A stretch of 63,267 bases of DNA from Verrucomicrobiota bacterium (lineage in GTDB: Bacteria; Verrucomicrobiota; Verrucomicrobiia; Chthoniobacterales; UBA10450), in the NCBI GenBank assembly GCA_003218475.1, contig QHNR01000044.1, positions 1 through 63,267 of the forward strand, in the 5' to 3' direction. The position numbers were made by a program, and so were the translations under genes. Position 1 is the stretch's first letter, and each line of letters begins with the position of its first letter. The notes under the pieces are model-generated. The model saw nothing but the letters and a program-made list of their open reading frames with translations, was not told the origin of the DNA and made no database searches. Shown piece by piece: positions 1 to 63,267 of this stretch.

Positions 1-335
1 AAACCGACCGCTGGCAGGAAACGATCGTGCAACTGTGGGTGCCGGAGAATCCGGACGACGATTACATGACAGCGGCCAAGTTCCTCAAGATTTTCGATAA
101 AGTGCGCGGAATGATCGCGCTCGATGTGGACTCCGAAATTCGCGTTGAGTATGGCGACCAAAATTTCTTTCCATCGACGTATCACGTTCGTTCAGTGACC
201 AGCGATGATACCACGACGCGTGTGTTTCTCGGACTGCCGCGCGCCACCTGCAAAGCGCGCGACCGCCGCATGGCGGCTGCTGAATCATCGAGCGAAGGCG
301 ACTGCTGCTGTCTCGCCGCAGAGGCGTGCTGCTAG
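1..335 (+). CDS. unrecognised protein, 5'-truncated
   Basis: The reading frame is open from the window edge (codons begin at base 3) to TAG at 333-335, so only about 110 C-terminal codons are seen and the real start is upstream. I do not recognise the family. The visible part is a mixed alpha/beta sequence (WQETIVQLWVPENPDDD, then a stretch ending STYHVRSV) followed by a low-complexity tail with two cysteine clusters (CCC and CC). The tail looks unlike the preceding part and may be read-through into formerly non-coding sequence next to the repeats that follow. No signal peptide or membrane segment can be judged without the N-terminus. Confidence 0.55.
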   Translation, partial: TDRWQETIVQLWVPENPDDDYMTAAKFLKIFDKVRGMIALDVDSEIRVEYGDQNFFPSTYHVRSVTSDDTTTRVFLGLPRATCKARDRRMAAAESSSEGDCCCLAAEACC

Positions 336-350
336 ATTGCGAGCGAGTGC

Positions 351-421
351 TGTAGGGTGCGCTGTCCTCAGCGCATCAACCAGGGCGACGCACGAAATCC
401 GCTGAGACAGCGGACACTACA
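351..421. repeat. palindromic intergenic repeat (TGTAGGGT...ACACTACA type)
   Basis: Imperfect inverted repeat bounded by TGTAG and CTACA, with internal hairpins such as GCGCTGTCCTCAGCGC. The TGTAG...CTACA ends recur in many other elements of the window (for example 2268-2347, 6839-6911, 33731-33768 and 34191-34249), so this is one member of an interspersed palindrome family. Confidence 0.75.
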
Positions 422-430
422 GCGAGATCT

Positions 431-487
431 GGAGTGCGGCGACACGTCGCCGCTTTTGAAAGCGCGGACGTATCCGTGCACTCCAAA
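431..487. repeat. double-hairpin repeat, GGAGTGCG family, copy 1
   Basis: Bounded by GGAGTGCG and its inverse complement, with one inner hairpin around GGCGACACGTCGCC and a second, degenerate one around GCGGACGTATCCG. Same architecture as 2379-2433 and as the copy inside ccsA at 28931-28989. Confidence 0.8.
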
Positions 488-534
488 CCTCGTGTCGCTT
501 TGAAAACGATCGGCCTCAAATTACAATTCGCGCA

Positions 535-2235
535 ATGAAACAGATTTTCTTTTGGGTGGGCGCATTCTTGACAATCGTAGTCGCAATGTTCGCGCAGGAG
601 CAGTCGCAATCGCCAGGAACGGCGGAGTTCGACCTGATCATTAAAGGCGGCACGGTTTACGACGGCACCGGCACCGAGCCGCGGCAGGCAGATATTGCGA
701 TTCGCAGCGATCGCATCGCGAGGGTTGGGAATTTCAAGGCGGCGAAAGCGAAAACAGTTATCGACGCGAAGGGCCTAGCCGTTGCGCCCGGCTTTATCAA
801 CATGCTCTCCTGGTCCACGGAGTCGCTGATTCAGGATGGCCGATCGCAAAGCGAAATCCGGCAGGGCGTCACGACGGAAATAATGGGCGAAGGAGAATCG
901 ATGGGGCCGGTGAACGATCGCGTGCGCGAGCACATGCTGCACACACAGACAGACATCAAATACGACGTTAAGTGGAACACGCTCGCGGAGTACCTGCAGT
1001 ACCTCGAGAAGCGCGGCATCTCGTGCAACGTGGCTTCGTTCCTCGGCGCGACCACCGTTCGTGAATACGTGATCGGGTTTGAAGACAAGCAGCCCACGCC
1101 GGAACAGCTCGAACAAATGCGGGAGTTGGTGCGAAAGGAAATGGAAGCGGGCGCGCTTGGAATTGGCACTTCATTGATCTATCCGCCCGCGTTTTATGCC
1201 AAGACGGAAGAGCTGATCGAGCTCTGCAAGGTGGCCGCAAAATATCAGGGCAAATACATCTCGCACATGCGTAGCGAAGGAAACCAATTGTTTGAAGCAT
1301 TCGATGAGCTGCTGCGTATAGCGCGCGAAGCGAATATTCCGGCCGAGGTTTACCACATCAAAGCCGCCGGCCAGAAAAATTGGCCGAAAGAAAGCGAACT
1401 GCTCGCGCGAATCGAAGGCGCGCAGAAAGACGGACTGAAAATCACGGCCGATATGTACACGTACACCGCCGCAGGCACGGGGCTCGATGCCTGTCTGCCT
1501 CCGTGGACGGAAGACGGCGGTTACCCCGCTTTGTTCAAACGTCTGCGCGATCCAGCTACGCGCGAGAAGATTAAAGCTGAGGTGAAGATAGACAGCGACA
1601 AATGGGAAAATTTGTACCTCGCCGCCGGTTCGCCGGAGAAAATTCTGTTGGTTGGATTCAAGTCGGACAAACTCAAACCGCTCACCGGTAAAACGCTGGC
1701 TGAGGTCGCGAAAATGCGCGGCAAAGATCCGATCGACACGATTATGGATCTAATCGCGGAAGACGAATCACGGATCGGCACGGTTTATTATTTGATGTCG
1801 GAAGAGAACGTGAAGAAGGAATTGCGAAAGCCATGGATTTCCTTTGGGTCGGATGAAGCGTCACAAGCGCCCGAACCGCCTTTCACCAAATCTAATCCGC
1901 ATCCCCGCGCTTACGGAAATTTCGCGCGCGTGCTCGGGAAATACGTGCGCCACGAGAAAGTTTTGTCGATGACCGACGCAATCCACCGCTTGAGTGGGCA
2001 ACCAGCTACCAATCTCGGTCTCGACCACCGTGGATTTCTCAAGGATGGAATGTTTGCCGACGTGGTTGTGTTTGATCCGGCGACAATCTCGGATCGCGCG
2101 ACATTCGAGAAACCACACCAATACGCCGTTGGGGTGAAGCACGCCTTTGTAAACGGCGTGCAAGTCATCAAAGATGACGAGCACACCGGCGCCAAACCGG
2201 GTCGCGCGCTGTGGGGACCGGGGAAAACCAAATAA
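535..2235 (+). CDS. secreted D-aminoacylase-like amidohydrolase
   Basis: 566 aa protein with an N-terminal signal peptide (about residues 1-21) followed by the N-acyl-D-amino-acid deacylase fold: the short N-terminal beta sandwich (DLIIKGGTVYDGTG), a TIM-barrel core and a C-terminal sandwich (GMFADVVVFDPATI). The family hydrolyses N-acyl-D-amino acids; this one would act outside the cytoplasm. Later metal or catalytic residues are visible: His near 243 (SHMRSEG), His near 272 (YHIKAAG) and Asp near 437 (FGSDEAS). However, the usual HxH after PGFID is replaced by PGFINMLSW, and the usual Cys region (GNCG) reads MGEGES. It may belong to a divergent subfamily, so the exact substrate is unknown. 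It is flanked by palindromes and has no obvious operon partner. Confidence 0.8.
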   Translation: MKQIFFWVGAFLTIVVAMFAQEQSQSPGTAEFDLIIKGGTVYDGTGTEPRQADIAIRSDRIARVGNFKAAKAKTVIDAKGLAVAPGFINMLSWSTESLIQDGRSQSEIRQGVTTEIMGEGESMGPVNDRVREHMLHTQTDIKYDVKWNTLAEYLQYLEKRGISCNVASFLGATTVREYVIGFEDKQPTPEQLEQMRELVRKEMEAGALGIGTSLIYPPAFYAKTEELIELCKVAAKYQGKYISHMRSEGNQLFEAFDELLRIAREANIPAEVYHIKAAGQKNWPKESELLARIEGAQKDGLKITADMYTYTAAGTGLDACLPPWTEDGGYPALFKRLRDPATREKIKAEVKIDSDKWENLYLAAGSPEKILLVGFKSDKLKPLTGKTLAEVAKMRGKDPIDTIMDLIAEDESRIGTVYYLMSEENVKKELRKPWISFGSDEASQAPEPPFTKSNPHPRAYGNFARVLGKYVRHEKVLSMTDAIHRLSGQPATNLGLDHRGFLKDGMFADVVVFDPATISDRATFEKPHQYAVGVKHAFVNGVQVIKDDEHTGAKPGRALWGPGKTK

Positions 2236-2267
2236 CGAGCGCCGACCTAACGTCGTGCGATCAGATC

Positions 2268-2347
2268 TGTAGCCGCGTCCCTATGGGAAGCGTGGCGCTG
2301 ATGTGTTGAGAATCTCTAGTCACGTCGCCCACAGGGCGACGGCTACA
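2268..2347. repeat. palindromic repeat (TGTAGCC...GGCTACA type)
   Basis: Imperfect palindrome bounded by TGTAGCC and GGCTACA, with an inner GTCGCCCACAGGGCGAC hairpin. With the next element it fills most of the 315-base gap 2236-2550; apart from these repeats and the hsp20 leader I see nothing else there. Confidence 0.75.
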
Positions 2348-2378
2348 GTTACGCGCGATCGCAGCATGACGCTTTTTT

Positions 2379-2433
2379 GGGAGTGCGGCGACATATCGCC
2401 GCTTTAAAGCGCGGACATGTCCGCGCACTCCAA
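2379..2433. repeat. double-hairpin repeat, GGAGTGCG family, copy 2
   Basis: Contains GGCGACATATCGCC and GCGGACATGTCCGC hairpins joined by GCTTTAAAGC and bounded by GGAGTGCG and CGCACTCC. Near-identical architecture to the copy that interrupts ccsA. Confidence 0.85.
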
Positions 2434-2550
2434 GGCAGGCGCAAAAAGTTTCGACTTCAGCGCCATCGGCCTATTGTGGAAGGCCTTTTGCCAGACTGTC
2501 TCGCGCCTGCGAAATTGAAAATAGAGCTCACGAGGTAGAAGTTAATTTCA

Positions 2551-2958
2551 ATGGATCCAATCAGGAACATCAAGTTGCGCTGGCGCCAGGGTGCATTGCA
2601 CGATGTCAGCTACGAACTGTCGCGTTCGCAGTTTTCCAGATTTGCACACGCGTGGGAACCGGCGATCAACGCTTACCGCTGCAAGACATGCATTCGCATT
2701 TGCGTCGACCTGGCGGGAGTTGATCGCTCCGTCATCGACCTGACCGTTGAACCGCGCCGGGTCGTCATTCGCGGCACACGCGAGTTGCCGGAGCCTACGC
2801 ATTCGGAGGGGCATACCGTGCAATTGCTGGCAATGGAGATTGATTATGGCCCCTTCATCCGGGAGGTGCCATTGCCGACTGAAGTAGAAATCGACGAGGC
2901 GCACGCAGAGCAACGGAACGGTCTGCTCTGGATTTCGCTGCCGTTAAAGAAGTCATGA
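2551..2958 (+). CDS. Hsp20-family small heat shock protein
   Basis: 135 aa. The alpha-crystallin domain spans roughly residues 45-133, with the family pattern of IRICVDLAGVDRSVIDLTVEPRRV, a VVIRGTR strand and the closing WISLPL strand. Small heat shock proteins hold unfolding proteins in soluble form without ATP. The short N-terminal arm is typical. The stop overlaps the lon start by four bases (ATGA at 2955-2958), so the two are almost surely co-transcribed, pairing a holdase with a protease. The IxI-type tail is not obvious. A GAGGTAGAAG stretch upstream may be the ribosome site. Confidence 0.88.
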   Translation: MDPIRNIKLRWRQGALHDVSYELSRSQFSRFAHAWEPAINAYRCKTCIRICVDLAGVDRSVIDLTVEPRRVVIRGTRELPEPTHSEGHTVQLLAMEIDYGPFIREVPLPTEVEIDEAHAEQRNGLLWISLPLKKS

Positions 2959-5423
2959 GCGACCAAGAAATCAGCGCGTTGCAGCCTGGTGCCGAACTCA
3001 AACCTGGACCGCAGAGCACGATCGCGGCGACCACGGACCAAAGCCAAACGCCGCGGATCCCGGAGGAATTATCGATCTTGCCGATGCGCGGGTTCGTCGT
3101 TTTTCCGGGCACGGTCGTTCCACTCAACGTTCAGCGTGCGGCGTCGCTCAGACTGCTCGATGAAACCTTGCCGCGAACAAAGGTGATCGGATTGCTGACG
3201 CAGCGCGATGAGACAAAGGAAGACCCGGAGCCACAAGACTTACACTCGGTCGGCACGGCCGCGCTTGTGCTCAAGCTTCTGCGGCAGTCGGACGATCACG
3301 TGGTAGTCATCGCGCAGGGGCTACGCCGTTTTTCTCTTCGCAAGATCATTTCGACTTCCCCATTCCTCCGTGCGGAAGTCGATTTGCCGAACTCGATTTC
3401 GCCGCCAAAAACGAAAGAGTCGGAAGCGACCTTCCGCAATCTGCGGGACTCGGCCGCAAAACTCTTCGAACTGACACCTGATGCGCCAGAGCAGGTGCGT
3501 TTGATGATCCTGAACATCGATAACGCTGAGCAGCTCGCTGATTTTCTGGCGTCGAACTTGAACATCGATGTTGCAGAAAAGCAGGCGATTCTCGAAGAGC
3601 TCGATGTTGAAAAGCGTGTTCATGCTGTGCAACAGCACGTCTCAGCGCAGCTGGAGATTGCTGAGATTCAGCAGCGACTGCAACGCGATGTAGCCTCGCA
3701 ATTTTCCGATGCACAGCGGCGCGCTTATCTGCGCTCGCAGATTAAGGCCATCCAACGCGAACTAGGCGAGGCCGAGGCCGGTAGCGAAGAGCAGGCGCAG
3801 CAATTGCGCAAACGACTCGAAGAAGCTAACCCGCCAGAAGCGGTTATGAAACAAGGCGAGCGCGAATTGAAGCGGCTCGATTTCATTCCACCCGCCAGTC
3901 CGGAATTCTCGGTGATTGTGAGTTACATCGAGATCATTGCCGATCTTCCATGGAATAAGCTGAGCAAAGACAACCTTGATCTCGATCAAGCCCAACAGAT
4001 CCTCGATCGCGACCATTACGATCTGGAAAAAGTTAAGAAACGGCTGATCGAATATCTGGCTGTGCGCAAACTTAATCCGCAAGGGCACGGCGCGATCCTT
4101 TGTTTTCTTGGGCCGCCGGGTGTGGGCAAAACCAGCCTCGGCCAATCAATTGCCGACGCGTTGGGCCGCAAATTTGTGCGGATCAGTCTCGGCGGTATGC
4201 GCGACGAGGCGGAAATCCGCGGTCATCGCCGCACGTACATTGGCTCGATGCCAGGTCGAATCATTCAGGAATTGCGGCGCGCAGGTACGCGGAACCCGGT
4301 TTTCATGCTTGATGAGATCGACAAGATCGGCGTGGATTTTCGCGGCGACCCGGCCAGCGCGTTGCTGGAAGTGCTCGATCCGCGGCAAAACAACGCGTTT
4401 GTGGATCGTTACCTCGACGTGCCGTTTGATCTGTCGCAGGTAATCTTCATCGGCACGGCGAACTACATCGAGGGCGTGCCCGAACCGTTGCGGGATCGGA
4501 TTGAAGTGATTTCCATACCCGGTTACACCGAGCGCGAGAAAGTCGAAATTGCCAAGCGATATCTCGTAAAGCGGCAATTGGAGGAAAACGGACTCAAGAC
4601 GGAACAATGCGAATTCCAGGAGGACGCACTTCGAAAGATCATTAACGATTACACACACGAAGCCGGCGTACGCGAACTGGAGCGCCAGATCGCGGCTGTC
4701 TGCCGGGGTATTGCGGCGCAGGTTGCGCGCGGAAAAATCGAGCATGCAACGGTCACGCCGGAACTGGTGGCGGAGATGCTCGGCCCTCCGAAATACGTGC
4801 GCGAAACAAAGCTCAAGACCAGTAAACCGGGAGTCGTTACCGGTTTGGCTTACACGCCGGCTGGCGGCGAAATATTGCACATCGAAGCGACACGTTATCC
4901 GGGCAAAGGAAATGTCACGCTCACCGGACACATCGGCGAAGTGATGAAGGAATCGGTGCAGGCCGCGCTCAGTCTTCTTCGCAGCCGCGACGGCCAACTT
5001 GGCGTGAATTCAGAAGATTTTCGCAAGATGGACATTCACGTGCACGTCCCAGCCGGCGCGGTGCCGAAAGATGGCCCCTCTGCCGGCATCGCCATGTTCA
5101 CCGCGCTCGCCTCGCTTTTTAGCAACCGGCCGGTTCGTCCCGATGTGGCTATGACCGGCGAAATCACTTTACGCGGGCTGGTTCTGCCGATCGGCGGTCT
5201 AAAGGAAAAAAGTCTGGCGGCAATGCGTGCCGGGATTTCGACGGTGATCATTCCAAAGCTCAACGAAAAAGATCTTGTCGATGTTCCCGAGGAAGCGAAA
5301 CAAAAGCTCAAATTTGTCCCGGTCGAAAACGTCGACGAAGTTCTGGATGTGGCTTTGGAGAAAAATGGCGCTACCGAAAAGGACCCAGGTGGATCGACTT
5401 CTCCGAAGGCGGTAGCAAAATAA
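2955..5423 (+). CDS. lon: ATP-dependent protease Lon
   Basis: 822 aa, normal length for LonA. An N-terminal substrate-binding domain ([16 protein letters not shown]) covers about residues 36-230, followed by a coiled-coil linker. The AAA+ module has Walker [10 protein letters not shown] (near 385) and Walker [11 protein letters not shown] (near 449). The protease domain has the Ser-Lys dyad: Ser709 in KDGPSAG and Lys752 in GLKEKS, with the 43-residue spacing of the E. coli enzyme. It degrades misfolded and some regulatory proteins in the cytoplasm. It overlaps the upstream hsp20 by four bases, which decides the ATG at 2955. Confidence 0.97.
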
Positions 5424-5540
5424 TTCGCGGCGAATGCCGTGCAGTTTCGCTAACGCGTTTGAGGACAACGCGTTCCACCTAAAAAGCAAACAGGTTCAAT
5501 CGTCGAGCGCGAGCGGCCATCACTACACCTCGGCCGGGAG

Positions 5541-5945
5541 CTACTTCCATTCCCAGTATTCGGAGTGTGTGTTGCCCTCTGCATCTACCTCGTATTCGAA
5601 TAACAGCGCGACTTTGTTCAGCCGCGACCATTTTGGCGGCATAGTTTGATAGTAAAGGGCGCCGCGATAATTCGCGGTGCCGTCTTTCTTCATCGTGCCA
5701 ACCCCGTGGCCTGTCCAGGTCGCCATTTTCCCGTCCTTGGTCATGCTTACTCCTTGCCCTTCGCCGTACAGGGTGCCGTCCGGGCGGACAACAGTCCAGT
5801 AAGTGCCCGTTTCCTTTACGTTTATTCCCAGCAACGATCCACTCGCTTGGAACGAGGTTTCCATTTTTGGACCTCCGCCAGGATTTGCCAATACCCGCTG
5901 GGAATTAATCTTGCCTGACATCTCACCAATCTTCTCGCCTAGCAT
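5541..5945 (-). CDS. conserved hypothetical protein (GEKIGE...GTYWTV family)
   Basis: 134 aa soluble protein with no signal peptide. The sequence is strongly patterned beta-strand: GEKIGEMSGKI, KMETSFQASG, GTYWTVVRPDGTLYGEGQG, ATWTGHGVGT, then LLFEYEVDAEGN. I recall similar proteins in diverse bacteria, but no function has been assigned to my knowledge. On the opposite strand the reading is clean from ATG at 5945 to TAG at 5541, with a GGAGG-like stretch just upstream of the ATG. It converges with lon. Function not proposed. Confidence 0.8.
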   Translation of the reverse strand: MLGEKIGEMSGKINSQRVLANPGGGPKMETSFQASGSLLGINVKETGTYWTVVRPDGTLYGEGQGVSMTKDGKMATWTGHGVGTMKKDGTANYRGALYYQTMPPKWSRLNKVALLFEYEVDAEGNTHSEYWEWK

Positions 5946-6114
5946 AAATGTCCTCCTGTTGAAGTTTGATTTTTTAGAATTCCGCTGGATTCCGCTTGGA
6001 AGAGTATAACCGAAACGGCGGTTCTTACGAGGCTACATTCAGTCGGTAAAAGTTCGCCATCGCGAAAGCTTTCGGAGTCACCAGGTCGCCGCGGCGACCG
6101 CTCCCGGAACGATG

Positions 6115-6777
6115 TCACGGATTTTCGGCGTTCGCTCGTTGCTCGATCTGGTCGAGACTCGGATCAGTGTCGCTGATCCAATCGCGTGCATCGTTGATTT
6201 GCTCCGGATTCACTGGAATCGCGCGGGGAATTTCTTCCCCTCGCGCCACGAGCGCACCCTCATACTTCACTGGTTTGGCGCGTTTGATTGGGAATTTCCA
6301 ATGATGCCCAAACCTGTAGAGTGCGTAAAACATCGTCTTCGCTTCGACGGCGCTCACCCCACTGCAACGCATGGCGTAGTAGAACATGCGATCGCAATCC
6401 TGCCACGGCCGGTTGTGTTCGCCGTAAGCGACATCATGCAATACCGAAGCGTTCCGATATCTTCCTTCGAATGGTCCGCCCATGATCGACCACAGATAGC
6501 GTGGAATGGACGCGCCATCGACAACCGATCCGATCGGGGCGACCCAGACAAAGCCCTGAGGATCGGTATAACGCAATTCCGTCAACAGCGTCATTGTCCG
6601 CCCGTCCGGATTCCACTTCGTCACTGGCTCGCCGTCGTAATAGCCCCATTTGAACTCGACTGGCGCGGATTGCTCAGACCCCGAAACTTCAGCTGGCTCT
6701 TGATCCGACGCGCACACAGCCAAAGTGGCCATCACTCCCAAGGACGCGAACGATTGAATAATTCTTCTGTTCCCCAT
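6115..6777 (-). CDS. DUF1353-type protein, probable lipoprotein or secreted
   Basis: About 220 aa from the ATG at 6777 (or 227 aa from 6798). A longer reading to 6897 exists, but its first codons would lie in the palindrome at 6839-6911, so I reject it. The N-terminus is hydrophobic (IIQSFASLGVMATLAVC), with a weak lipobox ending in Cys. The middle matches DUF1353: VAPIGSVVDGASIPRYLWS, then ASVLHDVAYG with the conserved H-D pair, and a later DRMFYYAM. DUF1353 proteins occur in phages and in bacteria and may be peptidase-like, but activity is unproven. It lies tail to head with resB and could share no obvious pathway with it. Confidence 0.75.
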   Translation of the reverse strand: MGNRRIIQSFASLGVMATLAVCASDQEPAEVSGSEQSAPVEFKWGYYDGEPVTKWNPDGRTMTLLTELRYTDPQGFVWVAPIGSVVDGASIPRYLWSIMGGPFEGRYRNASVLHDVAYGEHNRPWQDCDRMFYYAMRCSGVSAVEAKTMFYALYRFGHHWKFPIKRAKPVKYEGALVARGEEIPRAIPVNPEQINDARDWISDTDPSLDQIEQRANAENP

Positions 6778-6838
6778 ACCAGAGAAAACCTTTAACATTT
6801 TGCTCAAGGTTTCAACGGCGAATCGACGACGCCAATGT

Positions 6839-6911
6839 TGTAGCCGAAATCGGCGATGCCAGTTCGAAGGCAAGGACGCACGAAAGGCCGGGATCACCGA
6901 TCCCGGCTACA
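6839..6911. repeat. palindromic repeat (TGTAGCC...GGCTACA type)
   Basis: Starts TGTAGCCGAAATCGGCGATG and ends GGGATCACCGATCCCGGCTACA-like hairpin. The stop codon of resB (TAG, 6907-6909 on the minus strand) lies inside its terminal GGCTACA. Confidence 0.75.
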
Positions 6912-8958
6912 GCGCTGATGTGGAAACAACAGGAGCTTCGCGTGTCCGCTTTTCTGGTGTCATAGCCGAAGGCGTGATGGGTTCGCCCTCTGTCTGTTTT
7001 CGGTACGGTTGAAGATAAAACATCATGAAAACACCAATCACCACGAGCAACGAACCGATCCATTTCAATAGCCACCCGGGGTCGCGCAAAATTTGCACGG
7101 TGCTTTGGTTAAGGTTTTCCGGGTTCCAAGACGCTTGCGAGATTTTGTAGGTCAACCCGGTCCACGTCCGCCACCAGGTCCCGGGAAAACTAAACGGATG
7201 ATTCATCCAGCACGCGCCTGTGGCCCCCTCGCCGTCGGCGGTCACGACGCGCAGTGTACTTTTGAATCCCGCAGGACTGTCGCTGCCTTCATTCCGCTTA
7301 ACTTCAAAATCGCGCAGCTCCAGTCCGATCGGCAGTCCAATAATCTTCCAGCCATAGGCAACCATTGTCGGGCTACCCGAATCCGCGCTTTGGCGGATCG
7401 GAATTGTAATCTGCCAGCCGGCCGGAGCCCAGCGTTCAAATGTCTCGCCGTTTTGTTGAACGCGCAGGCGCACGCCATCTGGCAAATCGGCCGCGGCGGA
7501 TGAGGCTGCTGATGCTTGCTCGGATTTCACTGGCGTGAAATCCATCTGCGGCTGCGCGCTGGGCATCGTCTTATCAACGACAAGCTGCCAATCTGCCCAA
7601 CCCGTGGTCAGTGGTTTATTCAGGTCGAGTTTGCCGCTCGATTTGCCGATCTTTCGCGAGGCGAGCTCGTAAGTGATCGCGCCATCGTCTGCGACGAACA
7701 ACGTGAGATGATTTGGCGCTTCTTCACCGGGTGCGGGCATCGTCGGCGGGCCGCCTGTCGCAGCGAGTTCTTTGCCGCTTCCGTGCGGATTTGTTTCGGC
7801 CGCGGCAACTGGCGCGCCTTTTCCCCGAATCGTGACGAGCACCGCGGGGTTGTTCGGTTGATCGCTTACCGAACTGGGTTTGCCGTTCTCGATCCGGAAA
7901 TCGGGCCAATAATTCTCGATCCTCAGTGTGAACGGCGTGTTCTCGATCGGCACGTCGCGCCCAAGATTTTCTGCAACATCGAACTTCGCTTCGTTATCAC
8001 CGATGGAAACTATGACCTGGCCTTTGTTTCCATTCTCGGGTGCGCTTAATCGGATTTTGGCGCCGGAGCTTCCGCCTTCGCGAACGTGGCCGATCTGTTC
8101 GTCCGGCGCCTTGCTAAACGCGAAGATCGATTCCTCGAGATCGATCGGTTCTCCTATCCTACTCGTGCTCTTGCTCGTGCTCGTGATCGACGACGTTGAT
8201 CTTGCTACCGCACCGCGTTTCAGCTCGATGGTTGCGAGGCCCATCGAAAAATTTCCATGCTGCGGATCATCAGCAAGCAACCAGCCATCGAGACGCTGAT
8301 TCATCATCGCGGTCGCAATCGTGAAATGCAACGCCGGCCTGCCCGCCGCAGCTTCAGTGGAGGCGGGCGCGCCCCCATTTGTTACGGGTTTTGGATTCAG
8401 CTTCCCTTCAATCGCCGGCGCGTAATCGATAATCTGCAAATGCGCTCCGCTGGCGAGCTGCCCAAGGTCGCGTGGATGCTGTGGCGTTGGCGGATGATGC
8501 AAGAATTCAGCAGGATAGCCTTTCACGATTCCATCAACATCGTGAACGCGCAGCTGGTGCTCGTTAACTAAAAGCCGGTTCGTTGGCGGTTCGCCTTTGA
8601 AGAGCGTGATTGTCCCTTCGACCCCCCAAATCCTGCCGATTAGCGAGCCGATCAACAGCGTAATGATGCCAAGATGCGTGATGAGGAATGCAAGATGATG
8701 TTTGCGCCACGGCCAGCGCGAGAACGCGGAACAGGCAAGATTCGCTCCCAGCAAAACGAGCCAGAGATTGAACCACGGCGCGCCGTAAACGTAAGCGCGC
8801 GCAACTTTCGCGTCGAAACTCGATTCGTAAATGGTGCCGGCGATAGCGGCAACGATGAGGACCGCGAGCAAAACGACAGCGAGTTTGAGTGACGCAAAAA
8901 ATTCGAAAATTGAATTGCGTTGCCACGCGGGCTTCTCAGCGGAACGGGAGTTTGCCAT
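6907..8958 (-). CDS. resB: ResB-like cytochrome c biogenesis protein
   Basis: 683 aa membrane protein. Three transmembrane segments lie in the first 120 residues (LKLAVVLLAVLIVAAIAG, WFNLWLVLLGANLACSAF, LAFLITHLGIITLLIGSL), followed by a long periplasmic domain and a last segment near residue 650 (IGSLLVVIGVFMMFYL). ResB (Ccs1) works with CcsA to deliver haem to apocytochromes c in system II; a CcsA homologue lies 19 kb away at 28081. The periplasmic domain carries low-complexity insertions (EAAAGRPA near 200, SITSTSKSTS near 260) whose DNA matches repeats found elsewhere in the window. The stop codon is inside a palindrome. Confidence 0.88.
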   Translation of the reverse strand: MANSRSAEKPAWQRNSIFEFFASLKLAVVLLAVLIVAAIAGTIYESSFDAKVARAYVYGAPWFNLWLVLLGANLACSAFSRWPWRKHHLAFLITHLGIITLLIGSLIGRIWGVEGTITLFKGEPPTNRLLVNEHQLRVHDVDGIVKGYPAEFLHHPPTPQHPRDLGQLASGAHLQIIDYAPAIEGKLNPKPVTNGGAPASTEAAAGRPALHFTIATAMMNQRLDGWLLADDPQHGNFSMGLATIELKRGAVARSTSSITSTSKSTSRIGEPIDLEESIFAFSKAPDEQIGHVREGGSSGAKIRLSAPENGNKGQVIVSIGDNEAKFDVAENLGRDVPIENTPFTLRIENYWPDFRIENGKPSSVSDQPNNPAVLVTIRGKGAPVAAAETNPHGSGKELAATGGPPTMPAPGEEAPNHLTLFVADDGAITYELASRKIGKSSGKLDLNKPLTTGWADWQLVVDKTMPSAQPQMDFTPVKSEQASAASSAAADLPDGVRLRVQQNGETFERWAPAGWQITIPIRQSADSGSPTMVAYGWKIIGLPIGLELRDFEVKRNEGSDSPAGFKSTLRVVTADGEGATGACWMNHPFSFPGTWWRTWTGLTYKISQASWNPENLNQSTVQILRDPGWLLKWIGSLLVVIGVFMMFYLQPYRKQTEGEPITPSAMTPEKRTREAPVVSTSAL
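8158..8190. repeat. CTCGTGCTCTTGCTC low-complexity repeat inside resB
   Basis: Tandem hexamer-like GCTCGTGCTCTTGCTCGTGC sequence encoding a Ser/Thr/Lys run in ResB. Related CTTGCTC strings occur at 12957-12980 and 13741-13827. Confidence 0.55.
8336..8374. repeat. GCCTGCCCGC...GCGGGCG palindrome inside resB
   Basis: Inverted repeat with CCTGCCCGC and GCGGGCG arms and an internal CAGCTTC, resembling the element at 56205-56263. Both encode a similar peptide, EAAAGR, in their host genes. Confidence 0.5.
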
Positions 8959-8998
8959 TTGTGGATTGACACTCTCAGCGAGGTAGCACGACGCTTCA

Positions 8999-9595
8999 AT
9001 GATCGAGTTTATCCGGATGGGAGCAGAGTCGTCAGCCGCAATCCAAGTCGATCGCGCGAAAATTGTTTATCGGCGACTTGGGAATGGTCGCCCACTTCTG
9101 GTTCTGAACGGATTCGGTGCGGCGAGTTCCGACTGGGATCCCGGCGGTTCGGAGGCAGATCTCGCTTCGGCGGGTGTGTGGTCACAACTCGTCGATACTT
9201 CCGGCGCGCCTCACGACCAGGCTAAGCGGTTGCTGTCATTGCTTTTTCCGGACGATGTCGCTGAATCCTTCTACCGCAAATTCGGCGACATCGTGGCGGC
9301 TGCGCGTGCGCGGTTATCTCCTGACCTGATCAACCGCCAGGCTGCCGCAATGGACGCGTGGCACCGGAACGGTGCTGGCGACCGGGTACGAGGGATAAAC
9401 GCGCCAGTGCTGATCGCCACCGGCAGTGAAGATGTCGTGATCCCGCCTTCGAATGCGTTGAAACTCCTAAACGCGATCCACAACGCGTGGCTGGCTCAAT
9501 TCCCTCACGGTGGGCACGCTTTCATGGCACAGTACCCACGTCAGCTGGGCGATCTCATCAATTGCTTCCTCGCAATTGACGCAGCAAAGCTTTAG
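8999..9595 (+). pseudogene. alpha/beta hydrolase lacking its nucleophile region
   Basis: The 198 aa reading begins like an alpha/beta hydrolase (RRLGNGRPLLVLNGFGAASSDWD, the oxyanion region) and ends like one: an acid loop, VLIATGSEDVVIPP, and the catalytic-His region, FPHGGHAFMAQYP. The central portion, which should hold the G-x-S-x-G nucleophile elbow and neighbouring strands (roughly 80 residues), is absent; residue 50 passes straight into a cap-like LLSLLFPDDVAES segment. No other frame of the 70 bases at the junction can supply it. I infer an in-frame internal deletion; the product is unlikely to be catalytic. It is divergent from resB, with start ATG at 8999. Confidence 0.7.
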
Positions 9596-9602
9596 TTCAC
9601 TC

Positions 9603-9632
9603 CCAGCCGGGATCATCGATCCCGGCTACAGC
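9603..9632. repeat. GCCGGGATC hairpin repeat
   Basis: Perfect 9-bp stem GCCGGGATC / GATCCCGGC with a 3-base loop (9606-9626), then TACAGC. It lies between two convergent genes and may end transcription from both sides, although there is no T-run. The same GGGATC...GATCCCGGC module closes the element at 6839-6911. Confidence 0.7.
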
Positions 9633-10145
9633 TCAGCGCGTCCACGCTTTCCAGCGTTTACGGATCGGCTTTGCGTAGCGGTTTACATCGATTTTCTTTA
9701 ATCGTTTGACGCCGTCCTTCATCGCATCGGCCATTACTTCGGCTGATTCCTCATATTTTTTTCTGGCAGATTTGAAGAACGGCCAGAGAAACGGCAGCGA
9801 AAGAACACTCCAGTCCAAATCCCCCAGCGGCGATTTCACTTCGATTTCTGCCTTTCGCTCTGTGGGAGAAGCGTAGCGGATCGCAAGACCAATCGCGATG
9901 CCGATCCCCAGCGCGCCGAGGATGGTCGGCACGGGATTTTCGCGCACGAAATATTCGGTGCGCTCACGCGCGCGGCCTGCTTTTTCCTTCGTTTCGTCCC
10001 ACGTCTGGCTCATCGCCGTGGAGATTTTGTTTGTTGTTCGACGAAACTGCTCACGCCCAGTTGAGCCAATTTCTTCTTCGCGCGGCGGAAACTGCGCCGG
10101 AAGCGGTTCGTCCCTCGTAAGATCGTTTTCGTTCGGATTAATCAT
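9633..10145 (-). CDS. DUF883-like membrane-anchored protein
   Basis: 170 aa. A charged helical N-terminal half (residues 30-65, TMSQTWDETKEKAGRARERT-like) precedes one glycine-rich transmembrane helix (VRENPVPTILGALGIGIAIGLAIR, residues about 68-92). This resembles the C-terminal anchor of the DUF883/ElaB/YqjD family, which tethers ribosomes to the inner membrane in E. coli. Here a further charged helical tail follows (ARKKYEESAEVMADAMKDGVKRLKK), which is unusual since the family normally ends at the anchor. The role is therefore uncertain. Start is ATG at 10145. Confidence 0.65.
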   Translation of the reverse strand: MINPNENDLTRDEPLPAQFPPREEEIGSTGREQFRRTTNKISTAMSQTWDETKEKAGRARERTEYFVRENPVPTILGALGIGIAIGLAIRYASPTERKAEIEVKSPLGDLDWSVLSLPFLWPFFKSARKKYEESAEVMADAMKDGVKRLKKIDVNRYAKPIRKRWKAWTR

Positions 10146-10298
10146 ACAAAATGAAATCGAAACTGGCGGGCTGATTGCGTCTCTCGACTGTAGTCGTTTC
10201 GCTGCCTGCCGCGCCGGAGCCAGGGCAGAGGCGGGTGCGAAACGCGGCTCTAGGCGTTGCCATACAGTGGGTATGTCGCGATTCCCACACGGAAGGGG

Positions 10299-10814
10299 CT
10301 ACAGGATCCGGCGATAGGCTTCGTAGATATCGTCGTTCCAGAGAACAAAGATCACTTTGTTGATCTTATCCTCGGCCGTGAGGAATTCTCGGGTGGTTTT
10401 TACAGCGATTTGCGCAGCTTCTTGGAGTGGGTAGCCGTAGGCGCCGCAACTGATCGCCGGAAAGGCTATCGTCTTGATTCCATTTTCGATCGCAACCTGC
10501 AACGAATTTCGGTAGCAATTTGCCAGGGTCTCAGGCTCGCCATATGTCCCGCCGCGCCAGATCGGTCCGACGGTGTGAATTACGAATCGAGCGGGCAAAC
10601 GATAGCCACGAGTGATTTTCGCTTCGCCGGCTTTACAGCCGCCAAGCGTACGGCATTCCCCGAACAATTCAGGTCCAGCGGCGCGATGAATCGCCCCATC
10701 GACTCCTCCGCCGCCGAGAAGCGTCGTATTCGCCGCATTCACAATGGCATCAACATCGAGTTTCGTGATATCCCCGCGGGCGATATCGATCTTGCTATGG
10801 GGATCGTTCTTCAA
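10299..10814 (-). CDS. macrodomain protein (ADP-ribose / O-acetyl-ADP-ribose hydrolase type)
   Basis: 171 aa, a stand-alone macrodomain of the MacroD/YmdB type. Visible ADP-ribose-binding motifs are [22 protein letters not shown] (about 21-43), the phosphate loop, and [11 protein letters not shown] (about 121-131). Enzymes of this group remove ADP-ribose from proteins or deacetylate O-acetyl-ADP-ribose in the cytoplasm. An in-frame TAG lies six codons upstream and the only plausible start is TTG at 10814. No partner gene is adjacent; pdxH follows on the same strand after a repeat. Confidence 0.92.
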
Positions 10815-10828
10815 AAATGGTTCGTTCT

Positions 10829-10948
10829 AATAATGACGAAGCACGAAGGACGAATGACGAAGGAAGCCCGAATGCTCAAATGACTAAGCCTACAGCTGCC
10901 ACGCTTTTCGTCATTCCTTTGTCATTAGACATTAGACATTCGTCATTT
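10829..10948. repeat. AATGACGAAG / CTTCGTCATT repeat, copy 1
   Basis: Left part holds repeated AATGACGAAGCACGAAGG-like units; right part holds the inverse, TTCGTCATTCC and GACATTCGTCATT. Similar elements occur at 27954-28025 and 32012-32145. Confidence 0.75.
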
Positions 10949-10949
10949 C

Positions 10950-11600
10950 TCAGGGTGCCAGCCGCTCGATCAACCAACTCCCACCCGTCTGTCGCGTGTA
11001 ACGAAATCGGTCGTGCAAACGGTTGGCGCGACCCTGCCAGAATTCAATCCTATCCGGTTTGAGCCGATAACCACCCCAGTGCGGCGGCAATGGAATCGGC
11101 TGGTCCCCGAAGCGTTCGGTCATCTCTGCCATGCGTGCGTCCAGAACGCGCCGACCGTCGAGCACCTCGCTTTGACGCGACGCCCATGCGCTCAACTGGC
11201 TCCCGGGCGGGCGCGAATGAAAATAGGTCAGCGATTCTTCGCGCGACGTTTTCTCGACTTTTCCGCTGATGCGAATTTGCCGGTCGAGTTCGATCCAGTA
11301 AAACGCCAGTGCCGCGTAAGGATTGGCCTCCAGTTGCTTGCCTTTCTCGCTCTCGTAATTGGTAAAAAAAACGAACCCGTCCTGGTCGAAGCTCTTTAAC
11401 AGCACAATCCGCACTGACGGTCTGGCATCCGGGCCGGACGTGGCAAGGCTCACTGCGTTGACATCGCGAATGCCCGCCTCGATTGCGGCTGTAAACCAAT
11501 TTGCAAATTGCTTGATCGGATCGGGATTGAGATCGCTGCGCCGCAGACCTTTCCCGGCGTGCTCGTATCGCGAAGCAGAAGGATCGTGTGAAATCTCCAT
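10950..11600 (-). CDS. pdxH: pyridoxamine 5'-phosphate oxidase
   Basis: 216 aa from ATG at 11600 (a TTG six bases earlier is possible). The whole PNPOx fold is present: FMN contacts ARPSVRIVLLKSFDQDGFVFFTNYESEKG (about 60-90), substrate residues in YFHSRPPGSQLSAWAS, and the C-terminal dimerisation part GGYRLKPDRIEFWQGRANRLHDR with the signature RLHDR. It oxidises pyridoxine or pyridoxamine phosphate to PLP in the cytoplasm. Two PLP-dependent enzymes (the cysteine desulfurase and HisC) lie just upstream, although no operon is evident. Confidence 0.96.
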   Translation of the reverse strand: MEISHDPSASRYEHAGKGLRRSDLNPDPIKQFANWFTAAIEAGIRDVNAVSLATSGPDARPSVRIVLLKSFDQDGFVFFTNYESEKGKQLEANPYAALAFYWIELDRQIRISGKVEKTSREESLTYFHSRPPGSQLSAWASRQSEVLDGRRVLDARMAEMTERFGDQPIPLPPHWGGYRLKPDRIEFWQGRANRLHDRFRYTRQTGGSWLIERLAP

Positions 11601-11733
11601 CAACAAAAACAGTCCCTCACGATATTGCGCTGTTAGGAAATTGTCATCGGGAAAGCAGCTTAGGGAGCCGTAGGACGCCCGGGCAGCTCATGATTCGTCA
11701 CGCCTCACTCGAAAAAGCTGCCGGCCGCCAAAC

Positions 11734-12945
11734 TCAGATCACTGCGGCGGCGGGGTGCGGCGCCGCGGTTTGACGCAGCTTCTCGATCATCTTCGGAACG
11801 ATTTCAATGGCGCGATCGATTTCAGCTTCAGTGTTGAACCGGCTGAAAGAAAAACGGAGGCTGCGCCGGGCTCCATCGCCATTCGGATTCATTGCGCGCA
11901 ACACGTGCGAAGCCTCCTGCGAACCAGTTCGACAGGCAGATCCATCCGAGCAGCAGACACCATGTCGATCCAAAAGGAAGAGCGCCGCCGAGGATTCAAT
12001 TCCTTCAAACGACAAACTCGACGTGTTTGGGATTCGCGGCGCGCCCGCGCCGTTCACAGATGCGCCGCTCACCGATTCGAGGACCGATTTTTCAAAGCGG
12101 TCGCGAATAGGGCGAATATTGCAACTCCCTTCTGCGAGATATTTGCAGGCGAGCTCGGCCGCTTTTCCAAGGCCCACAATTCCTGCGACGTTTTCCGTCC
12201 CGCCGCGTCTTCCGTTTTCCTGGCTCCCGCCTGCGATCAAAGGGCTGAAGCGGGTTCGCCGATTGACGTAAAGCGCGCCTACGCCTTTTGGGCCATGCAA
12301 CTTGTGTGCGGAAAGGGAAAGTAGATTGATCGCCGTATCGTGCAGGCGCATCGGAATCTTTCCGACCGCTTGCACAGCGTCGGTGTGAAAAAGCACGCCC
12401 TTTCGGCGACAAATTTCAGCGATTTTCTCGACTGGAAATAGTACGCCGGTCTCGTTGTTCGCCCACATCGTCGAAACCAGCGCGGTCTGCGGGCGAATCG
12501 CAGCCTCGAATTTGGCGAGATCGAGGTTGCCATCCTGATCTACGCCCAGAAACGTGACGGTGCAGCCGCGTTTTTCGAGATCCTGGCAGGGACGCAACAC
12601 GGCGCTGTGTTCGACCGCGCTTGTCATGACATGTCCGCCACGGCGGATTCGTCCAGTGGCGAATTTCCCCAGCGGTGCAAAATGGAGCGCGGAATGAATC
12701 ACCGCGTTGTTGGATTCTGTGCCGCCGCTGGTGAAAACAATTTCCGACGGCTCGCATCCGAGCAACGCTGCCAGGCGTTCCCGTGCCAAATCGACAGCTT
12801 TTCGCGCTTTGGCGGCAAACGCGTAGCCGCTGGAAGGATTGCCATAGCATTTCGTAAAAAACGGCATCATTTCCTCGATCACCGCAGGATCCAGCGGTGT
12901 GGTGGCGTTGTTATCGAGGTAAATGAATTCGTTGACGGTTATCAT
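11734..12945 (-). CDS. cysteine desulfurase, NifS/IscS type
   Basis: 403 aa class V aminotransferase. N-terminal YLDNNATTPLD is characteristic; the PLP lysine lies in SAHKLHGPKG (near 217) and the persulfide cysteine in SDGSACRTGSQEASHV (near 340). It takes sulfur from cysteine for Fe-S clusters and thionucleosides. No iscU, iscR or suf genes are adjacent, so whether it is IscS or NifS by role cannot be said. The C-terminus ends in an Ala/Pro-rich tail. The start ATG at 12945 gives the normal N-terminus. It is followed upstream by a lipoprotein gene in the same direction. Confidence 0.95.
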   Translation of the reverse strand: MITVNEFIYLDNNATTPLDPAVIEEMMPFFTKCYGNPSSGYAFAAKARKAVDLARERLAALLGCEPSEIVFTSGGTESNNAVIHSALHFAPLGKFATGRIRRGGHVMTSAVEHSAVLRPCQDLEKRGCTVTFLGVDQDGNLDLAKFEAAIRPQTALVSTMWANNETGVLFPVEKIAEICRRKGVLFHTDAVQAVGKIPMRLHDTAINLLSLSAHKLHGPKGVGALYVNRRTRFSPLIAGGSQENGRRGGTENVAGIVGLGKAAELACKYLAEGSCNIRPIRDRFEKSVLESVSGASVNGAGAPRIPNTSSLSFEGIESSAALFLLDRHGVCCSDGSACRTGSQEASHVLRAMNPNGDGARRSLRFSFSRFNTEAEIDRAIEIVPKMIEKLRQTAAPHPAAAVI

Positions 12946-12956
12946 ATGGTCGACTT

Positions 12957-12980
12957 GCTCATGCTCGTGCTTCCAACTAC
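12957..12980. repeat. short CTTGCTCATGCTCGTGC repeat
   Basis: CTTGCTCATGCTCGTGCTTCC between two minus-strand genes; related to the CTTGCTC repeats in resB and upstream of hisC. Confidence 0.45.
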
Positions 12981-12984
12981 AGCA

Positions 12985-13728
12985 TCAGTCCATCATGGAC
13001 GGCAGCAGGAATTCAAAGTAGCCGACCTTGAGCAGGCCGTTTTCTTCTACGAGAATGACCTTGAGATTGAAATAGGGATCAAAATCCTCGCTCTTCCTCA
13101 ACGCTTCCACGGTGACGCCCTGCTGCGCGGCCACCCTTTCAAGTTCCTGCGGTGAGAGTTCGGTGTGGATTTGCCCGCGCAAACTCGCCCGCCGGATGGC
13201 GGCCGGAATCCAGTCGGGCATCGCGCCGATGGCGAACATGGAGTCCATCGCGCCGAATTGTTCTCTGCTGCGCCGGTTCAATACGTCGGGATCGGTCGAA
13301 AACACGCTTAGCATCTTGGGCGCGCGAGGTGCGCCACGCGCCGCCTCGACGTATTGCATCAAGTAGGCGAATTGCTCCGCCGTCACGTTCGTATACGGAT
13401 TCGATTCGTATTGCTGGAAAGTGGCCTGTTCCTCAGCAGGCGTAAACTGGTTGAAAGACATCCGTGCCCTGGCGTGGGTGGAGAGCAGCGCATAAGCGTC
13501 CGGGTATTTCCGGTTGGCGATGGCAATGAAGAACGGCTTTGCCGCGAGGAGATATTTGCGTTCATCCGGTTTTGCGTCCTTGTCCAAAAAATCATCCTCG
13601 CTTTTTTGAGCGGTTTTCTTTTCGCCGTCCGGCCCTTTCTTGCCGCAACTGGTCAGCAACATCGGCAACAAAGTCGTCGCGATGAGAATTGTGACGCGAC
13701 AAGCAACTGACACTGACAAGGCCTCCAT
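12985..13728 (-). CDS. hypothetical lipoprotein
   Basis: 247 aa. The N-terminus is a lipoprotein signal (TILIATTLLPMLLTSCGKKG) with a good lipobox LLTSC, so Cys28 would be lipidated. A charged linker follows, then an alpha-helical domain beginning KPFFIAIANRKYPDAYALLS, which resembles the small NTF2/DUF4864-like modules that follow such linkers, though I cannot assign a family. The remainder has a run of SREQFGAMDSM and a final strand, LKVGYFEFLLPSMMD. Function unknown. It lies between the cysteine desulfurase and the divergent hisC. Confidence 0.75.
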   Translation of the reverse strand: MEALSVSVACRVTILIATTLLPMLLTSCGKKGPDGEKKTAQKSEDDFLDKDAKPDERKYLLAAKPFFIAIANRKYPDAYALLSTHARARMSFNQFTPAEEQATFQQYESNPYTNVTAEQFAYLMQYVEAARGAPRAPKMLSVFSTDPDVLNRRSREQFGAMDSMFAIGAMPDWIPAAIRRASLRGQIHTELSPQELERVAAQQGVTVEALRKSEDFDPYFNLKVILVEENGLLKVGYFEFLLPSMMD

Positions 13729-13740
13729 TTTTCTACGTGA

Positions 13741-13827
13741 TACGTCTTACTCTTGCTCGCCCTCGCACGGCTTTGGCGAAAGAGCATGAACATGAGTAGC
13801 AGCAAGAGCAAGAAGAAGAGTCGCAAG
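13741..13827. repeat. inverted TCTTACTCTTGCTC / GAGCAAGAAGAAGAG repeat
   Basis: Left arm TCTTACTCTTGCTCG and right arm GCAAGAGCAAGAAGAAGAG enclose about 45 bases in front of hisC. An open frame through it adds 40 codons to hisC but is not part of the conserved protein. Confidence 0.6.
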
Positions 13828-13872
13828 ATCCTCCAAGTGGAAACTTTCTCACTTCCATCTACTCTCTCGCGC

Positions 13873-14979
13873 ATGACTTCCATCTGGGAGCTGGCAAATT
13901 CGCAACTTCGGGACATCACGGTTTACGAAGCGGGAAAACCCATCGAGGAAACGGCGCGCGAACTTGGTGTCGATCCGAGCGTAATTATCAAACTGGCCTC
14001 GAACGAGAATCCGTTGGGCCCTTCTCCCAAGGCAGTCCAAGCCATGCGCGCTGCATTGGAGGACGCGCATTTGTATCCCGATGGCAGCGGGTTTTACTTG
14101 TGCAAAGCGATTGCAACCAAACTCGGTCTCACTCCTGAGAACGTTATTCTCGGCAACGGTTCAAATGAAGCGCTCGAATTTCTCGGTCACGCGTTTCTCG
14201 ACGCCATGCGTCAGGATGAGGTGATTGCTTCTGAATATGCATTTGTCGTTTACAAATTGGTCGCCACTTCATTTGGCGCCCGCATGATCGAAGTGGCGAA
14301 CCCGGATTATCAACAGGACCTGGAAGGGATGCTGGAAGCAATCACTCCGAGAACCCGTCTCATTTTCATCCCAAATCCAAACAACCCTACCGGCACCTTG
14401 GTCTCGCAGTGCGAGATCGAGAGCTTTATATCGCGCGTTCCGGAACAAGTCATCGTCGTTTTCGATGAAGCTTATTTCGAATTTCTCGATAATCCGCCTG
14501 ATATGCTTCGATTTGTTCGCGCAGGAAGAAACGTCATCGTGCTGCGGACATTTTCGAAAATTCATGGGTTGGCTGGGTTGCGCATTGGTTACGCCCTTGC
14601 CCGGCCGGACGTGATCGACGTGCTTCACAGGACGAGGCAGCCATTTAATGTGAACAGCATCGCTCAGGCGGGCGCGCTCGCGGCGCTCGAGGATGAGGCA
14701 CACCTGCGCGAGACGAAACGTGTAATCGACAAAGGTCGCGCTTATTTGCAGGAACAGTTTGCCGAAATGAAGCTGCCTTTTGTCCCAGCCGTTGCGAATT
14801 TTGTGATGGTGAACGCCGGCGACGGTTGTGCGGTATTCGAGAAACTGCTGCGACGGAAAATCATCGTGCGACCGCTCAAGGGCTACGGCTTACCCGAATG
14901 GATCCGCATTTCAGTGGGCACGATGGAGCAAAATAAGAGGTTAATCGCGGCGCTGAAAGAAGTGATACTTCCCCAATAG
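13873..14979 (+). CDS. hisC: histidinol-phosphate aminotransferase
   Basis: 368 aa fold type I aminotransferase. IKLASNENPLGPSPKAV at the N-terminus is typical of HisC; FIPNPNNPTGT binds the cofactor region; the PLP lysine is in RTFSKIHGLAGLRIGYA (near 230); the C-terminal Arg is in WIRISVGTMEQN. It converts imidazole-acetol phosphate to histidinol phosphate and may also take aromatic substrates. I chose ATG at 13873 because upstream in-frame codons lie in a repeat (13741-13827) and are low complexity. No other his genes are in the window. Confidence 0.94.
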   Translation: MTSIWELANSQLRDITVYEAGKPIEETARELGVDPSVIIKLASNENPLGPSPKAVQAMRAALEDAHLYPDGSGFYLCKAIATKLGLTPENVILGNGSNEALEFLGHAFLDAMRQDEVIASEYAFVVYKLVATSFGARMIEVANPDYQQDLEGMLEAITPRTRLIFIPNPNNPTGTLVSQCEIESFISRVPEQVIVVFDEAYFEFLDNPPDMLRFVRAGRNVIVLRTFSKIHGLAGLRIGYALARPDVIDVLHRTRQPFNVNSIAQAGALAALEDEAHLRETKRVIDKGRAYLQEQFAEMKLPFVPAVANFVMVNAGDGCAVFEKLLRRKIIVRPLKGYGLPEWIRISVGTMEQNKRLIAALKEVILPQ

Positions 14980-15007
14980 CACGCGGAGAGATTCACGTAC
15001 CGAATTT

Positions 15008-15026
15008 GGCAACCGGAGCGGTTGCC
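15008..15026. repeat. GGCAACC...GGTTGCC hairpin
   Basis: Seven-base perfect stem GGCAACC / GGTTGCC with a GGAGC loop, followed by CTACAA, between hisC and mnmE. A member of the small palindromes seen throughout the window. Confidence 0.65.
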
Positions 15027-15047
15027 CTACAATTTGTCTCTAGAGTC

Positions 15048-16391
15048 ATGACAGTTTCTGACGCCATAGCCGCCATCTCGACGCCGCCGGGTGAAGGCGC
15101 CATCGCGCTGGTTCGCGTTTCGGGCGCGGAAGCGATCGAAATCGCGGACAAGATTTTTCGTGGCAAAGAAAAGGCGTCGCGGTTTGCATCACACGTTCAG
15201 CATCTGGGGGAGATTTTCAGCGCGGAAAACCAATTGATCGATCATGCAGTGGTCTCGGTTCATCGCGCGCCTGCAAGTTACACGGGCGAAGATTTGGTCG
15301 AGATCAGTTGTCACGGTGGTACGCTGGTGTCCGCGAAAGTACTTGAAGCGTGCCTGCGTGCGGGCGCGAGAGCGGCCCGGCCCGGCGAATTCACTGAGCG
15401 CGCTTTTCTTAACGGAAAAATGGATCTCACCCAAGCCGAGGCCGTGATCGATCTGATTCGCGCCCGCACCGATCTGGCGCTCCGTTCTGCCACTGAACAA
15501 CTCGAAGGTAGACTCGGCGATCGCATCAGGAAGATCCGCGATGAATTGATCGCGCTGCTGGCGCACATCGACGCGTCAATCGATTTCCCGGAAGAAGGCA
15601 TAGCTCCCGATGAAGGCGAAATGCTGCGCAACCGGCTCGATTCCATTCGTGAAGAGGTTGCCTTCTTGCTCGCAACTGCCGATCAGGGCCGCCTTCTGCG
15701 CGAAGGCGTGCGCGTGGTGATTTACGGAGCAACCAATGCAGGTAAGTCGAGTTTGCTCAATCGACTGCTTGGCTACGATAGGGTGATCGTCAGCGATACT
15801 CACGGTACGACGCGGGACACAATCGAAGAGACGCTAAACTTGGAGGGTGTACCGATTCGGCTACTTGATACTGCCGGCCTGCGCGTCTCAAAAAGCGAAC
15901 TAGAACGCGAAGGAATTGCGCGCACCGAAAAATCGCTGCAATTGGCAGACCTGCGTCTTCAGATCGCAGACCGCAGCGCACCCAAACCGGCGCATTTTAA
16001 CGGTCAGGACGGCAACTCGAACGAGATTGTTGTCTTAAACAAAAGCGATTTGCCGGAGGACAGCGATTGGAAAAATTTCGAGGCGGTGCGGATTTCCTGC
16101 CTCACGGGAGAAGGCCTTCCGCAACTGCAAAAGGAAATTCTGACGCACATCAGGCAGCAAAATCTAAGACCGGAAAGCGCAATTGCGATCAATACTCGTC
16201 ATCGCGATTGCCTGCGACGCGCCTTGGAATCGTGCGATCTGGCGCGGGCAGCGTTGGGCCAGGGGGTGTCGCCGGAGTACGTTGCGGTTGATCTTGATAA
16301 GGCGTTACGCGCGGTCGGGGAAGTAATTGGCGTAACCGATGTGGAACAGATTCTCGACTCCGTATTTAGTCAGTTTTGCATCGGCAAATGA
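15048..16391 (+). CDS. mnmE: tRNA modification GTPase MnmE
   Basis: 447 aa. N-terminal folate-binding domain from DAIAAISTPPGEGAIALVRVSG; helical domain; inserted GTPase domain with G1 GATNAGKSS (near 227), the switch region DTHGTTRD, G3 DTAGLR and G4 NKSD; C-terminal motif CIGK. With MnmG it installs the 5-carboxymethylaminomethyl group on wobble uridine. ATG at 15048 gives the standard N-terminus MTVSDAIAAIST; the upstream extension runs through a palindrome. The segment after the G3 box (LQLADLRLQIADRS) is a little repetitive, but all GTPase motifs are intact. mnmG is not in the window. Confidence 0.96.
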   Translation: MTVSDAIAAISTPPGEGAIALVRVSGAEAIEIADKIFRGKEKASRFASHVQHLGEIFSAENQLIDHAVVSVHRAPASYTGEDLVEISCHGGTLVSAKVLEACLRAGARAARPGEFTERAFLNGKMDLTQAEAVIDLIRARTDLALRSATEQLEGRLGDRIRKIRDELIALLAHIDASIDFPEEGIAPDEGEMLRNRLDSIREEVAFLLATADQGRLLREGVRVVIYGATNAGKSSLLNRLLGYDRVIVSDTHGTTRDTIEETLNLEGVPIRLLDTAGLRVSKSELEREGIARTEKSLQLADLRLQIADRSAPKPAHFNGQDGNSNEIVVLNKSDLPEDSDWKNFEAVRISCLTGEGLPQLQKEILTHIRQQNLRPESAIAINTRHRDCLRRALESCDLARAALGQGVSPEYVAVDLDKALRAVGEVIGVTDVEQILDSVFSQFCIGK

Positions 16392-16435
16392 CACGCCGCG
16401 CGTTCAAGCGTTAAACCGTTGAAGCGACGGCTCAC

Positions 16436-17443
16436 ATGAAAAACTTCTACGAGCGGCTTGTCAGGCCGCTTCTCTTTTCACTGGATGCCGAGAACGCGCA
16501 CCATCTCACACTCGAAATGCTTCGCGGTGCTTCGCATTTTGATCTCGCGCTGCACGTGCTCAGATCTTTTCAGCCTCCGCCGAAACCGAAAACGCTTTTC
16601 GGCCTGAACTTTCCAAATCCAGTCGGACTTGCGGCTGGCTTGGACAAGAACGGCCTTGCCCTTCCGGCATGGGGAGCGCTTGGTTTCGGTTTCGTTGAGA
16701 TCGGCACAGTGACCGCGAAAGCGCAACCGGGAAATCCAAAGCCGCGCATCTTTCGATTACCCGAGCAACAAGCGTTGATCAATCGTCTCGGTTTTAATAA
16801 CGACGGGGCAGACGCGATCGCGGAACGATTGCGCAGACTGCGCGGAAGCGGCCGTTGGCCCACCGTTCCAGTCGGCATCAACATCGGAAAATCCCGTGCA
16901 ACGCCACTCGAAAAGGCCGCCGAGGATTATCTGTGGTCGTTTCGATTGCTTCGCGATTTTGCCGATTACATAACGCTGAATGTGAGCTCCCCCAACACGC
17001 CAGCGTTGCGCGATTTGCAGGAGCCGAGGGCACTGTCCGGGCTACTGCACGCGATTGGAAAGGAGCCCGGCGCCGCCACGAAACCGTTGCTGATCAAGAT
17101 TTCGCCTGATCTTTCGCCGATCGAATTGGAAGGGATTCTTAAGGTGTGCGTAGAAAACGGCGTGGCAGGCATCATCGCGACAAACACAACGCGTGATCAC
17201 TCGTCAATTCCGTCGGAGCTCGACGAAGAAGGCGGCTTGAGTGGCGCACCCCTGCGCAAAAAGGCCACCGCGTTGGTGCGCGATATTGTTACAAAGGCCG
17301 CAATTCCGGTGATCGCTTCTGGTGGAATTTGCGACGCAGAATCTGCGTGGGAAAAATTTCAGGCGGGCGCGGAACTCGTTCAGCTTTATACCGGATTTGT
17401 GTATTGCGGCCCGCGACTTCTCCGCGAAATCATGGCAGCGTGA
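16436..17443 (+). CDS. pyrD: dihydroorotate dehydrogenase (quinone)
   Basis: 335 aa, class 2 PyrD. The N-terminal amphipathic helix that docks on the membrane is present (YERLVRPLLFSLDAENAHHL), then the TIM barrel: NPVGLAAGLDKNG (FMN), FVEIGTVT, LINRLGFNNDG, and YITLNVSSPNTPALRDLQ, which carries the class 2 catalytic Ser. ISPDLS, TNTTRDH and the phosphate loop IASGGI follow. It oxidises dihydroorotate to orotate in pyrimidine synthesis and passes electrons to quinone. It is in the same direction as mnmE and 44 bases after it. Confidence 0.96.
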   Translation: MKNFYERLVRPLLFSLDAENAHHLTLEMLRGASHFDLALHVLRSFQPPPKPKTLFGLNFPNPVGLAAGLDKNGLALPAWGALGFGFVEIGTVTAKAQPGNPKPRIFRLPEQQALINRLGFNNDGADAIAERLRRLRGSGRWPTVPVGINIGKSRATPLEKAAEDYLWSFRLLRDFADYITLNVSSPNTPALRDLQEPRALSGLLHAIGKEPGAATKPLLIKISPDLSPIELEGILKVCVENGVAGIIATNTTRDHSSIPSELDEEGGLSGAPLRKKATALVRDIVTKAAIPVIASGGICDAESAWEKFQAGAELVQLYTGFVYCGPRLLREIMAA

Positions 17444-17548
17444 GGCAGACAATCCTGTCTGCGACTGCAATGCTCGTTCGCCACAGCGAGTTTGCCCTCC
17501 GGACGGGCTTGCGTCAGGCGGGCTCGCAGGCAGGATTGCCTGCGCCAC
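17444..17548. repeat. GGCAGACAATCCTGTCTGC repeat, copy 1
   Basis: Left arm GGCAGACAATCCTGTCTGC, right arm GCAGGCAGGATTGCCTGC followed by GCCAC. It fills the gap between pyrD and the methyltransferase. Other copies: 18254-18330 and 20661-20774. Confidence 0.85.
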
Positions 17549-17550
17549 AA

Positions 17551-18249
17551 ATGAGACTTTCCCGCAAGATTCTCAAGTTTGCAGAGCCGTTGAGCTACCG
17601 GCGCGGCTGGCGCAGGGCGCAACGATGCATTTTCCGTGTCCCGCTTGAGCCAATGTTGGCGCAGATCGATCGCGAACGCGCCCGCGAGATCCAGCAGCGA
17701 TATGCAAACTCGACTGCAGGATATGCCAAATATGCAAACATCGAGCCGTGGTTGCGATTGAATCGGGAACGCGTGCAGGATTTGAAACTCCATCGCTCGG
17801 CACCCAAACGTGTGCTCGATCTCGGTTGCGGAGGTGGATTTTTCTTGTTCATCCTCAAAAACCTTGGCCATTCAGTCCTGGGACTGGACATGGAGCGCGT
17901 CGCGCTTTTTACGGAATTGCTCGAGCTTTTCGGAGTTCCGCGGGTCGTGTGCAGAATCAGCGCATTCGAGCCGCTGCCCGATCTCCCTCAAAAGTTTGAT
18001 TGGATCACGGCGTTTTCGGTCAACTTTAATCTTTACCATCCTGGGAAAGAACGGTGGGGCACAGCGGAATGGGATTTTTTCCTGCGCGATTTGCAGCGTC
18101 ACCTTGTCCCGGGCGGCAAAATCTTTTTCGGCCTCAATCCACAGTACGATGGTGATTACTATACGTCTGAGCTGCGCGATCTTTTCCTCAGCCGAGGCGC
18201 AAGTATTGAGCGCGAACGAATTTTTTTTGAAAAGGGACTGCGGTTCTAA
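17551..18249 (+). CDS. class I SAM-dependent methyltransferase
   Basis: 232 aa. The Rossmann glycine motif is VLDLGCGGGFFLFIL (near residue 86), then the acidic residue of motif II in LGLDMERVALF, a WITAFSVNF motif IV and the late LVPGGKIFFGLNP. The N-terminal 75 residues are basic and may contact a substrate or nucleic acid. The target is unknown. The frame is open back into pyrD, but that portion covers the repeat at 17444-17548; ATG at 17551, immediately after the repeat, is the natural start. Confidence 0.85.
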   Translation: MRLSRKILKFAEPLSYRRGWRRAQRCIFRVPLEPMLAQIDRERAREIQQRYANSTAGYAKYANIEPWLRLNRERVQDLKLHRSAPKRVLDLGCGGGFFLFILKNLGHSVLGLDMERVALFTELLELFGVPRVVCRISAFEPLPDLPQKFDWITAFSVNFNLYHPGKERWGTAEWDFFLRDLQRHLVPGGKIFFGLNPQYDGDYYTSELRDLFLSRGASIERERIFFEKGLRF

Positions 18250-18253
18250 GGTA

Positions 18254-18330
18254 GTGACGCAGACAATCCTGTCTGCGACCAGTTTCTGGCTCGCAGATTG
18301 AACGCTCGCAGGCAGGATTGCCTGCGCCAC
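18254..18330. repeat. CGCAGACAATCCTGTCTGC repeat, copy 2
   Basis: GTGACGCAGACAATCCTG at the left, GGCAGGATTGCCTGCGCCAC at the right. It ends exactly where the stop codon (18330-18332) of the convergent Spy-like gene begins, so it separates two convergent genes. Confidence 0.85.
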
Positions 18331-18749
18331 TATGGAGTCGGCGACGCCGATTCGGCAGGAGGTTCGTGCAACCGATGATGACGCCAGCGACGATGTCGCT
18401 CTTCTATTTGCTGCAATTTTTGGCGTTGTTCGTCTGTGAGATTAACAGCCATCTGCCGGTGCGCGTCAGCGATGGTCTCATGAACGCGCCGGGCAGTTTC
18501 TCGTCGAATATCTCTCAGTTGCATCGCTGTTTTGTCGATGATCGGCGAAATTTTGGCGACTTGTTCTGGCGTCAGGTTGAGTTCGTCCCGAAGTCTTTCC
18601 TTCATTCGCGAGCCGATCAGTTGCGGATGGTGAAGGCGAAAGAAGTGATGCTGGGCATATACTCCACCAAAGAACGCGCCAGTGATTCCGCCGGCGACAA
18701 ACACGAGGATAAATCCCGCAATGAGTTTCCATTGCAACGCGCGGTTCAT
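18330..18749 (-). CDS. Spy/CpxP-like periplasmic LTxxQ protein, membrane-anchored
   Basis: 139 aa. An uncleaved-looking N-terminal helix (LIAGFILVFVAGGITGAFFGG) anchors a His-rich helical domain with two LTxxQ-type motifs, LNLTPEQVAKI and VNLTDEQRQKL. Such proteins are envelope-stress chaperones or metal sensors (Spy, CpxP, CnrX/ZraP relatives). It overlaps the upstream membrane gene by four bases (ATGA at 18746-18749), making it the third gene of a sigma / anti-sigma operon, an arrangement like CnrYXH in which an LTxxQ protein senses a periplasmic signal. The His-rich C-terminus (RHRRWRHHRLHE) might bind metal; that is inference. Confidence 0.85.
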   Translation of the reverse strand: MNRALQWKLIAGFILVFVAGGITGAFFGGVYAQHHFFRLHHPQLIGSRMKERLRDELNLTPEQVAKISPIIDKTAMQLRDIRRETARRVHETIADAHRQMAVNLTDEQRQKLQQIEERHRRWRHHRLHEPPAESASPTP

Positions 18750-19045
18750 TTCACAAACTCATCTTGGATCGCCGAATCTGCGATAGCGAATTCGTTCGTA
18801 AAAGATTCACTGATTTCGCGGTTTTGACTGGCTTCACGGATGGCTGCGATTGTAGATATGATAATCACCGCTGCCGACAACATAGCGACGCGCCGGACGA
18901 GCGACGTGACTCCATTCGTCCTCGGGGCAGCCGCGCGCCAGAGCGCCACCACACGCGTATCAAACCCAAGCGGCATCGTAGCCGCGGTCTCTTCGCGTGC
19001 CTGGGCCGCGGATCTCAGCAACCGATCGATTTTTTTGTCTTTCAT
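18746..19045 (-). CDS. small membrane protein, probable anti-sigma factor
   Basis: 99 aa. A charged cytoplasmic N-terminal part of about 50 residues (KKIDRLLRSAAQAREETAATMPLGFDTRV) is followed by one transmembrane helix (RRVAMLSAAVIIISTIAAI) and a short periplasmic tail. No zinc-type anti-sigma HxxxCxxC is seen. Its position, overlapping both the ECF sigma gene (19042-19045) and the LTxxQ gene (18746-18749) by four bases, is the main reason to call it an anti-sigma factor. That call is inference from layout and topology. Confidence 0.7.
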   Translation of the reverse strand: MKDKKIDRLLRSAAQAREETAATMPLGFDTRVVALWRAAAPRTNGVTSLVRRVAMLSAAVIIISTIAAIREASQNREISESFTNEFAIADSAIQDEFVK

Positions 19046-19623
19046 TGTTTCTCTTTTGCCGAAATTTTCGTCAGCTGTTGTTTCATTTTCTGCCTGGCTC
19101 GGAACGCGCGCACCTTAATCAGCGCTGCGCTCCAGCCGGTGATCTTACGGATTTCCTCAACCGAACGTCCCTGCAAGTATAGCAAATCAATCGCCAGCCG
19201 CTCGACCGGCTTCAGCGCAGCTAAAAGATGCTCTACCAGCTGACGCGATGCGAACCGCTGATCCGGCGCCAGCTCTTCGTCCGAGGTCGCCAGATTCTCG
19301 ATCGTCGCTTGCTCCTCAACACTCAAATCGGCATGACGAAGTTCAGGGCGCACTTTCTCCGACTCGATTTGGTTGAGGCAGGTGTTCACCGCGATGCGCG
19401 AGACCCAGTGCTCGAGCGGCACCTTGCCCGAATATTGCGCTAATTTTTGGAAAACTTTGATAAAAATCATTTGGCAAAGGTCCTCCTCTGCCGTTCGGCG
19501 CGGACGACGTGCCCGGACCACTTTTGCGACCAGCGGATAAAGCTGACGCACCAGCGCCCGAGCTGCTTCATCATCATGCTGAAGCGCAGCCTGAACCAGC
19601 GCGCCTGCGTCAGAATCATCCAT
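19042..19623 (-). CDS. ECF-type RNA polymerase sigma factor
   Basis: 193 aa. Region 2 lies around residues 25-95 (ALVRQLYPLVAKVV, then EEDLCQMIFIKVFQKLAQY, the core and -10 binding part) and region 4 around 125-185 (LKPVERLAIDLLYLQGRSVEEIRKITGWSAALIKVRAFRARQKM), a clear helix-turn-helix. It would direct RNA polymerase to a small stress regulon. The two downstream genes overlap it stepwise. A bipartite site TTGTAACC-N16-GGTCA lies 32 bases upstream of its start and recurs before the divergent Spy-like gene, so it probably regulates itself. Confidence 0.93.
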   Translation of the reverse strand: MDDSDAGALVQAALQHDDEAARALVRQLYPLVAKVVRARRPRRTAEEDLCQMIFIKVFQKLAQYSGKVPLEHWVSRIAVNTCLNQIESEKVRPELRHADLSVEEQATIENLATSDEELAPDQRFASRQLVEHLLAALKPVERLAIDLLYLQGRSVEEIRKITGWSAALIKVRAFRARQKMKQQLTKISAKEKQ

Positions 19624-19654
19624 GTGGTCGAGAACGCATCCACACCATTATCAG

Positions 19655-19683
19655 TGACCGGCGATGTGGTGTTGCGGTTACAA
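19655..19683 (-). promoter_or_regulatory. probable ECF promoter of the sigma operon
   Basis: On the minus strand TTGTAACC (19683-19676), 16 bases, then GGTCA (19659-19655), ending 31 bases from the sigma ATG. The same two boxes with exactly the same spacing lie at 20138-20166 on the plus strand. Inferred from this pair only. Confidence 0.6.
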
Positions 19684-19720
19684 GTTTCAGTTGCGCGCCC
19701 GAATCAGGCGGACGCTTCGT

Positions 19721-19753
19721 TGTCATTTCGAGCGAAGTCGAGAGATCTCTTGA
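19721..19753. repeat. left inverted repeat of the GIY-YIG element
   Basis: TGTCATTTCGAGCGAAGT, then CGAGAGATCTCTTG. It pairs with 20076-20110 (28 of about 33 positions by eye). The stop codon of the enclosed gene begins three bases after it. Confidence 0.85.
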
Positions 19754-19755
19754 AA

Positions 19756-20061
19756 TTATCTGTCCTGCAGCACGTCTGCACCCAAGTCGCGCCAACTGGG
19801 GTTCAACCTGTCAATCAGTGCGACTTTCTTGGCGCGGGACCGTTTTTTCAATTGGCTTTCTCGCGCGATTGCGTCGCGAACGTCTCGATACCACTCGTAA
19901 TATATGAGCTTTGTGCAGCGGTAGTCCGCGGCAAATCCACTACCGCTTCCTTCGCGGTGTTCCCAAATTCGCCGTGAGAGTCTGTTCGTCACTCCGATGT
20001 ACAGGACAAAATGGTTGCGGTTTGTCACAATATAGGTCCAAAAATTGTAATCGCGTCCCAT
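19756..20061 (-). CDS. GIY-YIG nuclease family protein
   Basis: 101 aa, the usual size of the stand-alone COG2827-type GIY-YIG proteins. The catalytic motif reads TYIV, then LYIGVTNRLSRRIWEHREG with the conserved Arg and His, and the later acidic residue in AIARESQLKK. GIY-YIG domains cut DNA in repair, restriction and homing enzymes. The gene is tightly bounded by an inverted repeat (19721-19753 and 20076-20110), and the same repeat occurs without a gene at 31170-31262 and 56687-56787. I infer a minimal mobile unit. It sits between the divergent promoters of the sigma operon and a Spy-like gene. Confidence 0.9.
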   Translation of the reverse strand: MGRDYNFWTYIVTNRNHFVLYIGVTNRLSRRIWEHREGSGSGFAADYRCTKLIYYEWYRDVRDAIARESQLKKRSRAKKVALIDRLNPSWRDLGADVLQDR

Positions 20062-20075
20062 GTCCGAGATTTTAA

Positions 20076-20110
20076 AGCGAGAGATTCCTCAACTTCGCTC
20101 GGAATGACAT
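20076..20110. repeat. right inverted repeat of the GIY-YIG element
   Basis: AGCGAGAGATTCCTC then AACTTCGCTCGGAATGACA, the inverse of 19721-19753. It ends 28 bases before the TTGTAACC box of the plus-strand promoter. Confidence 0.85.
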
Positions 20111-20137
20111 AAGGAAAATCGTTAACACCACAAAAAA

Positions 20138-20166
20138 TTGTAACCGGCCTGATCGCTAGCCGGTCA
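20138..20166 (+). promoter_or_regulatory. probable ECF promoter of the Spy-like gene
   Basis: TTGTAACC (20138-20145), 16 bases, GGTCA (20162-20166), 48 bases before the ATG at 20215. Identical boxes and spacing to the site upstream of the ECF sigma gene. Confidence 0.6.
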
Positions 20167-20214
20167 TCATCTTTGAAAGCGCGAAGAGCGCACAGCAAAC
20201 AACAAACATTAATT

Positions 20215-20595
20215 ATGAAACGAAATCTATTAACAGTTGTGGCCGCCGGTGCGATCGCACTTGGCGGCTTTGTGCTTGTGCAAGCACAACCTGGTTCCGG
20301 CGGCCATGGCGGCTGGCATGGCCACGCATTTGGTCTTCAGCGAATTACTGAGAAGCTGAACCTGACGTCGGATCAAGAGACTAAGGTTCAGCCAATCGTG
20401 GACGCGGCCAAACCGCAGATCGCCGCCATCCATCAGGAGGCGATGCAGAAAATGAAAACCGTGATGGACAGCACGCTATCGCAGATCCGTCCGCTACTAA
20501 ATCCGGATCAGCAGAAGAAGCTCGACGACATTCAGAAGGCGCATCAGGACATGATGAACGCCCATAAAGAGCTTCACAACGCGATGCAGCAATAA
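20215..20595 (+). CDS. secreted Spy/LTxxQ-like protein
   Basis: 126 aa from ATG at 20215, which starts a clean signal peptide (MKRNLLTVVAAGAIALGGFV, cleavage near AQA). The mature part has a Gly/His-rich start (GGHGGWHGHAFG), then a helical domain with LNLTSDQETKVQPIVD and LLNPDQQKKLDDI, the paired LTxxQ-type motifs. It is likely a periplasmic chaperone or metal-binding stress protein. It is transcribed divergently from the ECF operon and carries the same candidate promoter, so it is probably a member of that sigma factor's regulon. Upstream in-frame ATG at 20173 is less likely because it splits the signal peptide from the start. Confidence 0.87.
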   Translation: MKRNLLTVVAAGAIALGGFVLVQAQPGSGGHGGWHGHAFGLQRITEKLNLTSDQETKVQPIVDAAKPQIAAIHQEAMQKMKTVMDSTLSQIRPLLNPDQQKKLDDIQKAHQDMMNAHKELHNAMQQ

Positions 20596-20660
20596 CGATC
20601 CCAATTTTGGGAGCGATGGGAGAACGGCGGCGACCTGGAAACGGTCGCCGTCGTTTCTTC

Positions 20661-20774
20661 GTGACGCAGGCAATCCCGTCCGCCAGCGGACGGACTCGCT
20701 GCGGCGAGCCTGCGAGCAGTGGTAACGGTTTGCTGCGCGAGCGTTGAAGTCGCAGGCAGGATTGTCTGCGCCAC
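20661..20774. repeat. GACGCAGGCAATCCCGTC repeat, copy 3
   Basis: GTGACGCAGGCAATCC at the left and GCAGGCAGGATTGTCTGCGC at the right, enclosing a nested GTCCGCCAGCGGAC hairpin. Related to 17444-17548 and 18254-18330. Confidence 0.8.
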
Positions 20775-20781
20775 GTTTCCT

Positions 20782-20991
20782 TCAGCCTTGTTTCTTTCTC
20801 AAGGAAGACAAGACGAAGACGATGCCGAGCGCTGCCGCAATCGCGGCAGCAGTGAAGCCCACAGTCGAAATTTCAGCGCGGGACTGAAAACTTTCTTTGA
20901 GGTGTGCAGCAAGTCCGATCAGAAAGAAAAGAAATCCCACGCAGATCAGTATCAAGCCGATCGCTTTTTGGTCATCGGTAGAAATCCTCAT
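20782..20991 (-). CDS. small two-helix membrane protein (DUF3185-like)
   Basis: 69 aa from ATG at 20991 (MRISTDDQKAIGLILICVG). Two transmembrane helices: GLILICVGFLFFLIGLAAHL and TVGFTAAAIAAALGIVFVLSS, separated by a short polar loop and closed by a basic tail. The layout resembles the DUF3185 family of unknown function. The longer reading to 21027 passes through a GC-rich repeat and is not preferred. No partner genes. Confidence 0.65.
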   Translation of the reverse strand: MRISTDDQKAIGLILICVGFLFFLIGLAAHLKESFQSRAEISTVGFTAAAIAAALGIVFVLSSLRKKQG

Positions 20992-21103
20992 TCGCGGTGA
21001 GCCTGCCTGCAACGTTGTGCGCAGCACTGCGGGCAGGCAATCAAATACAATCCGACACTAAAATTCAAGTGCACTCTGTGAATGGAAGGCGCTAATATGG
21101 CTG

Positions 21104-22840
21104 GTGCGCTGGATTAAGCCACTGAGTTTTGCACTGCTGGCTCTGTTAGCTGGTCTTCGGCTCGACGCCCAGATCGATCGCATCACCGGAAAGAATTTCG
21201 CCACGCGATCGGAGGTTCTAGCGCGCCATGGCATCGTCTGCACAAGCGTGCCGGCGGCAACAGAGGTGGGGATCGACATCCTTAAACGCGGTGGCAGCGC
21301 AGTAGACGCGGCAATCGCCGCAAACGCAACCCTTGGCTTAATGGAGCCGGTCTCCAACGGAATTGGCGGCGACCTCTTCGCAATCGTTTACAGCGCGAAA
21401 GAAAACAAACTTTACGGAATCAATGGGAGCGGACGTTCTCCAGCCGATCTGAGCTACGATCAGATGAAGGCTGAGCTGGCAAAAATGCATCGTGAGACAA
21501 TTCCACCGACAGGCATGTTGCCGATCAGCGTGCCGGGCACAGTGGACGCCTGGGCCGAGCTCCACAAAAGATTCGGGAAACTCAAACTGAGTGATGATCT
21601 GGCGCCTGCGATTCGATATGCCGAAGAGGGTTTTCCGGTGACGGAATTGATTGCCTATTATTGGGCGTTTGGTCCGCGCCTGTATAAAGGATTGCCCGGC
21701 GCTTTTCTCGAAACTTACACGCTCGACGGCAAGGGCCGCACTCCTCGCAAGGGCGATATTTTCAAAAATCCGGATCTCGCGAAAACTTTGCGACTAATCG
21801 GTGAAAAGCGTCGCGACGTTTTTTACAAAGGAGAAATCGCAGACAAGATCGACAATTTCATGCGGGCCAATGGCGGCTTCCTGCGAAAAGCAGATTTCGA
21901 GAAGAATACATCGGCTTGGATCGACCCGGTCTCGACAAGTTATCGTGGCTACGACGTCTTCGAGCTTCCACCAAACGGTCAGGGCATCGCGGCACTGCAA
22001 ATATTAAACATTCTGGAAAGATTCGATCTCCACGCAATGGGGCGCAATTCACCCGAGACGCTGCACACGATGGTCGAAGCGAAGAAAATTGCGTGGGCTG
22101 ATCGGGCAAAGTTTTACGCTGATCCCGCCTTTGCAAAAATTCCTCTCGCTGGGCTTCTTTCGAAAAAATACGCAGCAGAGCGTCGCAAACTGATTGACCC
22201 GAATCACGCGGCCAAACAGGTCGACGCTGGCAATCCGGCGCTCGATCAAGGGGACACGATTTACATGTGCACGGCTGATGACGAAGGCAACATGGTATCC
22301 CTCATTCAAAGCAATTATCGCGGGATGGGCAGCGGGATCGTAGTGCCCGGCCTCGGCTTCATGTTTCAGGATCGCGGTGAACTTTTTTCGATGGATCCGA
22401 CTCACGCGAATGTCTACGCGCCGGGCAAACGCCCGTTTCACACCATCATTCCCGGCTTCGTTATGAAAGACGGTAAACCGTGGGAAGCATTTGGCGTCAT
22501 GGGCGGCGGCATGCAACCGCAGGGTCATGTACAAGTGCTCACGAACCAGATCGATTTTGGTTTGAACGTGCAGGAAGCCGGGGACGCTTCGCGCTGGCAG
22601 CATGAGGGCGACAACGAACCCACCGGAGAAAAGATGACCGGGTCAGGTGGCTACGTTGAAGTCGAGAGCGGTATTCCGTACGAGACGGTGCGGGAACTGC
22701 GCAAAAAAGGTCATGACGTGCGTTTTGATGTCGGCGGCTACGGCGGTTACCAAGCCATCAAAGTGGAAATGCACGACGGTCAGCGGGTGTACGTAGGCGC
22801 CAGCGAATCGCGGAAAGACGGAATGGCGGCCGGATATTGA
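21104..22840 (+). CDS. ggt: gamma-glutamyltransferase
   Basis: 578 aa, usual GGT proenzyme length. The start is GTG at 21104; in-frame TAA at 21059 rules out a much longer form, and no in-frame ATG precedes the signal peptide (IKPLSFALLALLAGLRLDAQ). N-terminal MEPVSNGIGGDLFAIVY and NGSGRSP bind the glutamyl group. The autoprocessing nucleophile is Thr385 in QGDTIYMCTADDEGNMVS, and the late MGGGMQPQGHVQ is the oxyanion region. The exported enzyme breaks gamma-glutamyl bonds, as in glutathione. Confidence 0.95.
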   Translation: MRWIKPLSFALLALLAGLRLDAQIDRITGKNFATRSEVLARHGIVCTSVPAATEVGIDILKRGGSAVDAAIAANATLGLMEPVSNGIGGDLFAIVYSAKENKLYGINGSGRSPADLSYDQMKAELAKMHRETIPPTGMLPISVPGTVDAWAELHKRFGKLKLSDDLAPAIRYAEEGFPVTELIAYYWAFGPRLYKGLPGAFLETYTLDGKGRTPRKGDIFKNPDLAKTLRLIGEKRRDVFYKGEIADKIDNFMRANGGFLRKADFEKNTSAWIDPVSTSYRGYDVFELPPNGQGIAALQILNILERFDLHAMGRNSPETLHTMVEAKKIAWADRAKFYADPAFAKIPLAGLLSKKYAAERRKLIDPNHAAKQVDAGNPALDQGDTIYMCTADDEGNMVSLIQSNYRGMGSGIVVPGLGFMFQDRGELFSMDPTHANVYAPGKRPFHTIIPGFVMKDGKPWEAFGVMGGGMQPQGHVQVLTNQIDFGLNVQEAGDASRWQHEGDNEPTGEKMTGSGGYVEVESGIPYETVRELRKKGHDVRFDVGGYGGYQAIKVEMHDGQRVYVGASESRKDGMAAGY

Positions 22841-22875
22841 CGGCGCGCGTCTGACACAGACGCCCTACAATAGTC

Positions 22876-23478
22876 TTAATTTCTCGGCAGCTTGAGATCC
22901 GCGAGCTTTTCTTCCGCGCGGCTGACGTCGGATTCGTTTGCCGCGCCGAGCTTAAGAAGTTTTTGCTGACGACGCAGGTTCGCTTCCGCGGCTTCAAGTT
23001 CTGCGCGCTCGCGCTTCGCCGTGGCGATTTGGGCGGCTTCGGTTAATTGCGCCAGAGTTGCTCGCGCGTTTGCAAGGTCATCTTTCGCGTTTTCACCAAA
23101 TGCGACGCGTGACTCCAGCTCGGCAACTTCTCCTTTGTAAAGAGCAAGTCGGGCGTCTGCGAGCTTGCATTCGTATTGAACAACTCTTAACAGCCGCTGT
23201 TCCATTTCGACTCTCGAAAGCACACCGATGTTGCAAAGACGTTCCGCGCCTCCGGCATTTTGTCTTGCTTGCTCGAATCTTTTTTCGAGACGCGCGACAT
23301 CGGCGTCCGGTGCGGGTGTCGCAGCTGGCAGAAAATTTGAAAGGTTTTGCTTTAGGATCGGCGGCTCAACGTCAAACGAATCGGGTTCTTCAGATTTGTT
23401 GCGCCTCGATTGATCCCCAGCCGCTGCCAGCATGACGGTAGCGAGAAACGCGGCCGGCAAAGCAAACCCGCGGATCAT
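22876..23478 (-). CDS. hypothetical exported coiled-coil protein
   Basis: 200 aa with a signal peptide (ALPAAFLATVMLAAAG). Residues 60-195 are almost wholly helical, with heptad-like stretches (ADVARLEKRFEQARQNAGGAERL, then QRLLRVVQYECKLADARLALYKGEVAELE and AKRERAELEAAEANLRRQQKLLKLGAANESDVSRAEEKL). The pattern, including GxxSRVEMEQ and GAANESDVSRA, resembles the helical hairpins of TolC-type or membrane-fusion proteins, but no barrel or lipoyl part exists. Function unknown; it might be a periplasmic spacer. Confidence 0.65.
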   Translation of the reverse strand: MIRGFALPAAFLATVMLAAAGDQSRRNKSEEPDSFDVEPPILKQNLSNFLPAATPAPDADVARLEKRFEQARQNAGGAERLCNIGVLSRVEMEQRLLRVVQYECKLADARLALYKGEVAELESRVAFGENAKDDLANARATLAQLTEAAQIATAKRERAELEAAEANLRRQQKLLKLGAANESDVSRAEEKLADLKLPRN

Positions 23479-23774
23479 ACCAAGAGTTTATCACAAGATT
23501 CTGCGCTAAGGAAAATTCCTGATTTTTTTCTTTCATCCGGCGCTCGCCCTTTATACAAGAGGGCCCCGGAGGAGTTTATCTGTCCGGTTAATCGTCTAAT
23601 TCTGCGCTGCCCGCAGCAGCTTCGCGTAGCGATGCGGCGTGGTTCGGCATCGTTGTTTTGGCATTGATTGTTCCGGCGGCATCGGCCGCCGCGTGGTTTT
23701 GACGCAAGACATCCAATCGGGCTCTAGTGATAGTGGCGAAACAAAAGCCCAAACGTCTGATAGTTCAACATTCT
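23479..23774. other. intergenic stretch with a decayed GC palindrome
   Basis: About 300 bases without a credible gene. It contains GCTGCCCGCAGCAGCTTCGC followed by GATGCGG (23609-23640), the left half of the element seen complete inside the sulfatase at 56205-56263, and a CGGCGGCATCGGCCGCCG hairpin. Confidence 0.5.
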
Positions 23775-26222
23775 ATGCGAATCATCCGTTGGAGTAGTCC
23801 AATAGTCTTTACGCTACTGGCGTTCTCCTTTGTAACCGCACAGGAAAAACCTCATGTCACTTCCGAGCAGGTAACTCGAGCTATTCAAGAACTCGAAAAA
23901 CTCGCACAAAAGCAAATTCAGGAAAATGCGCTGCCGGGGTTGGCGATCGCGGTCGTTTTTCAAGACAAGGCGGTGTACGCGAAAGGATTTGGGGTTCGCG
24001 ATATGAGCGCGAAAAATCCGGTGGATGCGGACACTGTGTTTCAACTCGCATCGCTGTCCAAACCAATTGGCTCGACGGTGGTTGCAGAGCTGGTCAGTGA
24101 AGGAAAAATCACCTGGGACTCAAAACTGAGCGTCCTCGATCCCACATTTGCGATGTTTGATCCGTGGGTCACGCGCGAAATCACGATCCGAGACATGTAC
24201 GCGCATCGCAGCGGCTTGCCGGAGCATGCGGGCGATTTGCTGGAAGATCTCGGTTTTACGCGCGCGAAAATTCTGCATCGCCTGCGCTATCAACACCCGA
24301 GCAGCAGTTTTCGTTCACATTATGCGTACACGAATTTTGGCATGACCGAGGGGGCCATTGCTGCAGCAAAAGCGTACAACGTCGAATGGGAAAACGCCTC
24401 CGAACAAAAATTGTACCGCCCGCTGGGCATGAGCTCGACCAGCTCGCGTTATGCGGATTTCATGGCGCGCAGGAACAAAGCGCTGGGGCATGTGCTGGTA
24501 GATGGTAAATGGACGCAAAAGTTCAAACGCGATCCAGATGCGCAATCGCCAACGGGCGGTGTGAGTTCTTCTGCAAACGACCTGACGAAGTGGCTGCAGT
24601 TGCAACTCGCGAACGGCAAATTTGAAGGCAAACAAATCGTCGATGAAAAGGCGCTGGCCGAAACGCATCACCCCCAGATGCTCACCGGCTTTAATCCCTT
24701 CACGCAACTACCGACTTTCTACGGTTTGGGATGGAACGTTGGCTACGATCAGGAAGGTCGATTGCGCTTAAATCACTCCGGCGCGTTTGACCTGGGCGCC
24801 GCGACTTATGTAAATCTGGTGCCAGGCGAGCAACTGGGCATCGTGGTGCTGACGAATGCGCATCCCCTCGGCATAGCGGAAGCACTCGGAATGACCTTTG
24901 TGGATATCGCAGTGTATGGCAAACCCACTCAAGATTGGTTTCCGCTGTTTAAACAGGTGTATTCCAACCCGGCAACGATTGGGACGGTGCTAGGGTTCGA
25001 TTATTCCAAACCACCGGCATCGGCGACACCCGCGCTGAAAAACAGCGCCTACGCTGGGAAATATACGAACGATTACTTTGGCGATATCTCCATCGTCGAA
25101 AAAGACAGCGGATTAGCAATCGTGCAGGGTCCAAAAAATAAGACGTTCCCGATGAAGCATTATGATCGGGATACGTTCACTTATGAGACAGAGGGCGAAA
25201 ACGCTGTCGGCAGAAGCGGCATTACCTTTACCGTCGGCCCCGATGGGAAAGCGACACAGGTTGTCGTGGAGAATCTCAATGTGCGCGGTGAAGGAACTTT
25301 CAGGCGCGAGTCAGCGCCACAAGTTGCACCGCAGAGCAGCGCTCCACTCCCTGCAACCGGTGATTTTGCCGGTCTGGCCGAGATCGGTGATGGGCGGAAG
25401 ATGTACCTCGAGTGCCGCGGCTCGGGCAGCCCGACTGTGATTCTCGAGTCTGGGTACCGGAATGATGCCGCGATCTGGAGCACTCCGCTTGAGCCTGGAA
25501 TGACGACTGTGTTTCCACAGGTTGCCAGGTTTACCCGGGTTTGTGCTTATGATCGCCCGGGAACTTTTCTTGACGCGAATCATTTGAGCCGGAGCACCGC
25601 GGTCCCTATGCCGCGCACCGCGCGCGACCTCGTTTCCGATCTTCATGCGTTACTCCACGCGGCGCATGTTCCAGGACCATATGTCTTCGCGGCGCATTCC
25701 TTTGGTGGCATTTTTGCCCGCTTATACGCCAGCACTTACCCGGATGAGGTTGTCGGAATGGTTCTGGTTGATGCGCTGTCCGAAAAGGTGAAGTCCGGTC
25801 TAACATCCAAACAGTGGAAGTTGTATATGAACTTTGGATTTACCAAGCCGCCGCCCGGACTCGAAAAATATAAAGACATCGAGACACTCGACGTAAATGC
25901 CAGCTTAGATCAGATCGAAAAAGCCGCTACCGCACAACCGCTCCGTCCGATTCCTCTTTTTGTTCTGACGCAAGGCCAACCGTTCGACCTCAGTCCATGG
26001 CAGCCGTTGCCCGCTGATTTTCCTGCAGCGTTAAACAGAGCATGGCACGCGGGACAGGACGGGCTTGCGACACTTGCAGCAAATGCCAAACATAGAATCG
26101 CCACAAAAAGCGCGCACTATATTCAAGTTCAGGAGCCGCAACTGGTGATTGACGCAATCAAACAAGTTGTCGATGCCGTCCGCAATCCATCGGCATGGAC
26201 GGCGTCGGCCACGCGAAATTGA
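23775..26222 (+). CDS. fusion: class C beta-lactamase-like serine hydrolase + alpha/beta hydrolase
   Basis: 815 aa from ATG at 23775, which opens a signal peptide (RWSSPIVFTLLAFSFVTAQ). Residues about 30-400 form a penicillin-binding/beta-lactamase-like domain: SxxK in LASLSKPIGS, the YxN motif as YAYTNFG, and HSG near 350. A short DUF3471-like beta domain follows (AYAGKYTNDYFGDISIVEK, near 430). Residues about 530-815 are an alpha/beta hydrolase with nucleophile elbow AAHSFGG and late His in SAHYIQVQEP. Both active sites look intact. The next gene starts at its stop (TGATG). The substrate could be a peptide or ester outside the cell; not known. Confidence 0.88.
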   Translation: MRIIRWSSPIVFTLLAFSFVTAQEKPHVTSEQVTRAIQELEKLAQKQIQENALPGLAIAVVFQDKAVYAKGFGVRDMSAKNPVDADTVFQLASLSKPIGSTVVAELVSEGKITWDSKLSVLDPTFAMFDPWVTREITIRDMYAHRSGLPEHAGDLLEDLGFTRAKILHRLRYQHPSSSFRSHYAYTNFGMTEGAIAAAKAYNVEWENASEQKLYRPLGMSSTSSRYADFMARRNKALGHVLVDGKWTQKFKRDPDAQSPTGGVSSSANDLTKWLQLQLANGKFEGKQIVDEKALAETHHPQMLTGFNPFTQLPTFYGLGWNVGYDQEGRLRLNHSGAFDLGAATYVNLVPGEQLGIVVLTNAHPLGIAEALGMTFVDIAVYGKPTQDWFPLFKQVYSNPATIGTVLGFDYSKPPASATPALKNSAYAGKYTNDYFGDISIVEKDSGLAIVQGPKNKTFPMKHYDRDTFTYETEGENAVGRSGITFTVGPDGKATQVVVENLNVRGEGTFRRESAPQVAPQSSAPLPATGDFAGLAEIGDGRKMYLECRGSGSPTVILESGYRNDAAIWSTPLEPGMTTVFPQVARFTRVCAYDRPGTFLDANHLSRSTAVPMPRTARDLVSDLHALLHAAHVPGPYVFAAHSFGGIFARLYASTYPDEVVGMVLVDALSEKVKSGLTSKQWKLYMNFGFTKPPPGLEKYKDIETLDVNASLDQIEKAATAQPLRPIPLFVLTQGQPFDLSPWQPLPADFPAALNRAWHAGQDGLATLAANAKHRIATKSAHYIQVQEPQLVIDAIKQVVDAVRNPSAWTASATRN

Positions 26223-26887
26223 TGACGACTCGGCTGACAACATTTGCGCGCCGCAGTTCAACTTCGAGAAGGAATGTATCTGGTTTCGGTTTCACGCCAT
26301 TGGAGTTGCGTCAATTACGCGCCTTGAAAACGCCGGCTGGGATCCAAAAGTTTCTCGACGACCTGCCTTACAACCTGAGTTACACCGCGCGGTCGCCAAA
26401 AAAAGTCCTGCACGATTGCACAGCATCATGTCTCGAAGGCGGAATTCTCGCGGCGGCCGCGCTTCGCGTTATCGGTTTTCCACCATTGATTTTTGATTTG
26501 GAAGCGGAACAGGACACCGACCATGTGGTGGCGATTTTTAAACTGCGCGAACACTGGGGTGCGGTGGCGAAATCGAATTTCACCGGCTGCCGATATCGCG
26601 AGCCGGTCTATCGCACCCTGCGCGAGCTAGCCATGAGTTATTTCAATATCTATTTCAATCTGCGCGGCGAACGCACGCTCCGCCGGTATTCGCGCCCGGT
26701 GAACCTTGCGCGATTCGATCGTTTGAACTGGATGACGACGGAAAAACCGACCTGGTTCATCGCCGAACATCTCTGCGAAATCCCACACATTTCATTGCTG
26801 ACACCGGCAATGGAAAAGAACCTCACCCGCGTCGATCAACGCACGTTGCGTGGCGAAATGGTCGGGCACAGGAAAAATAGTTCCTGA
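26222..26887 (+). CDS. transglutaminase-like cysteine hydrolase family protein
   Basis: 221 aa from ATG at 26222, whose first base is the last of the previous stop. The middle has a Cys in DCTASCLEGGILAAAALR and a downstream DHVVAIFKLREHWGAVAKSNFTG, the Cys...His arrangement of transglutaminase-like folds. REPVYRTLRELAMSYF is a further conserved block that I recall from bacterial hypothetical proteins. No signal peptide, so it would be cytoplasmic even though its neighbour is exported. Activity is inferred only from the motif pattern. Confidence 0.7.
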   Translation: MTTRLTTFARRSSTSRRNVSGFGFTPLELRQLRALKTPAGIQKFLDDLPYNLSYTARSPKKVLHDCTASCLEGGILAAAALRVIGFPPLIFDLEAEQDTDHVVAIFKLREHWGAVAKSNFTGCRYREPVYRTLRELAMSYFNIYFNLRGERTLRRYSRPVNLARFDRLNWMTTEKPTWFIAEHLCEIPHISLLTPAMEKNLTRVDQRTLRGEMVGHRKNSS

Positions 26888-26906
26888 CGCACGCGTCGCA
26901 TGTTTC

Positions 26907-27043
26907 TGGGGAGCACAGGCTGCCAGCCTGTAGTTGCCGGCAGCCCTGCCGGCAACATCTTTGGGCACGTAACTCTCGGGTGACGCCATTCCCGGTCTCG
27001 GCAAGCTGCCGAGACCTGCAGGCTGTCAGCCTGCGCTCCCCAG
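26907..27043. repeat. large nested palindrome (CTGGGGAGCACAGGC family), copy 1
   Basis: Outer arms CTGGGGAGCACAGGCTG and CAGCCTGCGCTCCCCAG enclose two hairpins: GTTGCCGGCAGCCCTGCCGG first, then TCTCGGCAAGCTGCCGAGA. The copy at 58843-58989 carries the same hairpins in the opposite order, so it is inverted. Confidence 0.85.
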
Positions 27044-27058
27044 CACGCATGGCAGCCG

Positions 27059-27907
27059 CTACCCAGAGGCTGGGAAAAACGCGTTCTCGAAAGTCGGCTG
27101 GAAAGGCGCTGGATCGGTTTCGCCGATTCGAAATCGCGGACTGATTTCGAATTGCGTGGCGCAATGGATTTCCAGACCGACCCTTCCGTGCTTCGCCAGC
27201 GATGCCCGCACAGTTGCGAGCGCGAGTGTGGGTGTGTTGCAATCGCGGCTGAGATGTCCGAGTACCACGCGCTCGATTTTTCCCCGCAACAATTCCTCGA
27301 TCACGCTCGCCGCCGCTGTGTTTGAGAGATGACCGTGCCGCGATTGGATTCTTTGTTTCACCGGCCACGGCCGATGCGTATCGTTCTGCAAAAGTTTTTC
27401 GTCGTGATTGGTCTCGATCACGAGCGTTTGCACCTGGCGCAGTCGTTCGATGATCAACTTCGTCACGTAGCCCAGATCAGTTACGAACCCCAGGCTGCCT
27501 GAGCCTGCATGAAACACGAACCCCAGCGGGTCAACAGCATCGTGTGGCACGGGAAACGTCTGCACCGTGATGTCGCAAATCGAAAACTCGGCGCCAGTTT
27601 GGAAAATGCGCCAGTTGCGGTATCGCTCGAACGAGTTGTCGCAGCGAACCGCTTCTGCTGTTAACGCGTTGCAATAAATCGGCACACCAAATTTGCGGCA
27701 GAGAACTTCAAGTCCGCAGATATGATCGCCGTGCTCGTGTGTAAGAAGCACGCCATCAAGTTGCTCCGGCGCCACGCCGCAATGCTCCAGACGCAACACC
27801 AGTTGTCGCGCGCTCAGCCCGCCGTCCACCAGAATCTTGCAGTGATCAGTCGCAACGAGTGCGCTGTTTCCCGCGCTCCCGCTGCCGAGCATGATCAAGC
27901 TGAACAC
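27059..27907 (-). CDS. MBL-fold metallohydrolase, YycJ/WalJ type
   Basis: 282 aa. The metallo-beta-lactamase metal motif is THEHGDH (near 57-63), with further ligands in VPHDAVDPLGF, a FVTDLG Asp, and HLSRDCN near 220. The N-terminal LGSGSAGNSALV is characteristic of the YycJ/WalJ group, which is thought to act as a 5'-3' DNA exonuclease linked to repair or cell-wall control in Firmicutes. No walKR system is nearby. The C-terminal 45 residues are less conserved and end next to the large palindrome at 26907-27043. Confidence 0.9.
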   Translation of the reverse strand: MFSLIMLGSGSAGNSALVATDHCKILVDGGLSARQLVLRLEHCGVAPEQLDGVLLTHEHGDHICGLEVLCRKFGVPIYCNALTAEAVRCDNSFERYRNWRIFQTGAEFSICDITVQTFPVPHDAVDPLGFVFHAGSGSLGFVTDLGYVTKLIIERLRQVQTLVIETNHDEKLLQNDTHRPWPVKQRIQSRHGHLSNTAAASVIEELLRGKIERVVLGHLSRDCNTPTLALATVRASLAKHGRVGLEIHCATQFEISPRFRIGETDPAPFQPTFENAFFPASG

Positions 27908-27953
27908 GGGTCTTAAGGTAGCCGCCTGGGTTCAGCTTGCGCAAATGGAAACA

Positions 27954-28025
27954 ATGAGAATAACGAAGCACGAATGACCCGCCTTCGCCAAGGTTTCGGC
28001 GTGGCAAGCGAATGACGAAGGAATG
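27954..28025. repeat. AATGACGAAG repeat, copy 2, with nested CGCCTTCGCCAAGG module
   Basis: ACGAAGCACGAATGAC at the left and CGAATGACGAAGGAATG at the right, enclosing CCGCCTTCGCCAAGG, a module also seen at 29862-29940 and 61100-61160. Confidence 0.7.
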
Positions 28026-28080
28026 TCGAAAACTCGCTACGGCTCGACATCAACCGCAGCGAGAATTACATTCGCGCGGG

Positions 28081-29859
28081 TTGAAATTACGGCTTTTCAT
28101 TTCCATCGCAGTCACGGCGCTGTTTGCAGGCATGGATTACGTTGCGTCGGCGGATGCGCCCGTTGCAGATAACCGTGCGCTGGATTTCAAGCAGTGGGGC
28201 TTGGTCGCAATCCAGGACGGTGGACGGCGCAAACCAGTAGACACATTTGCGAAGGAAACGCTGATTCGCATCACTGGGAGATCCGCATACACAGATGCGG
28301 CAGGACGACAATGGCGCCCGAACGATTTCGTCTTGTCAGCTCTGCTGGAGACGCGCGATTGGAAGAACGAGCCGATGGTGCTGGTCTCATTCGGCAAGCT
28401 CAAGGAACAACTCGGGTTCGACAAAACGCAGCGGCGATTTTCGTTCGCGCAATTGGCTGGATCGATCGAATTGCAACGGCTTGCCAACGAGGCGCAGGCG
28501 CTCAAGCGCGCAGAGAAACCGCTCGACCGAGTTCAACAGGAAGCGTTGGGCGTTAGCGATCGGCTTACGCTTTTTGCTCGTGTGATAGATGGAAGCGCTT
28601 TGTTGATCATCCCTGCGCCGACAAATGAAACGGACCCGTGGGTCGAACCATCGGGATGGTCGAAATTTTATTCGGAAGCACAATTTGCGCCGGTCCAAAC
28701 GCAATTGCAGACAGCCGCCACTGCGTACGTCAATGGCGACGGATTTAATTTTAGCCGCGCAGCGAATCAGCTTCGCGACAATTTGCGCGGCCTGAGTCCA
28801 TCAATTTATCCGGAGGAACGACAACTGCGGCTTGAATCCTTCTATAATCATTTCGAGGCCTTTTACCGTGCCATCTGGTGTTACGGAATTGCGCTTGTGG
28901 TTTTGCTCGTGGCGCATTTTCGCAGGGGTTTTGGAGTGCGCGGACATGTCCGCGCTTTCGAAAGCGGCGACATGTCGCCGCACTCCAAAGTGAACGCGCT
29001 GCAATTGCTCGGCGTCGGAGTTGCGCTTCTGGGCCTCGCGTTCCATGCCTCGGGAATCGTGATGCGCTGTATGATTGCCAGCAGGCCGCCGGTCACGAAC
29101 ATGTATGAATCGATCATCTGGGTTTCGTTCGCCGTCTCATTTTTCGGGATGATCTTTTTCGCGCGGTACCGGGCGCCTGTCTATTTGCTTGCGGCGTTGC
29201 CGGTCACGCTCATCGCATTACTGCTTGTGCATCAGATGCCGATCGCCATGCCGTCAAGCATCGATCCACTGGTTCCGGTCTTGCGCGATAACTTCTGGCT
29301 CACGGTTCATGTGCTCACAATCACGTTGAGCTACGCGGCGTTCGCACTGGCAATGGGTTTCGGGCACATCCTGCTCTGGCGATACGCGCGCAATCCCGCG
29401 GCGGCGCGCGCTGACGCGCCTATGCATTTCTGGCTTTATCGCGTGCTTCAACTCGGGGTGCTATTGCTTGCCGCAGGCACAATTCTCGGGGGCGTCTGGG
29501 CAAATTATTCCTGGGGCAGGTTCTGGGGGTGGGACCCGAAGGAAACGTGGGCGTTGATTGCCCTGCTTTGTTACATCCTGGCGTTGCATGGCCGGCTCGC
29601 AGGTTGGTGGACGCAATTCGGTTTGGCGGTCGCTAGCGTTGTTTGTTTTCTCGCCGTGTTGATGGCGTGGTACGGCGTGAACTTCGTTCTGGGAAAAGGC
29701 CTGCACAGCTATGGATTCGGCATCGGCGGTGAGACATACGTGGCGACATTCATTGTTCTCGATCTTTTATTCGTTACGTTCACGATCTGGCGATATCGCA
29801 GCTGCAAATTGGCCGTTGCTGCTGCAGATGAAATAGAAGGCGAGCGCGTCGCCGTATAG
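28081..29859 (+). CDS. ccsA: CcsA/ResC-like haem-handling protein with an in-frame repeat insert
   Basis: 592 aa from TTG at 28081 (KLRLFISIAVTALFAGMDYV, a signal or first helix); an ATG at 28012 lies within a repeat and would add a polar extension, so I prefer the TTG, with doubt. The first 250 residues form a periplasmic domain, then come about eight transmembrane helices. The WWD haem motif is RFWGWDPKETWALI, and the flanking histidines are visible (VHVLTITLSY, GKGLHSYGFG). It exports and attaches haem with ResB. Residues about 284-303 (GVRGHVRAFESGDMSPHSK) are encoded by a palindromic repeat inserted in frame between two helices. Confidence 0.92.
   Translation: MKLRLFISIAVTALFAGMDYVASADAPVADNRALDFKQWGLVAIQDGGRRKPVDTFAKETLIRITGRSAYTDAAGRQWRPNDFVLSALLETRDWKNEPMVLVSFGKLKEQLGFDKTQRRFSFAQLAGSIELQRLANEAQALKRAEKPLDRVQQEALGVSDRLTLFARVIDGSALLIIPAPTNETDPWVEPSGWSKFYSEAQFAPVQTQLQTAATAYVNGDGFNFSRAANQLRDNLRGLSPSIYPEERQLRLESFYNHFEAFYRAIWCYGIALVVLLVAHFRRGFGVRGHVRAFESGDMSPHSKVNALQLLGVGVALLGLAFHASGIVMRCMIASRPPVTNMYESIIWVSFAVSFFGMIFFARYRAPVYLLAALPVTLIALLLVHQMPIAMPSSIDPLVPVLRDNFWLTVHVLTITLSYAAFALAMGFGHILLWRYARNPAAARADAPMHFWLYRVLQLGVLLLAAGTILGGVWANYSWGRFWGWDPKETWALIALLCYILALHGRLAGWWTQFGLAVASVVCFLAVLMAWYGVNFVLGKGLHSYGFGIGGETYVATFIVLDLLFVTFTIWRYRSCKLAVAAADEIEGERVAV
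28931..28989. repeat. double-hairpin repeat, GGAGTGCG family, copy 3, inside ccsA
   Basis: Hairpins GCGGACATGTCCGC and GGCGACATGTCGCC joined by CTTTCGAAAG and bounded by TTGGAGTGCG and CGCACTCCAA. Same element as at 2379-2433 but within an open frame, translated without a stop. Confidence 0.9.
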
Positions 29860-29861
29860 CT

Positions 29862-29940
29862 GTGATCGGCATCGGTGATGCCGGCCGGGGGTCATCCGCC
29901 TTCGCCAAGGCTACGGCGGACAAGCCGCCCCCGGTTACAA
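29862..29940. repeat. palindrome with nested CCGCCTTCGCCAAGG module
   Basis: TGTGATCGGCATCGGTGATG, GGCCGGGGG...CCCCCGGTTACA outer arms, and inner CCGCCTTCGCCAAGG / CTACGGCGG. It separates convergent ccsA and the PTS gene; the PTS stop codon (29935-29937) lies in its right end. Confidence 0.8.
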
Positions 29941-30390
29941 GGCCGGCGTGAGTGCGCCAATAAATTCGTGAGGCGTCTCGGCTTGGAGCAGCGTCGAGCG
30001 TATCGCATCATTCTTCACCAAGCGCACCAGCATTCCCACGCAAATTAGATAATCATTTAGCAAGCGTTCCGGCACGCCGATTACAAAAATCAATCGTGTA
30101 CGCTGTTGATCTGCACCGATTGGAATCCCGGCGCGACTGCGCCCAATGCCGATAACAATTTCGTCTACCAAATCAGTTCGCGCGTGAGGAAACGCGACGC
30201 CGTTTTCCACTGCACTGGGATGCGCCTGCTCACGTGCCAGAACTTCTTCAAGAAATGTTTCTTCATCGGAGATCTTTCCATTTTGCGCGAGCAACTGAAT
30301 GATTTCGCGCAGTGCGTTCGGCAGTTTTCGTGAACGCAGCCGCAGGATTACCTGCTTTTCATCTAGCAGCTCGGAGAGCGCGATAGCCAT
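29935..30390 (-). CDS. PTS EIIA-Ntr/fructose-type phosphotransfer protein
   Basis: 151 aa single EIIA domain of the mannitol/fructose/Ntr class. The phosphorylated His is in NGVAFPHARTDLV (near 70), with the typical upstream ISDEETFLEEVLAREQAHPSAV. With no sugar-specific EIIB/EIIC nearby, a regulatory PtsN-like role is more likely than transport. It ends inside a palindrome and diverges from the DUF2270 gene. No rpoN or hpf neighbours, so I give no symbol. Confidence 0.88.
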   Translation of the reverse strand: MAIALSELLDEKQVILRLRSRKLPNALREIIQLLAQNGKISDEETFLEEVLAREQAHPSAVENGVAFPHARTDLVDEIVIGIGRSRAGIPIGADQQRTRLIFVIGVPERLLNDYLICVGMLVRLVKNDAIRSTLLQAETPHEFIGALTPAL

Positions 30391-30449
30391 TGATACAGAG
30401 AATTATTGGATTATGCGGCAAAGCCAGTTATCCAGTTAAGTAACCAGCC

Positions 30450-31169
30450 GTGGCAACACAAAACACAGCGGTAGCTCCCAGCGAGGAGAGGACAGTCTCC
30501 TTTCAACGGAGCCTTTACGACCCGGGCTACGTCAACGCCATGTCGCATTTTTACCGCGGCGAGATGGGCCGGATCATGGTGTGGCGGCAGCGGCTGGATG
30601 TCACCACAAACTGGGCGATTACCAGCACCACCGCCATTATTACCATCGCATTTTCCACGCGCGAAGTGCCGCACATAATCTTCTTTTTCAATCTGGCGAT
30701 TGTCTGGGTGTTGCTCTGGATCGAGTCGCGTCGTTATCGTTTTTACGACGCATTTCGCGCGCGTGTCCGGATGCTCGAAGCGCATTTTCTTGTCCCGATG
30801 GTGATGGAAAATCGTGAGTTGCTTCAAGGGGAATGGAAAAAGCTCGTCTGCGAAGATTTGATTTTGCCCTGCTTCAAGATCAGCAAACTCGAAGCAGTTG
30901 GCCGGCGCTTGAAACGCAATTACGTTTTCATTTTTATTTTGATCCTGATGGCATGGCTAACGAAAATATTTCTGCATGCCAGCGCGCCGATTAACGATTT
31001 CGTCTCATTTTATCATGCTCTGCGGATCGGCCACATCCCGTCATGGCTGGTGGCGTTGATTTTTACCGGCACGTTTATCAGTGTGATTGCAATCACGATT
31101 TACGTCAGCAAACGATCCTCCGGCGAAATCTCCGAGTTCGGCACGCACCGCTCGTTGTGGCGGATTTGA
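30450..31169 (+). CDS. DUF2270 membrane protein
   Basis: 239 aa starting at GTG 30450. The DUF2270 pattern is visible: MSHFYRGEMGRIMVWRQRLDVTTNWA, then helices around AITSTTAIITIAFS and IIFFFNLAIVWVLLWIESRRYRFYD, a cytoplasmic FRARVRMLEAHFLVPM segment, and two helices near the C-terminus (VFIFILILMAWLTKIF and LVALIFTGTFISVIAITIYV). Function unknown. It is followed directly by the repeat at 31170-31262 and then mazG. Confidence 0.87.
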   Translation: MATQNTAVAPSEERTVSFQRSLYDPGYVNAMSHFYRGEMGRIMVWRQRLDVTTNWAITSTTAIITIAFSTREVPHIIFFFNLAIVWVLLWIESRRYRFYDAFRARVRMLEAHFLVPMVMENRELLQGEWKKLVCEDLILPCFKISKLEAVGRRLKRNYVFIFILILMAWLTKIFLHASAPINDFVSFYHALRIGHIPSWLVALIFTGTFISVIAITIYVSKRSSGEISEFGTHRSLWRI

Positions 31170-31262
31170 ATGTCGTTCCGAGCGAAGTCGAGGAATCCCG
31201 TGATGAAACCTAACGTACCATCGCGGGATTCTTCGACTTCGCTGCGCTCCGCTCAGAATGAC
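31170..31262. repeat. gene-less copy of the GIY-YIG element repeat, upstream of mazG
   Basis: TGTCGTTCCGAGCGAAGTCG, a GAATCCCG...CGGGATTC inner stem and the inverse TCGACTTCGC...AGAATGACT. The repeat starts at the base after the DUF2270 stop, and its last bases supply the mazG ATG. Confidence 0.85.
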
Positions 31263-32064
31263 TGCGTTTGAAAAGCTCTGCGAGATCGTCGCAAAATTGC
31301 GCGCGCCCGGCGGGTGTCCATGGGACCGGGAGCAAACCCATGAATCGCTGTTGCCTGCTTTAATTGAAGAAACATACGAAGTAACGGAGGCTGCGCGCGC
31401 GAAGGACGACGCACATTTTCGCGAGGAACTGGGCGATCTGCTCCTGCTGGTGGTGATGCACGCGAAGATCGCCAGCGAAGCTGGGCACTTCAACATCGAC
31501 GAAATTATCCACGACATTTCGGATAAACTAATCCGGCGGCATCCGCATGTGTTTGGAACCAGCGACGCGCGCGATTCCGGCGCTGTGCTCAAACAGTGGG
31601 AAGCGATTAAGCGCGAAGAGAAAAAGACCGATTCGCATTATCTCGCCAGTTTGCCTAAAGCGCTGCCAGCGCTTATGCGCGCGCAAAAAGCCCAATCAAA
31701 AGCCGCACGCGTGAATTTCGACTGGACTGAGGTGCGCGATGTGGTCGCGAAAGTGGAAGAAGAGCTGCGCGAGATGAAAGAGGCGATTGTGGCGCTAGAT
31801 CGCGCGAGAATCGAGGACGAGGTTGGCGACATGCTCTTCGCAGTCGTCAATCTGGCGCGGAAATGCAAAATTGACGCGGAAAGCGCGCTCCAGGGCGGAA
31901 CGAACAAATTTGTGACACGATTCAATCAACTGGAAGACGAAGTGAAAGCGCGCGGGAAGGAACTGGGCGATCTCGGTCTTTCGGAAATGGATGAGATTTG
32001 GAACCATATTAAGAATGACGAAGCCCGAATGACGAATGCCGAATCAATGACGAAGCCCGGATGA
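31258..32064 (+). CDS. mazG: nucleoside triphosphate pyrophosphohydrolase MazG
   Basis: 268 aa with two MazG domains: the first has LIEETYEV and FREELGDLLLLVVMHA, the second EEELREMKEAI and IEDEVGDMLFAVVNLAR, each giving the EExxE...ExxD metal site. KLRAPGGCPWDREQTH at the N-terminus is typical. It hydrolyses NTPs to NMPs, cleaning the nucleotide pool. The ATG at 31258 is formed by the final AGAATGACT of the upstream repeat, and the last 16 or so codons (NDEARMTNAESMTKPG) are read from the downstream AATGACGAAG repeat, so both ends have been shaped by repeats. Confidence 0.93.
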   Translation: MTAFEKLCEIVAKLRAPGGCPWDREQTHESLLPALIEETYEVTEAARAKDDAHFREELGDLLLLVVMHAKIASEAGHFNIDEIIHDISDKLIRRHPHVFGTSDARDSGAVLKQWEAIKREEKKTDSHYLASLPKALPALMRAQKAQSKAARVNFDWTEVRDVVAKVEEELREMKEAIVALDRARIEDEVGDMLFAVVNLARKCKIDAESALQGGTNKFVTRFNQLEDEVKARGKELGDLGLSEMDEIWNHIKNDEARMTNAESMTKPG

Positions 32065-32145
32065 CGAACGACCGCGCTGCTGTGCTCGCGCTATTTCGGT
32101 TTTGGTCATTTAGGCCTTCCTTCGTCATTTGTCATTCGTCATTTA
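32012..32145. repeat. AATGACGAAG repeat, copy 3, overlapping the mazG 3' end
   Basis: Tandem AATGACGAAGCCCGAATGAC units, then the inverse CCTTCGTCATTTGTCATTCG. The left half is translated as the MazG C-terminus; the right half lies just before secG. Confidence 0.75.
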
Positions 32146-32166
32146 GCGTTGATATTTCGCGTCCCA

Positions 32167-32640
32167 ATGAATTTGCTGATCAATCTCTGTCTGGCGCTCT
32201 TCGTGCTCGTGTCGTTGGTGATGGTCCTGGTGATCCTGATGCAACGGCCAAAGAGCGAAGGCCTGGGTGCAGCATTTGGCGGCGCAGTCACGGAAAATAT
32301 TTTCGGCGCGCAAACCACCAATGTGCTGGTGAAGTTCACGACCTGGCTGGCCGGGATTTTCTTTGCGCTCACGCTCGCGTTGTCGATCCTTTATGCTCAC
32401 AGGAGCACGGCCGACAGCGCGTTCCGGCGAGAACTGATGAAAACGCAAGCTGTGCCGCAAAATTCGCCGGTGCCTGCGGCAGCAAAGCCCTCGCCGGTCG
32501 CGTCGCCGGCGAATACGCCTGTTCAGAGTTCACCAGGCGCTTCTGCTGCGCCTGATTCCGGCGCAGGCGTATTACCCGCCGGCACCATGACGCCAGCCCC
32601 TTCGGCAGCGTCAAGTCCGCGATCAACAGCGAAACCGTAA
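32167..32640 (+). CDS. secG: preprotein translocase subunit SecG
   Basis: 157 aa from ATG at 32167. Two transmembrane helices (LINLCLALFVLVSLVMVLVIL and TTWLAGIFFALTLALSILY) flank the cytoplasmic loop QRPKSEGLGAAFGGAVTENIFG, which is the SecG signature. The protein assists SecYE in export. The C-terminal 70 residues are an Ala/Pro/Ser-rich tail, longer than in E. coli but common in this phylum. It is preceded by a repeat and followed by a decayed lipid kinase gene. Confidence 0.9.
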   Translation: MNLLINLCLALFVLVSLVMVLVILMQRPKSEGLGAAFGGAVTENIFGAQTTNVLVKFTTWLAGIFFALTLALSILYAHRSTADSAFRRELMKTQAVPQNSPVPAAAKPSPVASPANTPVQSSPGASAAPDSGAGVLPAGTMTPAPSAASSPRSTAKP

Positions 32641-32762
32641 CGCCGCCCTTTCCCACCCGGAATGCAGAGCCGGATCAAGGCTCGCATATTCACGTCGTTA
32701 AGAAACCCGCGTCAGATTCGTGTGAGCCGAATAGTTTGCGGAAAGAATTCTACCGATAGAGC

Positions 32763-33458
32763 ATGCGAATTATTTTGATGCACAATCCGAAGGCCGGTCG
32801 AGGGGGATCATGCCAAGAAAGACTTGATGGCAGAGTTGGCGAACGCTGGGCATCACGCGATTTACGAATCGACAAGGAAGAGCGATTACAAGAAAGCTCT
32901 GAAAAAACCTACTGACTTGGTGCTTGCCGCAGGCGGAGATGGCACCGTTGGAAAGATTGGCCGCGAACTGATCGGCACAGGTATTCCGTTGAGCGTTCTC
33001 CCGCTCGGCACGGCGAATAATTTGGCGCGTAGTCTTGGTTTCATCGGATCGCCCGAAGAAATCATTTACCGGGCTCGAAGACGGGAAAAAACGAGCTTTT
33101 GACGTCGGTCTGGCACGAGGGCCGTGGGGCAAGCGCTACTTTTTTTGAAAGCGCCGGAGGTGGCCTCCTCGCGGATTATCTTCGGGAGGCGAAGGACAAA
33201 CCTAAGAAAACGAAAGACCTTTCCGAAGAACAAGAAATGAGACGACACGTTTCACTCTTGCGCCGAATGTTGCATGACTATTCCGCCCGGAAATGGAAGA
33301 TGGACATCGACGGCGAAGACATTTCGGATGGTTACATTCTTTGGGAGGCGTTGAACATTCGCTCGGTCGGGCCTCTGCTGTATCTCGCATCGCAGGCCGC
33401 GACAAAGGATGGGCGGTTAGATTTTGTATGTGTTGTCCGGCGACATAGAGCTCCTTGA
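32763..33458 (+). pseudogene. diacylglycerol/lipid kinase remnant with three frameshifts
   Basis: Read with frame changes the sequence is a YegS/DagK-type kinase: MRIILMHNPKAGRG at the start, LVLAAGGDGTVGKI and LPLGTANNLARSLG (the nucleotide-binding signature), then GLEDGKKRAFDVGLARGPWGKR and FFESAGGGLLADY. Three single-base gains break it: in GGGGG near 32801-32806, near 33068-33073, and in a T7 run near 33130-33136. Their sum restores the first frame. The 3' end is also missing: after DGRLDF the sequence runs into the tail of a GNAT gene on the other strand. It would make phosphatidic acid or a phosphorylated lipid if intact. Confidence 0.8.
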
Positions 33459-33710
33459 TGATCAAGTTCGGCCTCGCCCGATAAGTGACTGAACAAAGTA
33501 ATAAACTAAAAATCCAACCAATTCGCTGCCTTCTTCAGCAACGAGGCAATGAAAATCGGGCGGGGACCGCCGGAATCCCTGTTCGCGTAAAACCGCTTCA
33601 GTAACGGCAAAGTCTTCCGCGTATTTTTCAAACTTGGCTAACTCGCGCATTAACGGAAGCAGATTTGGAATATCGGCTTCGAGTGCTTTTCTGACTGCTA
33701 GCGTTGCCAT
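33430..33710 (-). pseudogene. GNAT N-acetyltransferase remnant
   Basis: From ATG at 33710 the frame gives a normal start for the spermidine/amine-type GNAT group (ADIPNLLPLMRELAKFEKY, then PDFHCLVAEEGSELVGFLVYYFV). It then shifts by one base near 33490; the other frame continues TYRARPNLIIKELYVAG, the expected next block, before homology is lost near 33435. The acetyl-CoA loop (RGxGIG) is missing. Its lost 3' end coincides with the lost 3' end of the kinase remnant, so one deletion probably joined the two genes tail to tail. Confidence 0.75.
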
Positions 33711-33730
33711 TCTGGAACCTTCGCAAGCTC

Positions 33731-33768
33731 TGTAGCGTGCCGGCGCTTCGCACAGCGAAGCGGCTACA
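33731..33768. repeat. palindromic repeat TGTAGCG...CGGCTACA
   Basis: TGTAGCGTGCCGGCGCTTCG, then CACAGCGAAGCGGCTACA: a CGCTTCG / CGAAGCG stem, between two minus-strand genes. Confidence 0.75.
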
Positions 33769-33771
33769 GCA

Positions 33772-34182
33772 TTACCCTTTCCAGAAAAATTTCGTTGGGC
33801 GACGGATTTCCCGCGGAAGACTCTTGTGCACCGGACAGTTTAGCGCCGTCTGCTCGAGCACTTCGCGATGTGGCGAATCGGGCGGGAGCGGGATATGAAC
33901 TTCTGATGGAAGCCCCACGATCCGGCGCGGCGTGTCTTTCGACATTTCTTTTTGCACTGATACGCTCATTCCACGCAGATCGACACCTAGTTCCTGTGCC
34001 TTGATTCCCATCGTTGTTGTCATGCAGGTCGCGAGAGCCGTGGCAACAAGGTCGGTGGGTGAAAACGCTTCGCCTTTACCCTTATTATCAGTCGGAGCGT
34101 CGGTGGAAATTTTGGAGCGCGACGGCCCGTGTGTCGCGTTGCAACGCAAATCGCCGGTGTAAGTCACGTCAACTTTGACCAT
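33772..34182 (-). CDS. OsmC-family peroxiredoxin-like protein
   Basis: 136 aa from ATG at 34182 (MVKVDVTYTGDLRCNATHG). The two OsmC cysteines are visible: LVATALATCMTTTMG (near 55) and LNCPVHKSLP (near 120). Such proteins reduce organic hydroperoxides in the cytoplasm. A longer open frame runs upstream to 34680 but is antisense to the DUF5069 gene and covers a palindrome, so it is not used. The sequence is nearest the YhfA/OsmC-like group rather than Ohr, by eye. Confidence 0.88.
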   Translation of the reverse strand: MVKVDVTYTGDLRCNATHGPSRSKISTDAPTDNKGKGEAFSPTDLVATALATCMTTTMGIKAQELGVDLRGMSVSVQKEMSKDTPRRIVGLPSEVHIPLPPDSPHREVLEQTALNCPVHKSLPREIRRPTKFFWKG

Positions 34183-34190
34183 AAACGCAA

Positions 34191-34249
34191 TGTAGCGCGA
34201 GCCTTTGGCTTGCGAAGTAGAAAATCGCAAGCGGGACGCATGCGCTACT
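34191..34249. repeat. palindromic repeat TGTAGCGCG...GCGCTACT
   Basis: TGTAGCGCGAGCC and inner CTTGCGAAGTAGAAAATCGC stem, closing GCATGCGCTACT, in front of osmC on the minus strand. Confidence 0.7.
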
Positions 34250-34332
34250 CTAGGCAGCGCGTGGCAGCGCGTTTGAATTTTGTCCGCGTCTCTTGCGGCC
34301 GGATCAACGGGCTGATTCGAACCTCCTAATGT

Positions 34333-34785
34333 ATGAAAAAGCAAGTCAGTGGAAAAGATTTGAGGGGGGAAGCGCGTAGTCCGCACATTCGAGTTGGCGG
34401 CTATGCCATTCTTGGCCGAACGATCGACAAATGCCGCGCGCTCGTGGCGGGGAACATTGGCGAATATCATTTCGATTGTCCGCTCGATAACATGCTCTTT
34501 GGTTTCAAAGGTGTGAAGGGCAACGATTTCAAAGCGCAAATCGAGCAAGGCGTAGGCGACGAGGAAATAGTCGAATGGCTTAACCAAAGCGGCGAAAAGA
34601 AAACCCCAGCTGAGATCAAGCGCTGGAGCGACAAAGTGGAGGCCAGCAGTCTCTACGATGATCTGGAGAAGCACGATCACTTTGTCCAGGAAGCAAGGAA
34701 GCTCGGGCTAGACCCGGAAAAGACGACAACCTTCGAGTGGCTGGACGTTGACGACAGAGTCTCTCAGCAGCAGAAAGCGGCATAG
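34333..34785 (+). CDS. DUF5069 protein
   Basis: 150 aa, cytoplasmic. The family pattern is clear: RSPHIRVGGYAILGRTIDKCRALVAGNIGEYHFDCPLDNMLFGFKGV, then a helical part with EIVEWLNQSG and a final WLDVDDRV. DUF5069 proteins are common in Verrucomicrobiota and Planctomycetota; no function is known to me. It stands alone between osmC (divergent) and an amino acid permease (convergent). Confidence 0.85.
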   Translation: MKKQVSGKDLRGEARSPHIRVGGYAILGRTIDKCRALVAGNIGEYHFDCPLDNMLFGFKGVKGNDFKAQIEQGVGDEEIVEWLNQSGEKKTPAEIKRWSDKVEASSLYDDLEKHDHFVQEARKLGLDPEKTTTFEWLDVDDRVSQQQKAA

Positions 34786-34854
34786 TTCGCGGGGCGCGAA
34801 CAAAGGTAGTGCATGCGTCTCGCCAGCCGCGGCGGGCCAGAGGCTCGCACTACT

Positions 34855-36480
34855 CTACGTCTTGATTAACGGCGGTGGAATATCTTCGGTCGGGCCGACA
34901 TCGACACCACGGCGAAGTTTGCTGTGCCGCACGCTATATAGAAAATAGATCAGCAGCCCGATTGCCAGCCAGACAACAAAACGAATCCAGGTCATCACCG
35001 GCAAGCTCAACATTAGAACCAGGCACAACAATATCCCCAGAATTGGGAAAACTGGCACGAACGGCACGCGAAACGGGCGCGGACGTTCCGGAGCAACGCG
35101 GCGCAATACGTTTACGCCGAAACAAACGAGAATAAATGCGAAGAGCGTCCCGATATTCGTGAGGTCAGCCAGATCGCCAATGTTTGTAACCATCGCCACG
35201 GCACCGACGACAACTCCAGTCCAAATGGTAGTGATGTGCGGCGTGCGGAACCGCGGATGAATCTTGGCGAAGTATTGCGGCAGCAAGCCATCGCGCGCCA
35301 TCGCCATGAAGATCCGCGGCTGCCCAAGCTGAAACACGAGCAGCACTGAAGTGGTACCGGCGAGTGCGCCCGCGCTCACTAGCGCTTGCGCCCACGGTTT
35401 GCTCGCAAAGGCCGTAGCGACAGGTGCCGCATCGCCAGTATAGACCGTGTATTTCTTAATTCCGGTAAGCACAACCGACATCAGCACGTAGAGCACCGTG
35501 CAGATGATCAGACTCGCGATGATGCCGATTGGCATGTCACGCCGAGGATTACGTGTTTCTTCAGCTGTCGTCGAAACTGCGTCGAAACCGATGAACGCGA
35601 AGAACACGATGGCCGCGCCGCTCATCAGCCCGGCAAAGCCATTGGGCGTAAACGGATGCCAGTTGGTTGGGTTCACCATAAACGCGCCGAAGGCGATGAC
35701 GAACACGACGACCGCAGTCTTGATAATCACGATCGTCGTGTTCGTGTGCGCGCTCTCTCGAATCCCGTAAACAAGAAGAACGGTAACGGCCGCGACGATG
35801 AGCAACGCTGGCAGATTGAATGCGATGGAGTGGCCGGCAATAACCGGCAAGGCGTTGGATGAATAGGCTTCCAGAGCCGCGCCTCCCTTCGAGAGCAAAT
35901 CTGTGGCCGTTTGATGATCGTTCACGAGCCATAGCGGAAACTTTAAATGAAACAGGCTGTCACAGAGTTGAACGAAGTAACCCGACCAGCTCACCGCGAC
36001 GGCCATGTTGCCAACCGCATATTCCAAAATGAGGTCCCAACCAATAATCCAGGCCACAATCTCACCGAGTGTCGCATAGGAATATGTGTAGGCCGATCCC
36101 GAGACCGGAATCATCGACGCTAGCTCGGCATAACAAAACGCAGCGAACGCGCAAGCGATGCCAGCCACGATGAAGGAAGCGGCAATGGCCGGACCCGCAC
36201 CTGCTCGTCCAAACACGACGCCCGTTCCGGACACCCAAGCCTGAATGAAATTGATGACCGGTGTCTCGAGGCGGGACGCGAACGTTTGCCCTGCCGCTGC
36301 GGTTCCGGTCAGCGAGAAAATTCCCGCGCCGATGATGGCGCCGATCCCAATGGCGGTCAGCGCGATTGGTCCGAGCGTGCGTTTCATTTGCCGCTCCGGC
36401 GCAGCCGCTTCGGCAATTAAGAGGTCCGGACTTTTGGTTCTGAATAGTTGAAGTGCCACCGCGCGAGATCGTGTCACCAA
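34855..36480 (-). CDS. APC-superfamily amino acid permease (YfnA/CAT type)
   Basis: 541 aa, about 13 transmembrane helices. LFRTKSPDLLIAEAAAPERQMKRTLGPIALTAIGIGAIIGAGIF is the N-terminal signature of the YfnA/cationic amino acid transporter group, with the substrate-binding GIGAIIGAG in helix 1. Later VFFAFIGFDAVSTTAEETRNPRRDMP (helix 6 and the following loop) is also typical. It would import amino acids by proton symport. The first codon is TTG at 36480 or GTG at 36477; no clear ribosome site decides it. A loop of about 40 residues after helix 4 (LWLVNDHQTATDLLSKGG) is longer than usual. Confidence 0.92.
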   Translation of the reverse strand: MVTRSRAVALQLFRTKSPDLLIAEAAAPERQMKRTLGPIALTAIGIGAIIGAGIFSLTGTAAAGQTFASRLETPVINFIQAWVSGTGVVFGRAGAGPAIAASFIVAGIACAFAAFCYAELASMIPVSGSAYTYSYATLGEIVAWIIGWDLILEYAVGNMAVAVSWSGYFVQLCDSLFHLKFPLWLVNDHQTATDLLSKGGAALEAYSSNALPVIAGHSIAFNLPALLIVAAVTVLLVYGIRESAHTNTTIVIIKTAVVVFVIAFGAFMVNPTNWHPFTPNGFAGLMSGAAIVFFAFIGFDAVSTTAEETRNPRRDMPIGIIASLIICTVLYVLMSVVLTGIKKYTVYTGDAAPVATAFASKPWAQALVSAGALAGTTSVLLVFQLGQPRIFMAMARDGLLPQYFAKIHPRFRTPHITTIWTGVVVGAVAMVTNIGDLADLTNIGTLFAFILVCFGVNVLRRVAPERPRPFRVPFVPVFPILGILLCLVLMLSLPVMTWIRFVVWLAIGLLIYFLYSVRHSKLRRGVDVGPTEDIPPPLIKT

Positions 36481-36596
36481 GCAGTTCGACTGGTCAACCC
36501 AAAGCTTTTGACGTCGGTAGGCAGACTGCGATTTCGAGCCGCGCGGCGCTTATGCTGATCGACGCCGAACAACTGTTTTTGTAGGCTTGCGGCTGT

Positions 36597-37754
36597 ATGG
36601 CCGATGAACCGGCAAAAATTCTCCTCGGTGACACAGCGATCATGGCTATCGAGCGAACCCCGGGCCGGCGGTGGTTCCGTCGAAGCAAAGATCAACCGAG
36701 ACGACTGACGCATTGCGAGAATTGCGGCGCGCAATTGCAGGGACACTGGTGTGCCCAGTGCGGCCAAGCTGCGGTCGATTACCGCCGCTCCTTCCGCTAC
36801 GTCATTGCCGATGTGCTCGATTCATTTCTGAATTGGGATTCGAAGTTTTTCACCACGATTGCGCTCCTCATCTTGAAGCCATGGCGGTTGACCAACGAGT
36901 TTCTCGCCGGCAAGCGTGTCCGCTATGTGAATCCGCTACGCCTTTATCTGCTCGCAAGCATCCTGTTTTTCTTTGCCGTGAATTACGGAACCAAAGGGCT
37001 GAAGTTCGAACCGGGTAACATCGATCCAAAAGATCGCGCGGAAATCGAAGCCGACCTGAAGAAAGAAGATTTGCCACCCGCCGCGCGAGAAAAATTGGAG
37101 GCATGGTTGCGGGAAGCTCCGGCCCAGGCGTCACCAGCGTCCGCTTCTCCAACTCCAACAACTGCGCCTTCGCCGACCGCTGGTCCGTATGCTTCTGCCA
37201 CCAGCCCAGATACACAGAAGCGCCAGTATGGGAAAATAGGCGAGCGACCGTTTGTGATTGTTGATTCGAGCAGCAAGTCCTCGACTCCATTCGAACGCTG
37301 GATCGAAGGACGAGCCAAAGAAAAGATGGGCGAGCATGGAACAAAAATGGGACTGTTTATCAGCACACTGTTCAGCAATCTCCCTTACATGATGCTGTGC
37401 TGTATCCCGCTCTTCGCTCTTGTTCTGAAAGTTCTGTACGTTCGACGCCGCATTTTTTACATCGATCACCTGATTTACGCGCTTCACATTCACACGTTCG
37501 CTTACGTGGGAATCATGCTGATTGTGCTTGCAACAATTGGGCTCATCCGCGCGGCCCCAGGTCCCATTGCAGGGTGGATAATCGCGCTCCTCTGGATTGC
37601 GTTCGTCGTGCAAATTTTCCTCTCGATCCGTCGCGTTTACCGCCAAGGGTGGTTCATCAGCACTTTTAAATTCCTTTTTGGCGGATTTGTATATTTGATC
37701 GTCCTCGTGTTCGCGCTCGCGGTGACCTTCTTCGTTACCATCGCATTACCATGA
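36597..37754 (+). CDS. DUF3667 membrane protein with zinc ribbon
   Basis: 385 aa. An N-terminal zinc ribbon (HCENCGAQLQGHWCAQCGQ, two CxxC pairs near 40-57) is followed by the DUF3667 region SFRYVIADVLDSFLNWDSKFFTTIALLILKPW and EFLAGKRVRYVNPLRLYLLASILFFF. Next is a Pro/Ser/Thr-rich linker (about 170-210) and four further transmembrane helices near the C-terminus. The family is common in Bacteroidota and Verrucomicrobiota; its function is unknown. It overlaps the next (decayed) gene by four bases at 37751-37754, so they formed an operon. Confidence 0.88.
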   Translation: MADEPAKILLGDTAIMAIERTPGRRWFRRSKDQPRRLTHCENCGAQLQGHWCAQCGQAAVDYRRSFRYVIADVLDSFLNWDSKFFTTIALLILKPWRLTNEFLAGKRVRYVNPLRLYLLASILFFFAVNYGTKGLKFEPGNIDPKDRAEIEADLKKEDLPPAAREKLEAWLREAPAQASPASASPTPTTAPSPTAGPYASATSPDTQKRQYGKIGERPFVIVDSSSKSSTPFERWIEGRAKEKMGEHGTKMGLFISTLFSNLPYMMLCCIPLFALVLKVLYVRRRIFYIDHLIYALHIHTFAYVGIMLIVLATIGLIRAAPGPIAGWIIALLWIAFVVQIFLSIRRVYRQGWFISTFKFLFGGFVYLIVLVFALAVTFFVTIALP

Positions 37755-38535
37755 AAAACACCATTCTCCTCGGTTTCGCTTTAGCCGGTTTTGGCGTGGC
37801 TGCATTTCCTGTCGATTAACGCATTGCTTTCGAACGCAATGACGCTGTTTACATCGCGAATCTTGACGGCACAGGCGAGAAAAAGATCGCCGATGGAATT
37901 TTCCCGGCGATCTCGCCTGTGGGACTCGCGTCGCATTACCCGAGTTGGACAATCGACGGGAAGCAAATTCTTTTCACCACGCGACCACACGAAGTCTGGG
38001 ATCTTGTCGCGATCAATGCCGATGGCACGAATTTCCACGTGCTCAAACCCGGTGCGCAAAATGAAGTGACACGTTACTCCCCGATTTGGGCGCGTGACGG
38101 CCTATCGGTTTTTTGCGAAGATATGGCGAATGTCTATCAGCTTGGCCTCGACGGCGCGGTTCGCGCGCAATGGAACATCGGGAAAGATCGTGCCGAAAGG
38201 CGACATGAGCGGCGACGGCCGGATTGACGTTTCGCCGGATGGCAAGCGATTGCTCTTAAGCATCGATATGGGCGAAGAATCCGGCCGCAAAGATTGGGAC
38301 GGGCCGTTGCCAGCGCTGTGGTCGTTCGATATCGGATCGCAAAAGGCGACGCGGCTCACGCCGAAGAAACTTTTCGGCTGGGATGGGGTCTGGATCGACA
38401 ATAACAACATCCTCTTTCTCAGCAACGGCTGGCGAAAAGAATGACTCGATCTATCGAATGTCCGTGGACGGGAAAAATTTGAAACGCCTGATCAAGAATG
38501 GGCGTTTTCCGTTCGTGAGCGCTCCGCAAGCATGA
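37751..38535 (+). pseudogene. TolB/PD40 beta-propeller remnant
   Basis: Begins with a signal peptide (MKNTILLGFALAGFGVAAF), then TAA at 37817-37819 interrupts it. The same frame continues with propeller repeats (NDAVYIANLDGTGEKKIADG, PSWTIDGKQILFTTRP, EVWDLVAINADGTNFHVL). A shift near 38180-38195 moves to KIVPKGDMSGDGRIDVSPDGKRLLLS and DIGSQKATRLTPKKLFGWDGVWID, and another near 38438 to DSIYRMSVDGKNLKRLIK. The repeated xxDGxxxxxL blades are of the TolB/WD40-like PD40 kind, which often bind glycans or peptides in the periplasm. One nonsense and two frameshifts make it inactive unless these are sequencing errors. Confidence 0.75.
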
Positions 38536-38557
38536 ACCAACTGACCGTTGCGATACC

Positions 38558-41515
38558 TTAACTCAGGAGTTGTCTCGCTCTTGCCAGCGCTTCCGCCACC
38601 TTGCTCGGGTCCTTGCCTGCGCCTTGTGCGCTTTCAGGACGCCCACCGCCTTTTCCGCCCACGATTGGCGCGATCTGCTCGATCAGTTTGTTCGCCTGAA
38701 ATTTCGCGGTGAGTTCTTTCGGAACCACAGCGATCAGCGCAACGTTTCCGTCTTTTGCGCCCGCGAGAAAAATCGGTGCGCTGATTTTCGACTTAAGTGC
38801 GTCCGCAACAGCCTGGACCAACTTCGCATCGGCATTCGCCACTTCTGCAACGCACAAATTTTTTCCTGCATGCGACACCACCAGCTGATTCGCAATCTGA
38901 GCGGCCCGGCGTCTCAATTCCGCCTCGCCTGCTTTAGCAGTTTTCTTTTCCCAGTCGCGAACATCGGCAGCTACTTTTTCCAGATGCGCCCCGCGCGCGT
39001 CGATCTGCTTCAAGATTTCAGCGGTCTCACCGTTGGCTTCTAAAGCAGGCAAACGGGAAATGTCAGGTTTCTTGCGCGCGAGTGCTTCAAACTTCTCATG
39101 TTGACGCGCAGCTTCTTCCCTCGCCCAAGCGCCTGCTGCGTCACCGGCAACGGCTTCGATGCGCCGCGTCCCAGCTGCGATGGCTTCTTCCCTTACGATT
39201 CGGAACACCCCAATCTCGCCTGTCGATTTCACGTGCGTTCCACCGCAAAGTTCCATCGAATAGCCATTAAGTGCGTGCGGTGCGCCGCCGATCTGCAAGA
39301 CACGCACCGTGTCACCGTATTTCTCTCCGAAGAACTGGATGATGTCTTTTCGCTGTTTCGCTTCTGCAAACGGAACTTCCGTCCACGAGACCGGCGCATT
39401 TTCGGCGATTTTTTCGTTCACTAATTTTTCGACATCGCTCTTTTGTTCCGACGTGAGCGGTGCGCTTGAAAAGTCGAACGTCAATTTGTCCGGACCGACG
39501 TAGCTCCCTTTTTGCGACGCGTCGCGGGACACAACTTCATGCAACGCCCAGTGCAACAGATGCGTCACGGTGTGATGTCCCTGAATCAATTTGCGCCGAT
39601 CAGCATCCACTGAGATGCGCACCGCCTCGCCCGGTTCGGGCGCACGACCTACAATCAGCTGTGCGCGGTGAATGTAAGCATTGCCGTGTTTTTGCGTATC
39701 CAAGACGCGAAGCTGCCCAAGTTCCGTGCGATCATGTCCCGGAACGTGCAATAGTCCGCTGTCGCCAACTTGACCTCCCATCTCGGCATACAGCGGCGTT
39801 TGATTGAGAACCACTGCGAGTTCTTCTGGTTTCTGTCCCGGCAAAACCGTTTCGACCACCGCCTCCGTTTCCAGAAACTCATAACCGAGAAACTTCGTCT
39901 TCTGCAGTTTTACTGCAGAGAGCTCGCCGGTAGGATTGAGGCTACTCGCCAATTCGATCTCCTGTTTCTTTTGCGATGCGCGGGCGCGCGCTCGCTGCTC
40001 TTCCATCAGTCTCTCAAAACCGGACACATCGACAGTGAACCCGCGCTCGCGCGCCATCAATTCTGTCAGATCGAGTGGGAAACCGTATGTGTCGTAGAGT
40101 TTAAAGGCAAAATTGCCTGATATCTCCCGTGTTGCAGCCCCTGACTTGATCGGTCGGATCTCGCCGGCTTCTACTAATTCCAAATTTTCTGTTTGCGACG
40201 CGTTAACAACCACGCCGACGTTTGCACCGCGCGGGTCAACTGCATCCAGCATTGCAGCTGCTTGTTCAAAAAGTTCGATCCCTTTATCGAGCGTTCGGTT
40301 AAAAGATTGCTCTTCGCGCCGAATTATTTCTCTGATCTTTGACCGCTTCGCGTGCACTTCGGGAAAAATGTCGCCCATCGTGTTCGCCACCACACCAACG
40401 AGTTTAAAGAAGAATGGTTCATGAAAAGCGAGCGTGCGGCCGTAGCGGACAGCACGACGCAAAATCCGGCGCAGGACGTAACCGCGGCCTTCGTTCGAAG
40501 GAATGATTTCGTCGGCAATCGCGAACGAGAGCGCCCGGATGTGATCGGCGATCACACGAAATGCGATGTCGATCTTTTCCTGCTCTATCTGATTTTGTAG
40601 GGCGGCTGTGTCAGCCGCCGGCGTCTCGCAGAGACGCCCTATAATCGGCAGGCTGCTGCCGTACTTTTTGCCGCTCAGGTTTTCGAGCTCGTCGAAGATC
40701 GGACGAAAGATATCGGTCTCGTAGTCTGAAACTATTCCGGAGAAATCGGTTAGATTATTTGTGCCTTGAATGATTGCAGTCACGCGTTCGAAACCCATGC
40801 CGGTATCGACGTGCCGTTGCGGAAGCGGCGAGAAAGTTCCGTCCGGGTTCGCGTTGAATTGGATGAAAACCAAATTCCAAATCTCGATGCAATGCGGATT
40901 TTCCTTGTTCACCAACGTGCCGCGCGTGTCGCCGTCCGGTGTGAGGTCGACATGCACTTCGGAGCACGGCCCACAGGGACCGGTGTCGCCCATCATCCAG
41001 AAATTGTCAGCCTTGCCACTGTTGAGAACGTGAATAGCCGGATCGAGATCCGCTTCGCGAAACAAATGAGCCCAGTGCTCATATGCTTCCTGGTCGAATT
41101 CGCTGGGTTCGCCCGGACCGGGTTTGTAAACGGTTGCGTAAAGCCGTGGCGCTGGAAATTTCCACCGCTCGACGAGTAATTCCCACGCCCACTCAATCGC
41201 TTCTTTCTTGAAATAATCGCCGAAGCTCCAATTGCCGAGCATCTCGAAAAACGTGTGGTGATAGGTATCGAGACCGACGTCCTCGAGATCGTTATGTTTG
41301 CCGCCAGCGCGAATGCACTTCTGAGTGTCGGCGACACGCGCGGGGTTCCACGTCGGCTTTTGTTGTCCTAGAAAAATCGGCACGAACTGGTTCATGCCGG
41401 CGTTCGTGAAAAGCAGATTCGGTGCGTCAGGTAGCAGCGACGAAGACGGCACTATGGTGTGCTTTTTCTCGCGAAAGAAATCGAGAAACGATTGGCGGAT
41501 CTCAAGCGAGGTCAT
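38558..41515 (-). CDS. alaS: alanyl-tRNA synthetase with an in-frame repeat insert
   Basis: 985 aa, somewhat longer than the usual 870-900. Catalytic core from MTSLEIRQSFLDFF with FTNAGMNQFVPIFLG and the class II motifs; the editing domain has HTVTHLLHWALHEV and CGGTHVKSTGEIG (zinc ligands); a DHHA1/C-Ala domain closes the protein. Residues about 291-306 (RLCETPAADTAALQNQ region) come from a 48-base palindromic repeat (40596-40643) inserted in frame between KYGSSLP and the conserved IDIAFRVIADHIRALSF. The enzyme charges tRNA-Ala and is essential, so this insert must be tolerated. Confidence 0.95.
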   Translation of the reverse strand: MTSLEIRQSFLDFFREKKHTIVPSSSLLPDAPNLLFTNAGMNQFVPIFLGQQKPTWNPARVADTQKCIRAGGKHNDLEDVGLDTYHHTFFEMLGNWSFGDYFKKEAIEWAWELLVERWKFPAPRLYATVYKPGPGEPSEFDQEAYEHWAHLFREADLDPAIHVLNSGKADNFWMMGDTGPCGPCSEVHVDLTPDGDTRGTLVNKENPHCIEIWNLVFIQFNANPDGTFSPLPQRHVDTGMGFERVTAIIQGTNNLTDFSGIVSDYETDIFRPIFDELENLSGKKYGSSLPIIGRLCETPAADTAALQNQIEQEKIDIAFRVIADHIRALSFAIADEIIPSNEGRGYVLRRILRRAVRYGRTLAFHEPFFFKLVGVVANTMGDIFPEVHAKRSKIREIIRREEQSFNRTLDKGIELFEQAAAMLDAVDPRGANVGVVVNASQTENLELVEAGEIRPIKSGAATREISGNFAFKLYDTYGFPLDLTELMARERGFTVDVSGFERLMEEQRARARASQKKQEIELASSLNPTGELSAVKLQKTKFLGYEFLETEAVVETVLPGQKPEELAVVLNQTPLYAEMGGQVGDSGLLHVPGHDRTELGQLRVLDTQKHGNAYIHRAQLIVGRAPEPGEAVRISVDADRRKLIQGHHTVTHLLHWALHEVVSRDASQKGSYVGPDKLTFDFSSAPLTSEQKSDVEKLVNEKIAENAPVSWTEVPFAEAKQRKDIIQFFGEKYGDTVRVLQIGGAPHALNGYSMELCGGTHVKSTGEIGVFRIVREEAIAAGTRRIEAVAGDAAGAWAREEAARQHEKFEALARKKPDISRLPALEANGETAEILKQIDARGAHLEKVAADVRDWEKKTAKAGEAELRRRAAQIANQLVVSHAGKNLCVAEVANADAKLVQAVADALKSKISAPIFLAGAKDGNVALIAVVPKELTAKFQANKLIEQIAPIVGGKGGGRPESAQGAGKDPSKVAEALARARQLLS
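40596..40643. repeat. palindromic repeat TGTAGGGCGGC...CTATA inside alaS
   Basis: Hairpins GGCGGCTGTGTCAGCCGCC and GGCGTCTCGCAGAGACGCC between TGTAG and CTATA, 48 bases (16 codons), no stop in the alaS frame. Confidence 0.88.
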
Positions 41516-41517
41516 CT

Positions 41518-41554
41518 TTTTTCACCACGAATTAACACGAATAAACACCAATTA
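41518..41554. repeat. CACGAATTAACACGAATAAACAC repeat-like leader of alaS
   Basis: Direct repetition of CACGAAT-type units (ACCACGAATTAACACGAATA, then AACACCAATT) directly before the alaS ATG. It is only weakly supported as a repeat family, because no second copy is in the window. Confidence 0.4.
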
Positions 41555-41632
41555 GACAAAGCGGAAAACCCTGCACGCCTGACGTTGGATTTTTTCCGCG
41601 CTGCGCCGGCTGGTGATCGGCCGGACCGGCTC

Positions 41633-42670
41633 CTAGTCTTTCTCTTCGTCCAGCTTCGCTTTGACCGCGGCTTCGATTTCTTCGTAAAGCGCCTTGTCGT
41701 TCTTCAAGACTTCTTTTGCGGCGTCACGACCCTGGGCAAGCTGCGTGCCTTTGTAGTTCAACCACGAGCCGCGCTTTTCAATGATTTGTTTCTCCAAAGC
41801 GACATCGAGCAGTGCGCCAGTCGAGGAGATTCCCTCGTTGTACATGATGTCGAACTCGGCCTCCGTAAACGGCGGCGCGACCTTGTTCTTCACGATCTTT
41901 ACGCGGGTGCGATTCCCTGTGACGACGCCATCGGTCTGTTTGATCGCACCGATGCGCCGAATATCGACACGCACACTCGCGTAGAATTTCAACGCCTTAC
42001 CACCCGGCGTCGTCTCCGGATTTCCAAACATCACGCCAATCTTTTCGCGGATTTGATTTGTGAAAATGCAGCAGGTCCGCGCCTTTGAGATGAGCGACGT
42101 GAGCTTGCGCAATGCCGCGCTCATGAGTCGCGCTTGTGCGCCGACCGTGGCGTCTCCGATCTCGCCTTCGAGCTCGGCTCTGGTGACGAGCGCAGCAACC
42201 GAATCTACGACGATCACATCCAGAGCGTTGGAGCGTATCAGGGTTTCGCAAATCCGCAGTGCTTCTTCGCCGGAACTGGGCTGAGAGACCAGCAAATCGT
42301 CAAGATTAACGCCAAGTCTTTTCGCATACGCAGGATCGAGCGCGTGCTCGACATCAATAAAGGCTGCAAGGCCGCCGCGCTTTTGAGCCTGTGAAATCAC
42401 CGTCAGGGTAAGTGTCGTTTTTCCGGACGATTCAGGGCCGAAAACTTCTACCACCCGGCCCCGTGGAAATCCGCCCACACCGAGTGCGCGATCGATCAAG
42501 ATGTTGCCGGTGGGGATGACATCGATGTCGACAATTTTCTCGTCGCCAAGGCGCATGATGGCACCTTCGCCGTAATCTTTGGCTATCTGCTGAATCGCGA
42601 GATCGAGATTCTTATTTCGCGCCGCGGTCAATTTGTCAGAGGCTGTCTTTTCGTCGGTTTTTGTCGCCAT
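41633..42670 (-). CDS. recA: recombinase RecA
   Basis: 345 aa from ATG at 42670 ([14 protein letters not shown]); the open frame to 42778 would run through the terminator hairpin, so it is not used. Walker [10 protein letters not shown] (near 68), [11 protein letters not shown], the Walker B stretch [11 protein letters not shown], and loop 2 [22 protein letters not shown] are all canonical. It drives strand exchange and SOS induction. No LexA-type site was found by eye upstream. It is separate from the upstream hsp20 pair because a strong terminator lies between. Confidence 0.98.
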
Positions 42671-42740
42671 ATCAAGATGCCTGTAGTACGACTCTGGCAA
42701 CGATTCGCCAAGTAGAAAAGCAAGCACTTTCGACTGAAGG

Positions 42741-42776
42741 AAAGAAAAAGGCCGCGAACTTTCACGTTCGCGGCCC
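42741..42776 (-). terminator. rho-independent terminator of the hsp20 pair
   Basis: On the minus strand a perfect 10-bp stem GGCCGCGAAC / GTTCGCGGCC with a 6-base loop is followed by TTTTTCTTT. It lies 21 bases after the hsp20 stop and before recA. Confidence 0.92.
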
Positions 42777-42796
42777 AAACTTGCCGAAGCTGACCG

Positions 42797-43168
42797 TTAA
42801 GAAACAGTGATCTTGCGCGGCTTGACGTGCTCCGCTTTGGGCAAAGTCAACGTCACAAGGCCCTGCTCGATTCTGGCGCTGATTTTGTCGGCGCCTATCG
42901 ATGGATCGAGCTCGAATGTGCGCCGGAAGTTTTCCTGGCGCGATTCGTGATGAATCAGCGTTCCCTCGATTTTGGGAAGCGAACGCCGCCCAATAATCGT
43001 GAGCTCGTTGTTTTCGATGGAAATATCGAGCCCGTCCTTGTTCACACCGGGCATCTCGACTTCCAGCGTGTAGCCGTCTGAGCCTTCGATCACGCTCGAG
43101 GGCGGCACAATAAACTGGTCGGTCTGCGTGCGATCCGCATCGCGATTTTCACGTGTTAACATATTCAT
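42797..43168 (-). CDS. Hsp20-family small heat shock protein
   Basis: 123 aa. Alpha-crystallin domain: PPSSVIEGSDGYTLEVEMPGVNKDGLDISIENNELTIIGRR, then FRRTFELDPSIGADKISARIEQGLVTLTLPKAEHVKPRKI. The final KPRKITVS carries the I-x-V type tail that docks into neighbouring subunits. It is the second gene of a two-gene unit with the next entry, 27 bases apart, and is followed by a strong terminator. The two paralogues probably form hetero-oligomers, which is inference. Confidence 0.94.
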   Translation of the reverse strand: MNMLTRENRDADRTQTDQFIVPPSSVIEGSDGYTLEVEMPGVNKDGLDISIENNELTIIGRRSLPKIEGTLIHHESRQENFRRTFELDPSIGADKISARIEQGLVTLTLPKAEHVKPRKITVS

Positions 43169-43195
43169 GGTGAAATTTCTTTCAGTTTGATTTGA

Positions 43196-43657
43196 TTAGC
43201 TGACCTGAATTTGCTTCGGCTTGACTTCTTCAGCCTTCGGCAACGTCACAGTCAGGATTCCATCGCGGTAAGTGGCGCTGACTTTGCTGGCGTCCACGCG
43301 GGTTGGCAATGCGATGCTGCGGCGGAATACTCCGACGTAGCGCTCGGTCCGCTCGGCCTTCTCACCGTCAGTGCTTTCGCGCTTTCGCTCGCCGCTAATC
43401 GTCAATGTCCCGTCATGCAAAGAGATTTCGATGTCTTCCTTGCGCATACCGGGCAATTCAACCGTAGCGACAATGTTGTCAGTGCTCTGGTAAAGGTCGA
43501 GGGCAGGCGACCAACCCGTGAAGAGCTGCCCCGCGCGCGGAAAACTCGACCACGATGGCAACTCGAAAAACGAGTTGAGCTCATCCCGCAGTGTGTTCCA
43601 GCGGTCCGACGCCGACCACGGCGTAAGTTCTGGAGCTTGATATCGAATTAAACTCAT
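43196..43657 (-). CDS. Hsp20-family small heat shock protein
   Basis: 153 aa with a longer aromatic N-terminal arm (WNTLRDELNSFFELPSWSSFPRAGQLFTGWSPALDLYQ) and a full alpha-crystallin domain ending ATYRDGILTVTLPKAEEVKPKQIQVS. A strong AAGGAG ribosome site lies about 12 bases before the ATG at 43657. It is first gene of the hsp20 pair. No CIRCE repeat or other heat-shock operator was seen in the 320 bases upstream. Confidence 0.95.
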   Translation of the reverse strand: MSLIRYQAPELTPWSASDRWNTLRDELNSFFELPSWSSFPRAGQLFTGWSPALDLYQSTDNIVATVELPGMRKEDIEISLHDGTLTISGERKRESTDGEKAERTERYVGVFRRSIALPTRVDASKVSATYRDGILTVTLPKAEEVKPKQIQVS

Positions 43658-43977
43658 AATTTTAAAAGTCTCCTTTCTTGGATAAATAATTTTAGTTCAG
43701 CCATTGTGGTAGCTCGGACTATGCCAAGGTCAAATTCAGAGAATGCATCACCGTAAGATCAATAACAGGAGGGCCTTAACACAGGCGACCAGCCATGTCC
43801 GTCACACATGCGGTGGTCAATCTGACACACACCTGGACCGGTATTAACTGGAATGTCGCGACAAAATTGCACTGCCCGTATCGGATTTTGGTGGATAAGC
43901 ACTCCAGTTCCTATGCGATCTCGCTGTGCCTCCTAGCGCCTTGACAGTTTAATGATCAAGCGGTTACCAGTCGCGTC
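43658..43977. other. 320-base gap between divergent hsp20 and a membrane protein gene
   Basis: Divergent intergenic region. Apart from the hsp20 ribosome site (CTCCTTT at 43670-43676 on the plus strand) I see no repeat, no CIRCE and no convincing promoter pair; it is more AT-rich than its surroundings. Confidence 0.5.
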
Positions 43978-44649
43978 GTGAATCCTCCAAGTGAAGGCCG
44001 CCGGCAACTCGACTCGGTTGTGATTAACATCGAGCTTACTCTTGTCAGCATAATCCAGGGCGTTGCACTCTTTTTCCTCACGGACAATGCCCGCGTGCTC
44101 ATATCGCTGTCGCATTGGGAAGCCTTTCTGTATGTCGCCACGGCCTTATGCGTGATCTTCGTCTTTTGGTCGCGTTCCGTCATTCACACCCTCACTCTAA
44201 TTGGATGGCCACTGGAGTTCGGTCACAACTTTTTCTACATCGGTTGCGCCCTGGGCGAAGCAATTCTTTTCAGCCGCCTTGATAATCCTCTCGCGTGGTT
44301 TCAACTAAGCGCCGCTTACGCGTGCATTGTTTGGTTGCTCTTTATTTACGACATGCGGCTGATTCACACGCGCCTCGCCGAATCACGTGCCGATTCCCAG
44401 CGCGCCCTTTACAACCGTGCCATGTCCGATCAGTTGCTTAATATTCGTTTGCTTGTTCCTCTACTGATTGCGCTCAATGTCGTCTCCGCGTTCGCCATTT
44501 GGCGCTGGCCTGATTTGTTCATTGCACATGCCGGTCACACCTGGCTGATTAGCACGCAACTTCTCTCCTTCATCGGTTACCTCTTTTATACGAGCCGCTA
44601 CTTCAGTGCGATTGCGCCGCTTGTTTTGCGGAGCCGGCACACAAATTAG
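43978..44649 (+). CDS. hypothetical membrane protein
   Basis: 223 aa from GTG at 43978, with about six transmembrane helices (SIIQGVALFFLTDNA, EAFLYVATALCVIFVFWS, a central pair, LLVPLLIALNVVSAFAIW, WLISTQLLSFIGYLFYTS) and a short cytoplasmic loop after helix 4 (MRLIHTRLAESRADSQRALYN). I recognise no family and no catalytic motif. It lies divergent from the hsp20 pair and convergent with the GYF-domain membrane protein, without an operon. Confidence 0.65.
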   Translation: MNPPSEGRRQLDSVVINIELTLVSIIQGVALFFLTDNARVLISLSHWEAFLYVATALCVIFVFWSRSVIHTLTLIGWPLEFGHNFFYIGCALGEAILFSRLDNPLAWFQLSAAYACIVWLLFIYDMRLIHTRLAESRADSQRALYNRAMSDQLLNIRLLVPLLIALNVVSAFAIWRWPDLFIAHAGHTWLISTQLLSFIGYLFYTSRYFSAIAPLVLRSRHTN

Positions 44650-44684
44650 CCCCGGGGCGGATAGTTTCGCCTCTCGAGGTAAAC

Positions 44685-45791
44685 TTATCGCTCGCGACGA
44701 ATTTTGCAGTCGAGATACAGCACAACGAACGCGATTCCGAGCAATGGTTGGAGAATTCTTTGCAGAAGATTGAGCGCGAAAGCAGAAATATCGAAGCCCC
44801 GAGCCTGCTGCGCTTCAGTCAGTTGTTGTAGAAGCTTCTGGGGATCCTGTGTCGTCACCACCTGACTGAAATAGTGGTGCAGGGTCGTCCATTCAGACGC
44901 GAGCGTGACTACCAGCACAAAGGCGAACCACAGCGATGCAATGAAGGCGCCGCGCCACAACGGGCGTTCAAACCACGGAAGATCGCGGCCGCTACGCGCG
45001 AGATTTCTACTATAGCGCAGTGAATCAATGAATTCGGCGTTTTCGAGAACGGCAAACTGCTGCCAAAAGAGAACGTTCACGAAGAAACGGCCGAACATCC
45101 AAACCTGCAGAATGAGCAGCGCCAGCGCGAAAAAGACCAACAACAACGAAGACGCGCCGGCAAGAGCGATGGCTGCAATCGCAAGGCCAAATACGATCAG
45201 CAGGAAGAACACGCCATAGACGAAGATGCAGAGCGCTGCAACGCGCGGCCAGAATCTGACAGCTTCATTTAACACCGCGACCAAACCCAGACGGCGTCCG
45301 CTCGCAATTTCAACAGTGAGAATTTGGATGCCTGCCACATAAACCGGCCACATCGCCATTGAGAAGACGAACATTAAAAAGGCAAAGCTACCACCGGCGA
45401 GAACGCGCAGATCGCCGCCCCAAGCCTGTGCGGTTTGTATTAATGCAGTTGTTAACTGACTACATATTGAGGGCAATAACACTACGAGGGTAAGCCCAAG
45501 AAATTGAAAAAAGCCTTTGCGGTAAATCTGAAATGTCTCGGCCAAAACCTGACCGAAGCTGCGTTGGGTTTGTAGCGGTGGCTGTATTTCCACCCGCGCG
45601 CTCGCCGCGGCGATCATCGCTACGTCAAACAATCCTGGAATCGCTGCCGCTGTGCTCCAAAGATCGGCACTCGTAGTTCGGGCTTCGTTTTCAGGAAGAA
45701 GCCGCCCCTCTTTCTTCCATTCACGTAATGTATCGATATCCGCCGGGCCATACTCTTTTCCCTGCACGCGCACGATCCATTCTTCCGCCAT
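44685..45791 (-). CDS. membrane protein with N-terminal GYF_2 domain
   Basis: 368 aa from ATG at 45791 (MAEEWIVRVQGKEYGPADI). Residues 1-50 form a GYF_2/DUF4339 domain (EYGPADIDTLREWKKEGRLLPE), thought to bind proline-rich peptides. A linker leads to about six transmembrane helices, beginning SFGQVLAETFQIYRKGFFQFLGLTLVVLLP, a start typical of multi-pass families related to the glycerophosphodiesterase membrane domain. The 17 extra codons upstream come from a repeat (45800-45832) and are not used. Function unknown. Confidence 0.75.
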   Translation of the reverse strand: MAEEWIVRVQGKEYGPADIDTLREWKKEGRLLPENEARTTSADLWSTAAAIPGLFDVAMIAAASARVEIQPPLQTQRSFGQVLAETFQIYRKGFFQFLGLTLVVLLPSICSQLTTALIQTAQAWGGDLRVLAGGSFAFLMFVFSMAMWPVYVAGIQILTVEIASGRRLGLVAVLNEAVRFWPRVAALCIFVYGVFFLLIVFGLAIAAIALAGASSLLLVFFALALLILQVWMFGRFFVNVLFWQQFAVLENAEFIDSLRYSRNLARSGRDLPWFERPLWRGAFIASLWFAFVLVVTLASEWTTLHHYFSQVVTTQDPQKLLQQLTEAQQARGFDISAFALNLLQRILQPLLGIAFVVLYLDCKIRRER

Positions 45792-45799
45792 CTCTTGAT

Positions 45800-45832
45800 C
45801 ATCAAGCATCATGCATCCAGAATCCAGCATCA
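45800..45832. repeat. short GCATCATGCATCCAGAATCC repeat
   Basis: CAAGCATCATGCATCCAG and AATCCAGCATC between two divergent genes. The two TCCAG units form a small direct repeat; no second copy is in the window. Confidence 0.35.
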
Positions 45833-45841
45833 GCCTCTCCA

Positions 45842-46753
45842 ATGAAACTGCTGCTCATCGATGGTCATTACTACGTTTACCGGTCGTTTTTCGCCATCCC
45901 GAATCTCTCCAATTCCCGCGGCGAACCGACCAACGCGATTTTCGGCTTTACCAAAACGCTGCGGCTAATGCTGAAACACTTGCAACCTGACTTAGGCGCA
46001 GTGGTATGGGACGAAGGCGTGCCGCAGAAGCGGGTGGAACTGCAACCCGCGTACAAGGAAACGCGGAAAGAAATGCCCAAACCCATGATCCCGCAGCTAG
46101 AGTTCATTCAGAAACTCACACCTTTGTTGGGCTTTAGAAACATTTCCCTACCCGATACCGAGGCCGATGACCTGATGGGCTGTTATGCCCTCGCCGCATG
46201 CGAGCGGGCTGGGATGGAGGTTGTGCTCGCAACCAACGACAAGGATCTGTATCAACTCGTAGGCCCGTGCGTGAAAGTCTATACCACAGCGAAAGCGGAC
46301 CTCGCGTCGCCCAAGGATGCATTCGCATTGCTCAGCGAAGATCAAGTCACTGCAAAATGGGAGGTTCCGCCCGGGCTCATTGGCGATGTCCTCGCGTTGA
46401 CCGGGGATTCAGTCGACAACATCCCCGGGGTCGGCCTTGGCCGCAAGACCGCCGCGGCGTTGATTCGCGAGTTCGGTGGGTTAGAGCCATTGCTAAACAA
46501 TATCGACAAGGTGAAAAGCGAGCGAACGCGGGAGAAACTCGCCAACGGTCGCGAGCAGATAGTGCAAAACAGAAAAATGGTCGATCTCGATTGTCGCCTT
46601 GAATTGCCTGTGCCGATCGATCAGCTTCGAATCGAAGCCGATTACCCTGCCCTGATCGCAGCTCTGGAAACCTGCGAGTTTAAATCGCTCCTTCAGGAGG
46701 TGCGCGACGAAGCTAATCATGCTGGTGCTCACATCCAGAACCAACTTCTTTAA
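45842..46753 (+). CDS. stand-alone 5'-3' exonuclease (PolA N-domain homologue)
   Basis: 303 aa. Start ATG at 45842 gives MKLLLIDGHYYVYRSFFAIP, the exonuclease N-terminus. DTEADDLMGCYALAA and ATNDKDLYQLV supply metal-binding aspartates, and GDSVDNIPGVGLGRKTAAALI is the helix-three-turn-helix DNA-binding part. No polymerase domain follows, so this is a separate flap/5' nuclease for Okazaki or repair processing. Whether a full PolA exists elsewhere cannot be seen. The downstream 360 bases contain several hairpins. Confidence 0.93.
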   Translation: MKLLLIDGHYYVYRSFFAIPNLSNSRGEPTNAIFGFTKTLRLMLKHLQPDLGAVVWDEGVPQKRVELQPAYKETRKEMPKPMIPQLEFIQKLTPLLGFRNISLPDTEADDLMGCYALAACERAGMEVVLATNDKDLYQLVGPCVKVYTTAKADLASPKDAFALLSEDQVTAKWEVPPGLIGDVLALTGDSVDNIPGVGLGRKTAAALIREFGGLEPLLNNIDKVKSERTREKLANGREQIVQNRKMVDLDCRLELPVPIDQLRIEADYPALIAALETCEFKSLLQEVRDEANHAGAHIQNQLL

Positions 46754-47112
46754 TCAATGCGGCGAAACATGCCGGAAGTACTTCTAAAGGCTCCGGTGTC
46801 GCATAACCAGCTAATTGGCAGCAACTAACGCCAGACACGAATTTTTCGTAAAAAATTCGAACAAACCGTGCGACCTGTTGTCAAAGTTAACAGGTTAAGG
46901 CGATTCGGGTGGTCGCACGATTTCTCAGATTCGTTGTTTCTCCTTAGCGTGCGCTGCCCGAATCTTTTTTTGTACCTGATTGGCGCCAGAGACGACGTGA
47001 AGAGGCTGCGAGCGGCGCGACTTGCCGAGAACGGCCGCGGCGCGTTTGAGACAAGGACCCTGATAGACCCAATCGCATTTCGCGAGTATCATGCCTCACC
47101 TTACTGCGCCAG
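46754..47112. other. structured 359-base gap before nadC
   Basis: No credible gene. Three hairpins are visible in order: an AT-rich CGAATTTTT / AAAAATTCG stem (46838-46859), GTGCGACC / GGTCGCAC (46868-46918) with an alternative CCTGTT / AACAGG stem inside, and a T-tailed stem (46927-46971). A small RNA or the leader of nadC is possible. Confidence 0.5.
46927..46971 (+). terminator. possible terminator or attenuator before nadC
   Basis: AGATTCG pairs with CGAATCT, enclosing a small AGCGTGCGCT hairpin, followed by a run of seven T. It could end the exonuclease transcript, or act on a leader, as nadC begins 141 bases later. Confidence 0.5.
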
Positions 47113-47961
47113 ATGACGTCTGACCGTTACGATCCGATCGCCGCCGCCCTTAAGGAAGACATTGGCGACGGCGACGTCACGACTGATTTCTTCGTGCCAG
47201 AAACGCTGCACGCAACCGGACGCATCATTGTGCGTGAAAAAGCAATTGTTGCCGGCACCGGAGCAGCTGCTGAAGCTTTTCGGCAGGTCGATCCTGCGAC
47301 TGATGTCCAGATTAGTCACCGTGATGCCGACGAGGTTGCGGCCGGCGACGTCATCATCGAAGTGCGCGGCCTGGCGCGCTCGATTTTAAAGGCGGAACGC
47401 GTCGCGCTGAATTTTTTGCAACGTCTCTGTGGCATCGCAACCCTCACGCGCGAATTTATTAACGCTATCGAGAACCATTCGGCCAAAATACTTGATACGC
47501 GCAAAACCACTCCTGGGTTACGCGCTTTAGAAAAAGCTGCCGTAGTTGCTGGTGGTGGTGTCAATCACCGTTTCGGCCTGTACGACATGGTGCTTATAAA
47601 GGATAATCACCTCGCTACTCTCGGAGGGCCCTCGACTTTTGCGGATCGGATTCGCCGCCTTCGCCAGAAGCACCCAAACATCCGGATCGAAGTGGAGGCC
47701 GACGACCTTGAACAAGCCCGCGCTTTTGTCGAGGTAGACGGCATAGAGGTTATCCTTCTCGACAACATGACGCCGGCGCAAATTCGGGAAGCTCTAGCGT
47801 TGAGAAGGAACAATATCAAGTTTGAAGCAAGCGGCGGGATCACATTGAAAAACGTGAAGCGCGTGGCAGCCACGGGAGTCGATTTCATTTCCATTGGCGC
47901 GCTAACGAACGCCGCCCGCGCGATCGATATCGGGCTGGAAATGACGCATGTTCCCGGCTGA
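47113..47961 (+). CDS. nadC: nicotinate-nucleotide pyrophosphorylase
   Basis: 282 aa type II phosphoribosyltransferase. LKEDIGDGDVTTDFF at the N-terminus, AERVALNFLQRLCGIAT, DTRKTTPGLRALEKAAV (substrate lysines and arginine near 127), GGVNHRFGLYDMVLIKDNH and EVEADDLEQA are all the canonical NadC blocks. It turns quinolinate and PRPP into nicotinate mononucleotide for NAD. nadA and nadB are not in the window. birA overlaps its end by 14 bases. Confidence 0.97.
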   Translation: MTSDRYDPIAAALKEDIGDGDVTTDFFVPETLHATGRIIVREKAIVAGTGAAAEAFRQVDPATDVQISHRDADEVAAGDVIIEVRGLARSILKAERVALNFLQRLCGIATLTREFINAIENHSAKILDTRKTTPGLRALEKAAVVAGGGVNHRFGLYDMVLIKDNHLATLGGPSTFADRIRRLRQKHPNIRIEVEADDLEQARAFVEVDGIEVILLDNMTPAQIREALALRRNNIKFEASGGITLKNVKRVAATGVDFISIGALTNAARAIDIGLEMTHVPG

Positions 47962-48583
47962 GACGTCGGATCGGCTGATCGCCGATGAGCTGCAAGCCCA
48001 TTCCGCAGGCGCCACGATCGGCAGGCGGATCATTGTGCTCGACCAAACCAGCTCGACAAACGACGCCATTTTGCAGGTCGCGATTACAAACTCAAACCAA
48101 GGTTTGGTTCTGTTTGCCGAACATCAAACTGCCGGGCGCGGTCAGCGGGGCAACCGGTGGGAATCGGCGGCGGGCAAAGGCCTTTGGTTTTCCATTCTTT
48201 TGCGACCAAAAATCCAGATCAACGATTCTGGGCGGCTTACAATTTGGGCGATCGAAACCATTTCGGACGTCATTCGAACCGAGTTTTCTCTCGAACCTGC
48301 GATCAAGTTGCCCAATGACGTTCAGCTTTCCGGACGCAAAGTAGCAGGCGTGCTGGTGGAGATGCGCGCGCAAGAGAAGGCGCCGCATCTGGCTGTCGTG
48401 GGAATCGGAATTAACGTGAACCAGTCACTGGAAGATTTCCCACCGAAATTGCAAAGCCGCGCAATCTCATTTGCTATGGCGCTGCATCGGCCAGTTGACC
48501 GCCGACAGCTTGCAGTCGCAGTGTTGCGATACTTGGATAGGACTTATCGCGAACGCTTCACGGACGAGGCGCTGCAAAGTTGA
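47948..48583 (+). CDS. birA: biotin--[acetyl-CoA-carboxylase] ligase
   Basis: 211 aa, catalytic part only: TSSTNDAIL, the biotinyl-adenylate loop GRGQRGNRW (near 64), KLPNDVQLSGRKVAGVLVE with the catalytic lysine, and VVGIGINVNQ. There is no N-terminal DNA-binding domain, so it is a group I ligase without repressor function. It overlaps nadC by 14 bases, a likely operon of two cofactor genes. Its 3' end overlaps the convergent AhbA/AhbB-like gene by 40 bases. Confidence 0.94.
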   Translation: MFPAETSDRLIADELQAHSAGATIGRRIIVLDQTSSTNDAILQVAITNSNQGLVLFAEHQTAGRGQRGNRWESAAGKGLWFSILLRPKIQINDSGRLTIWAIETISDVIRTEFSLEPAIKLPNDVQLSGRKVAGVLVEMRAQEKAPHLAVVGIGINVNQSLEDFPPKLQSRAISFAMALHRPVDRRQLAVAVLRYLDRTYRERFTDEALQS

Positions 48584-49674
48584 AACTGCTTCGCCAACCA
48601 TTCGCGATAGATGTGCGGCGAAATCTCCGATGGCTTGATCTCGCTGCGTCCGCCCCAGAAAACATTCGTGTACGAAACCGGGATGCCGCTCGATTGAAGA
48701 TGCTGATCAATGGCCGCCTTGTGATTTAGGAGCAGTTGTTTATCGGTGCCGTGCGCCACAGCCATGACGTTGACGTTCTTGAATTCCGGACCGGCTTCGC
48801 GCCAGTAGCAATGCGTTAAAATGTGGTGACGGCCCACCTCACCACCCGCTTCAATTTCGCGACTGGGCGGCACCGCCCAATGAAACAGCGCGTTGAACCG
48901 AGTGACACGTACACCGCCAGCCGATGGTTTGACATGCTCGAGAAAAGTTGAAAAACGCCCAATGATCCCTCGCGCGTTCAGTTCTTCGGCCACCCGATAG
49001 AATTCCTCCAGTGATACGCCGGCTTCCTTCGCACGCGTAACCCACGGCGACGGCCTGATCTCTTCCGGAGTAAATTCGCGCTTGAGCGCGAGCAAGACAC
49101 TCCACTCGTGCTCGCTAAGATCGACCATTTGCACCGGAATCATTTTCGCCGGCTGATCGGCCTTACTGCCCGGCTCAATTGTTTTTCGGCGAACATGACC
49201 GACTCCGAGAGTGAAAATTCCTTTCGCCGGCATCAGCCGAAAACGCTCGGCGTCGACTTTCCCTGCCAGCAATTCACAATGCGCTTGAAGCGAAAACCCC
49301 TGAGGAACCTTTACAGTCGTCCAAAGTTTGTAGTCTGATCCGGCGCTGACAGTATCAGTAGAGCGCAGCACCACGTGACCTGAAAACGGATCGCACTGAA
49401 ACATCCAATCGAAGCCAGTGTCGATCTTGTCCTCGGGAACTTTCCACGCGACCAGCGCGCCGTCGGCAAGATTCGTTGCAAGCAGAGTTTGCCGGACGCG
49501 CCGGATCGTTCCCGCGCGCAACATCGCGGCAACCCGCGCCATCACAATGTCGACACCTACACGTGAGCGGGCCGCAATCTCCTCAAATGGCTCGCGCACG
49601 AACCCTTCAATTTTGTCCTCGGAAATCGCGAGAATACTGGCGTTGACTGGATCGTTGTGCTCAACCGGCAGCAT
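48544..49674 (-). CDS. Lrp/AsnC-like siroheme decarboxylase-type protein, two fused domains
   Basis: 376 aa, about twice the length of one Lrp/AsnC protein. Each half has a winged-helix part (EEIAARSRVGVDIVMARVAAMLRAGTIRRV; VSLEEFYRVAEELNARGIIGRF) and an AsnC-type ligand fold. The second half carries the pattern HCYWRE...NVMAVAHGTDKQ that I know from AhbB of the siroheme decarboxylase AhbAB, and the first resembles AhbA. AhbAB removes two acetate side chains from siroheme in the alternative haem route. Here the two may be fused. It could instead be a regulator, and no other ahb genes are near. Confidence 0.7.
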   Translation of the reverse strand: MLPVEHNDPVNASILAISEDKIEGFVREPFEEIAARSRVGVDIVMARVAAMLRAGTIRRVRQTLLATNLADGALVAWKVPEDKIDTGFDWMFQCDPFSGHVVLRSTDTVSAGSDYKLWTTVKVPQGFSLQAHCELLAGKVDAERFRLMPAKGIFTLGVGHVRRKTIEPGSKADQPAKMIPVQMVDLSEHEWSVLLALKREFTPEEIRPSPWVTRAKEAGVSLEEFYRVAEELNARGIIGRFSTFLEHVKPSAGGVRVTRFNALFHWAVPPSREIEAGGEVGRHHILTHCYWREAGPEFKNVNVMAVAHGTDKQLLLNHKAAIDQHLQSSGIPVSYTNVFWGGRSEIKPSEISPHIYREWLAKQFQLCSASSVKRSR

Positions 49675-49750
49675 CCCAATTAATCCGCCGCGCGAACAAA
49701 CTTGTCCAACCCGTAGCCGCAGCGCTCCGGCGGAGGGAGTTCACTTTACG

Positions 49751-50416
49751 TCAGAGAGCGCAGATAAGCACTGCGGTAAAATGACAGCCCGTGCCGGTAA
49801 GTACGAACAGATGCCACACAAAATGAGAATAGCGCACGCCTTTCGTCGCGTAAAACAACACACCTGTCGTGTAAGCGATTCCACCGGCCACAAGCCAGAG
49901 CACCACAGAGAGCGGAACGGCGAGCGCAAGTGGCCGGATAAAAATAAGGGCCAGCCAGCCCATTCCCAGATAAAGAGCCAAGGCAAATCTCTTGTGGCGC
50001 GCGGCGCCGCGCGTCGCCTTGATGAATACGCCCAAAGTGGCCAACGCCCAGACAAGTCCCAGCATTGTCCAACCCCAAACTCCTCGAAGCGGACCAAGCG
50101 CAAACGGCGTGTACGTTCCCGCAATTAACAAAAAAATCGCGGAGTGATCCAGCACTTGCAGGATAGATTTTGCAGGTGTCTGTGGCCAGGCGTGATAGAG
50201 CATCGACCCTAGATAAAGCACTAACATCGTCACGGTAAAAACGATCGTGCCTATAAGAAAAGAGAGACTCCCGCGGTGAAACGCTGCCAGCAGAAGAATC
50301 GGCGTGCCGATCATCGCACCGGCGAGTCCAATCCCATGGCTGATCGTATTTGCCAGCTCCTCGCCTGTTGATTCCGTCCACTTGGGCAAAGCGAGCGCTT
50401 CGTCGACTCCGTTCAT
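49751..50416 (-). CDS. hemolysin III family (PAQR-like) membrane protein
   Basis: 221 aa, seven transmembrane helices. The conserved residues are seen as ELANTISHGIGL (first His), GSMLYHAWP, VLDHSAIFLLIAGTYTPFAL and the final FVWHLFVLTGTGCHF, which together make the metal-site set of the PAQR/hemolysin III superfamily. The role in bacteria is unclear; haemolytic activity is not established for most members. Start is ATG at 50416. It stands between the AhbAB-like and a Spy-like gene on the same strand. Confidence 0.93.
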   Translation of the reverse strand: MNGVDEALALPKWTESTGEELANTISHGIGLAGAMIGTPILLLAAFHRGSLSFLIGTIVFTVTMLVLYLGSMLYHAWPQTPAKSILQVLDHSAIFLLIAGTYTPFALGPLRGVWGWTMLGLVWALATLGVFIKATRGAARHKRFALALYLGMGWLALIFIRPLALAVPLSVVLWLVAGGIAYTTGVLFYATKGVRYSHFVWHLFVLTGTGCHFTAVLICAL

Positions 50417-50470
50417 TGGCAGTCAGGATACAACGCGCATCGAGCAATTTTGCAAAGCAAAAACGACGGC

Positions 50471-50875
50471 TCAATGCGGCCTCTCAACGAGCCATGACGT
50501 TTTCTCAAAACGGCGCTTGTGCTCGTCGAGGATTTCTTGCAATCGCGGACGTTGATCCGGCGCAATGATGGGATCCATTCGATCCTTTGCCCGAGCGAAG
50601 ATTCCATCGGTCTCGCGCACGTCGAGTGAGCGCAGGTTGTTCAACTCATTCTCCATTTGCGTCAGGATCGAAGCGATCTTGTCTGCCTGTTCCGGCTTCA
50701 ATTGGAGCTGCCGCTGTAATTGATTCACTCTCAATGGAGCCGACTGGCGCGGTTGTTCGGCGCGACGTACGGCGTCCTTGGTCACGCGGCCGGTGAAAAG
50801 GCCGCCGGTGATTGCGCCTGCGGCAAAGGTTGCAATCAGCGCCAAAAGAATCTTCCATCGAGCTAGCGCATTCAT
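50471..50875 (-). CDS. Spy/LTxxQ-like membrane-anchored protein
   Basis: 134 aa from ATG at 50875. One N-terminal helix (ILLALIATFAAGAITGGLF) with GxxxG spacing anchors a periplasmic helical domain containing LQLKPEQADKIASILTQME and IIAPDQRPRLQEILDEHKRRFE, the paired LTxxQ-type motifs in degenerate form. It is a paralogue in layout of the protein at 18330-18749 but is not next to a sigma gene. Its start codon overlaps that of the divergent HAD gene (CATG, 50873-50876). The TTGTAACC-N16-GGTCA site is not present upstream. Confidence 0.78.
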   Translation of the reverse strand: MNALARWKILLALIATFAAGAITGGLFTGRVTKDAVRRAEQPRQSAPLRVNQLQRQLQLKPEQADKIASILTQMENELNNLRSLDVRETDGIFARAKDRMDPIIAPDQRPRLQEILDEHKRRFEKTSWLVERPH

Positions 50876-51563
50876 GGCCACACAAAACAAACCGGCATCG
50901 TTAAAAGCTATCTTTTTCGATGCCGTGGGAACACTGTTTTATTTGAACGGAACTGTTGGCGATCATTACGCACGCGTCGGTAACGAAGTGGGCTTGGGGC
51001 TCGACGCGAACCAGCTTGATCGCGCGTTTTATTCAGCGTGGAACAAGATGCCGCAACGCGCCGCCATCGATGGACCGCGTGAAAACGACGACAAAGGTTG
51101 GTGGCGTGAGCTTGTCGATCTTGTCATCGACCAAGTCGTGCCTTCGCTGGGCGAATTCGATCGGGACAATTTTTTCGAAATCGCCTACGAACATTTTGCC
51201 GAAGCAGGTGTTTGGGAGCTTTACCCTGAAGTTCCCGGCGTGCTTGAGAAATTGCAGTCGCGGTTCCACCTCGCGGTAGTTTCAAATTTCGACGGCCGGT
51301 TGCGCTTCATTCTCGAGCACCTCGGTATCTCGAAATATTTTGTGAACGTTTTCCTCTCCAGCGAGCTCGGGGCAGACAAACGTGATCCGGAAATCTATTG
51401 GCGCGCACTTAAGTTAATGAATTTGAAACCAAACGAGGTCCTCCATGTCGGTGATGATCCAGAACGCGACTGGGAAGGAGCGACCGCCGCAGGTTTGTCG
51501 ATCTTTCGATTGGATCGGCCAAAGAATTCGCTGCGCGATTTGGCTACATTTCTCGAGTCCTGA
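50874..51563 (+). CDS. HAD-superfamily hydrolase
   Basis: 229 aa from ATG at 50874. HAD motifs: I FFDAVGTLF (nucleophile Asp; the second acid is Val-Gly-Thr-type as in HDHD3-like members), II VVSNFD, III GADKRDPEIY (Lys), IV HVGDDPERDWEGA. A helical cap lies between I and II (NEVGLGLDANQLDRAFYSAW). It is probably a small phosphatase; substrate not known. The start overlaps that of the divergent Spy-like gene, so the two must share a very small promoter region that reaches into the coding parts. Confidence 0.9.
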   Translation: MATQNKPASLKAIFFDAVGTLFYLNGTVGDHYARVGNEVGLGLDANQLDRAFYSAWNKMPQRAAIDGPRENDDKGWWRELVDLVIDQVVPSLGEFDRDNFFEIAYEHFAEAGVWELYPEVPGVLEKLQSRFHLAVVSNFDGRLRFILEHLGISKYFVNVFLSSELGADKRDPEIYWRALKLMNLKPNEVLHVGDDPERDWEGATAAGLSIFRLDRPKNSLRDLATFLES

Positions 51564-51625
51564 GCCTGTAACCGCGGCCCTATGGCCGCGCGCGCGCATC
51601 TCGCAGAAACGTAGCTACAAAGTCA

Positions 51626-51692
51626 TGGGTCGGGCCGGGACTCGAACCCGGAACCAACCCCGAATGCTTTCAGGGCTGCTCGATCAATCGGT
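51626..51692 (-). pseudogene. tRNA remnant (3' part) after the GIY-YIG gene
   Basis: Read on the minus strand this has GAGCAGC, then GGTTCCGGGTTCGAGTCCCGG and GACCCA, that is the T-arm and acceptor 3' strand of the neighbouring tRNA-Lys, with one extra C. The acceptor 5' strand is missing and the anticodon arm is replaced by CCCTGAAAGCATTCGGGG, so no functional tRNA can fold. The related CCCCGAACGCTTTCGGGG occurs as a hairpin at 58157-58174. Confidence 0.75.
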
Positions 51693-51930
51693 GGACTGCA
51701 AGATCGAAATCGCAGCTTGGGGACTCTTTTTTCGCTTCAGAGTTTGCTCAAGCTTGCGGGCTTTGGTCATTGATGGCAGTTCCTTTGCCGCGACAAGTTC
51801 GATGTGGTCCCCGAACCGGAGCGTCGTGTGATTGCTGCCACGCTTATGCTCGGCGATCCAGCGGGTCCAGATTGTCAGTGGCGCCGATGTAATGCCGTCG
51901 AGTGCCGCGCAAGATGTAAACCCAAGCCAT
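51684..51930 (-). pseudogene. GIY-YIG nuclease gene, frameshifted, attached to tRNA-Lys
   Basis: From ATG at 51930 the frame reads AWVYILRGTRRHYIGATDNL, a textbook GIY-YIG start (VYI...YIG). One extra base near 51868-51873 shifts the frame; the other frame continues TRWIAEHKRGSNHTTLRFGDHIELVAAKELPSMTKARKLEQTLKRKK to TGA at 51684, giving the usual COG2827 length of about 81 aa. The gene starts 11 bases after the 3' end of tRNA-Lys and ends in a partial tRNA copy. If the shift is a sequencing error the gene is intact. Confidence 0.78.
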
Positions 51931-51940
51931 AGAAAATCGT

Positions 51941-52013
51941 TGGGTCGGCCGGGACTCGAACCCGGAACCAACGCCTTAAAAGGGCGCTGCTCTACCGATT
52001 GAGCTACCGACCC
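51941..52013 (-). tRNA. tRNA-Lys (anticodon TTT)
   Basis: 73 nt cloverleaf by eye: acceptor GGGTCGG / CCGACCC with discriminator A, D-arm TAGCTCAATCGGTAGAGCA, anticodon stem GCGCC / GGCGT with loop CTTTTAA (anticodon TTT), T-arm CCGGGTTCGAGTCCCGG. CCA is not encoded (the next bases are ACG). Anticodon reads AAA/AAG lysine codons. Confidence 0.95.
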
Positions 52014-52078
52014 GCAGCCGACCTTCACTTTGTAATGCTTGCCAGATTTTTTCAATGTACAATCACGCGTCGCAGGAC

Positions 52079-52723
52079 ATGATCTCTCATCAACACAAAT
52101 GCATTTTTGTTGAGGTGCCCAAGACCGGCTCGACCAGCGTGAGGGCCATTCTCGGGAAAGCTTGGAAACCACATCTGAATCTGTGGCAGATCAAAAACCA
52201 GATGGAGACGTATTGGACGCACTATGGCGGAAGAAAGAATCGGATTTTGGCGGGCCTGTATTTGTTTCTCCCGGAAGAGCGCCGAAGAGAAAGGGGGCGC
52301 AAACAATTCGAGACCTACTTCAAGTTCGGATTCGTGCGCAACCCGTGGGACCGCGTTGTCTCGCTGTATGAGCGTACCGAAGCGCTACAGCTCAGGAACG
52401 AGATGACCTTCGAACAATTTGTCGATTGGATCGAGTACAGCAGCGCAACCTGCGTTCACTCGGCTCCGCATCGCTATCAATTGGATTGGTTTGTCGATCC
52501 CAACGGAAATGTGCTGGCCGATTTCATCGGAAAATTCGAGCGACTCGACGAAGACTGGACCTTTGTGGCACAAAAGCTCGGTCTCGACGAAAAGTTGCCG
52601 CATCGAAGGGCCAATCCCCGTGACCGCCACTACACTGACTATTACAATTCGCGGACACGCGACGTGATTGCAAACAAGTTCAGAGTGGATATTGAGCGCT
52701 TCGGTTATGAGTTTTCGGAATAA
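52079..52723 (+). CDS. sulfotransferase family protein 1
   Basis: 214 aa from ATG at 52079. The 5'-phosphosulfate loop of PAPS-dependent enzymes reads CIFVEVPKTGSTSVR (near 8-22) and the 3'-phosphate site FGFVRNPWDRVVSLYERT (near 82-98). This is the Golgi-type/heparan sulfate 2-O-like bacterial group. It would transfer sulfate from PAPS to a sugar or other acceptor, probably a surface glycan. The next gene starts 17 bases before its stop, so the two are coupled. The first of three such genes within 3 kb. Confidence 0.88.
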   Translation: MISHQHKCIFVEVPKTGSTSVRAILGKAWKPHLNLWQIKNQMETYWTHYGGRKNRILAGLYLFLPEERRRERGRKQFETYFKFGFVRNPWDRVVSLYERTEALQLRNEMTFEQFVDWIEYSSATCVHSAPHRYQLDWFVDPNGNVLADFIGKFERLDEDWTFVAQKLGLDEKLPHRRANPRDRHYTDYYNSRTRDVIANKFRVDIERFGYEFSE

Positions 52724-53444
52724 AATAAAAGCCATCGTGCTTACCTGTGATCGGTATCGAGCGATCACCCGCCATCTCATTCATCAGTACGACAGGCTCT
52801 GGCCGGATCATCCGTTCGTGTTTCACATTCCTTACCAGGAGGTTGGCGGGACTGACACTAATCGGGTCAGGTATTTCCCTGCCCCTTCGGATATCAAAGG
52901 CACCGTGTTACACTTGTTGGCGGACATTAATGATGAAGAATGGATTTACTGGTGCGTGGACGACAAATACCCGATTGAACTTCCCACAGACAAGGTCGCC
53001 AGTCTCATTTCTCACGCTATGCGTTCACCCGGCATCGATGGCCTCTTGTTCTGCAGATGCAGGGCGACATTGAGTAGCCCCTGGTTCACTCTTCACCCTC
53101 ACAAGACTAAGAACCTATTTGGCGACGTCTATCTGGAGCGAAAGACTTGGTCCCAAATATGGATTCATCAGATTCTGCGCGCGAAAGTGCTCAGGCACCT
53201 GTTCACTCATTTGCCCGACCATATCCCAAGCGCGAAAGCAATGGATGACCTGAAAGAGGAGGTGCCAAAACTGCCCGAGCACCGGCTGTTTGTGACCGAG
53301 AAAAATTTTGCAGTGTTCGGAGAGAGCACTCGACGAGGTGATATCACGCAAAACTGTTATGAAAGCATCGTGGAGGCAGGCATTGAGCTGCCGGAATGGT
53401 TCCAACGGCCGACGGGCGAATACGTGACCCTTGGGAAGTTGTAA
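52707..53444 (+). CDS. putative glycosyltransferase-like protein
   Basis: 245 aa from ATG at 52707, overlapping the sulfotransferase by 17 bases. N-terminal KIKAIVLTCDRYRAITRHLIHQYDRLWPDHPFVFHIPY resembles the first Rossmann-like half of family-2-type glycosyltransferases, and WIYWCVDDKYPIEL near 85-98 gives a DD acidic pair where a DxD metal motif would lie. I do not recognise the family with certainty. The tight coupling to a sulfotransferase supports a role in building or modifying a sulfated glycan; that is inference. Confidence 0.6.
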   Translation: MSFRNKIKAIVLTCDRYRAITRHLIHQYDRLWPDHPFVFHIPYQEVGGTDTNRVRYFPAPSDIKGTVLHLLADINDEEWIYWCVDDKYPIELPTDKVASLISHAMRSPGIDGLLFCRCRATLSSPWFTLHPHKTKNLFGDVYLERKTWSQIWIHQILRAKVLRHLFTHLPDHIPSAKAMDDLKEEVPKLPEHRLFVTEKNFAVFGESTRRGDITQNCYESIVEAGIELPEWFQRPTGEYVTLGKL

Positions 53445-53743
53445 AGCTGCGCTCACACAAATTGCGCAGCCCATTTTCTGCAAAACGTCGCGCCCTTTGG
53501 TGTTAGGTATTGCCTTTTACAGTTGCTTCTAGCCCATCACCGCGCGAAAGGGTGGCCCCCACGTGCCCGACTCCGAAAACCGACGCGGAGACACGTGCGC
53601 CCTCCGAAAGCTTGCGCGAAACGGTGATAGGTTTGTAATGATTTCGCACGAAGTGCTTTGGAGTGCGATGCGTCTTCGCATCGCTTTCATCATGCAATCA
53701 ACCAGGAACCTTATTGGAATGTCCTGCGGAACGTTGCGTGGCG
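53445..53743. other. 299-base gap with decayed repeat fragments
   Basis: No credible gene. TTTGGAGTGCGATGCGTCTTCGCATCGCTTTC-like sequence near 53658-53690 is a half-element of the GGAGTGCG family with a GATGCG / CGCATC hairpin; further GC hairpins near 53555-53600 are degenerate. Confidence 0.5.
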
Positions 53744-54355
53744 TTAGAGCTGCTCAAACGTGTAACCGAACCGCTCGATCTCCGCGGCAAACCGCATCCG
53801 TACGAGATGGCGAAGTTCTTCATCGTAGTATTTCGAATAATGTTCGCGGCTGGAGCGGTTGTATCGCGGTAGCGTTGCCGGCGAAATGCCCAGTGTTCCG
53901 CAGACGGTGCGAAAATCATCAGCCAGATTCTCAAAGCGTATGATATAATCGACGTTGGCGAACGGGTCCTCTTCGCCCTGATCCAGTCGCAGATAGTCTG
54001 CAACCGATACAGCTTTGGAAATTATCTCTCGGAATCTTTTCGGGTCCCAAGTTTCCGGACTTTGCGTAGGCGTGAAATAATACGAGACCATCCGGTCCCA
54101 CGGGTTTCGGACGCAGGTGAACTTATAAAGACTGCGAAACTGCTCGTTTCCGAGTGCGTCTCGATACTCGCCGAGCGTGGAGTGTTTCTTGGTCTTGTAA
54201 TTTGGATTGCGCAGTCCGAAACGCTCGATCCCGTCTTGCTCTTTACGTAAAGCGACCAGCTGATCTTCCGAATAATCGCGGAGCGCGCTCTGTATCGAGT
54301 TGCCTGCGGTTTTCGGTATGTGAACGAATAGAAACCGCTTTTGAAATGAGATCAT
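53744..54355 (-). CDS. sulfotransferase family protein 2
   Basis: 203 aa from ATG at 54355. PAPS motifs: FLFVHIPKTAGNSIQ (near 8-22) and FTCVRNPWDRMVSYYF (near 78-93). A late YIIRFENLADDFRTVCGTLG block, HYSKYYDEELR and the ending FGYTF are shared in style with the other two family members. No signal peptide. It is on the opposite strand from its two neighbours, so the cluster is not one operon. Acceptor unknown. Confidence 0.9.
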   Translation of the reverse strand: MISFQKRFLFVHIPKTAGNSIQSALRDYSEDQLVALRKEQDGIERFGLRNPNYKTKKHSTLGEYRDALGNEQFRSLYKFTCVRNPWDRMVSYYFTPTQSPETWDPKRFREIISKAVSVADYLRLDQGEEDPFANVDYIIRFENLADDFRTVCGTLGISPATLPRYNRSSREHYSKYYDEELRHLVRMRFAAEIERFGYTFEQL

Positions 54356-54443
54356 TCGCGAGGATCTCAGTCTACGATGCGCTGTTCGCTCATGCGAGTG
54401 CTGGCGAGCATTTATGGGGCGTGCGACAGGTTATTGCGGGAAA

Positions 54444-55133
54444 ATGATCCTTTCTCACAAATACAAATTCATCTTCATCAAGACCGCGAAGACCGCCGGC
54501 ACGAGCATTGAGGTCTTCCTGTCAAAGCACTGTGGCTCTCAAGACATCGTGACGCCGATTGCACCGCTGGTTGAAGGACATCAGCCGCGCAATTACGAGG
54601 GGTTCATTAATCCGGTTCCCGAAATCCTCCAACGTCCTGGCAAGATCTTATCAACCTTGCAACACGCACTCACAAGTCGTGATAAATTTTATAACCACAT
54701 GCCGGCACGCGAGATCAAAAACCGCGTTCCTGCCGATGTCTGGAACAGCTACTTCAAATTTTGCGCAGAGAGAAATCCGTGGGACAAAGTTTTGTCTCAC
54801 TACCACATGCACGCTGCACGCGAAGGCGGCTCGCTTTCACTGAATGAATATCTCGCCCGTGGCAGATTTCCCACTAACTACTTCCGATACACCGATCGCT
54901 CCGGCACAAAAATCATCGTCGACCGGATCCTTCGCTACGAGAACCTGGTCGCGGAACTCAGCGAAGTCTTCTCGCAACTAAAAATTCCTTTTGACGGCAC
55001 TCTTGGCGTCACGGCTAAATCCGGATACCGGTCCGATCGCAGACCGTATCAGGAAGTCTTCAATGACGAACAACGAAAAATCGTCGAAAAAGCATTCGCC
55101 AAAGAAATCGAACTACATGGTTACCGTTTTTGA
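54444..55133 (+). CDS. sulfotransferase family protein 3
   Basis: 229 aa from ATG at 54444. 5'-phosphosulfate loop FIFIKTAKTAGTSIEVFLS (near 10-24), 3'-phosphate region KFCAERNPWDKVLSHYHMHA. It then has RILRYENLVAELSEVF and ends in IELHGYRF. The longer reading from 54414 adds ten codons without conserved residues. Together with the two other sulfotransferases and the sulfatase that follows on the other strand it makes a small sulfate-transfer cluster. Confidence 0.9.
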   Translation: MILSHKYKFIFIKTAKTAGTSIEVFLSKHCGSQDIVTPIAPLVEGHQPRNYEGFINPVPEILQRPGKILSTLQHALTSRDKFYNHMPAREIKNRVPADVWNSYFKFCAERNPWDKVLSHYHMHAAREGGSLSLNEYLARGRFPTNYFRYTDRSGTKIIVDRILRYENLVAELSEVFSQLKIPFDGTLGVTAKSGYRSDRRPYQEVFNDEQRKIVEKAFAKEIELHGYRF

Positions 55134-55157
55134 GGGGCTGTAACGATATGCGAGTGT

Positions 55158-56634
55158 TTAAATTCTCAACCTATCGTTTGCGGATTCCTGCCAACGGCGA
55201 ATCTCGCCGGTAAGACGGGTTATTACCTGCGCGCATTGTCGCTCCGAGAAAAGATTTCGCCTTTCCCATGGATCATCCTTCAAGTTGTACAGTTCGTCTA
55301 AATCCTTGTCGCGCAGACAAAGCTTCCAGCCGTCTGGAGACACAATCGCGCGAGTCGATTCCTCGACCGCGCGTTTGATCATGCGTCGTCGCGCCAAACG
55401 CGTTCCTTTTTTCACTTTCGTTCGGTTCGGCGCCCACTCGATGAAAACATTTTGCGGCGCAGTCGTGTCTTCGCGGATTAACGGCAACAGACTCTTGCCA
55501 GCACATTGGCGATGACTCGGTTGAGCTAAAAGATCAAGCAACGTCGGCACAAAATCGATGTGGCTCACTGAGTTTGAAATCATTTCGCTGCGCGTTTGGC
55601 CAGGCAGCCGAATCAACCAGGGGACGCGCGTGGCCTCCTCGAACGTGGTTTCTTTGCCGAATAGATGATGCGCGCCGAGGCTGTCGCCGTGGTCGCTGGT
55701 ATGTACGACGACCGTCTCGTCAGCCAAACCGCATCGTTCCAAACATCCAAGAATCGCGCCGATGCTTTGATCGACCAGCGTCACAAGGCCAAGGTACCGT
55801 TGTTTGATGCTTCGGTATTCTTCGAGCGTGATCCCGAAGAACAACTGACACGGCAGGCGTTCTCGATCGAGGATCGCTTCCGCCTCCTGCCATTCGCGCA
55901 TCAAACGATACCGCAGCGGAATGTTTTCGCTCTCGGGAATCGTCGCGGAAAGATCGAGGTCTATTTCATTGAGCGGATGTTCGTCGTTGAGTGGGCCGTT
56001 GTAGGGTGAGTGCGGTTCCACAAAACCCACAACCAGAATGAAAGAATCGCGCTGATGTTTTTCTATGAAGTCACAGGCGTGTTTCTCCAGAAATTTTGGC
56101 CGCGATAGATCGAGGGGCAGGCTGCTGATGGCCGTTTTGTTTATCGGGCGTGATGCCCATTGAGATTAAGAAATTTGTGTAGTCGCCGTGCCCCGCCTGC
56201 AACGCCCTGCCCGCAGCAGCTTCGCGCAGCGATGCGGGCGTAGCTGTAGCACTGCGGGCAGGGTCTTCAGTGGAAATCCATTCGTGGAATCCGCGTCCGC
56301 CGTGCCCTTCCTCGCCGAGATGCCATTTGCCCATGTATGCGGTCTGATAATCCCTGTCCTCCATCAGCTCGGGAAAAACGCGAAACCGCCGATCCAGTGG
56401 CACGCTGTTCCGTGTGCATCCGTTAATGTGCGGCCAGGTGCCTGTCATCAGCGAAGAGCGCGAAGGTGTGCACACCGGATGGGTGACGTAGGCCCGCTCG
56501 AAAACCACCGATTCAGAAGCGAGCTTGTTAAGATTGGGAGCGTGTACCTTCACGCCTCCGTAACAAGCGAGCGTATCCGCTCTCTGCTGGTCCGGCAGAA
56601 AAAGAATTAGGTTCGGCTTACGTTTCGCGGCCAT
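55158..56634 (-). pseudogene. type I sulfatase, frameshifted, with an in-frame repeat insert
   Basis: Two overlapping-strand frames together make one sulfatase of about 490 codons. From ATG at 56634: KPNLILFLPDQQRADTLACYG (metal Asp), the formylglycine site HPVCTPSRSSLMTG (C-T-P-S-R), YMGKWHLGEEGHGGRGFHEW. After the tract DKQNG a one-base gain in the A-rich AAACAAAACGG (near 56135-56143) shifts the frame; the other frame continues DLSRPKFLEKHACDFIEKH, FVEPHSPYNGP and HTSDHGDSLGAHHLFGKETTFEEATRVP. Residues near 124-143 (SATATPASLREAAAGRALQ) are encoded by a palindromic repeat. It is inactive if the shift is real. Confidence 0.8.
56205..56263. repeat. CCCTGCCCGCAG...CTGCGGGCAGGG palindrome inside the sulfatase
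   Basis: Perfect 12-base arms at the ends with CAGCTTCGCGCAGCGATGCG between them. Translated in frame in the sulfatase. A partial copy lies at 23609-23640 and a related one in resB at 8336-8374. Confidence 0.85.
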
Positions 56635-56686
56635 GGAGTTAAGCCTTAACGCAGTAAACAAGGCGTGGTCAATGATACTACGACGT

Positions 56687-56787
56687 TGTCATTCCAAGCG
56701 CAGTCGAGGAACCTCTCGACTTTATCCGAGCCAGCAGCGATTCACAGATAACAGCAAGAGATTTCTCCAATTCGGTCGAAATGACAG
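56687..56787. repeat. gene-less copy of the GIY-YIG element repeat
   Basis: TTGTCATTCCAAGCGCAGTC at the left, and the inverse AATTCGGTCGAAATGACAG at the right, about 100 bases. Same ends as the GIY-YIG element at 19721-20110 but with no gene between. Confidence 0.8.
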
Positions 56788-56859
56788 AATCCTCAGCCGC
56801 GCGCTGATCTTTCCTTTTTGGCGTCGCAACACTTCCAGTTTCAGTGTTTCATCCCTCAC

Positions 56860-58125
56860 ATGAAACGGTTTTTGATTCTGCAGCTATTCGGCGCGTTAAT
56901 CGCTGCGATGGCGAATGCAGCAACAAACTTTGACTTTGCCGCAAAAGCGACAAACGAGCTCGCTGTCGATCTTCACCACCAGCTCGCGACGCGGGACGAC
57001 AATCTTTGCGTCTCTCCGTACTCAATTGAAAGCGCTCTGGCCATGACGTTCGCCGGCGCCGACGGCGAAACGCGCAAGGAGATGGCGCGTGTCCTGCATC
57101 TCACAAACGATAGCACGGTGCCCGCCTCGTTCGCCGCGCTCCAGCATTCCCTGGAACAGATGAGCACGAAGACAGCTGAGCTCGTAAAACAATCTAAGAA
57201 ATTTGGTGGTCCGAGTGAACCGATCACATTGAACATCGCCAATCGCCTCTTTGCGCAAAAGGGCTATGCGTTTCGCGAGGCGTTCCTGTCATTGGTGAAA
57301 CAAAATTTCGGAGGAGCCTTTGAGCCTATCGATTTCGTTGCCAATGCTGCGGCAGCCACGCAGCGCATCAACAAATGGGTCGAGGACCAGACGCATGATC
57401 GGATTCGCGATCTGATTCCAGCAGGGGCACTGGACAAGACAACGCGCCTGGTCCTGGCGAACGCGCTTTATGTAAAAGCCCCCTGGGCCAGTGAATTTTC
57501 CGACAACGCAACGCAACCGGAACCGTTTCATGTTCGCGGCGGAACGCCTGCCACTGTTCCGACGATGCGAAAGACGGACCGCAGTTTCGGCTACTCGAAG
57601 CGCGAAGGGTTTATAGCTGTGAGCCTCCCCTACGTCGGAAATGATCTCCAATTCGTCATCCTTCTCCCCGACGACGTAAACGGTCTGCATGCTCTCGAAT
57701 TGAAGCTGAGCGTTGACATGCTTGCTGGATGCGCAAAACTCCAGACGCGCGACGTTGATCTGCATCTTCCAAAGTTCAAGCTCGAGCCGCCAACCATGTC
57801 TTTAGCCGAAAAGTTTGAAGCGCTCGGCATGAAGACTGCGTTCGACAAGCCGCAGGGCAGCGCGAATTTCGACAAGATGGCGCCGCGCAAGCCGAACGAT
57901 TATCTCTACATCTCGCAGATCTTTCACAAAACTTTCATCGCGGTGGACGAAAAGGGAACGGAGGCGGCTGCAGCAACCGCCGTGGCAATGATGGCGGCGA
58001 CTGCTTTACGGTCACCTCCCCCGCCGCCAATTGAAGTGAAAATCGATCGGCCATTCGTTTACGCGATTCAGCATGTGCCCAGCGGCGTCTGCCTTTTTCT
58101 CGGGCGTGTGACCGATCCACGCTGA
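56860..58125 (+). CDS. secreted serpin
   Basis: 421 aa from ATG at 56860, opening a signal peptide (FLILQLFGALIAAMANA). The full serpin fold follows: NLCVSPYSIESALAMTFAGADG, NIANRLFAQKGYAF, RLVLANALYVKAPWASEF, MRKTDRSFGYSKREGFIAVSLPY, LHLPKFKLEP, and the hinge DEKGTEAAAATAVAMMAATA leading to the reactive loop, then RPFVYAIQHVPSGVCLFLGRV. The small-residue hinge suggests an inhibitory type. It would trap extracellular serine or cysteine proteases. The P1 residue lies in the Ala/Met/Arg region near 385-395 and is not sure. It stands alone. Confidence 0.95.
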   Translation: MKRFLILQLFGALIAAMANAATNFDFAAKATNELAVDLHHQLATRDDNLCVSPYSIESALAMTFAGADGETRKEMARVLHLTNDSTVPASFAALQHSLEQMSTKTAELVKQSKKFGGPSEPITLNIANRLFAQKGYAFREAFLSLVKQNFGGAFEPIDFVANAAAATQRINKWVEDQTHDRIRDLIPAGALDKTTRLVLANALYVKAPWASEFSDNATQPEPFHVRGGTPATVPTMRKTDRSFGYSKREGFIAVSLPYVGNDLQFVILLPDDVNGLHALELKLSVDMLAGCAKLQTRDVDLHLPKFKLEPPTMSLAEKFEALGMKTAFDKPQGSANFDKMAPRKPNDYLYISQIFHKTFIAVDEKGTEAAAATAVAMMAATALRSPPPPPIEVKIDRPFVYAIQHVPSGVCLFLGRVTDPR

Positions 58126-58139
58126 ATAGAACAGAATTT

Positions 58140-58262
58140 GTGGACATCTCTGTCAGCCCCGAACGCTTTCGGGGTTCACAGAATGGAGCCAAGCGGGCGC
58201 TGAGCGACACGGACGGGCAGGCCGCAGGGCGAGTGAGCGGGAGCGAACGAGTCAAACGCCCT
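58140..58262. repeat. hairpin repeats after the serpin gene
   Basis: TGTGGACATCTCTGTCAGCC and hairpin CCCCGAACGCTTTCGGGG (58157-58174), then a GGCGTTTGACTCGTTCGCTC-type palindrome on the other strand, ending at the DUF488 stop (58261). The gap to DUF488 holds only these. Confidence 0.6.
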
Positions 58263-58788
58263 ACAACAGCGACTGGGCCCGGTAACTTAATTCGCCATTC
58301 ACGATGCGCGCTGCGGAGGTGAATGGATGCGCCTCGATTTTGTTTGAGTCGAGAATGTGCATCACCTCGATACCACACGCCTTCAGATAATCTGAGATCA
58401 GCGAACGATGACAACGCCACCAAACCGCCTCCGCGCACATGATCGCGGCAGGCCCCGCCTCACGAGCGAGAGTGAGGAGGCGCTCGACACCTTTGTGAAA
58501 TTGTTCTGTTTCCATGTGATCGGCGTAGCCACGAAATGAAGCGTTGCGCCACGCCGTGTTGGCCGAGTCAGCGTTCGGTTTTCGTCTTCCGCCCAGCTCA
58601 GGGAAATGTTCGTAGCGAATTCGGAACGCGTGCAGTGATTCCGCCAGTGCTTCCTTGTTGAACTGCGGATAACGCTTCGACCCCGGCCAGGATCGCACAT
58701 CGGCCAACAACTTGATTTCGTTCTTTTTCAGCAACGAAATGAGGTCCTCGATGCTCCGCGTCGAGTGGCCAATCGTCCAGATTTGCAT
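58261..58788 (-). CDS. DUF488 protein
   Basis: 175 aa, cytoplasmic. The family signatures are visible: IWTIGHSTRSIEDLISLLKKNEIKLLADVRSWPGSKRYPQFN at the N-terminus, ELGGRRK near 65, and MCAEAVWWRCHRSLISDYL with the conserved C..CHR near 125. DUF488 proteins are widespread and of unproven function. It is separated from hflC by a large palindrome and from the serpin by smaller ones. Confidence 0.92.
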   Translation of the reverse strand: MQIWTIGHSTRSIEDLISLLKKNEIKLLADVRSWPGSKRYPQFNKEALAESLHAFRIRYEHFPELGGRRKPNADSANTAWRNASFRGYADHMETEQFHKGVERLLTLAREAGPAAIMCAEAVWWRCHRSLISDYLKACGIEVMHILDSNKIEAHPFTSAARIVNGELSYRAQSLL

Positions 58789-58842
58789 GATTTAAGATAA
58801 ACCACGGTTCGCACGTCTCGTCAGGTAGCCCGCGTCTCAGGC

Positions 58843-58989
58843 TTGCTGGGGAGCACAGGCTGCCAGCCTGTTGGTCTCGGCAGCTTGCCGAGACGGGCCA
58901 ATTTTCAGCGATATCCGAGAATTAGCTGCGTAAAGGTGTTGCCGGCAGGGCTTCCGGTAACTGCAGGCTGGCAGCCTGTGCTCCCCAGC
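58843..58989. repeat. large nested palindrome (CTGGGGAGCACAGGC family), copy 2, inverted
   Basis: Outer arms CTGGGGAGCACAGGCTGCC and GGCAGCCTGTGCTCCCCAG; inner hairpins TCTCGGCAGCTTGCCGAGA then GTTGCCGGCAGGGCTTCC, the reverse order of 26907-27043. Confidence 0.88.
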
Positions 58990-59015
58990 AAACCTCACGC
59001 GTGCGCTCGCCGGTC

Positions 59016-60053
59016 TTAATGCCCCGGTTTCGGCGGGGCCACTGCTTCGGCCATGGACTTCAACATTCGACCAAGATCGCTGTTCGTCGAGATGACTGCG
59101 GTCGTGTCCTTTTCAAACGCGGCGCGCATGACATCGAGGCTTCGCAAAAACGAATAGAGTTCCTGCGCATCCGGCGCGCCGAACGCGGCGGCGTAAATCG
59201 CGGCGGCTTCGGCGTCGGCTTTTCCCTCGGTCTCGAGCGCGTTCTTTGTCGCGGTGGAACTGATCGATGCCACATCGCTTTCCTTTTGACCGCTGATGTT
59301 CGCGGCCTCGCCGCGTCCCTCGGAACGGAACCGCGCAGCGATTTGATGCCGCTCGCTCGACATGCGTTCGATGATCTTCTCCGCAACCGCTGGATTGTAT
59401 TTGCTGCGCTTGAAACGTTCATCGAGCAATTCGATTCCGAAATCGGCAATCTTTTGCCGTGTGCGTTCTGTAATTTGTTTCTCAATTTCGCCGCGCCCGA
59501 ATTCGATATCGGGAATTGTGCTGGACAGAAGCGTGCCGCTTTTCTCCAGCTCCTCGTCGCGCAACGGCTTTCGCCCTTTGGTAACCCGAATGATTTCGAC
59601 GAGATCGTGCGTGGCGACGGCGGTGCGTGTTTCGCTGCCGAGGATGTCATCAAGACGTGAAAGCGCGCTGCGCTCATCATTGAGCCGATTGTAGTAGAGA
59701 AACGGATCGCTGATCCGCCAACGGGCGAAACAATCGACAATGATGTAAAGCTTGTCCTTGGTAGGACATTCCGTAGGCGGGCCGTCCCAGGCGAGGATCC
59801 GCTTATCGAAACGCTGCACTTTATCGAGAACCGGCAGTTTCATCTTCAACCCGGGTGTGGCGATGGTGCGAACGATTTTGCCGAAACGCGTGATGATCAC
59901 GGTTTCATATTGATGGACGATAAATAGCAGCGTTCCCCATTTGAATGCAGTCAAGATGAAAAGAATTCCCAAGATCGACATGAACCGGCTCTGCAAAAAA
60001 CGCACAACGGCCGATACCGCCGCAGGTCGCGGAGTCACATCGATCACATTCAT
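59016..60053 (-). CDS. hflC: HflC-like protease modulator
   Basis: 345 aa. One N-terminal transmembrane helix (FMSILGILFILTAFKWGTLLFIV), then the SPFH/band-7 domain: VIITRFGKIVRTIATPGLKMKLPVLDKVQRFDKRI, DCFARWRISDPFLYY, and a long charged coiled coil (RSEGRGEAANISGQKESD; KADAEAAAIYAAAF). With HflK it forms a periplasmic cage around FtsH and modulates it. It overlaps hflK by four bases (60050-60053). ftsH is not in the window. Confidence 0.92.
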   Translation of the reverse strand: MNVIDVTPRPAAVSAVVRFLQSRFMSILGILFILTAFKWGTLLFIVHQYETVIITRFGKIVRTIATPGLKMKLPVLDKVQRFDKRILAWDGPPTECPTKDKLYIIVDCFARWRISDPFLYYNRLNDERSALSRLDDILGSETRTAVATHDLVEIIRVTKGRKPLRDEELEKSGTLLSSTIPDIEFGRGEIEKQITERTRQKIADFGIELLDERFKRSKYNPAVAEKIIERMSSERHQIAARFRSEGRGEAANISGQKESDVASISSTATKNALETEGKADAEAAAIYAAAFGAPDAQELYSFLRSLDVMRAAFEKDTTAVISTNSDLGRMLKSMAEAVAPPKPGH

Positions 60054-61033
60054 GGCGAGGTCCGGGTCTGCTCCGCCGGCAACAGCGGCAACGTCTGGAG
60101 AATGTTCTTCAAACTGTCGTCCACGATGATTTTCTTTTGCAAATTGGGCAGGATCGCTTGCATCGCTTCGAGATAAAGACGCCGCCGCGTTATGTCAGGT
60201 GCTTTCCGGTACTCGGCGAGCAATAATGAGAATTTTTGCGCTTCGCCCTTTGCCTCGTTCACCCGGCGGAAAGCATACGCTTCGGCTTGTTTCTCGCGCT
60301 CCTTCGCCTGGCCGCGTGCGTTCGGGACGGCGTCGTTATACACCGCCCAAGCTTGATTGATCGCGGTTTGCTTCTCCTGTTGCGCCTGATTGACATCGTT
60401 GAACGCGGCCTGCACCGCCGGCGGCGGCCGCACGCTGGTCAGCTGCACCTGTTGAATCTGGATTCCCAAACCGTATTGCGAACTCAAATCGGCCAGCCGT
60501 TTCAAGGCTGATGTCTCGATGTCGTGCCGGCCGATGGTTAGCACTTCGTCCACAGTGCGATCGCCGATCACTTCACGCATCGCGCTTTCGGAAAGATCGC
60601 GCAACGTCTTCTCCGGCTCGCGCGCACCGAACAGATACATCTTCGGATCGGTGATGCGGTACTGCACCACCCACGGAACGAGAGCGGTGTTGAGGTCGCC
60701 CGTGATCATCGTTTCCGTCTCCTGCGGCTCAGGGTCGCCCTGGTAAATGTTTGTCGCGCCGGGTGTGAAAAAGCCGAACTCAAGTTTTAGCAGGCGTTGC
60801 GTGGGGACGGTCTGAATTTCGTCGACATACGGAATGGCGTAAGCCAGACCGGGATTGACGTTGTCATGGAATGCGCCAAAGCGTGTCTTGACCCCAATGG
60901 AATTTGCCGGGATCGACGTGAACCCGAACAACAGCGTCAACAACGTGAGGACAAGCCCGATGCAGGCAATCAAACCAAGAATTAGTCGCGCTGGCTTAAT
61001 CGGAAGACTTTCGGCAACCATCGGCCTTGGCAT
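60050..61033 (-). CDS. hflK: HflK-like protease modulator
   Basis: 327 aa. Transmembrane helix RLILGLIACIGLVLTLLTLLFGF, then an SPFH domain: SIPANSIGVKTRFGAFHDNVNPGLAYAIPYVDEIQTVPTQRL, EPQETETMITGDLNTALVPWVVQYRITDP, VIGDRTVDEVLTIGR, and the SSQYGLGIQIQQVQLTSVRPP signature, followed by a coiled coil with EKQAEAYAFRRVNEAKGEAQKFSLLLAEY. The first gene of the hflK-hflC pair. A Gly/Pro-rich N-terminal tail typical of E. coli HflK is absent here. Confidence 0.92.
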   Translation of the reverse strand: MPRPMVAESLPIKPARLILGLIACIGLVLTLLTLLFGFTSIPANSIGVKTRFGAFHDNVNPGLAYAIPYVDEIQTVPTQRLLKLEFGFFTPGATNIYQGDPEPQETETMITGDLNTALVPWVVQYRITDPKMYLFGAREPEKTLRDLSESAMREVIGDRTVDEVLTIGRHDIETSALKRLADLSSQYGLGIQIQQVQLTSVRPPPAVQAAFNDVNQAQQEKQTAINQAWAVYNDAVPNARGQAKEREKQAEAYAFRRVNEAKGEAQKFSLLLAEYRKAPDITRRRLYLEAMQAILPNLQKKIIVDDSLKNILQTLPLLPAEQTRTSP

Positions 61034-61097
61034 AGATCGGCCTTTATTGACTCAAACGTGTCGCCGAGCGCAAGCTTTCAATTCAAGAAATGACGCC

Positions 61098-61166
61098 TCC
61101 CCTTGGCTCGCCGTAGCCTTGGCGAAGGCGGCAGCCGTCAAGTCTGATTCGACGGCTGCCCAAGCC
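61098..61166. repeat. palindrome with CCGTAGCCTTGGCGAAGGCGG module and GGCAGCCGTC hairpin
   Basis: GGCTCGCCGTAGCCTTGGCG, GAAGGCGG, then a perfect stem GGCAGCCGTC (61130-61139) / GACGGCTGCC (61151-61160). The CTTCGCC/GGCGAAG module is shared with 27954-28025 and 29862-29940. Confidence 0.8.
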
Positions 61167-61226
61167 GTCGCTCCTTGATCCGCCGCTGTCCCTTGACTAG
61201 CTGGCTATGCGCTCGAAAACTGAGGC

Positions 61227-61763
61227 ATGAATATGAAAAACATCGTCTTGTCAGCATTCCTTGCTCTTGGCACGTTGAGCTTGATGGCAGCGGAGTCTCA
61301 ACAGCAACCGGAGGTCGGCAAGGCCGCGCCCGATTTCAGTCTCACGACCGGCGATGGGTCGCAGGTAAGCCTGAAAGATTATCGCGGCAAATGGGTCGTG
61401 CTTTATTTTTACCCGAAAGATTTCACCAGCGGTTGCACGATGGAGGCGCACAATTTTCAGCGCGATCTCGCCAAGTACGAAAGCGCCGACGCAGTCATTC
61501 TTGGCGTGAGCGTGGATACCGCGCAATCGCACAAGGATTTTTGCGCGAAGGAAGGACTCAATTTCAAATTGCTGGCTGATCCAGACGCCAAGGTCTCGAC
61601 CGAATACGGATCAGTAATGGATTACAAAGGGAGCAAGCTCGCCGCGCGGAACACGTTCATCATTAACCCGAAAGGCGAAGTCGCGAAGGTCTACACCGGA
61701 GTGAAACCGGCCGAGCACAGCGAGCAAGTCCTCAAAGATTTGGACGAACTTAAAAAGAGTTAG
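61227..61763 (+). CDS. exported peroxiredoxin (BCP/PrxQ type)
   Basis: 178 aa with a signal peptide (IVLSAFLALGTLSLMAAES). Thioredoxin-like fold: KAAPDFSLTTGDGSQVSLKDYRGKWVVLYFYPKDFTSGCTMEAHNF (peroxidatic Cys in the SGCT motif near 72), GVSVDTAQSHKDFCAKEGL with a second Cys about 35 residues on, and NTFIINPKGEVAKVY. It reduces hydroperoxides in the periplasm, recycled by a thioredoxin-like donor. Export is unusual for BCP, which is usually cytoplasmic. The DUF1059 gene follows 16 bases later. Confidence 0.9.
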   Translation: MNMKNIVLSAFLALGTLSLMAAESQQQPEVGKAAPDFSLTTGDGSQVSLKDYRGKWVVLYFYPKDFTSGCTMEAHNFQRDLAKYESADAVILGVSVDTAQSHKDFCAKEGLNFKLLADPDAKVSTEYGSVMDYKGSKLAARNTFIINPKGEVAKVYTGVKPAEHSEQVLKDLDELKKS

Positions 61764-61779
61764 TTGAACCGAAGTTACT

Positions 61780-61971
61780 ATGGCAGCTCAAAGAAAATCG
61801 ATCGATTGCAGAGATTATCCGAGCGAGAAAAATTGCTCGCTCAAGATTTCCGGCACGGAAGAGGAAGTGCTCGATGCGGCAACGCAGCACGCCGTCTCAG
61901 CGCATGGGCATGAGGAGACGCCGGAATTGCGTGAGCAGCTTCGCTCGATGCTCAAAGACTCGAAAGATTAA
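61780..61971 (+). CDS. DUF1059 small protein
   Basis: 63 aa. The whole family pattern is present: KSIDCRDYPSEKNCSLKISGTEEEVLDAATQHAVSAHGHEETPELREQLRSMLKD. Two cysteines (near 10 and 19) and the final TPELREQ...SML helix are conserved. Function unknown. It follows the peroxiredoxin after 16 bases and is probably co-transcribed. A second, decayed copy of its 3' half follows. Confidence 0.9.
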   Translation: MAAQRKSIDCRDYPSEKNCSLKISGTEEEVLDAATQHAVSAHGHEETPELREQLRSMLKDSKD

Positions 61972-62115
61972 AGGTCGCCGCACAAAGCAACGACATGGTT
62001 GAAGCGGATTCTCCGGCCGTCAAATGTGACTTCAGCACCGAGAAGCGACCAGAGTAGAAATTAGCCGGACCTGCGTGACCAGATCAAATCGATGCTCAAA
62101 AATGAGGCTGATTAA
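61972..62115 (+). pseudogene. DUF1059 3'-end remnant
   Basis: CCGGACCTGCGTGACCAG and ATCAAATCGATGCTCAAAAA (62062-62114) translate as PDLRDQIKSMLKNEAD plus stop, matching the end of the preceding protein, and both copies are followed by AAGTCGCCGC / AGGTCGCCGC. The upstream part of the copy is not readable, so this is the relic of a tandem duplication. Confidence 0.6.
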
Positions 62116-62140
62116 AAGTCGCCGCGCTGAAGATCGTCGC

Positions 62141-63040
62141 TTAGCGGCGAGCTCCGCTTTTCATTCGGCGCACCTGCACTTGCGCTTCGGTTTCCAATTC
62201 GGCGAGCAATTGCTTTGAAATATTCGGAAGTTGGCCTAACCACGACGCGCCCACAACGACCGGGGAAAAATCCGGCAACTCCAAAACACGCACGTCTTGG
62301 GCTGGCTTGAACCCTGGAACTGCTACAGCCAGGCCGATTCCATAACCGCCCGCGACGTAACGCTCGATCAAACGAGCCGAGTTGACCTCAATTCCGCAAA
62401 ACCATTCCACTTCAATCCGCTCAAGACCGCGCTGAAAGGAAGCGTGGATTGGATGAGTTCGCGGGAGACTGATCAGCGTTTCTTCAATCTTATCGCGTTT
62501 CCACAGCTCTTCTGCACGTCCGAGCCTGGACTTTCTGTGGACGAGCAGAATCAACGGCAGCTCGAGTACCGGTCGAACCTGAATCCCAGCGCGCGATTTT
62601 TTCTCGACGAGGGTAATCGCAAGATCGACGTCTCGGGACAAGAGTAATCTCTCGGCTTCGGAGCGCGCCGCTTCGTGCAGATAAAGGCGAAACTCGGGAA
62701 ATTTCGTCCGAAGCTTCTGCAGCAACTCGGGGATATAATCCTGCAACACGATCGAGGGCGCGGCAATGCGCAATTGCGGCGATCTGTTCTGACGGAGCTT
62801 TTCGCCAACGATCTCGACGTTGTCGAAGAACGGCTTAATAAACTCGAACAGTTCGATGCCTGCAGGCGAAAGTGCGAATGGTCGTCGCTGAAACAGCTTC
62901 GTGCCAAGAGACTCCTCGAGTTTGGCGATCTGTCCGCTCACTGCAGGTTGCTGGATGCCGTAAGGGATGTTGCGTACTGCGGCTGCGATTCCGCCGTGTT
63001 TTGCGACGAAATAAAACAACTCCAGGTGATGAATGTTCAT
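62141..63040 (-). CDS. LysR-family transcriptional regulator
   Basis: 299 aa from ATG at 63040 (MNIHHLELFYFVAKHGGIAAAV). The winged-helix DNA-binding domain spans residues 1-60 (GIQQPAVSGQIAKLEESLGTKLFQRRPFALSPAG) and the periplasmic-binding-like effector domain follows from LRIAAPSIVLQDYIPELLQKL. Such proteins usually act on a divergent gene or themselves; the divergent neighbour here is a partial membrane protein at 63148. The effector is unknown. Confidence 0.93.
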   Translation of the reverse strand: MNIHHLELFYFVAKHGGIAAAVRNIPYGIQQPAVSGQIAKLEESLGTKLFQRRPFALSPAGIELFEFIKPFFDNVEIVGEKLRQNRSPQLRIAAPSIVLQDYIPELLQKLRTKFPEFRLYLHEAARSEAERLLLSRDVDLAITLVEKKSRAGIQVRPVLELPLILLVHRKSRLGRAEELWKRDKIEETLISLPRTHPIHASFQRGLERIEVEWFCGIEVNSARLIERYVAGGYGIGLAVAVPGFKPAQDVRVLELPDFSPVVVGASWLGQLPNISKQLLAELETEAQVQVRRMKSGARR

Positions 63041-63147
63041 GATCGAAAGCGTTGATGAAATCCGCAATTTTTATCAATTAACATCTGCCACGCAAAGCAG
63101 TTATCCTCTCCGGCAAGGCCAAATATTGGGTCAAACCTAACCAACAA

Positions 63148-63267
63148 ATGGAACTCCTGATCCTCCTTACTATCGGTTTGTTGATTGCGATTTGCGTCTT
63201 GCCGTTTGTCGCGCTTGCCAAAGCAAACACCGCGAAGCGTGCCCTCGACGACTTAGCTGCGCGATTG
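63148..63267 (+). CDS. membrane protein, 3'-truncated
   Basis: Forty codons are in the window: ELLILLTIGLLIAICVLPFVALAKANTAKRALDDLAARL, a transmembrane helix followed by a charged helix that runs off the edge. The pattern (one helix, then ANTAKRALDDL coiled-coil-like) resembles the N-terminus of DUF2339 multi-pass proteins, but too little is visible to be sure. It is divergent from the LysR gene, 107 bases away. Confidence 0.55.
   Translation, partial: MELLILLTIGLLIAICVLPFVALAKANTAKRALDDLAARL

Follow-up and report, generated by a model that had tools for sequence, protein, structure and literature searches.

A GIY-YIG nuclease gene between two copies of a TGTC-tagged hairpin repeat in Verrucomicrobiota: a probable REPtron-like unit

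The present analysis indicates that Verrucomicrobiota encode a small GIY-YIG nuclease between two copies of its own cognate TGTC/CGTC-tagged hairpin REP, and that gene and repeats together probably constitute a REPtron-like unit (we put the probability of this reading at roughly 0.7). The window, that is the whole stretch of DNA that was analysed (63,267 nucleotides), contains one gene-bearing unit and two REP dimers without the gene:

19721..19750, plus strand: TGTC-tagged REP on the 3' side of the gene, stem arm TTC, tag outward
19756..20061, minus strand: GIY-YIG nuclease gene (101 aa, stop codon included), PF01541 match, model pLDDT 89
20080..20109, minus strand: TGTC-tagged REP on the 5' side of the gene, stem arm TCC, tag outward
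31171..31262, unstranded: REP dimer without the gene, 92 bp, tags outward
56687..56786, unstranded: REP dimer without the gene, 100 bp, tags outward

The two REPs of the gene-bearing unit are 30 bases long each, inverted and identical at 26 of 30 bases, and they lie 5 bases (19721-19750) and 18 bases (20080-20109) from the gene. The initial annotation had placed a 101-codon GIY-YIG gene between inverted repeats, and this is borne out by a PF01541 match of 57.7 bits, the sole Pfam match of the ORF at E<=0.001. Its inverted pair also stands, with a corrected geometry: 5 and 18 bases in place of 3 and 15, a length of 30 bases in place of about 33, and an end at 20109 in place of 20110. The gene-less copies of the same ends which it reported are real. 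No match was found in NCBIfam for the protein or in Rfam at the element. A 17-base core of the repeat, with at most 2 mismatches, matches the window 5 times, where shuffling gives 0.07 matches on average. The genome-wide count that had been proposed gave, with at most 1 mismatch, 113 matches in the draft genome (3.16 Mb in 195 contigs, 83% complete) against 1 for the reversed pattern, a density of about 36 matches per Mb.

The link between gene and repeat holds in Verrucomicrobiota and in Proteobacteria, with weaker traces at one Bacteroidota and one cyanobacterial locus. In Verrucomicrobiota, a family profile made from 20 relatives was searched in 31 genomes of the genus and 240 genomes of the phylum. 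Only the first copies with a locus were entered from these searches, and the loci L053-L061, which largely duplicate those of the genus search, were counted once. The 62 loci studied comprise 37 of the family (above 90 bits) and 25 other GIY-YIG loci (below 75 bits). Matching ends at the genes of this subfamily had been set beforehand as the point on which the idea could fail. A repeat detector, which tolerates 2 mismatches and of whose results the L112 pair, the upstream match of L088 and the downstream match of L091 are doubtful by eye, found outward repeats on both sides of the gene at 34 of the 37 family loci. Other small Verrucomicrobiota GIY-YIG genes, unlike the window family, were without repeats on both sides at 24 of 25 loci, the exception (L099) being a broken family copy, and at six of the 25 there was a one-sided match. 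A sequence-blind test for an inverted repeat spanning the gene was significant (p<=0.01) at 30 of 36 family loci versus 3 of 24 others; three of these 30 (L080, L082 and L102) score through a AACCACGG-type repeat, and the TGTC repeat was also detected there. Scores of at least 13 in this test were reached by 26 of 36 family loci, 2 of 24 others and 1 of 110 control positions. Every copy of clades A and C has its upstream tag beginning 41-50 bases away from the gene match.

At the level of whole genomes, at least 5 repeats were found in all 8 phylum genomes that have the gene versus 5 of the 232 that do not (Fisher p 5e-12, a value that ignores relatedness, the 8 gene-bearing genomes representing 5 families). 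The source genome has 14 PF01541 matches, among which the window subfamily adjoins repeats; its other GIY-YIG types (L014-L016, L019-L022) have none within about 1.5 kb, and the nearest repeat pair to UvrC (L017) is about 1.3 kb away. On the other hand, clade-A repeats are present in all 31 genomes of the genus whereas the clade-A gene is present in 7, and one phylum genome (G208) has 86 repeats with the gene absent. The repeats thus persist, or are served, without the nuclease gene.

It was found that the repeats have a regular architecture. Among 114 repeats in 60 stretches around repeat matches, close pairs have their tags outward in 45 cases, inward in 3 and in the same direction in 3, and the length of 44 scored dimers is 72-150 bp. 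Among the 73 of the 114 repeats with a locatable second stem arm, 67 have this arm reverse-complementary to the first (5000 shuffles: mean 27%, maximum 44%), so that by this test the stem arms covary. Entire dimers recur with their spacers, 74 pairs aligning at 75% or more, with clusters of 20 and 8. All 46 short dimers scored for their arms, two of them from the window, pair two different stem arms, where random dealing would give about 11 same-arm dimers. An obligate heterodimer rule was nevertheless rejected as not general, since same-arm dimers make up 10 of 23 in the complete genome G165 (by eye, among the matches listed) and 7 of 34 gene-bearing units. The window repeats fold with a stem of 4-5 bp only, shorter and imperfect, and stems of 8-9 bp were found in the seven proteobacterial units tested. 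In G165 no bias of dimer polarity with respect to replication was seen, with too few dimers, GC skew sampled coarsely at 20 points and dimer types assigned by eye among those of the 117 matches that were listed.

The nuclease clades own distinct repeat types. On the gene tree of 37 rows the repeat label, drawn from the upstream repeat in 32 rows, changes 11 times, the minimum being 10 and the shuffled mean 19.8. Clade A, to which the window copy belongs, keeps one repeat type through 11 copies that occupy about 7 sites, in so far as this can be judged from short contigs. A main site common to six genomes exists in clade B and another in clade D. As many gene copies are orthologous, with one site shared by up to six genomes, the match between clade and repeat is partly joint inheritance. 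Within the genus, repeat density is weakly linked to the cognate gene (one-sided p of 0.04 in clade A and 0.03 in clade C, the broken clade-C copy of G011 being scored as gene-bearing), and the cross tests gave p 0.49 and 0.07.

The nuclease is a conserved protein. Y10, Y21, R31, H35, E68 and N87 are invariant in 20 relatives, and by analogy with I-TevI we take them to be the catalytic positions. The gene copies are under purifying selection, with a median dN/dS of 0.08 (range 0.03-0.28) over 67 pairs, which include some genes twice and are thus not all distinct, and in which dS is often saturated. The source genome has six family matches, three of them with an internal stop, and two of these three lie at contig ends and are apparently one copy. 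By sequence the nearest solved structures are of the UPF0213 type (1zg2, 1ywl; E 8e-9), and a Foldseek search with the predicted model (pLDDT 89) also gave 1zg2 as best match (E 6e-4) followed by Slx1, whose structure is described in its title as processing branched DNA. The UPF0213-type GIY-YIG proteins have the same fold and constitute a more distant subfamily. A GIY-YIG homing endonuclease, which would be inserted at a single conserved site and in most cases within an intron or intein, was considered and rejected: flank comparison places the 11 clade-A copies at about 7 sites, and the window copy lies between two genes, with no single conserved site.

All three elements of the window vary in presence at orthologous sites, and the variation among relatives that the initial annotation had proposed to look for was therefore found. 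The gene-bearing element occurs at the same site in G014 with 83% identity and is missing in 14 other relatives of the same genus that could be placed on both sides, where unrelated spacer DNA is present, partly as a run of N in G018. The 31171 dimer is also present in G006 and is missing in 9 other relatives that could be placed on both sides. G012 has the 56687 dimer too, and G002 and G013 are without it; in G003, where the stretch is different, it was not seen. Such site-level variation was seen in three genera. In Azospirillum lipoferum 4B the gene, together with two REP pairs, is located between sufB and sufC, and A. oryzae, A. ramasamyi and strain B510 are without the unit, their aligned parts being about 95% identical to those of A. 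lipoferum 4B. In Sphingobium the unit was present in four strains examined, the version of TomTYG73 being one base shorter with the gene unannotated; TomTYG64 (L174) and TomTYG74 (L175) have at its site a single palindrome joining the outer REP halves, and TomTYG72 has neither unit nor palindrome. This palindrome could have arisen by slippage or as the scar of an excision. Neither a target-site duplication nor a clean empty site could be read, the element-less sites holding different spacer DNA. In the light of these results the initial description as a minimal mobile unit is not fully sustained: the gene-less dimers are dispersed, but the gene copies are often orthologous and under purifying selection, with no target-site duplication readable.

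The association extends to other bacterial groups. Relatives in a plasmid collection come from Sinorhizobium, Rhizobium, Shinella, Novosphingobium, Sphingobium, Azospirillum, Neisseria, Aeromonas, Spirosoma, Planktothrix and others, and 12 of 16 loci taken from 32 records have a significant flanking inverted repeat, that of Spirosoma being weak. No significant flanking repeat was found at the remaining four, namely Planktothrix (p 0.04), Photobacterium and two Rhizobium plasmid loci. Plasmid control positions scored at least 13 in 2 of 64 cases, both on CGTC repeats beside the Photobacterium locus. Among 32 IMG/VR loci, 30 were testable and 24 of these have a flanking inverted repeat and 6 no significant one, a count that includes near-duplicates (L154-L157 and L159; L164-L165; L166-L168). 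No relative was found in a phage collection at E<=1e-6. The repeat sequence is lineage-specific and the plan is mostly common: an unpaired CGTC, TGTC or CCTC tag, a stem, a short loop and a tail, the stem starting in general with AT, with GC in Novosphingobium and with AC in Sphingobium. The relative in Neisseria gonorrhoeae shares 44% identity with the window protein and is flanked on each side by CGTC repeats.

The unit has much in common with the REPtron of RAYT/TnpA-REP (PMC8266576, PMC6006769, PMC3733652). Both have a small nuclease gene bordered by multicopy palindromes, one repeat type per enzyme clade, dispersed gene-less dimers and an enzyme under purifying selection with mostly vertical inheritance. 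As in a REPtron, the GIY-YIG gene is bordered by REPs of its own type that are repeated in the genome, and the enzyme is conserved and largely vertical, as is seen from dN/dS and the six-genome site groups of clades B and D. The REPtron enzyme is an HUH Y1 transposase (PF01797) and its tag is GTAG, whereas here a GIY-YIG protein without tyrosine chemistry is joined to a TGTC or CGTC tag. The parallel that the initial annotation drew, with a GIY-YIG nuclease replacing the transposase, is supported by linkage and site variation, and the REP/RAYT partnership is thereby offered a non-HUH counterpart. REPtrons 'do not appear to transpose as a unit' (PMC6006769) and RAYT genes are said to be close to housekeeping genes (PMC8266576). 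By analogy with the RAYT REPtron, the short dimers would disperse while the gene rarely moves.

CGTC REPs were defined by Di Nocera et al. 2013 (PMC3733652), who concluded that they are apparently without a dedicated transposase; Neisseria dRS3 and two rickettsial palindrome families belong to them. The plan given there is an unpaired CGTC, TGTC or CCTC tag, an AT-starting stem of 8-9 bp and a loop of 4-5 bases, and the carriers named include A. lipoferum, S. meliloti, N. aromaticivorans and the Neisseriae (PMC3733652). At one locus each of A. lipoferum, S. meliloti, N. aromaticivorans and Neisseria, we found the gene between CGTC-type repeats. The repeats studied here share with that superfamily the unpaired tag, the AT-starting stem, dimers and heterodimers; they differ in that the window stem has 4-5 bp and not 8-9 bp, and in that a GIY-YIG gene is paired with them, no nuclease being named in the available part of PMC3733652. 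The nuclease gene is a good candidate for the enzyme that CGTC REPs were thought to be without. As CGTC-type repeats are tied to a GIY-YIG nuclease in several groups, it becomes possible to test what spreads CGTC REPs, starting from a named gene and from matched pairs of enzyme and repeat.

A literature search by title and abstract found nothing tying GIY-YIG to REP, RAYT, dRS3, palindromes or Neisseria ssDNA nucleases, and nothing on the window repeat itself that links it to GIY-YIG. Ssn proteins, from the Veyrier group (about 2025), are reportedly GIY-YIG site-specific ssDNA nucleases whose cognate sequence is repeated through Neisseria genomes, and the family is said to influence transformation in Neisseria. 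The window protein resembles them in its GIY-YIG fold with the conserved residues given above, presumably catalytic, and in that its N. gonorrhoeae relative lies between CGTC repeats. Since Ssn reportedly has cognate repeats, the nuclease-repeat pairing itself is probably not new. The view of the initial annotation that this had not been described as a mobile system must therefore be narrowed, on account of Ssn as well as of the TGTC/CGTC REPs already described (Di Nocera 2013).

We infer that the nuclease mobilises the repeats. The enzyme would recognise its own repeat when single-stranded and folded and would cut one strand in the hairpin or close to it, after which the repeat could be copied or re-inserted by host replication or repair. 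Gene-less dimers would thereby spread in trans, and the gene-bearing unit would move rarely and be kept by selection, as described for RAYTs. That the GIY-YIG protein supplies the dispersal enzyme so far missing for CGTC REPs, nicking single-stranded hairpin REPs whose copying as gene-less dimers is completed by host replication or repair, is put forward tentatively, the odds being somewhat against it. If true, it would represent a second, independently evolved mobility of bacterial ssDNA repeats with a nuclease replacing the transposase, and nuclease/CGTC mobility would exist beside a RAYT/GTAG system in the same cell.

It is possible, though on balance unlikely, that the nuclease is a host-serving ssDNA enzyme which uses REPs as its sites, for example in controlling uptake or recombination of incoming DNA, and that the REPs spread otherwise, for example by template switching. 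Purifying selection and vertical retention would suit a host function, as would the effect that Ssn reportedly has on transformation in Neisseria; this explanation, however, does not account for a gene between two repeat copies at about 7 clade-A sites or for the recurrence of whole dimers including their spacers. It is far less probable that a Y1 (RAYT) or other transposase moves the repeats and that the nuclease gene was merely captured between them. The source genome does have 11 Y1_Tnp matches, Y1 being the sole transposase type checked, but no TGTC repeat lies within about 500 bases of any of these 11 loci, three of them have their own GTAG-containing inverted repeats, and the nuclease-repeat pairing recurs in distant groups with different repeat sequences. 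This genome seems to have two REP systems working in parallel. Chance proximity of abundant intergenic repeats to small genes can be set aside almost completely, as the density of core matches that could favour it is contradicted by the control positions (1 of 110 and 2 of 64 scoring at least 13), the other GIY-YIG loci (both-side repeats at 1 of 25) and the fixed distance of the upstream tag in clades A and C.

With the REPtron-like reading retained, some observations on the surroundings of the units should be added. The window element is flanked by divergent ORFs, a sigma-factor-like one (19042-19623, minus strand) and a Spy/CnrX-like one (20173-20595, plus strand), both named by eye, and is enclosed by inverted GGTTACAA / TTGTAACC motifs which are also present in relatives. 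A dispersed AACCACGGATTACACGGAT-type repeat lies just outside some gene-bearing units (flanks of L080, L102, L082 and L054). At the 19.7 kb site, several element-less relatives (L025, L026, L029 and others) have a hairpin with a GTAG-like tag (GTAGAGGTGCTTGTGCCAAGCACC), so that the other REP type may occupy this position. At the site of the 31171 dimer, relatives without it (L181-L188) have AT-rich short repeats of GTTGATAGTTGAGAG or TTTGATGTTTGA types. At 31258-31275 the final bases of this dimer apparently provide the ATG of the following ORF, MazG-like by eye, and the same is the case in G006. On plasmid p1 of Planktothrix agardhii (L063), the neighbours of the GIY-YIG gene are an MmeI-type restriction gene on one side and, on the other, drmA of a DISARM defence system.
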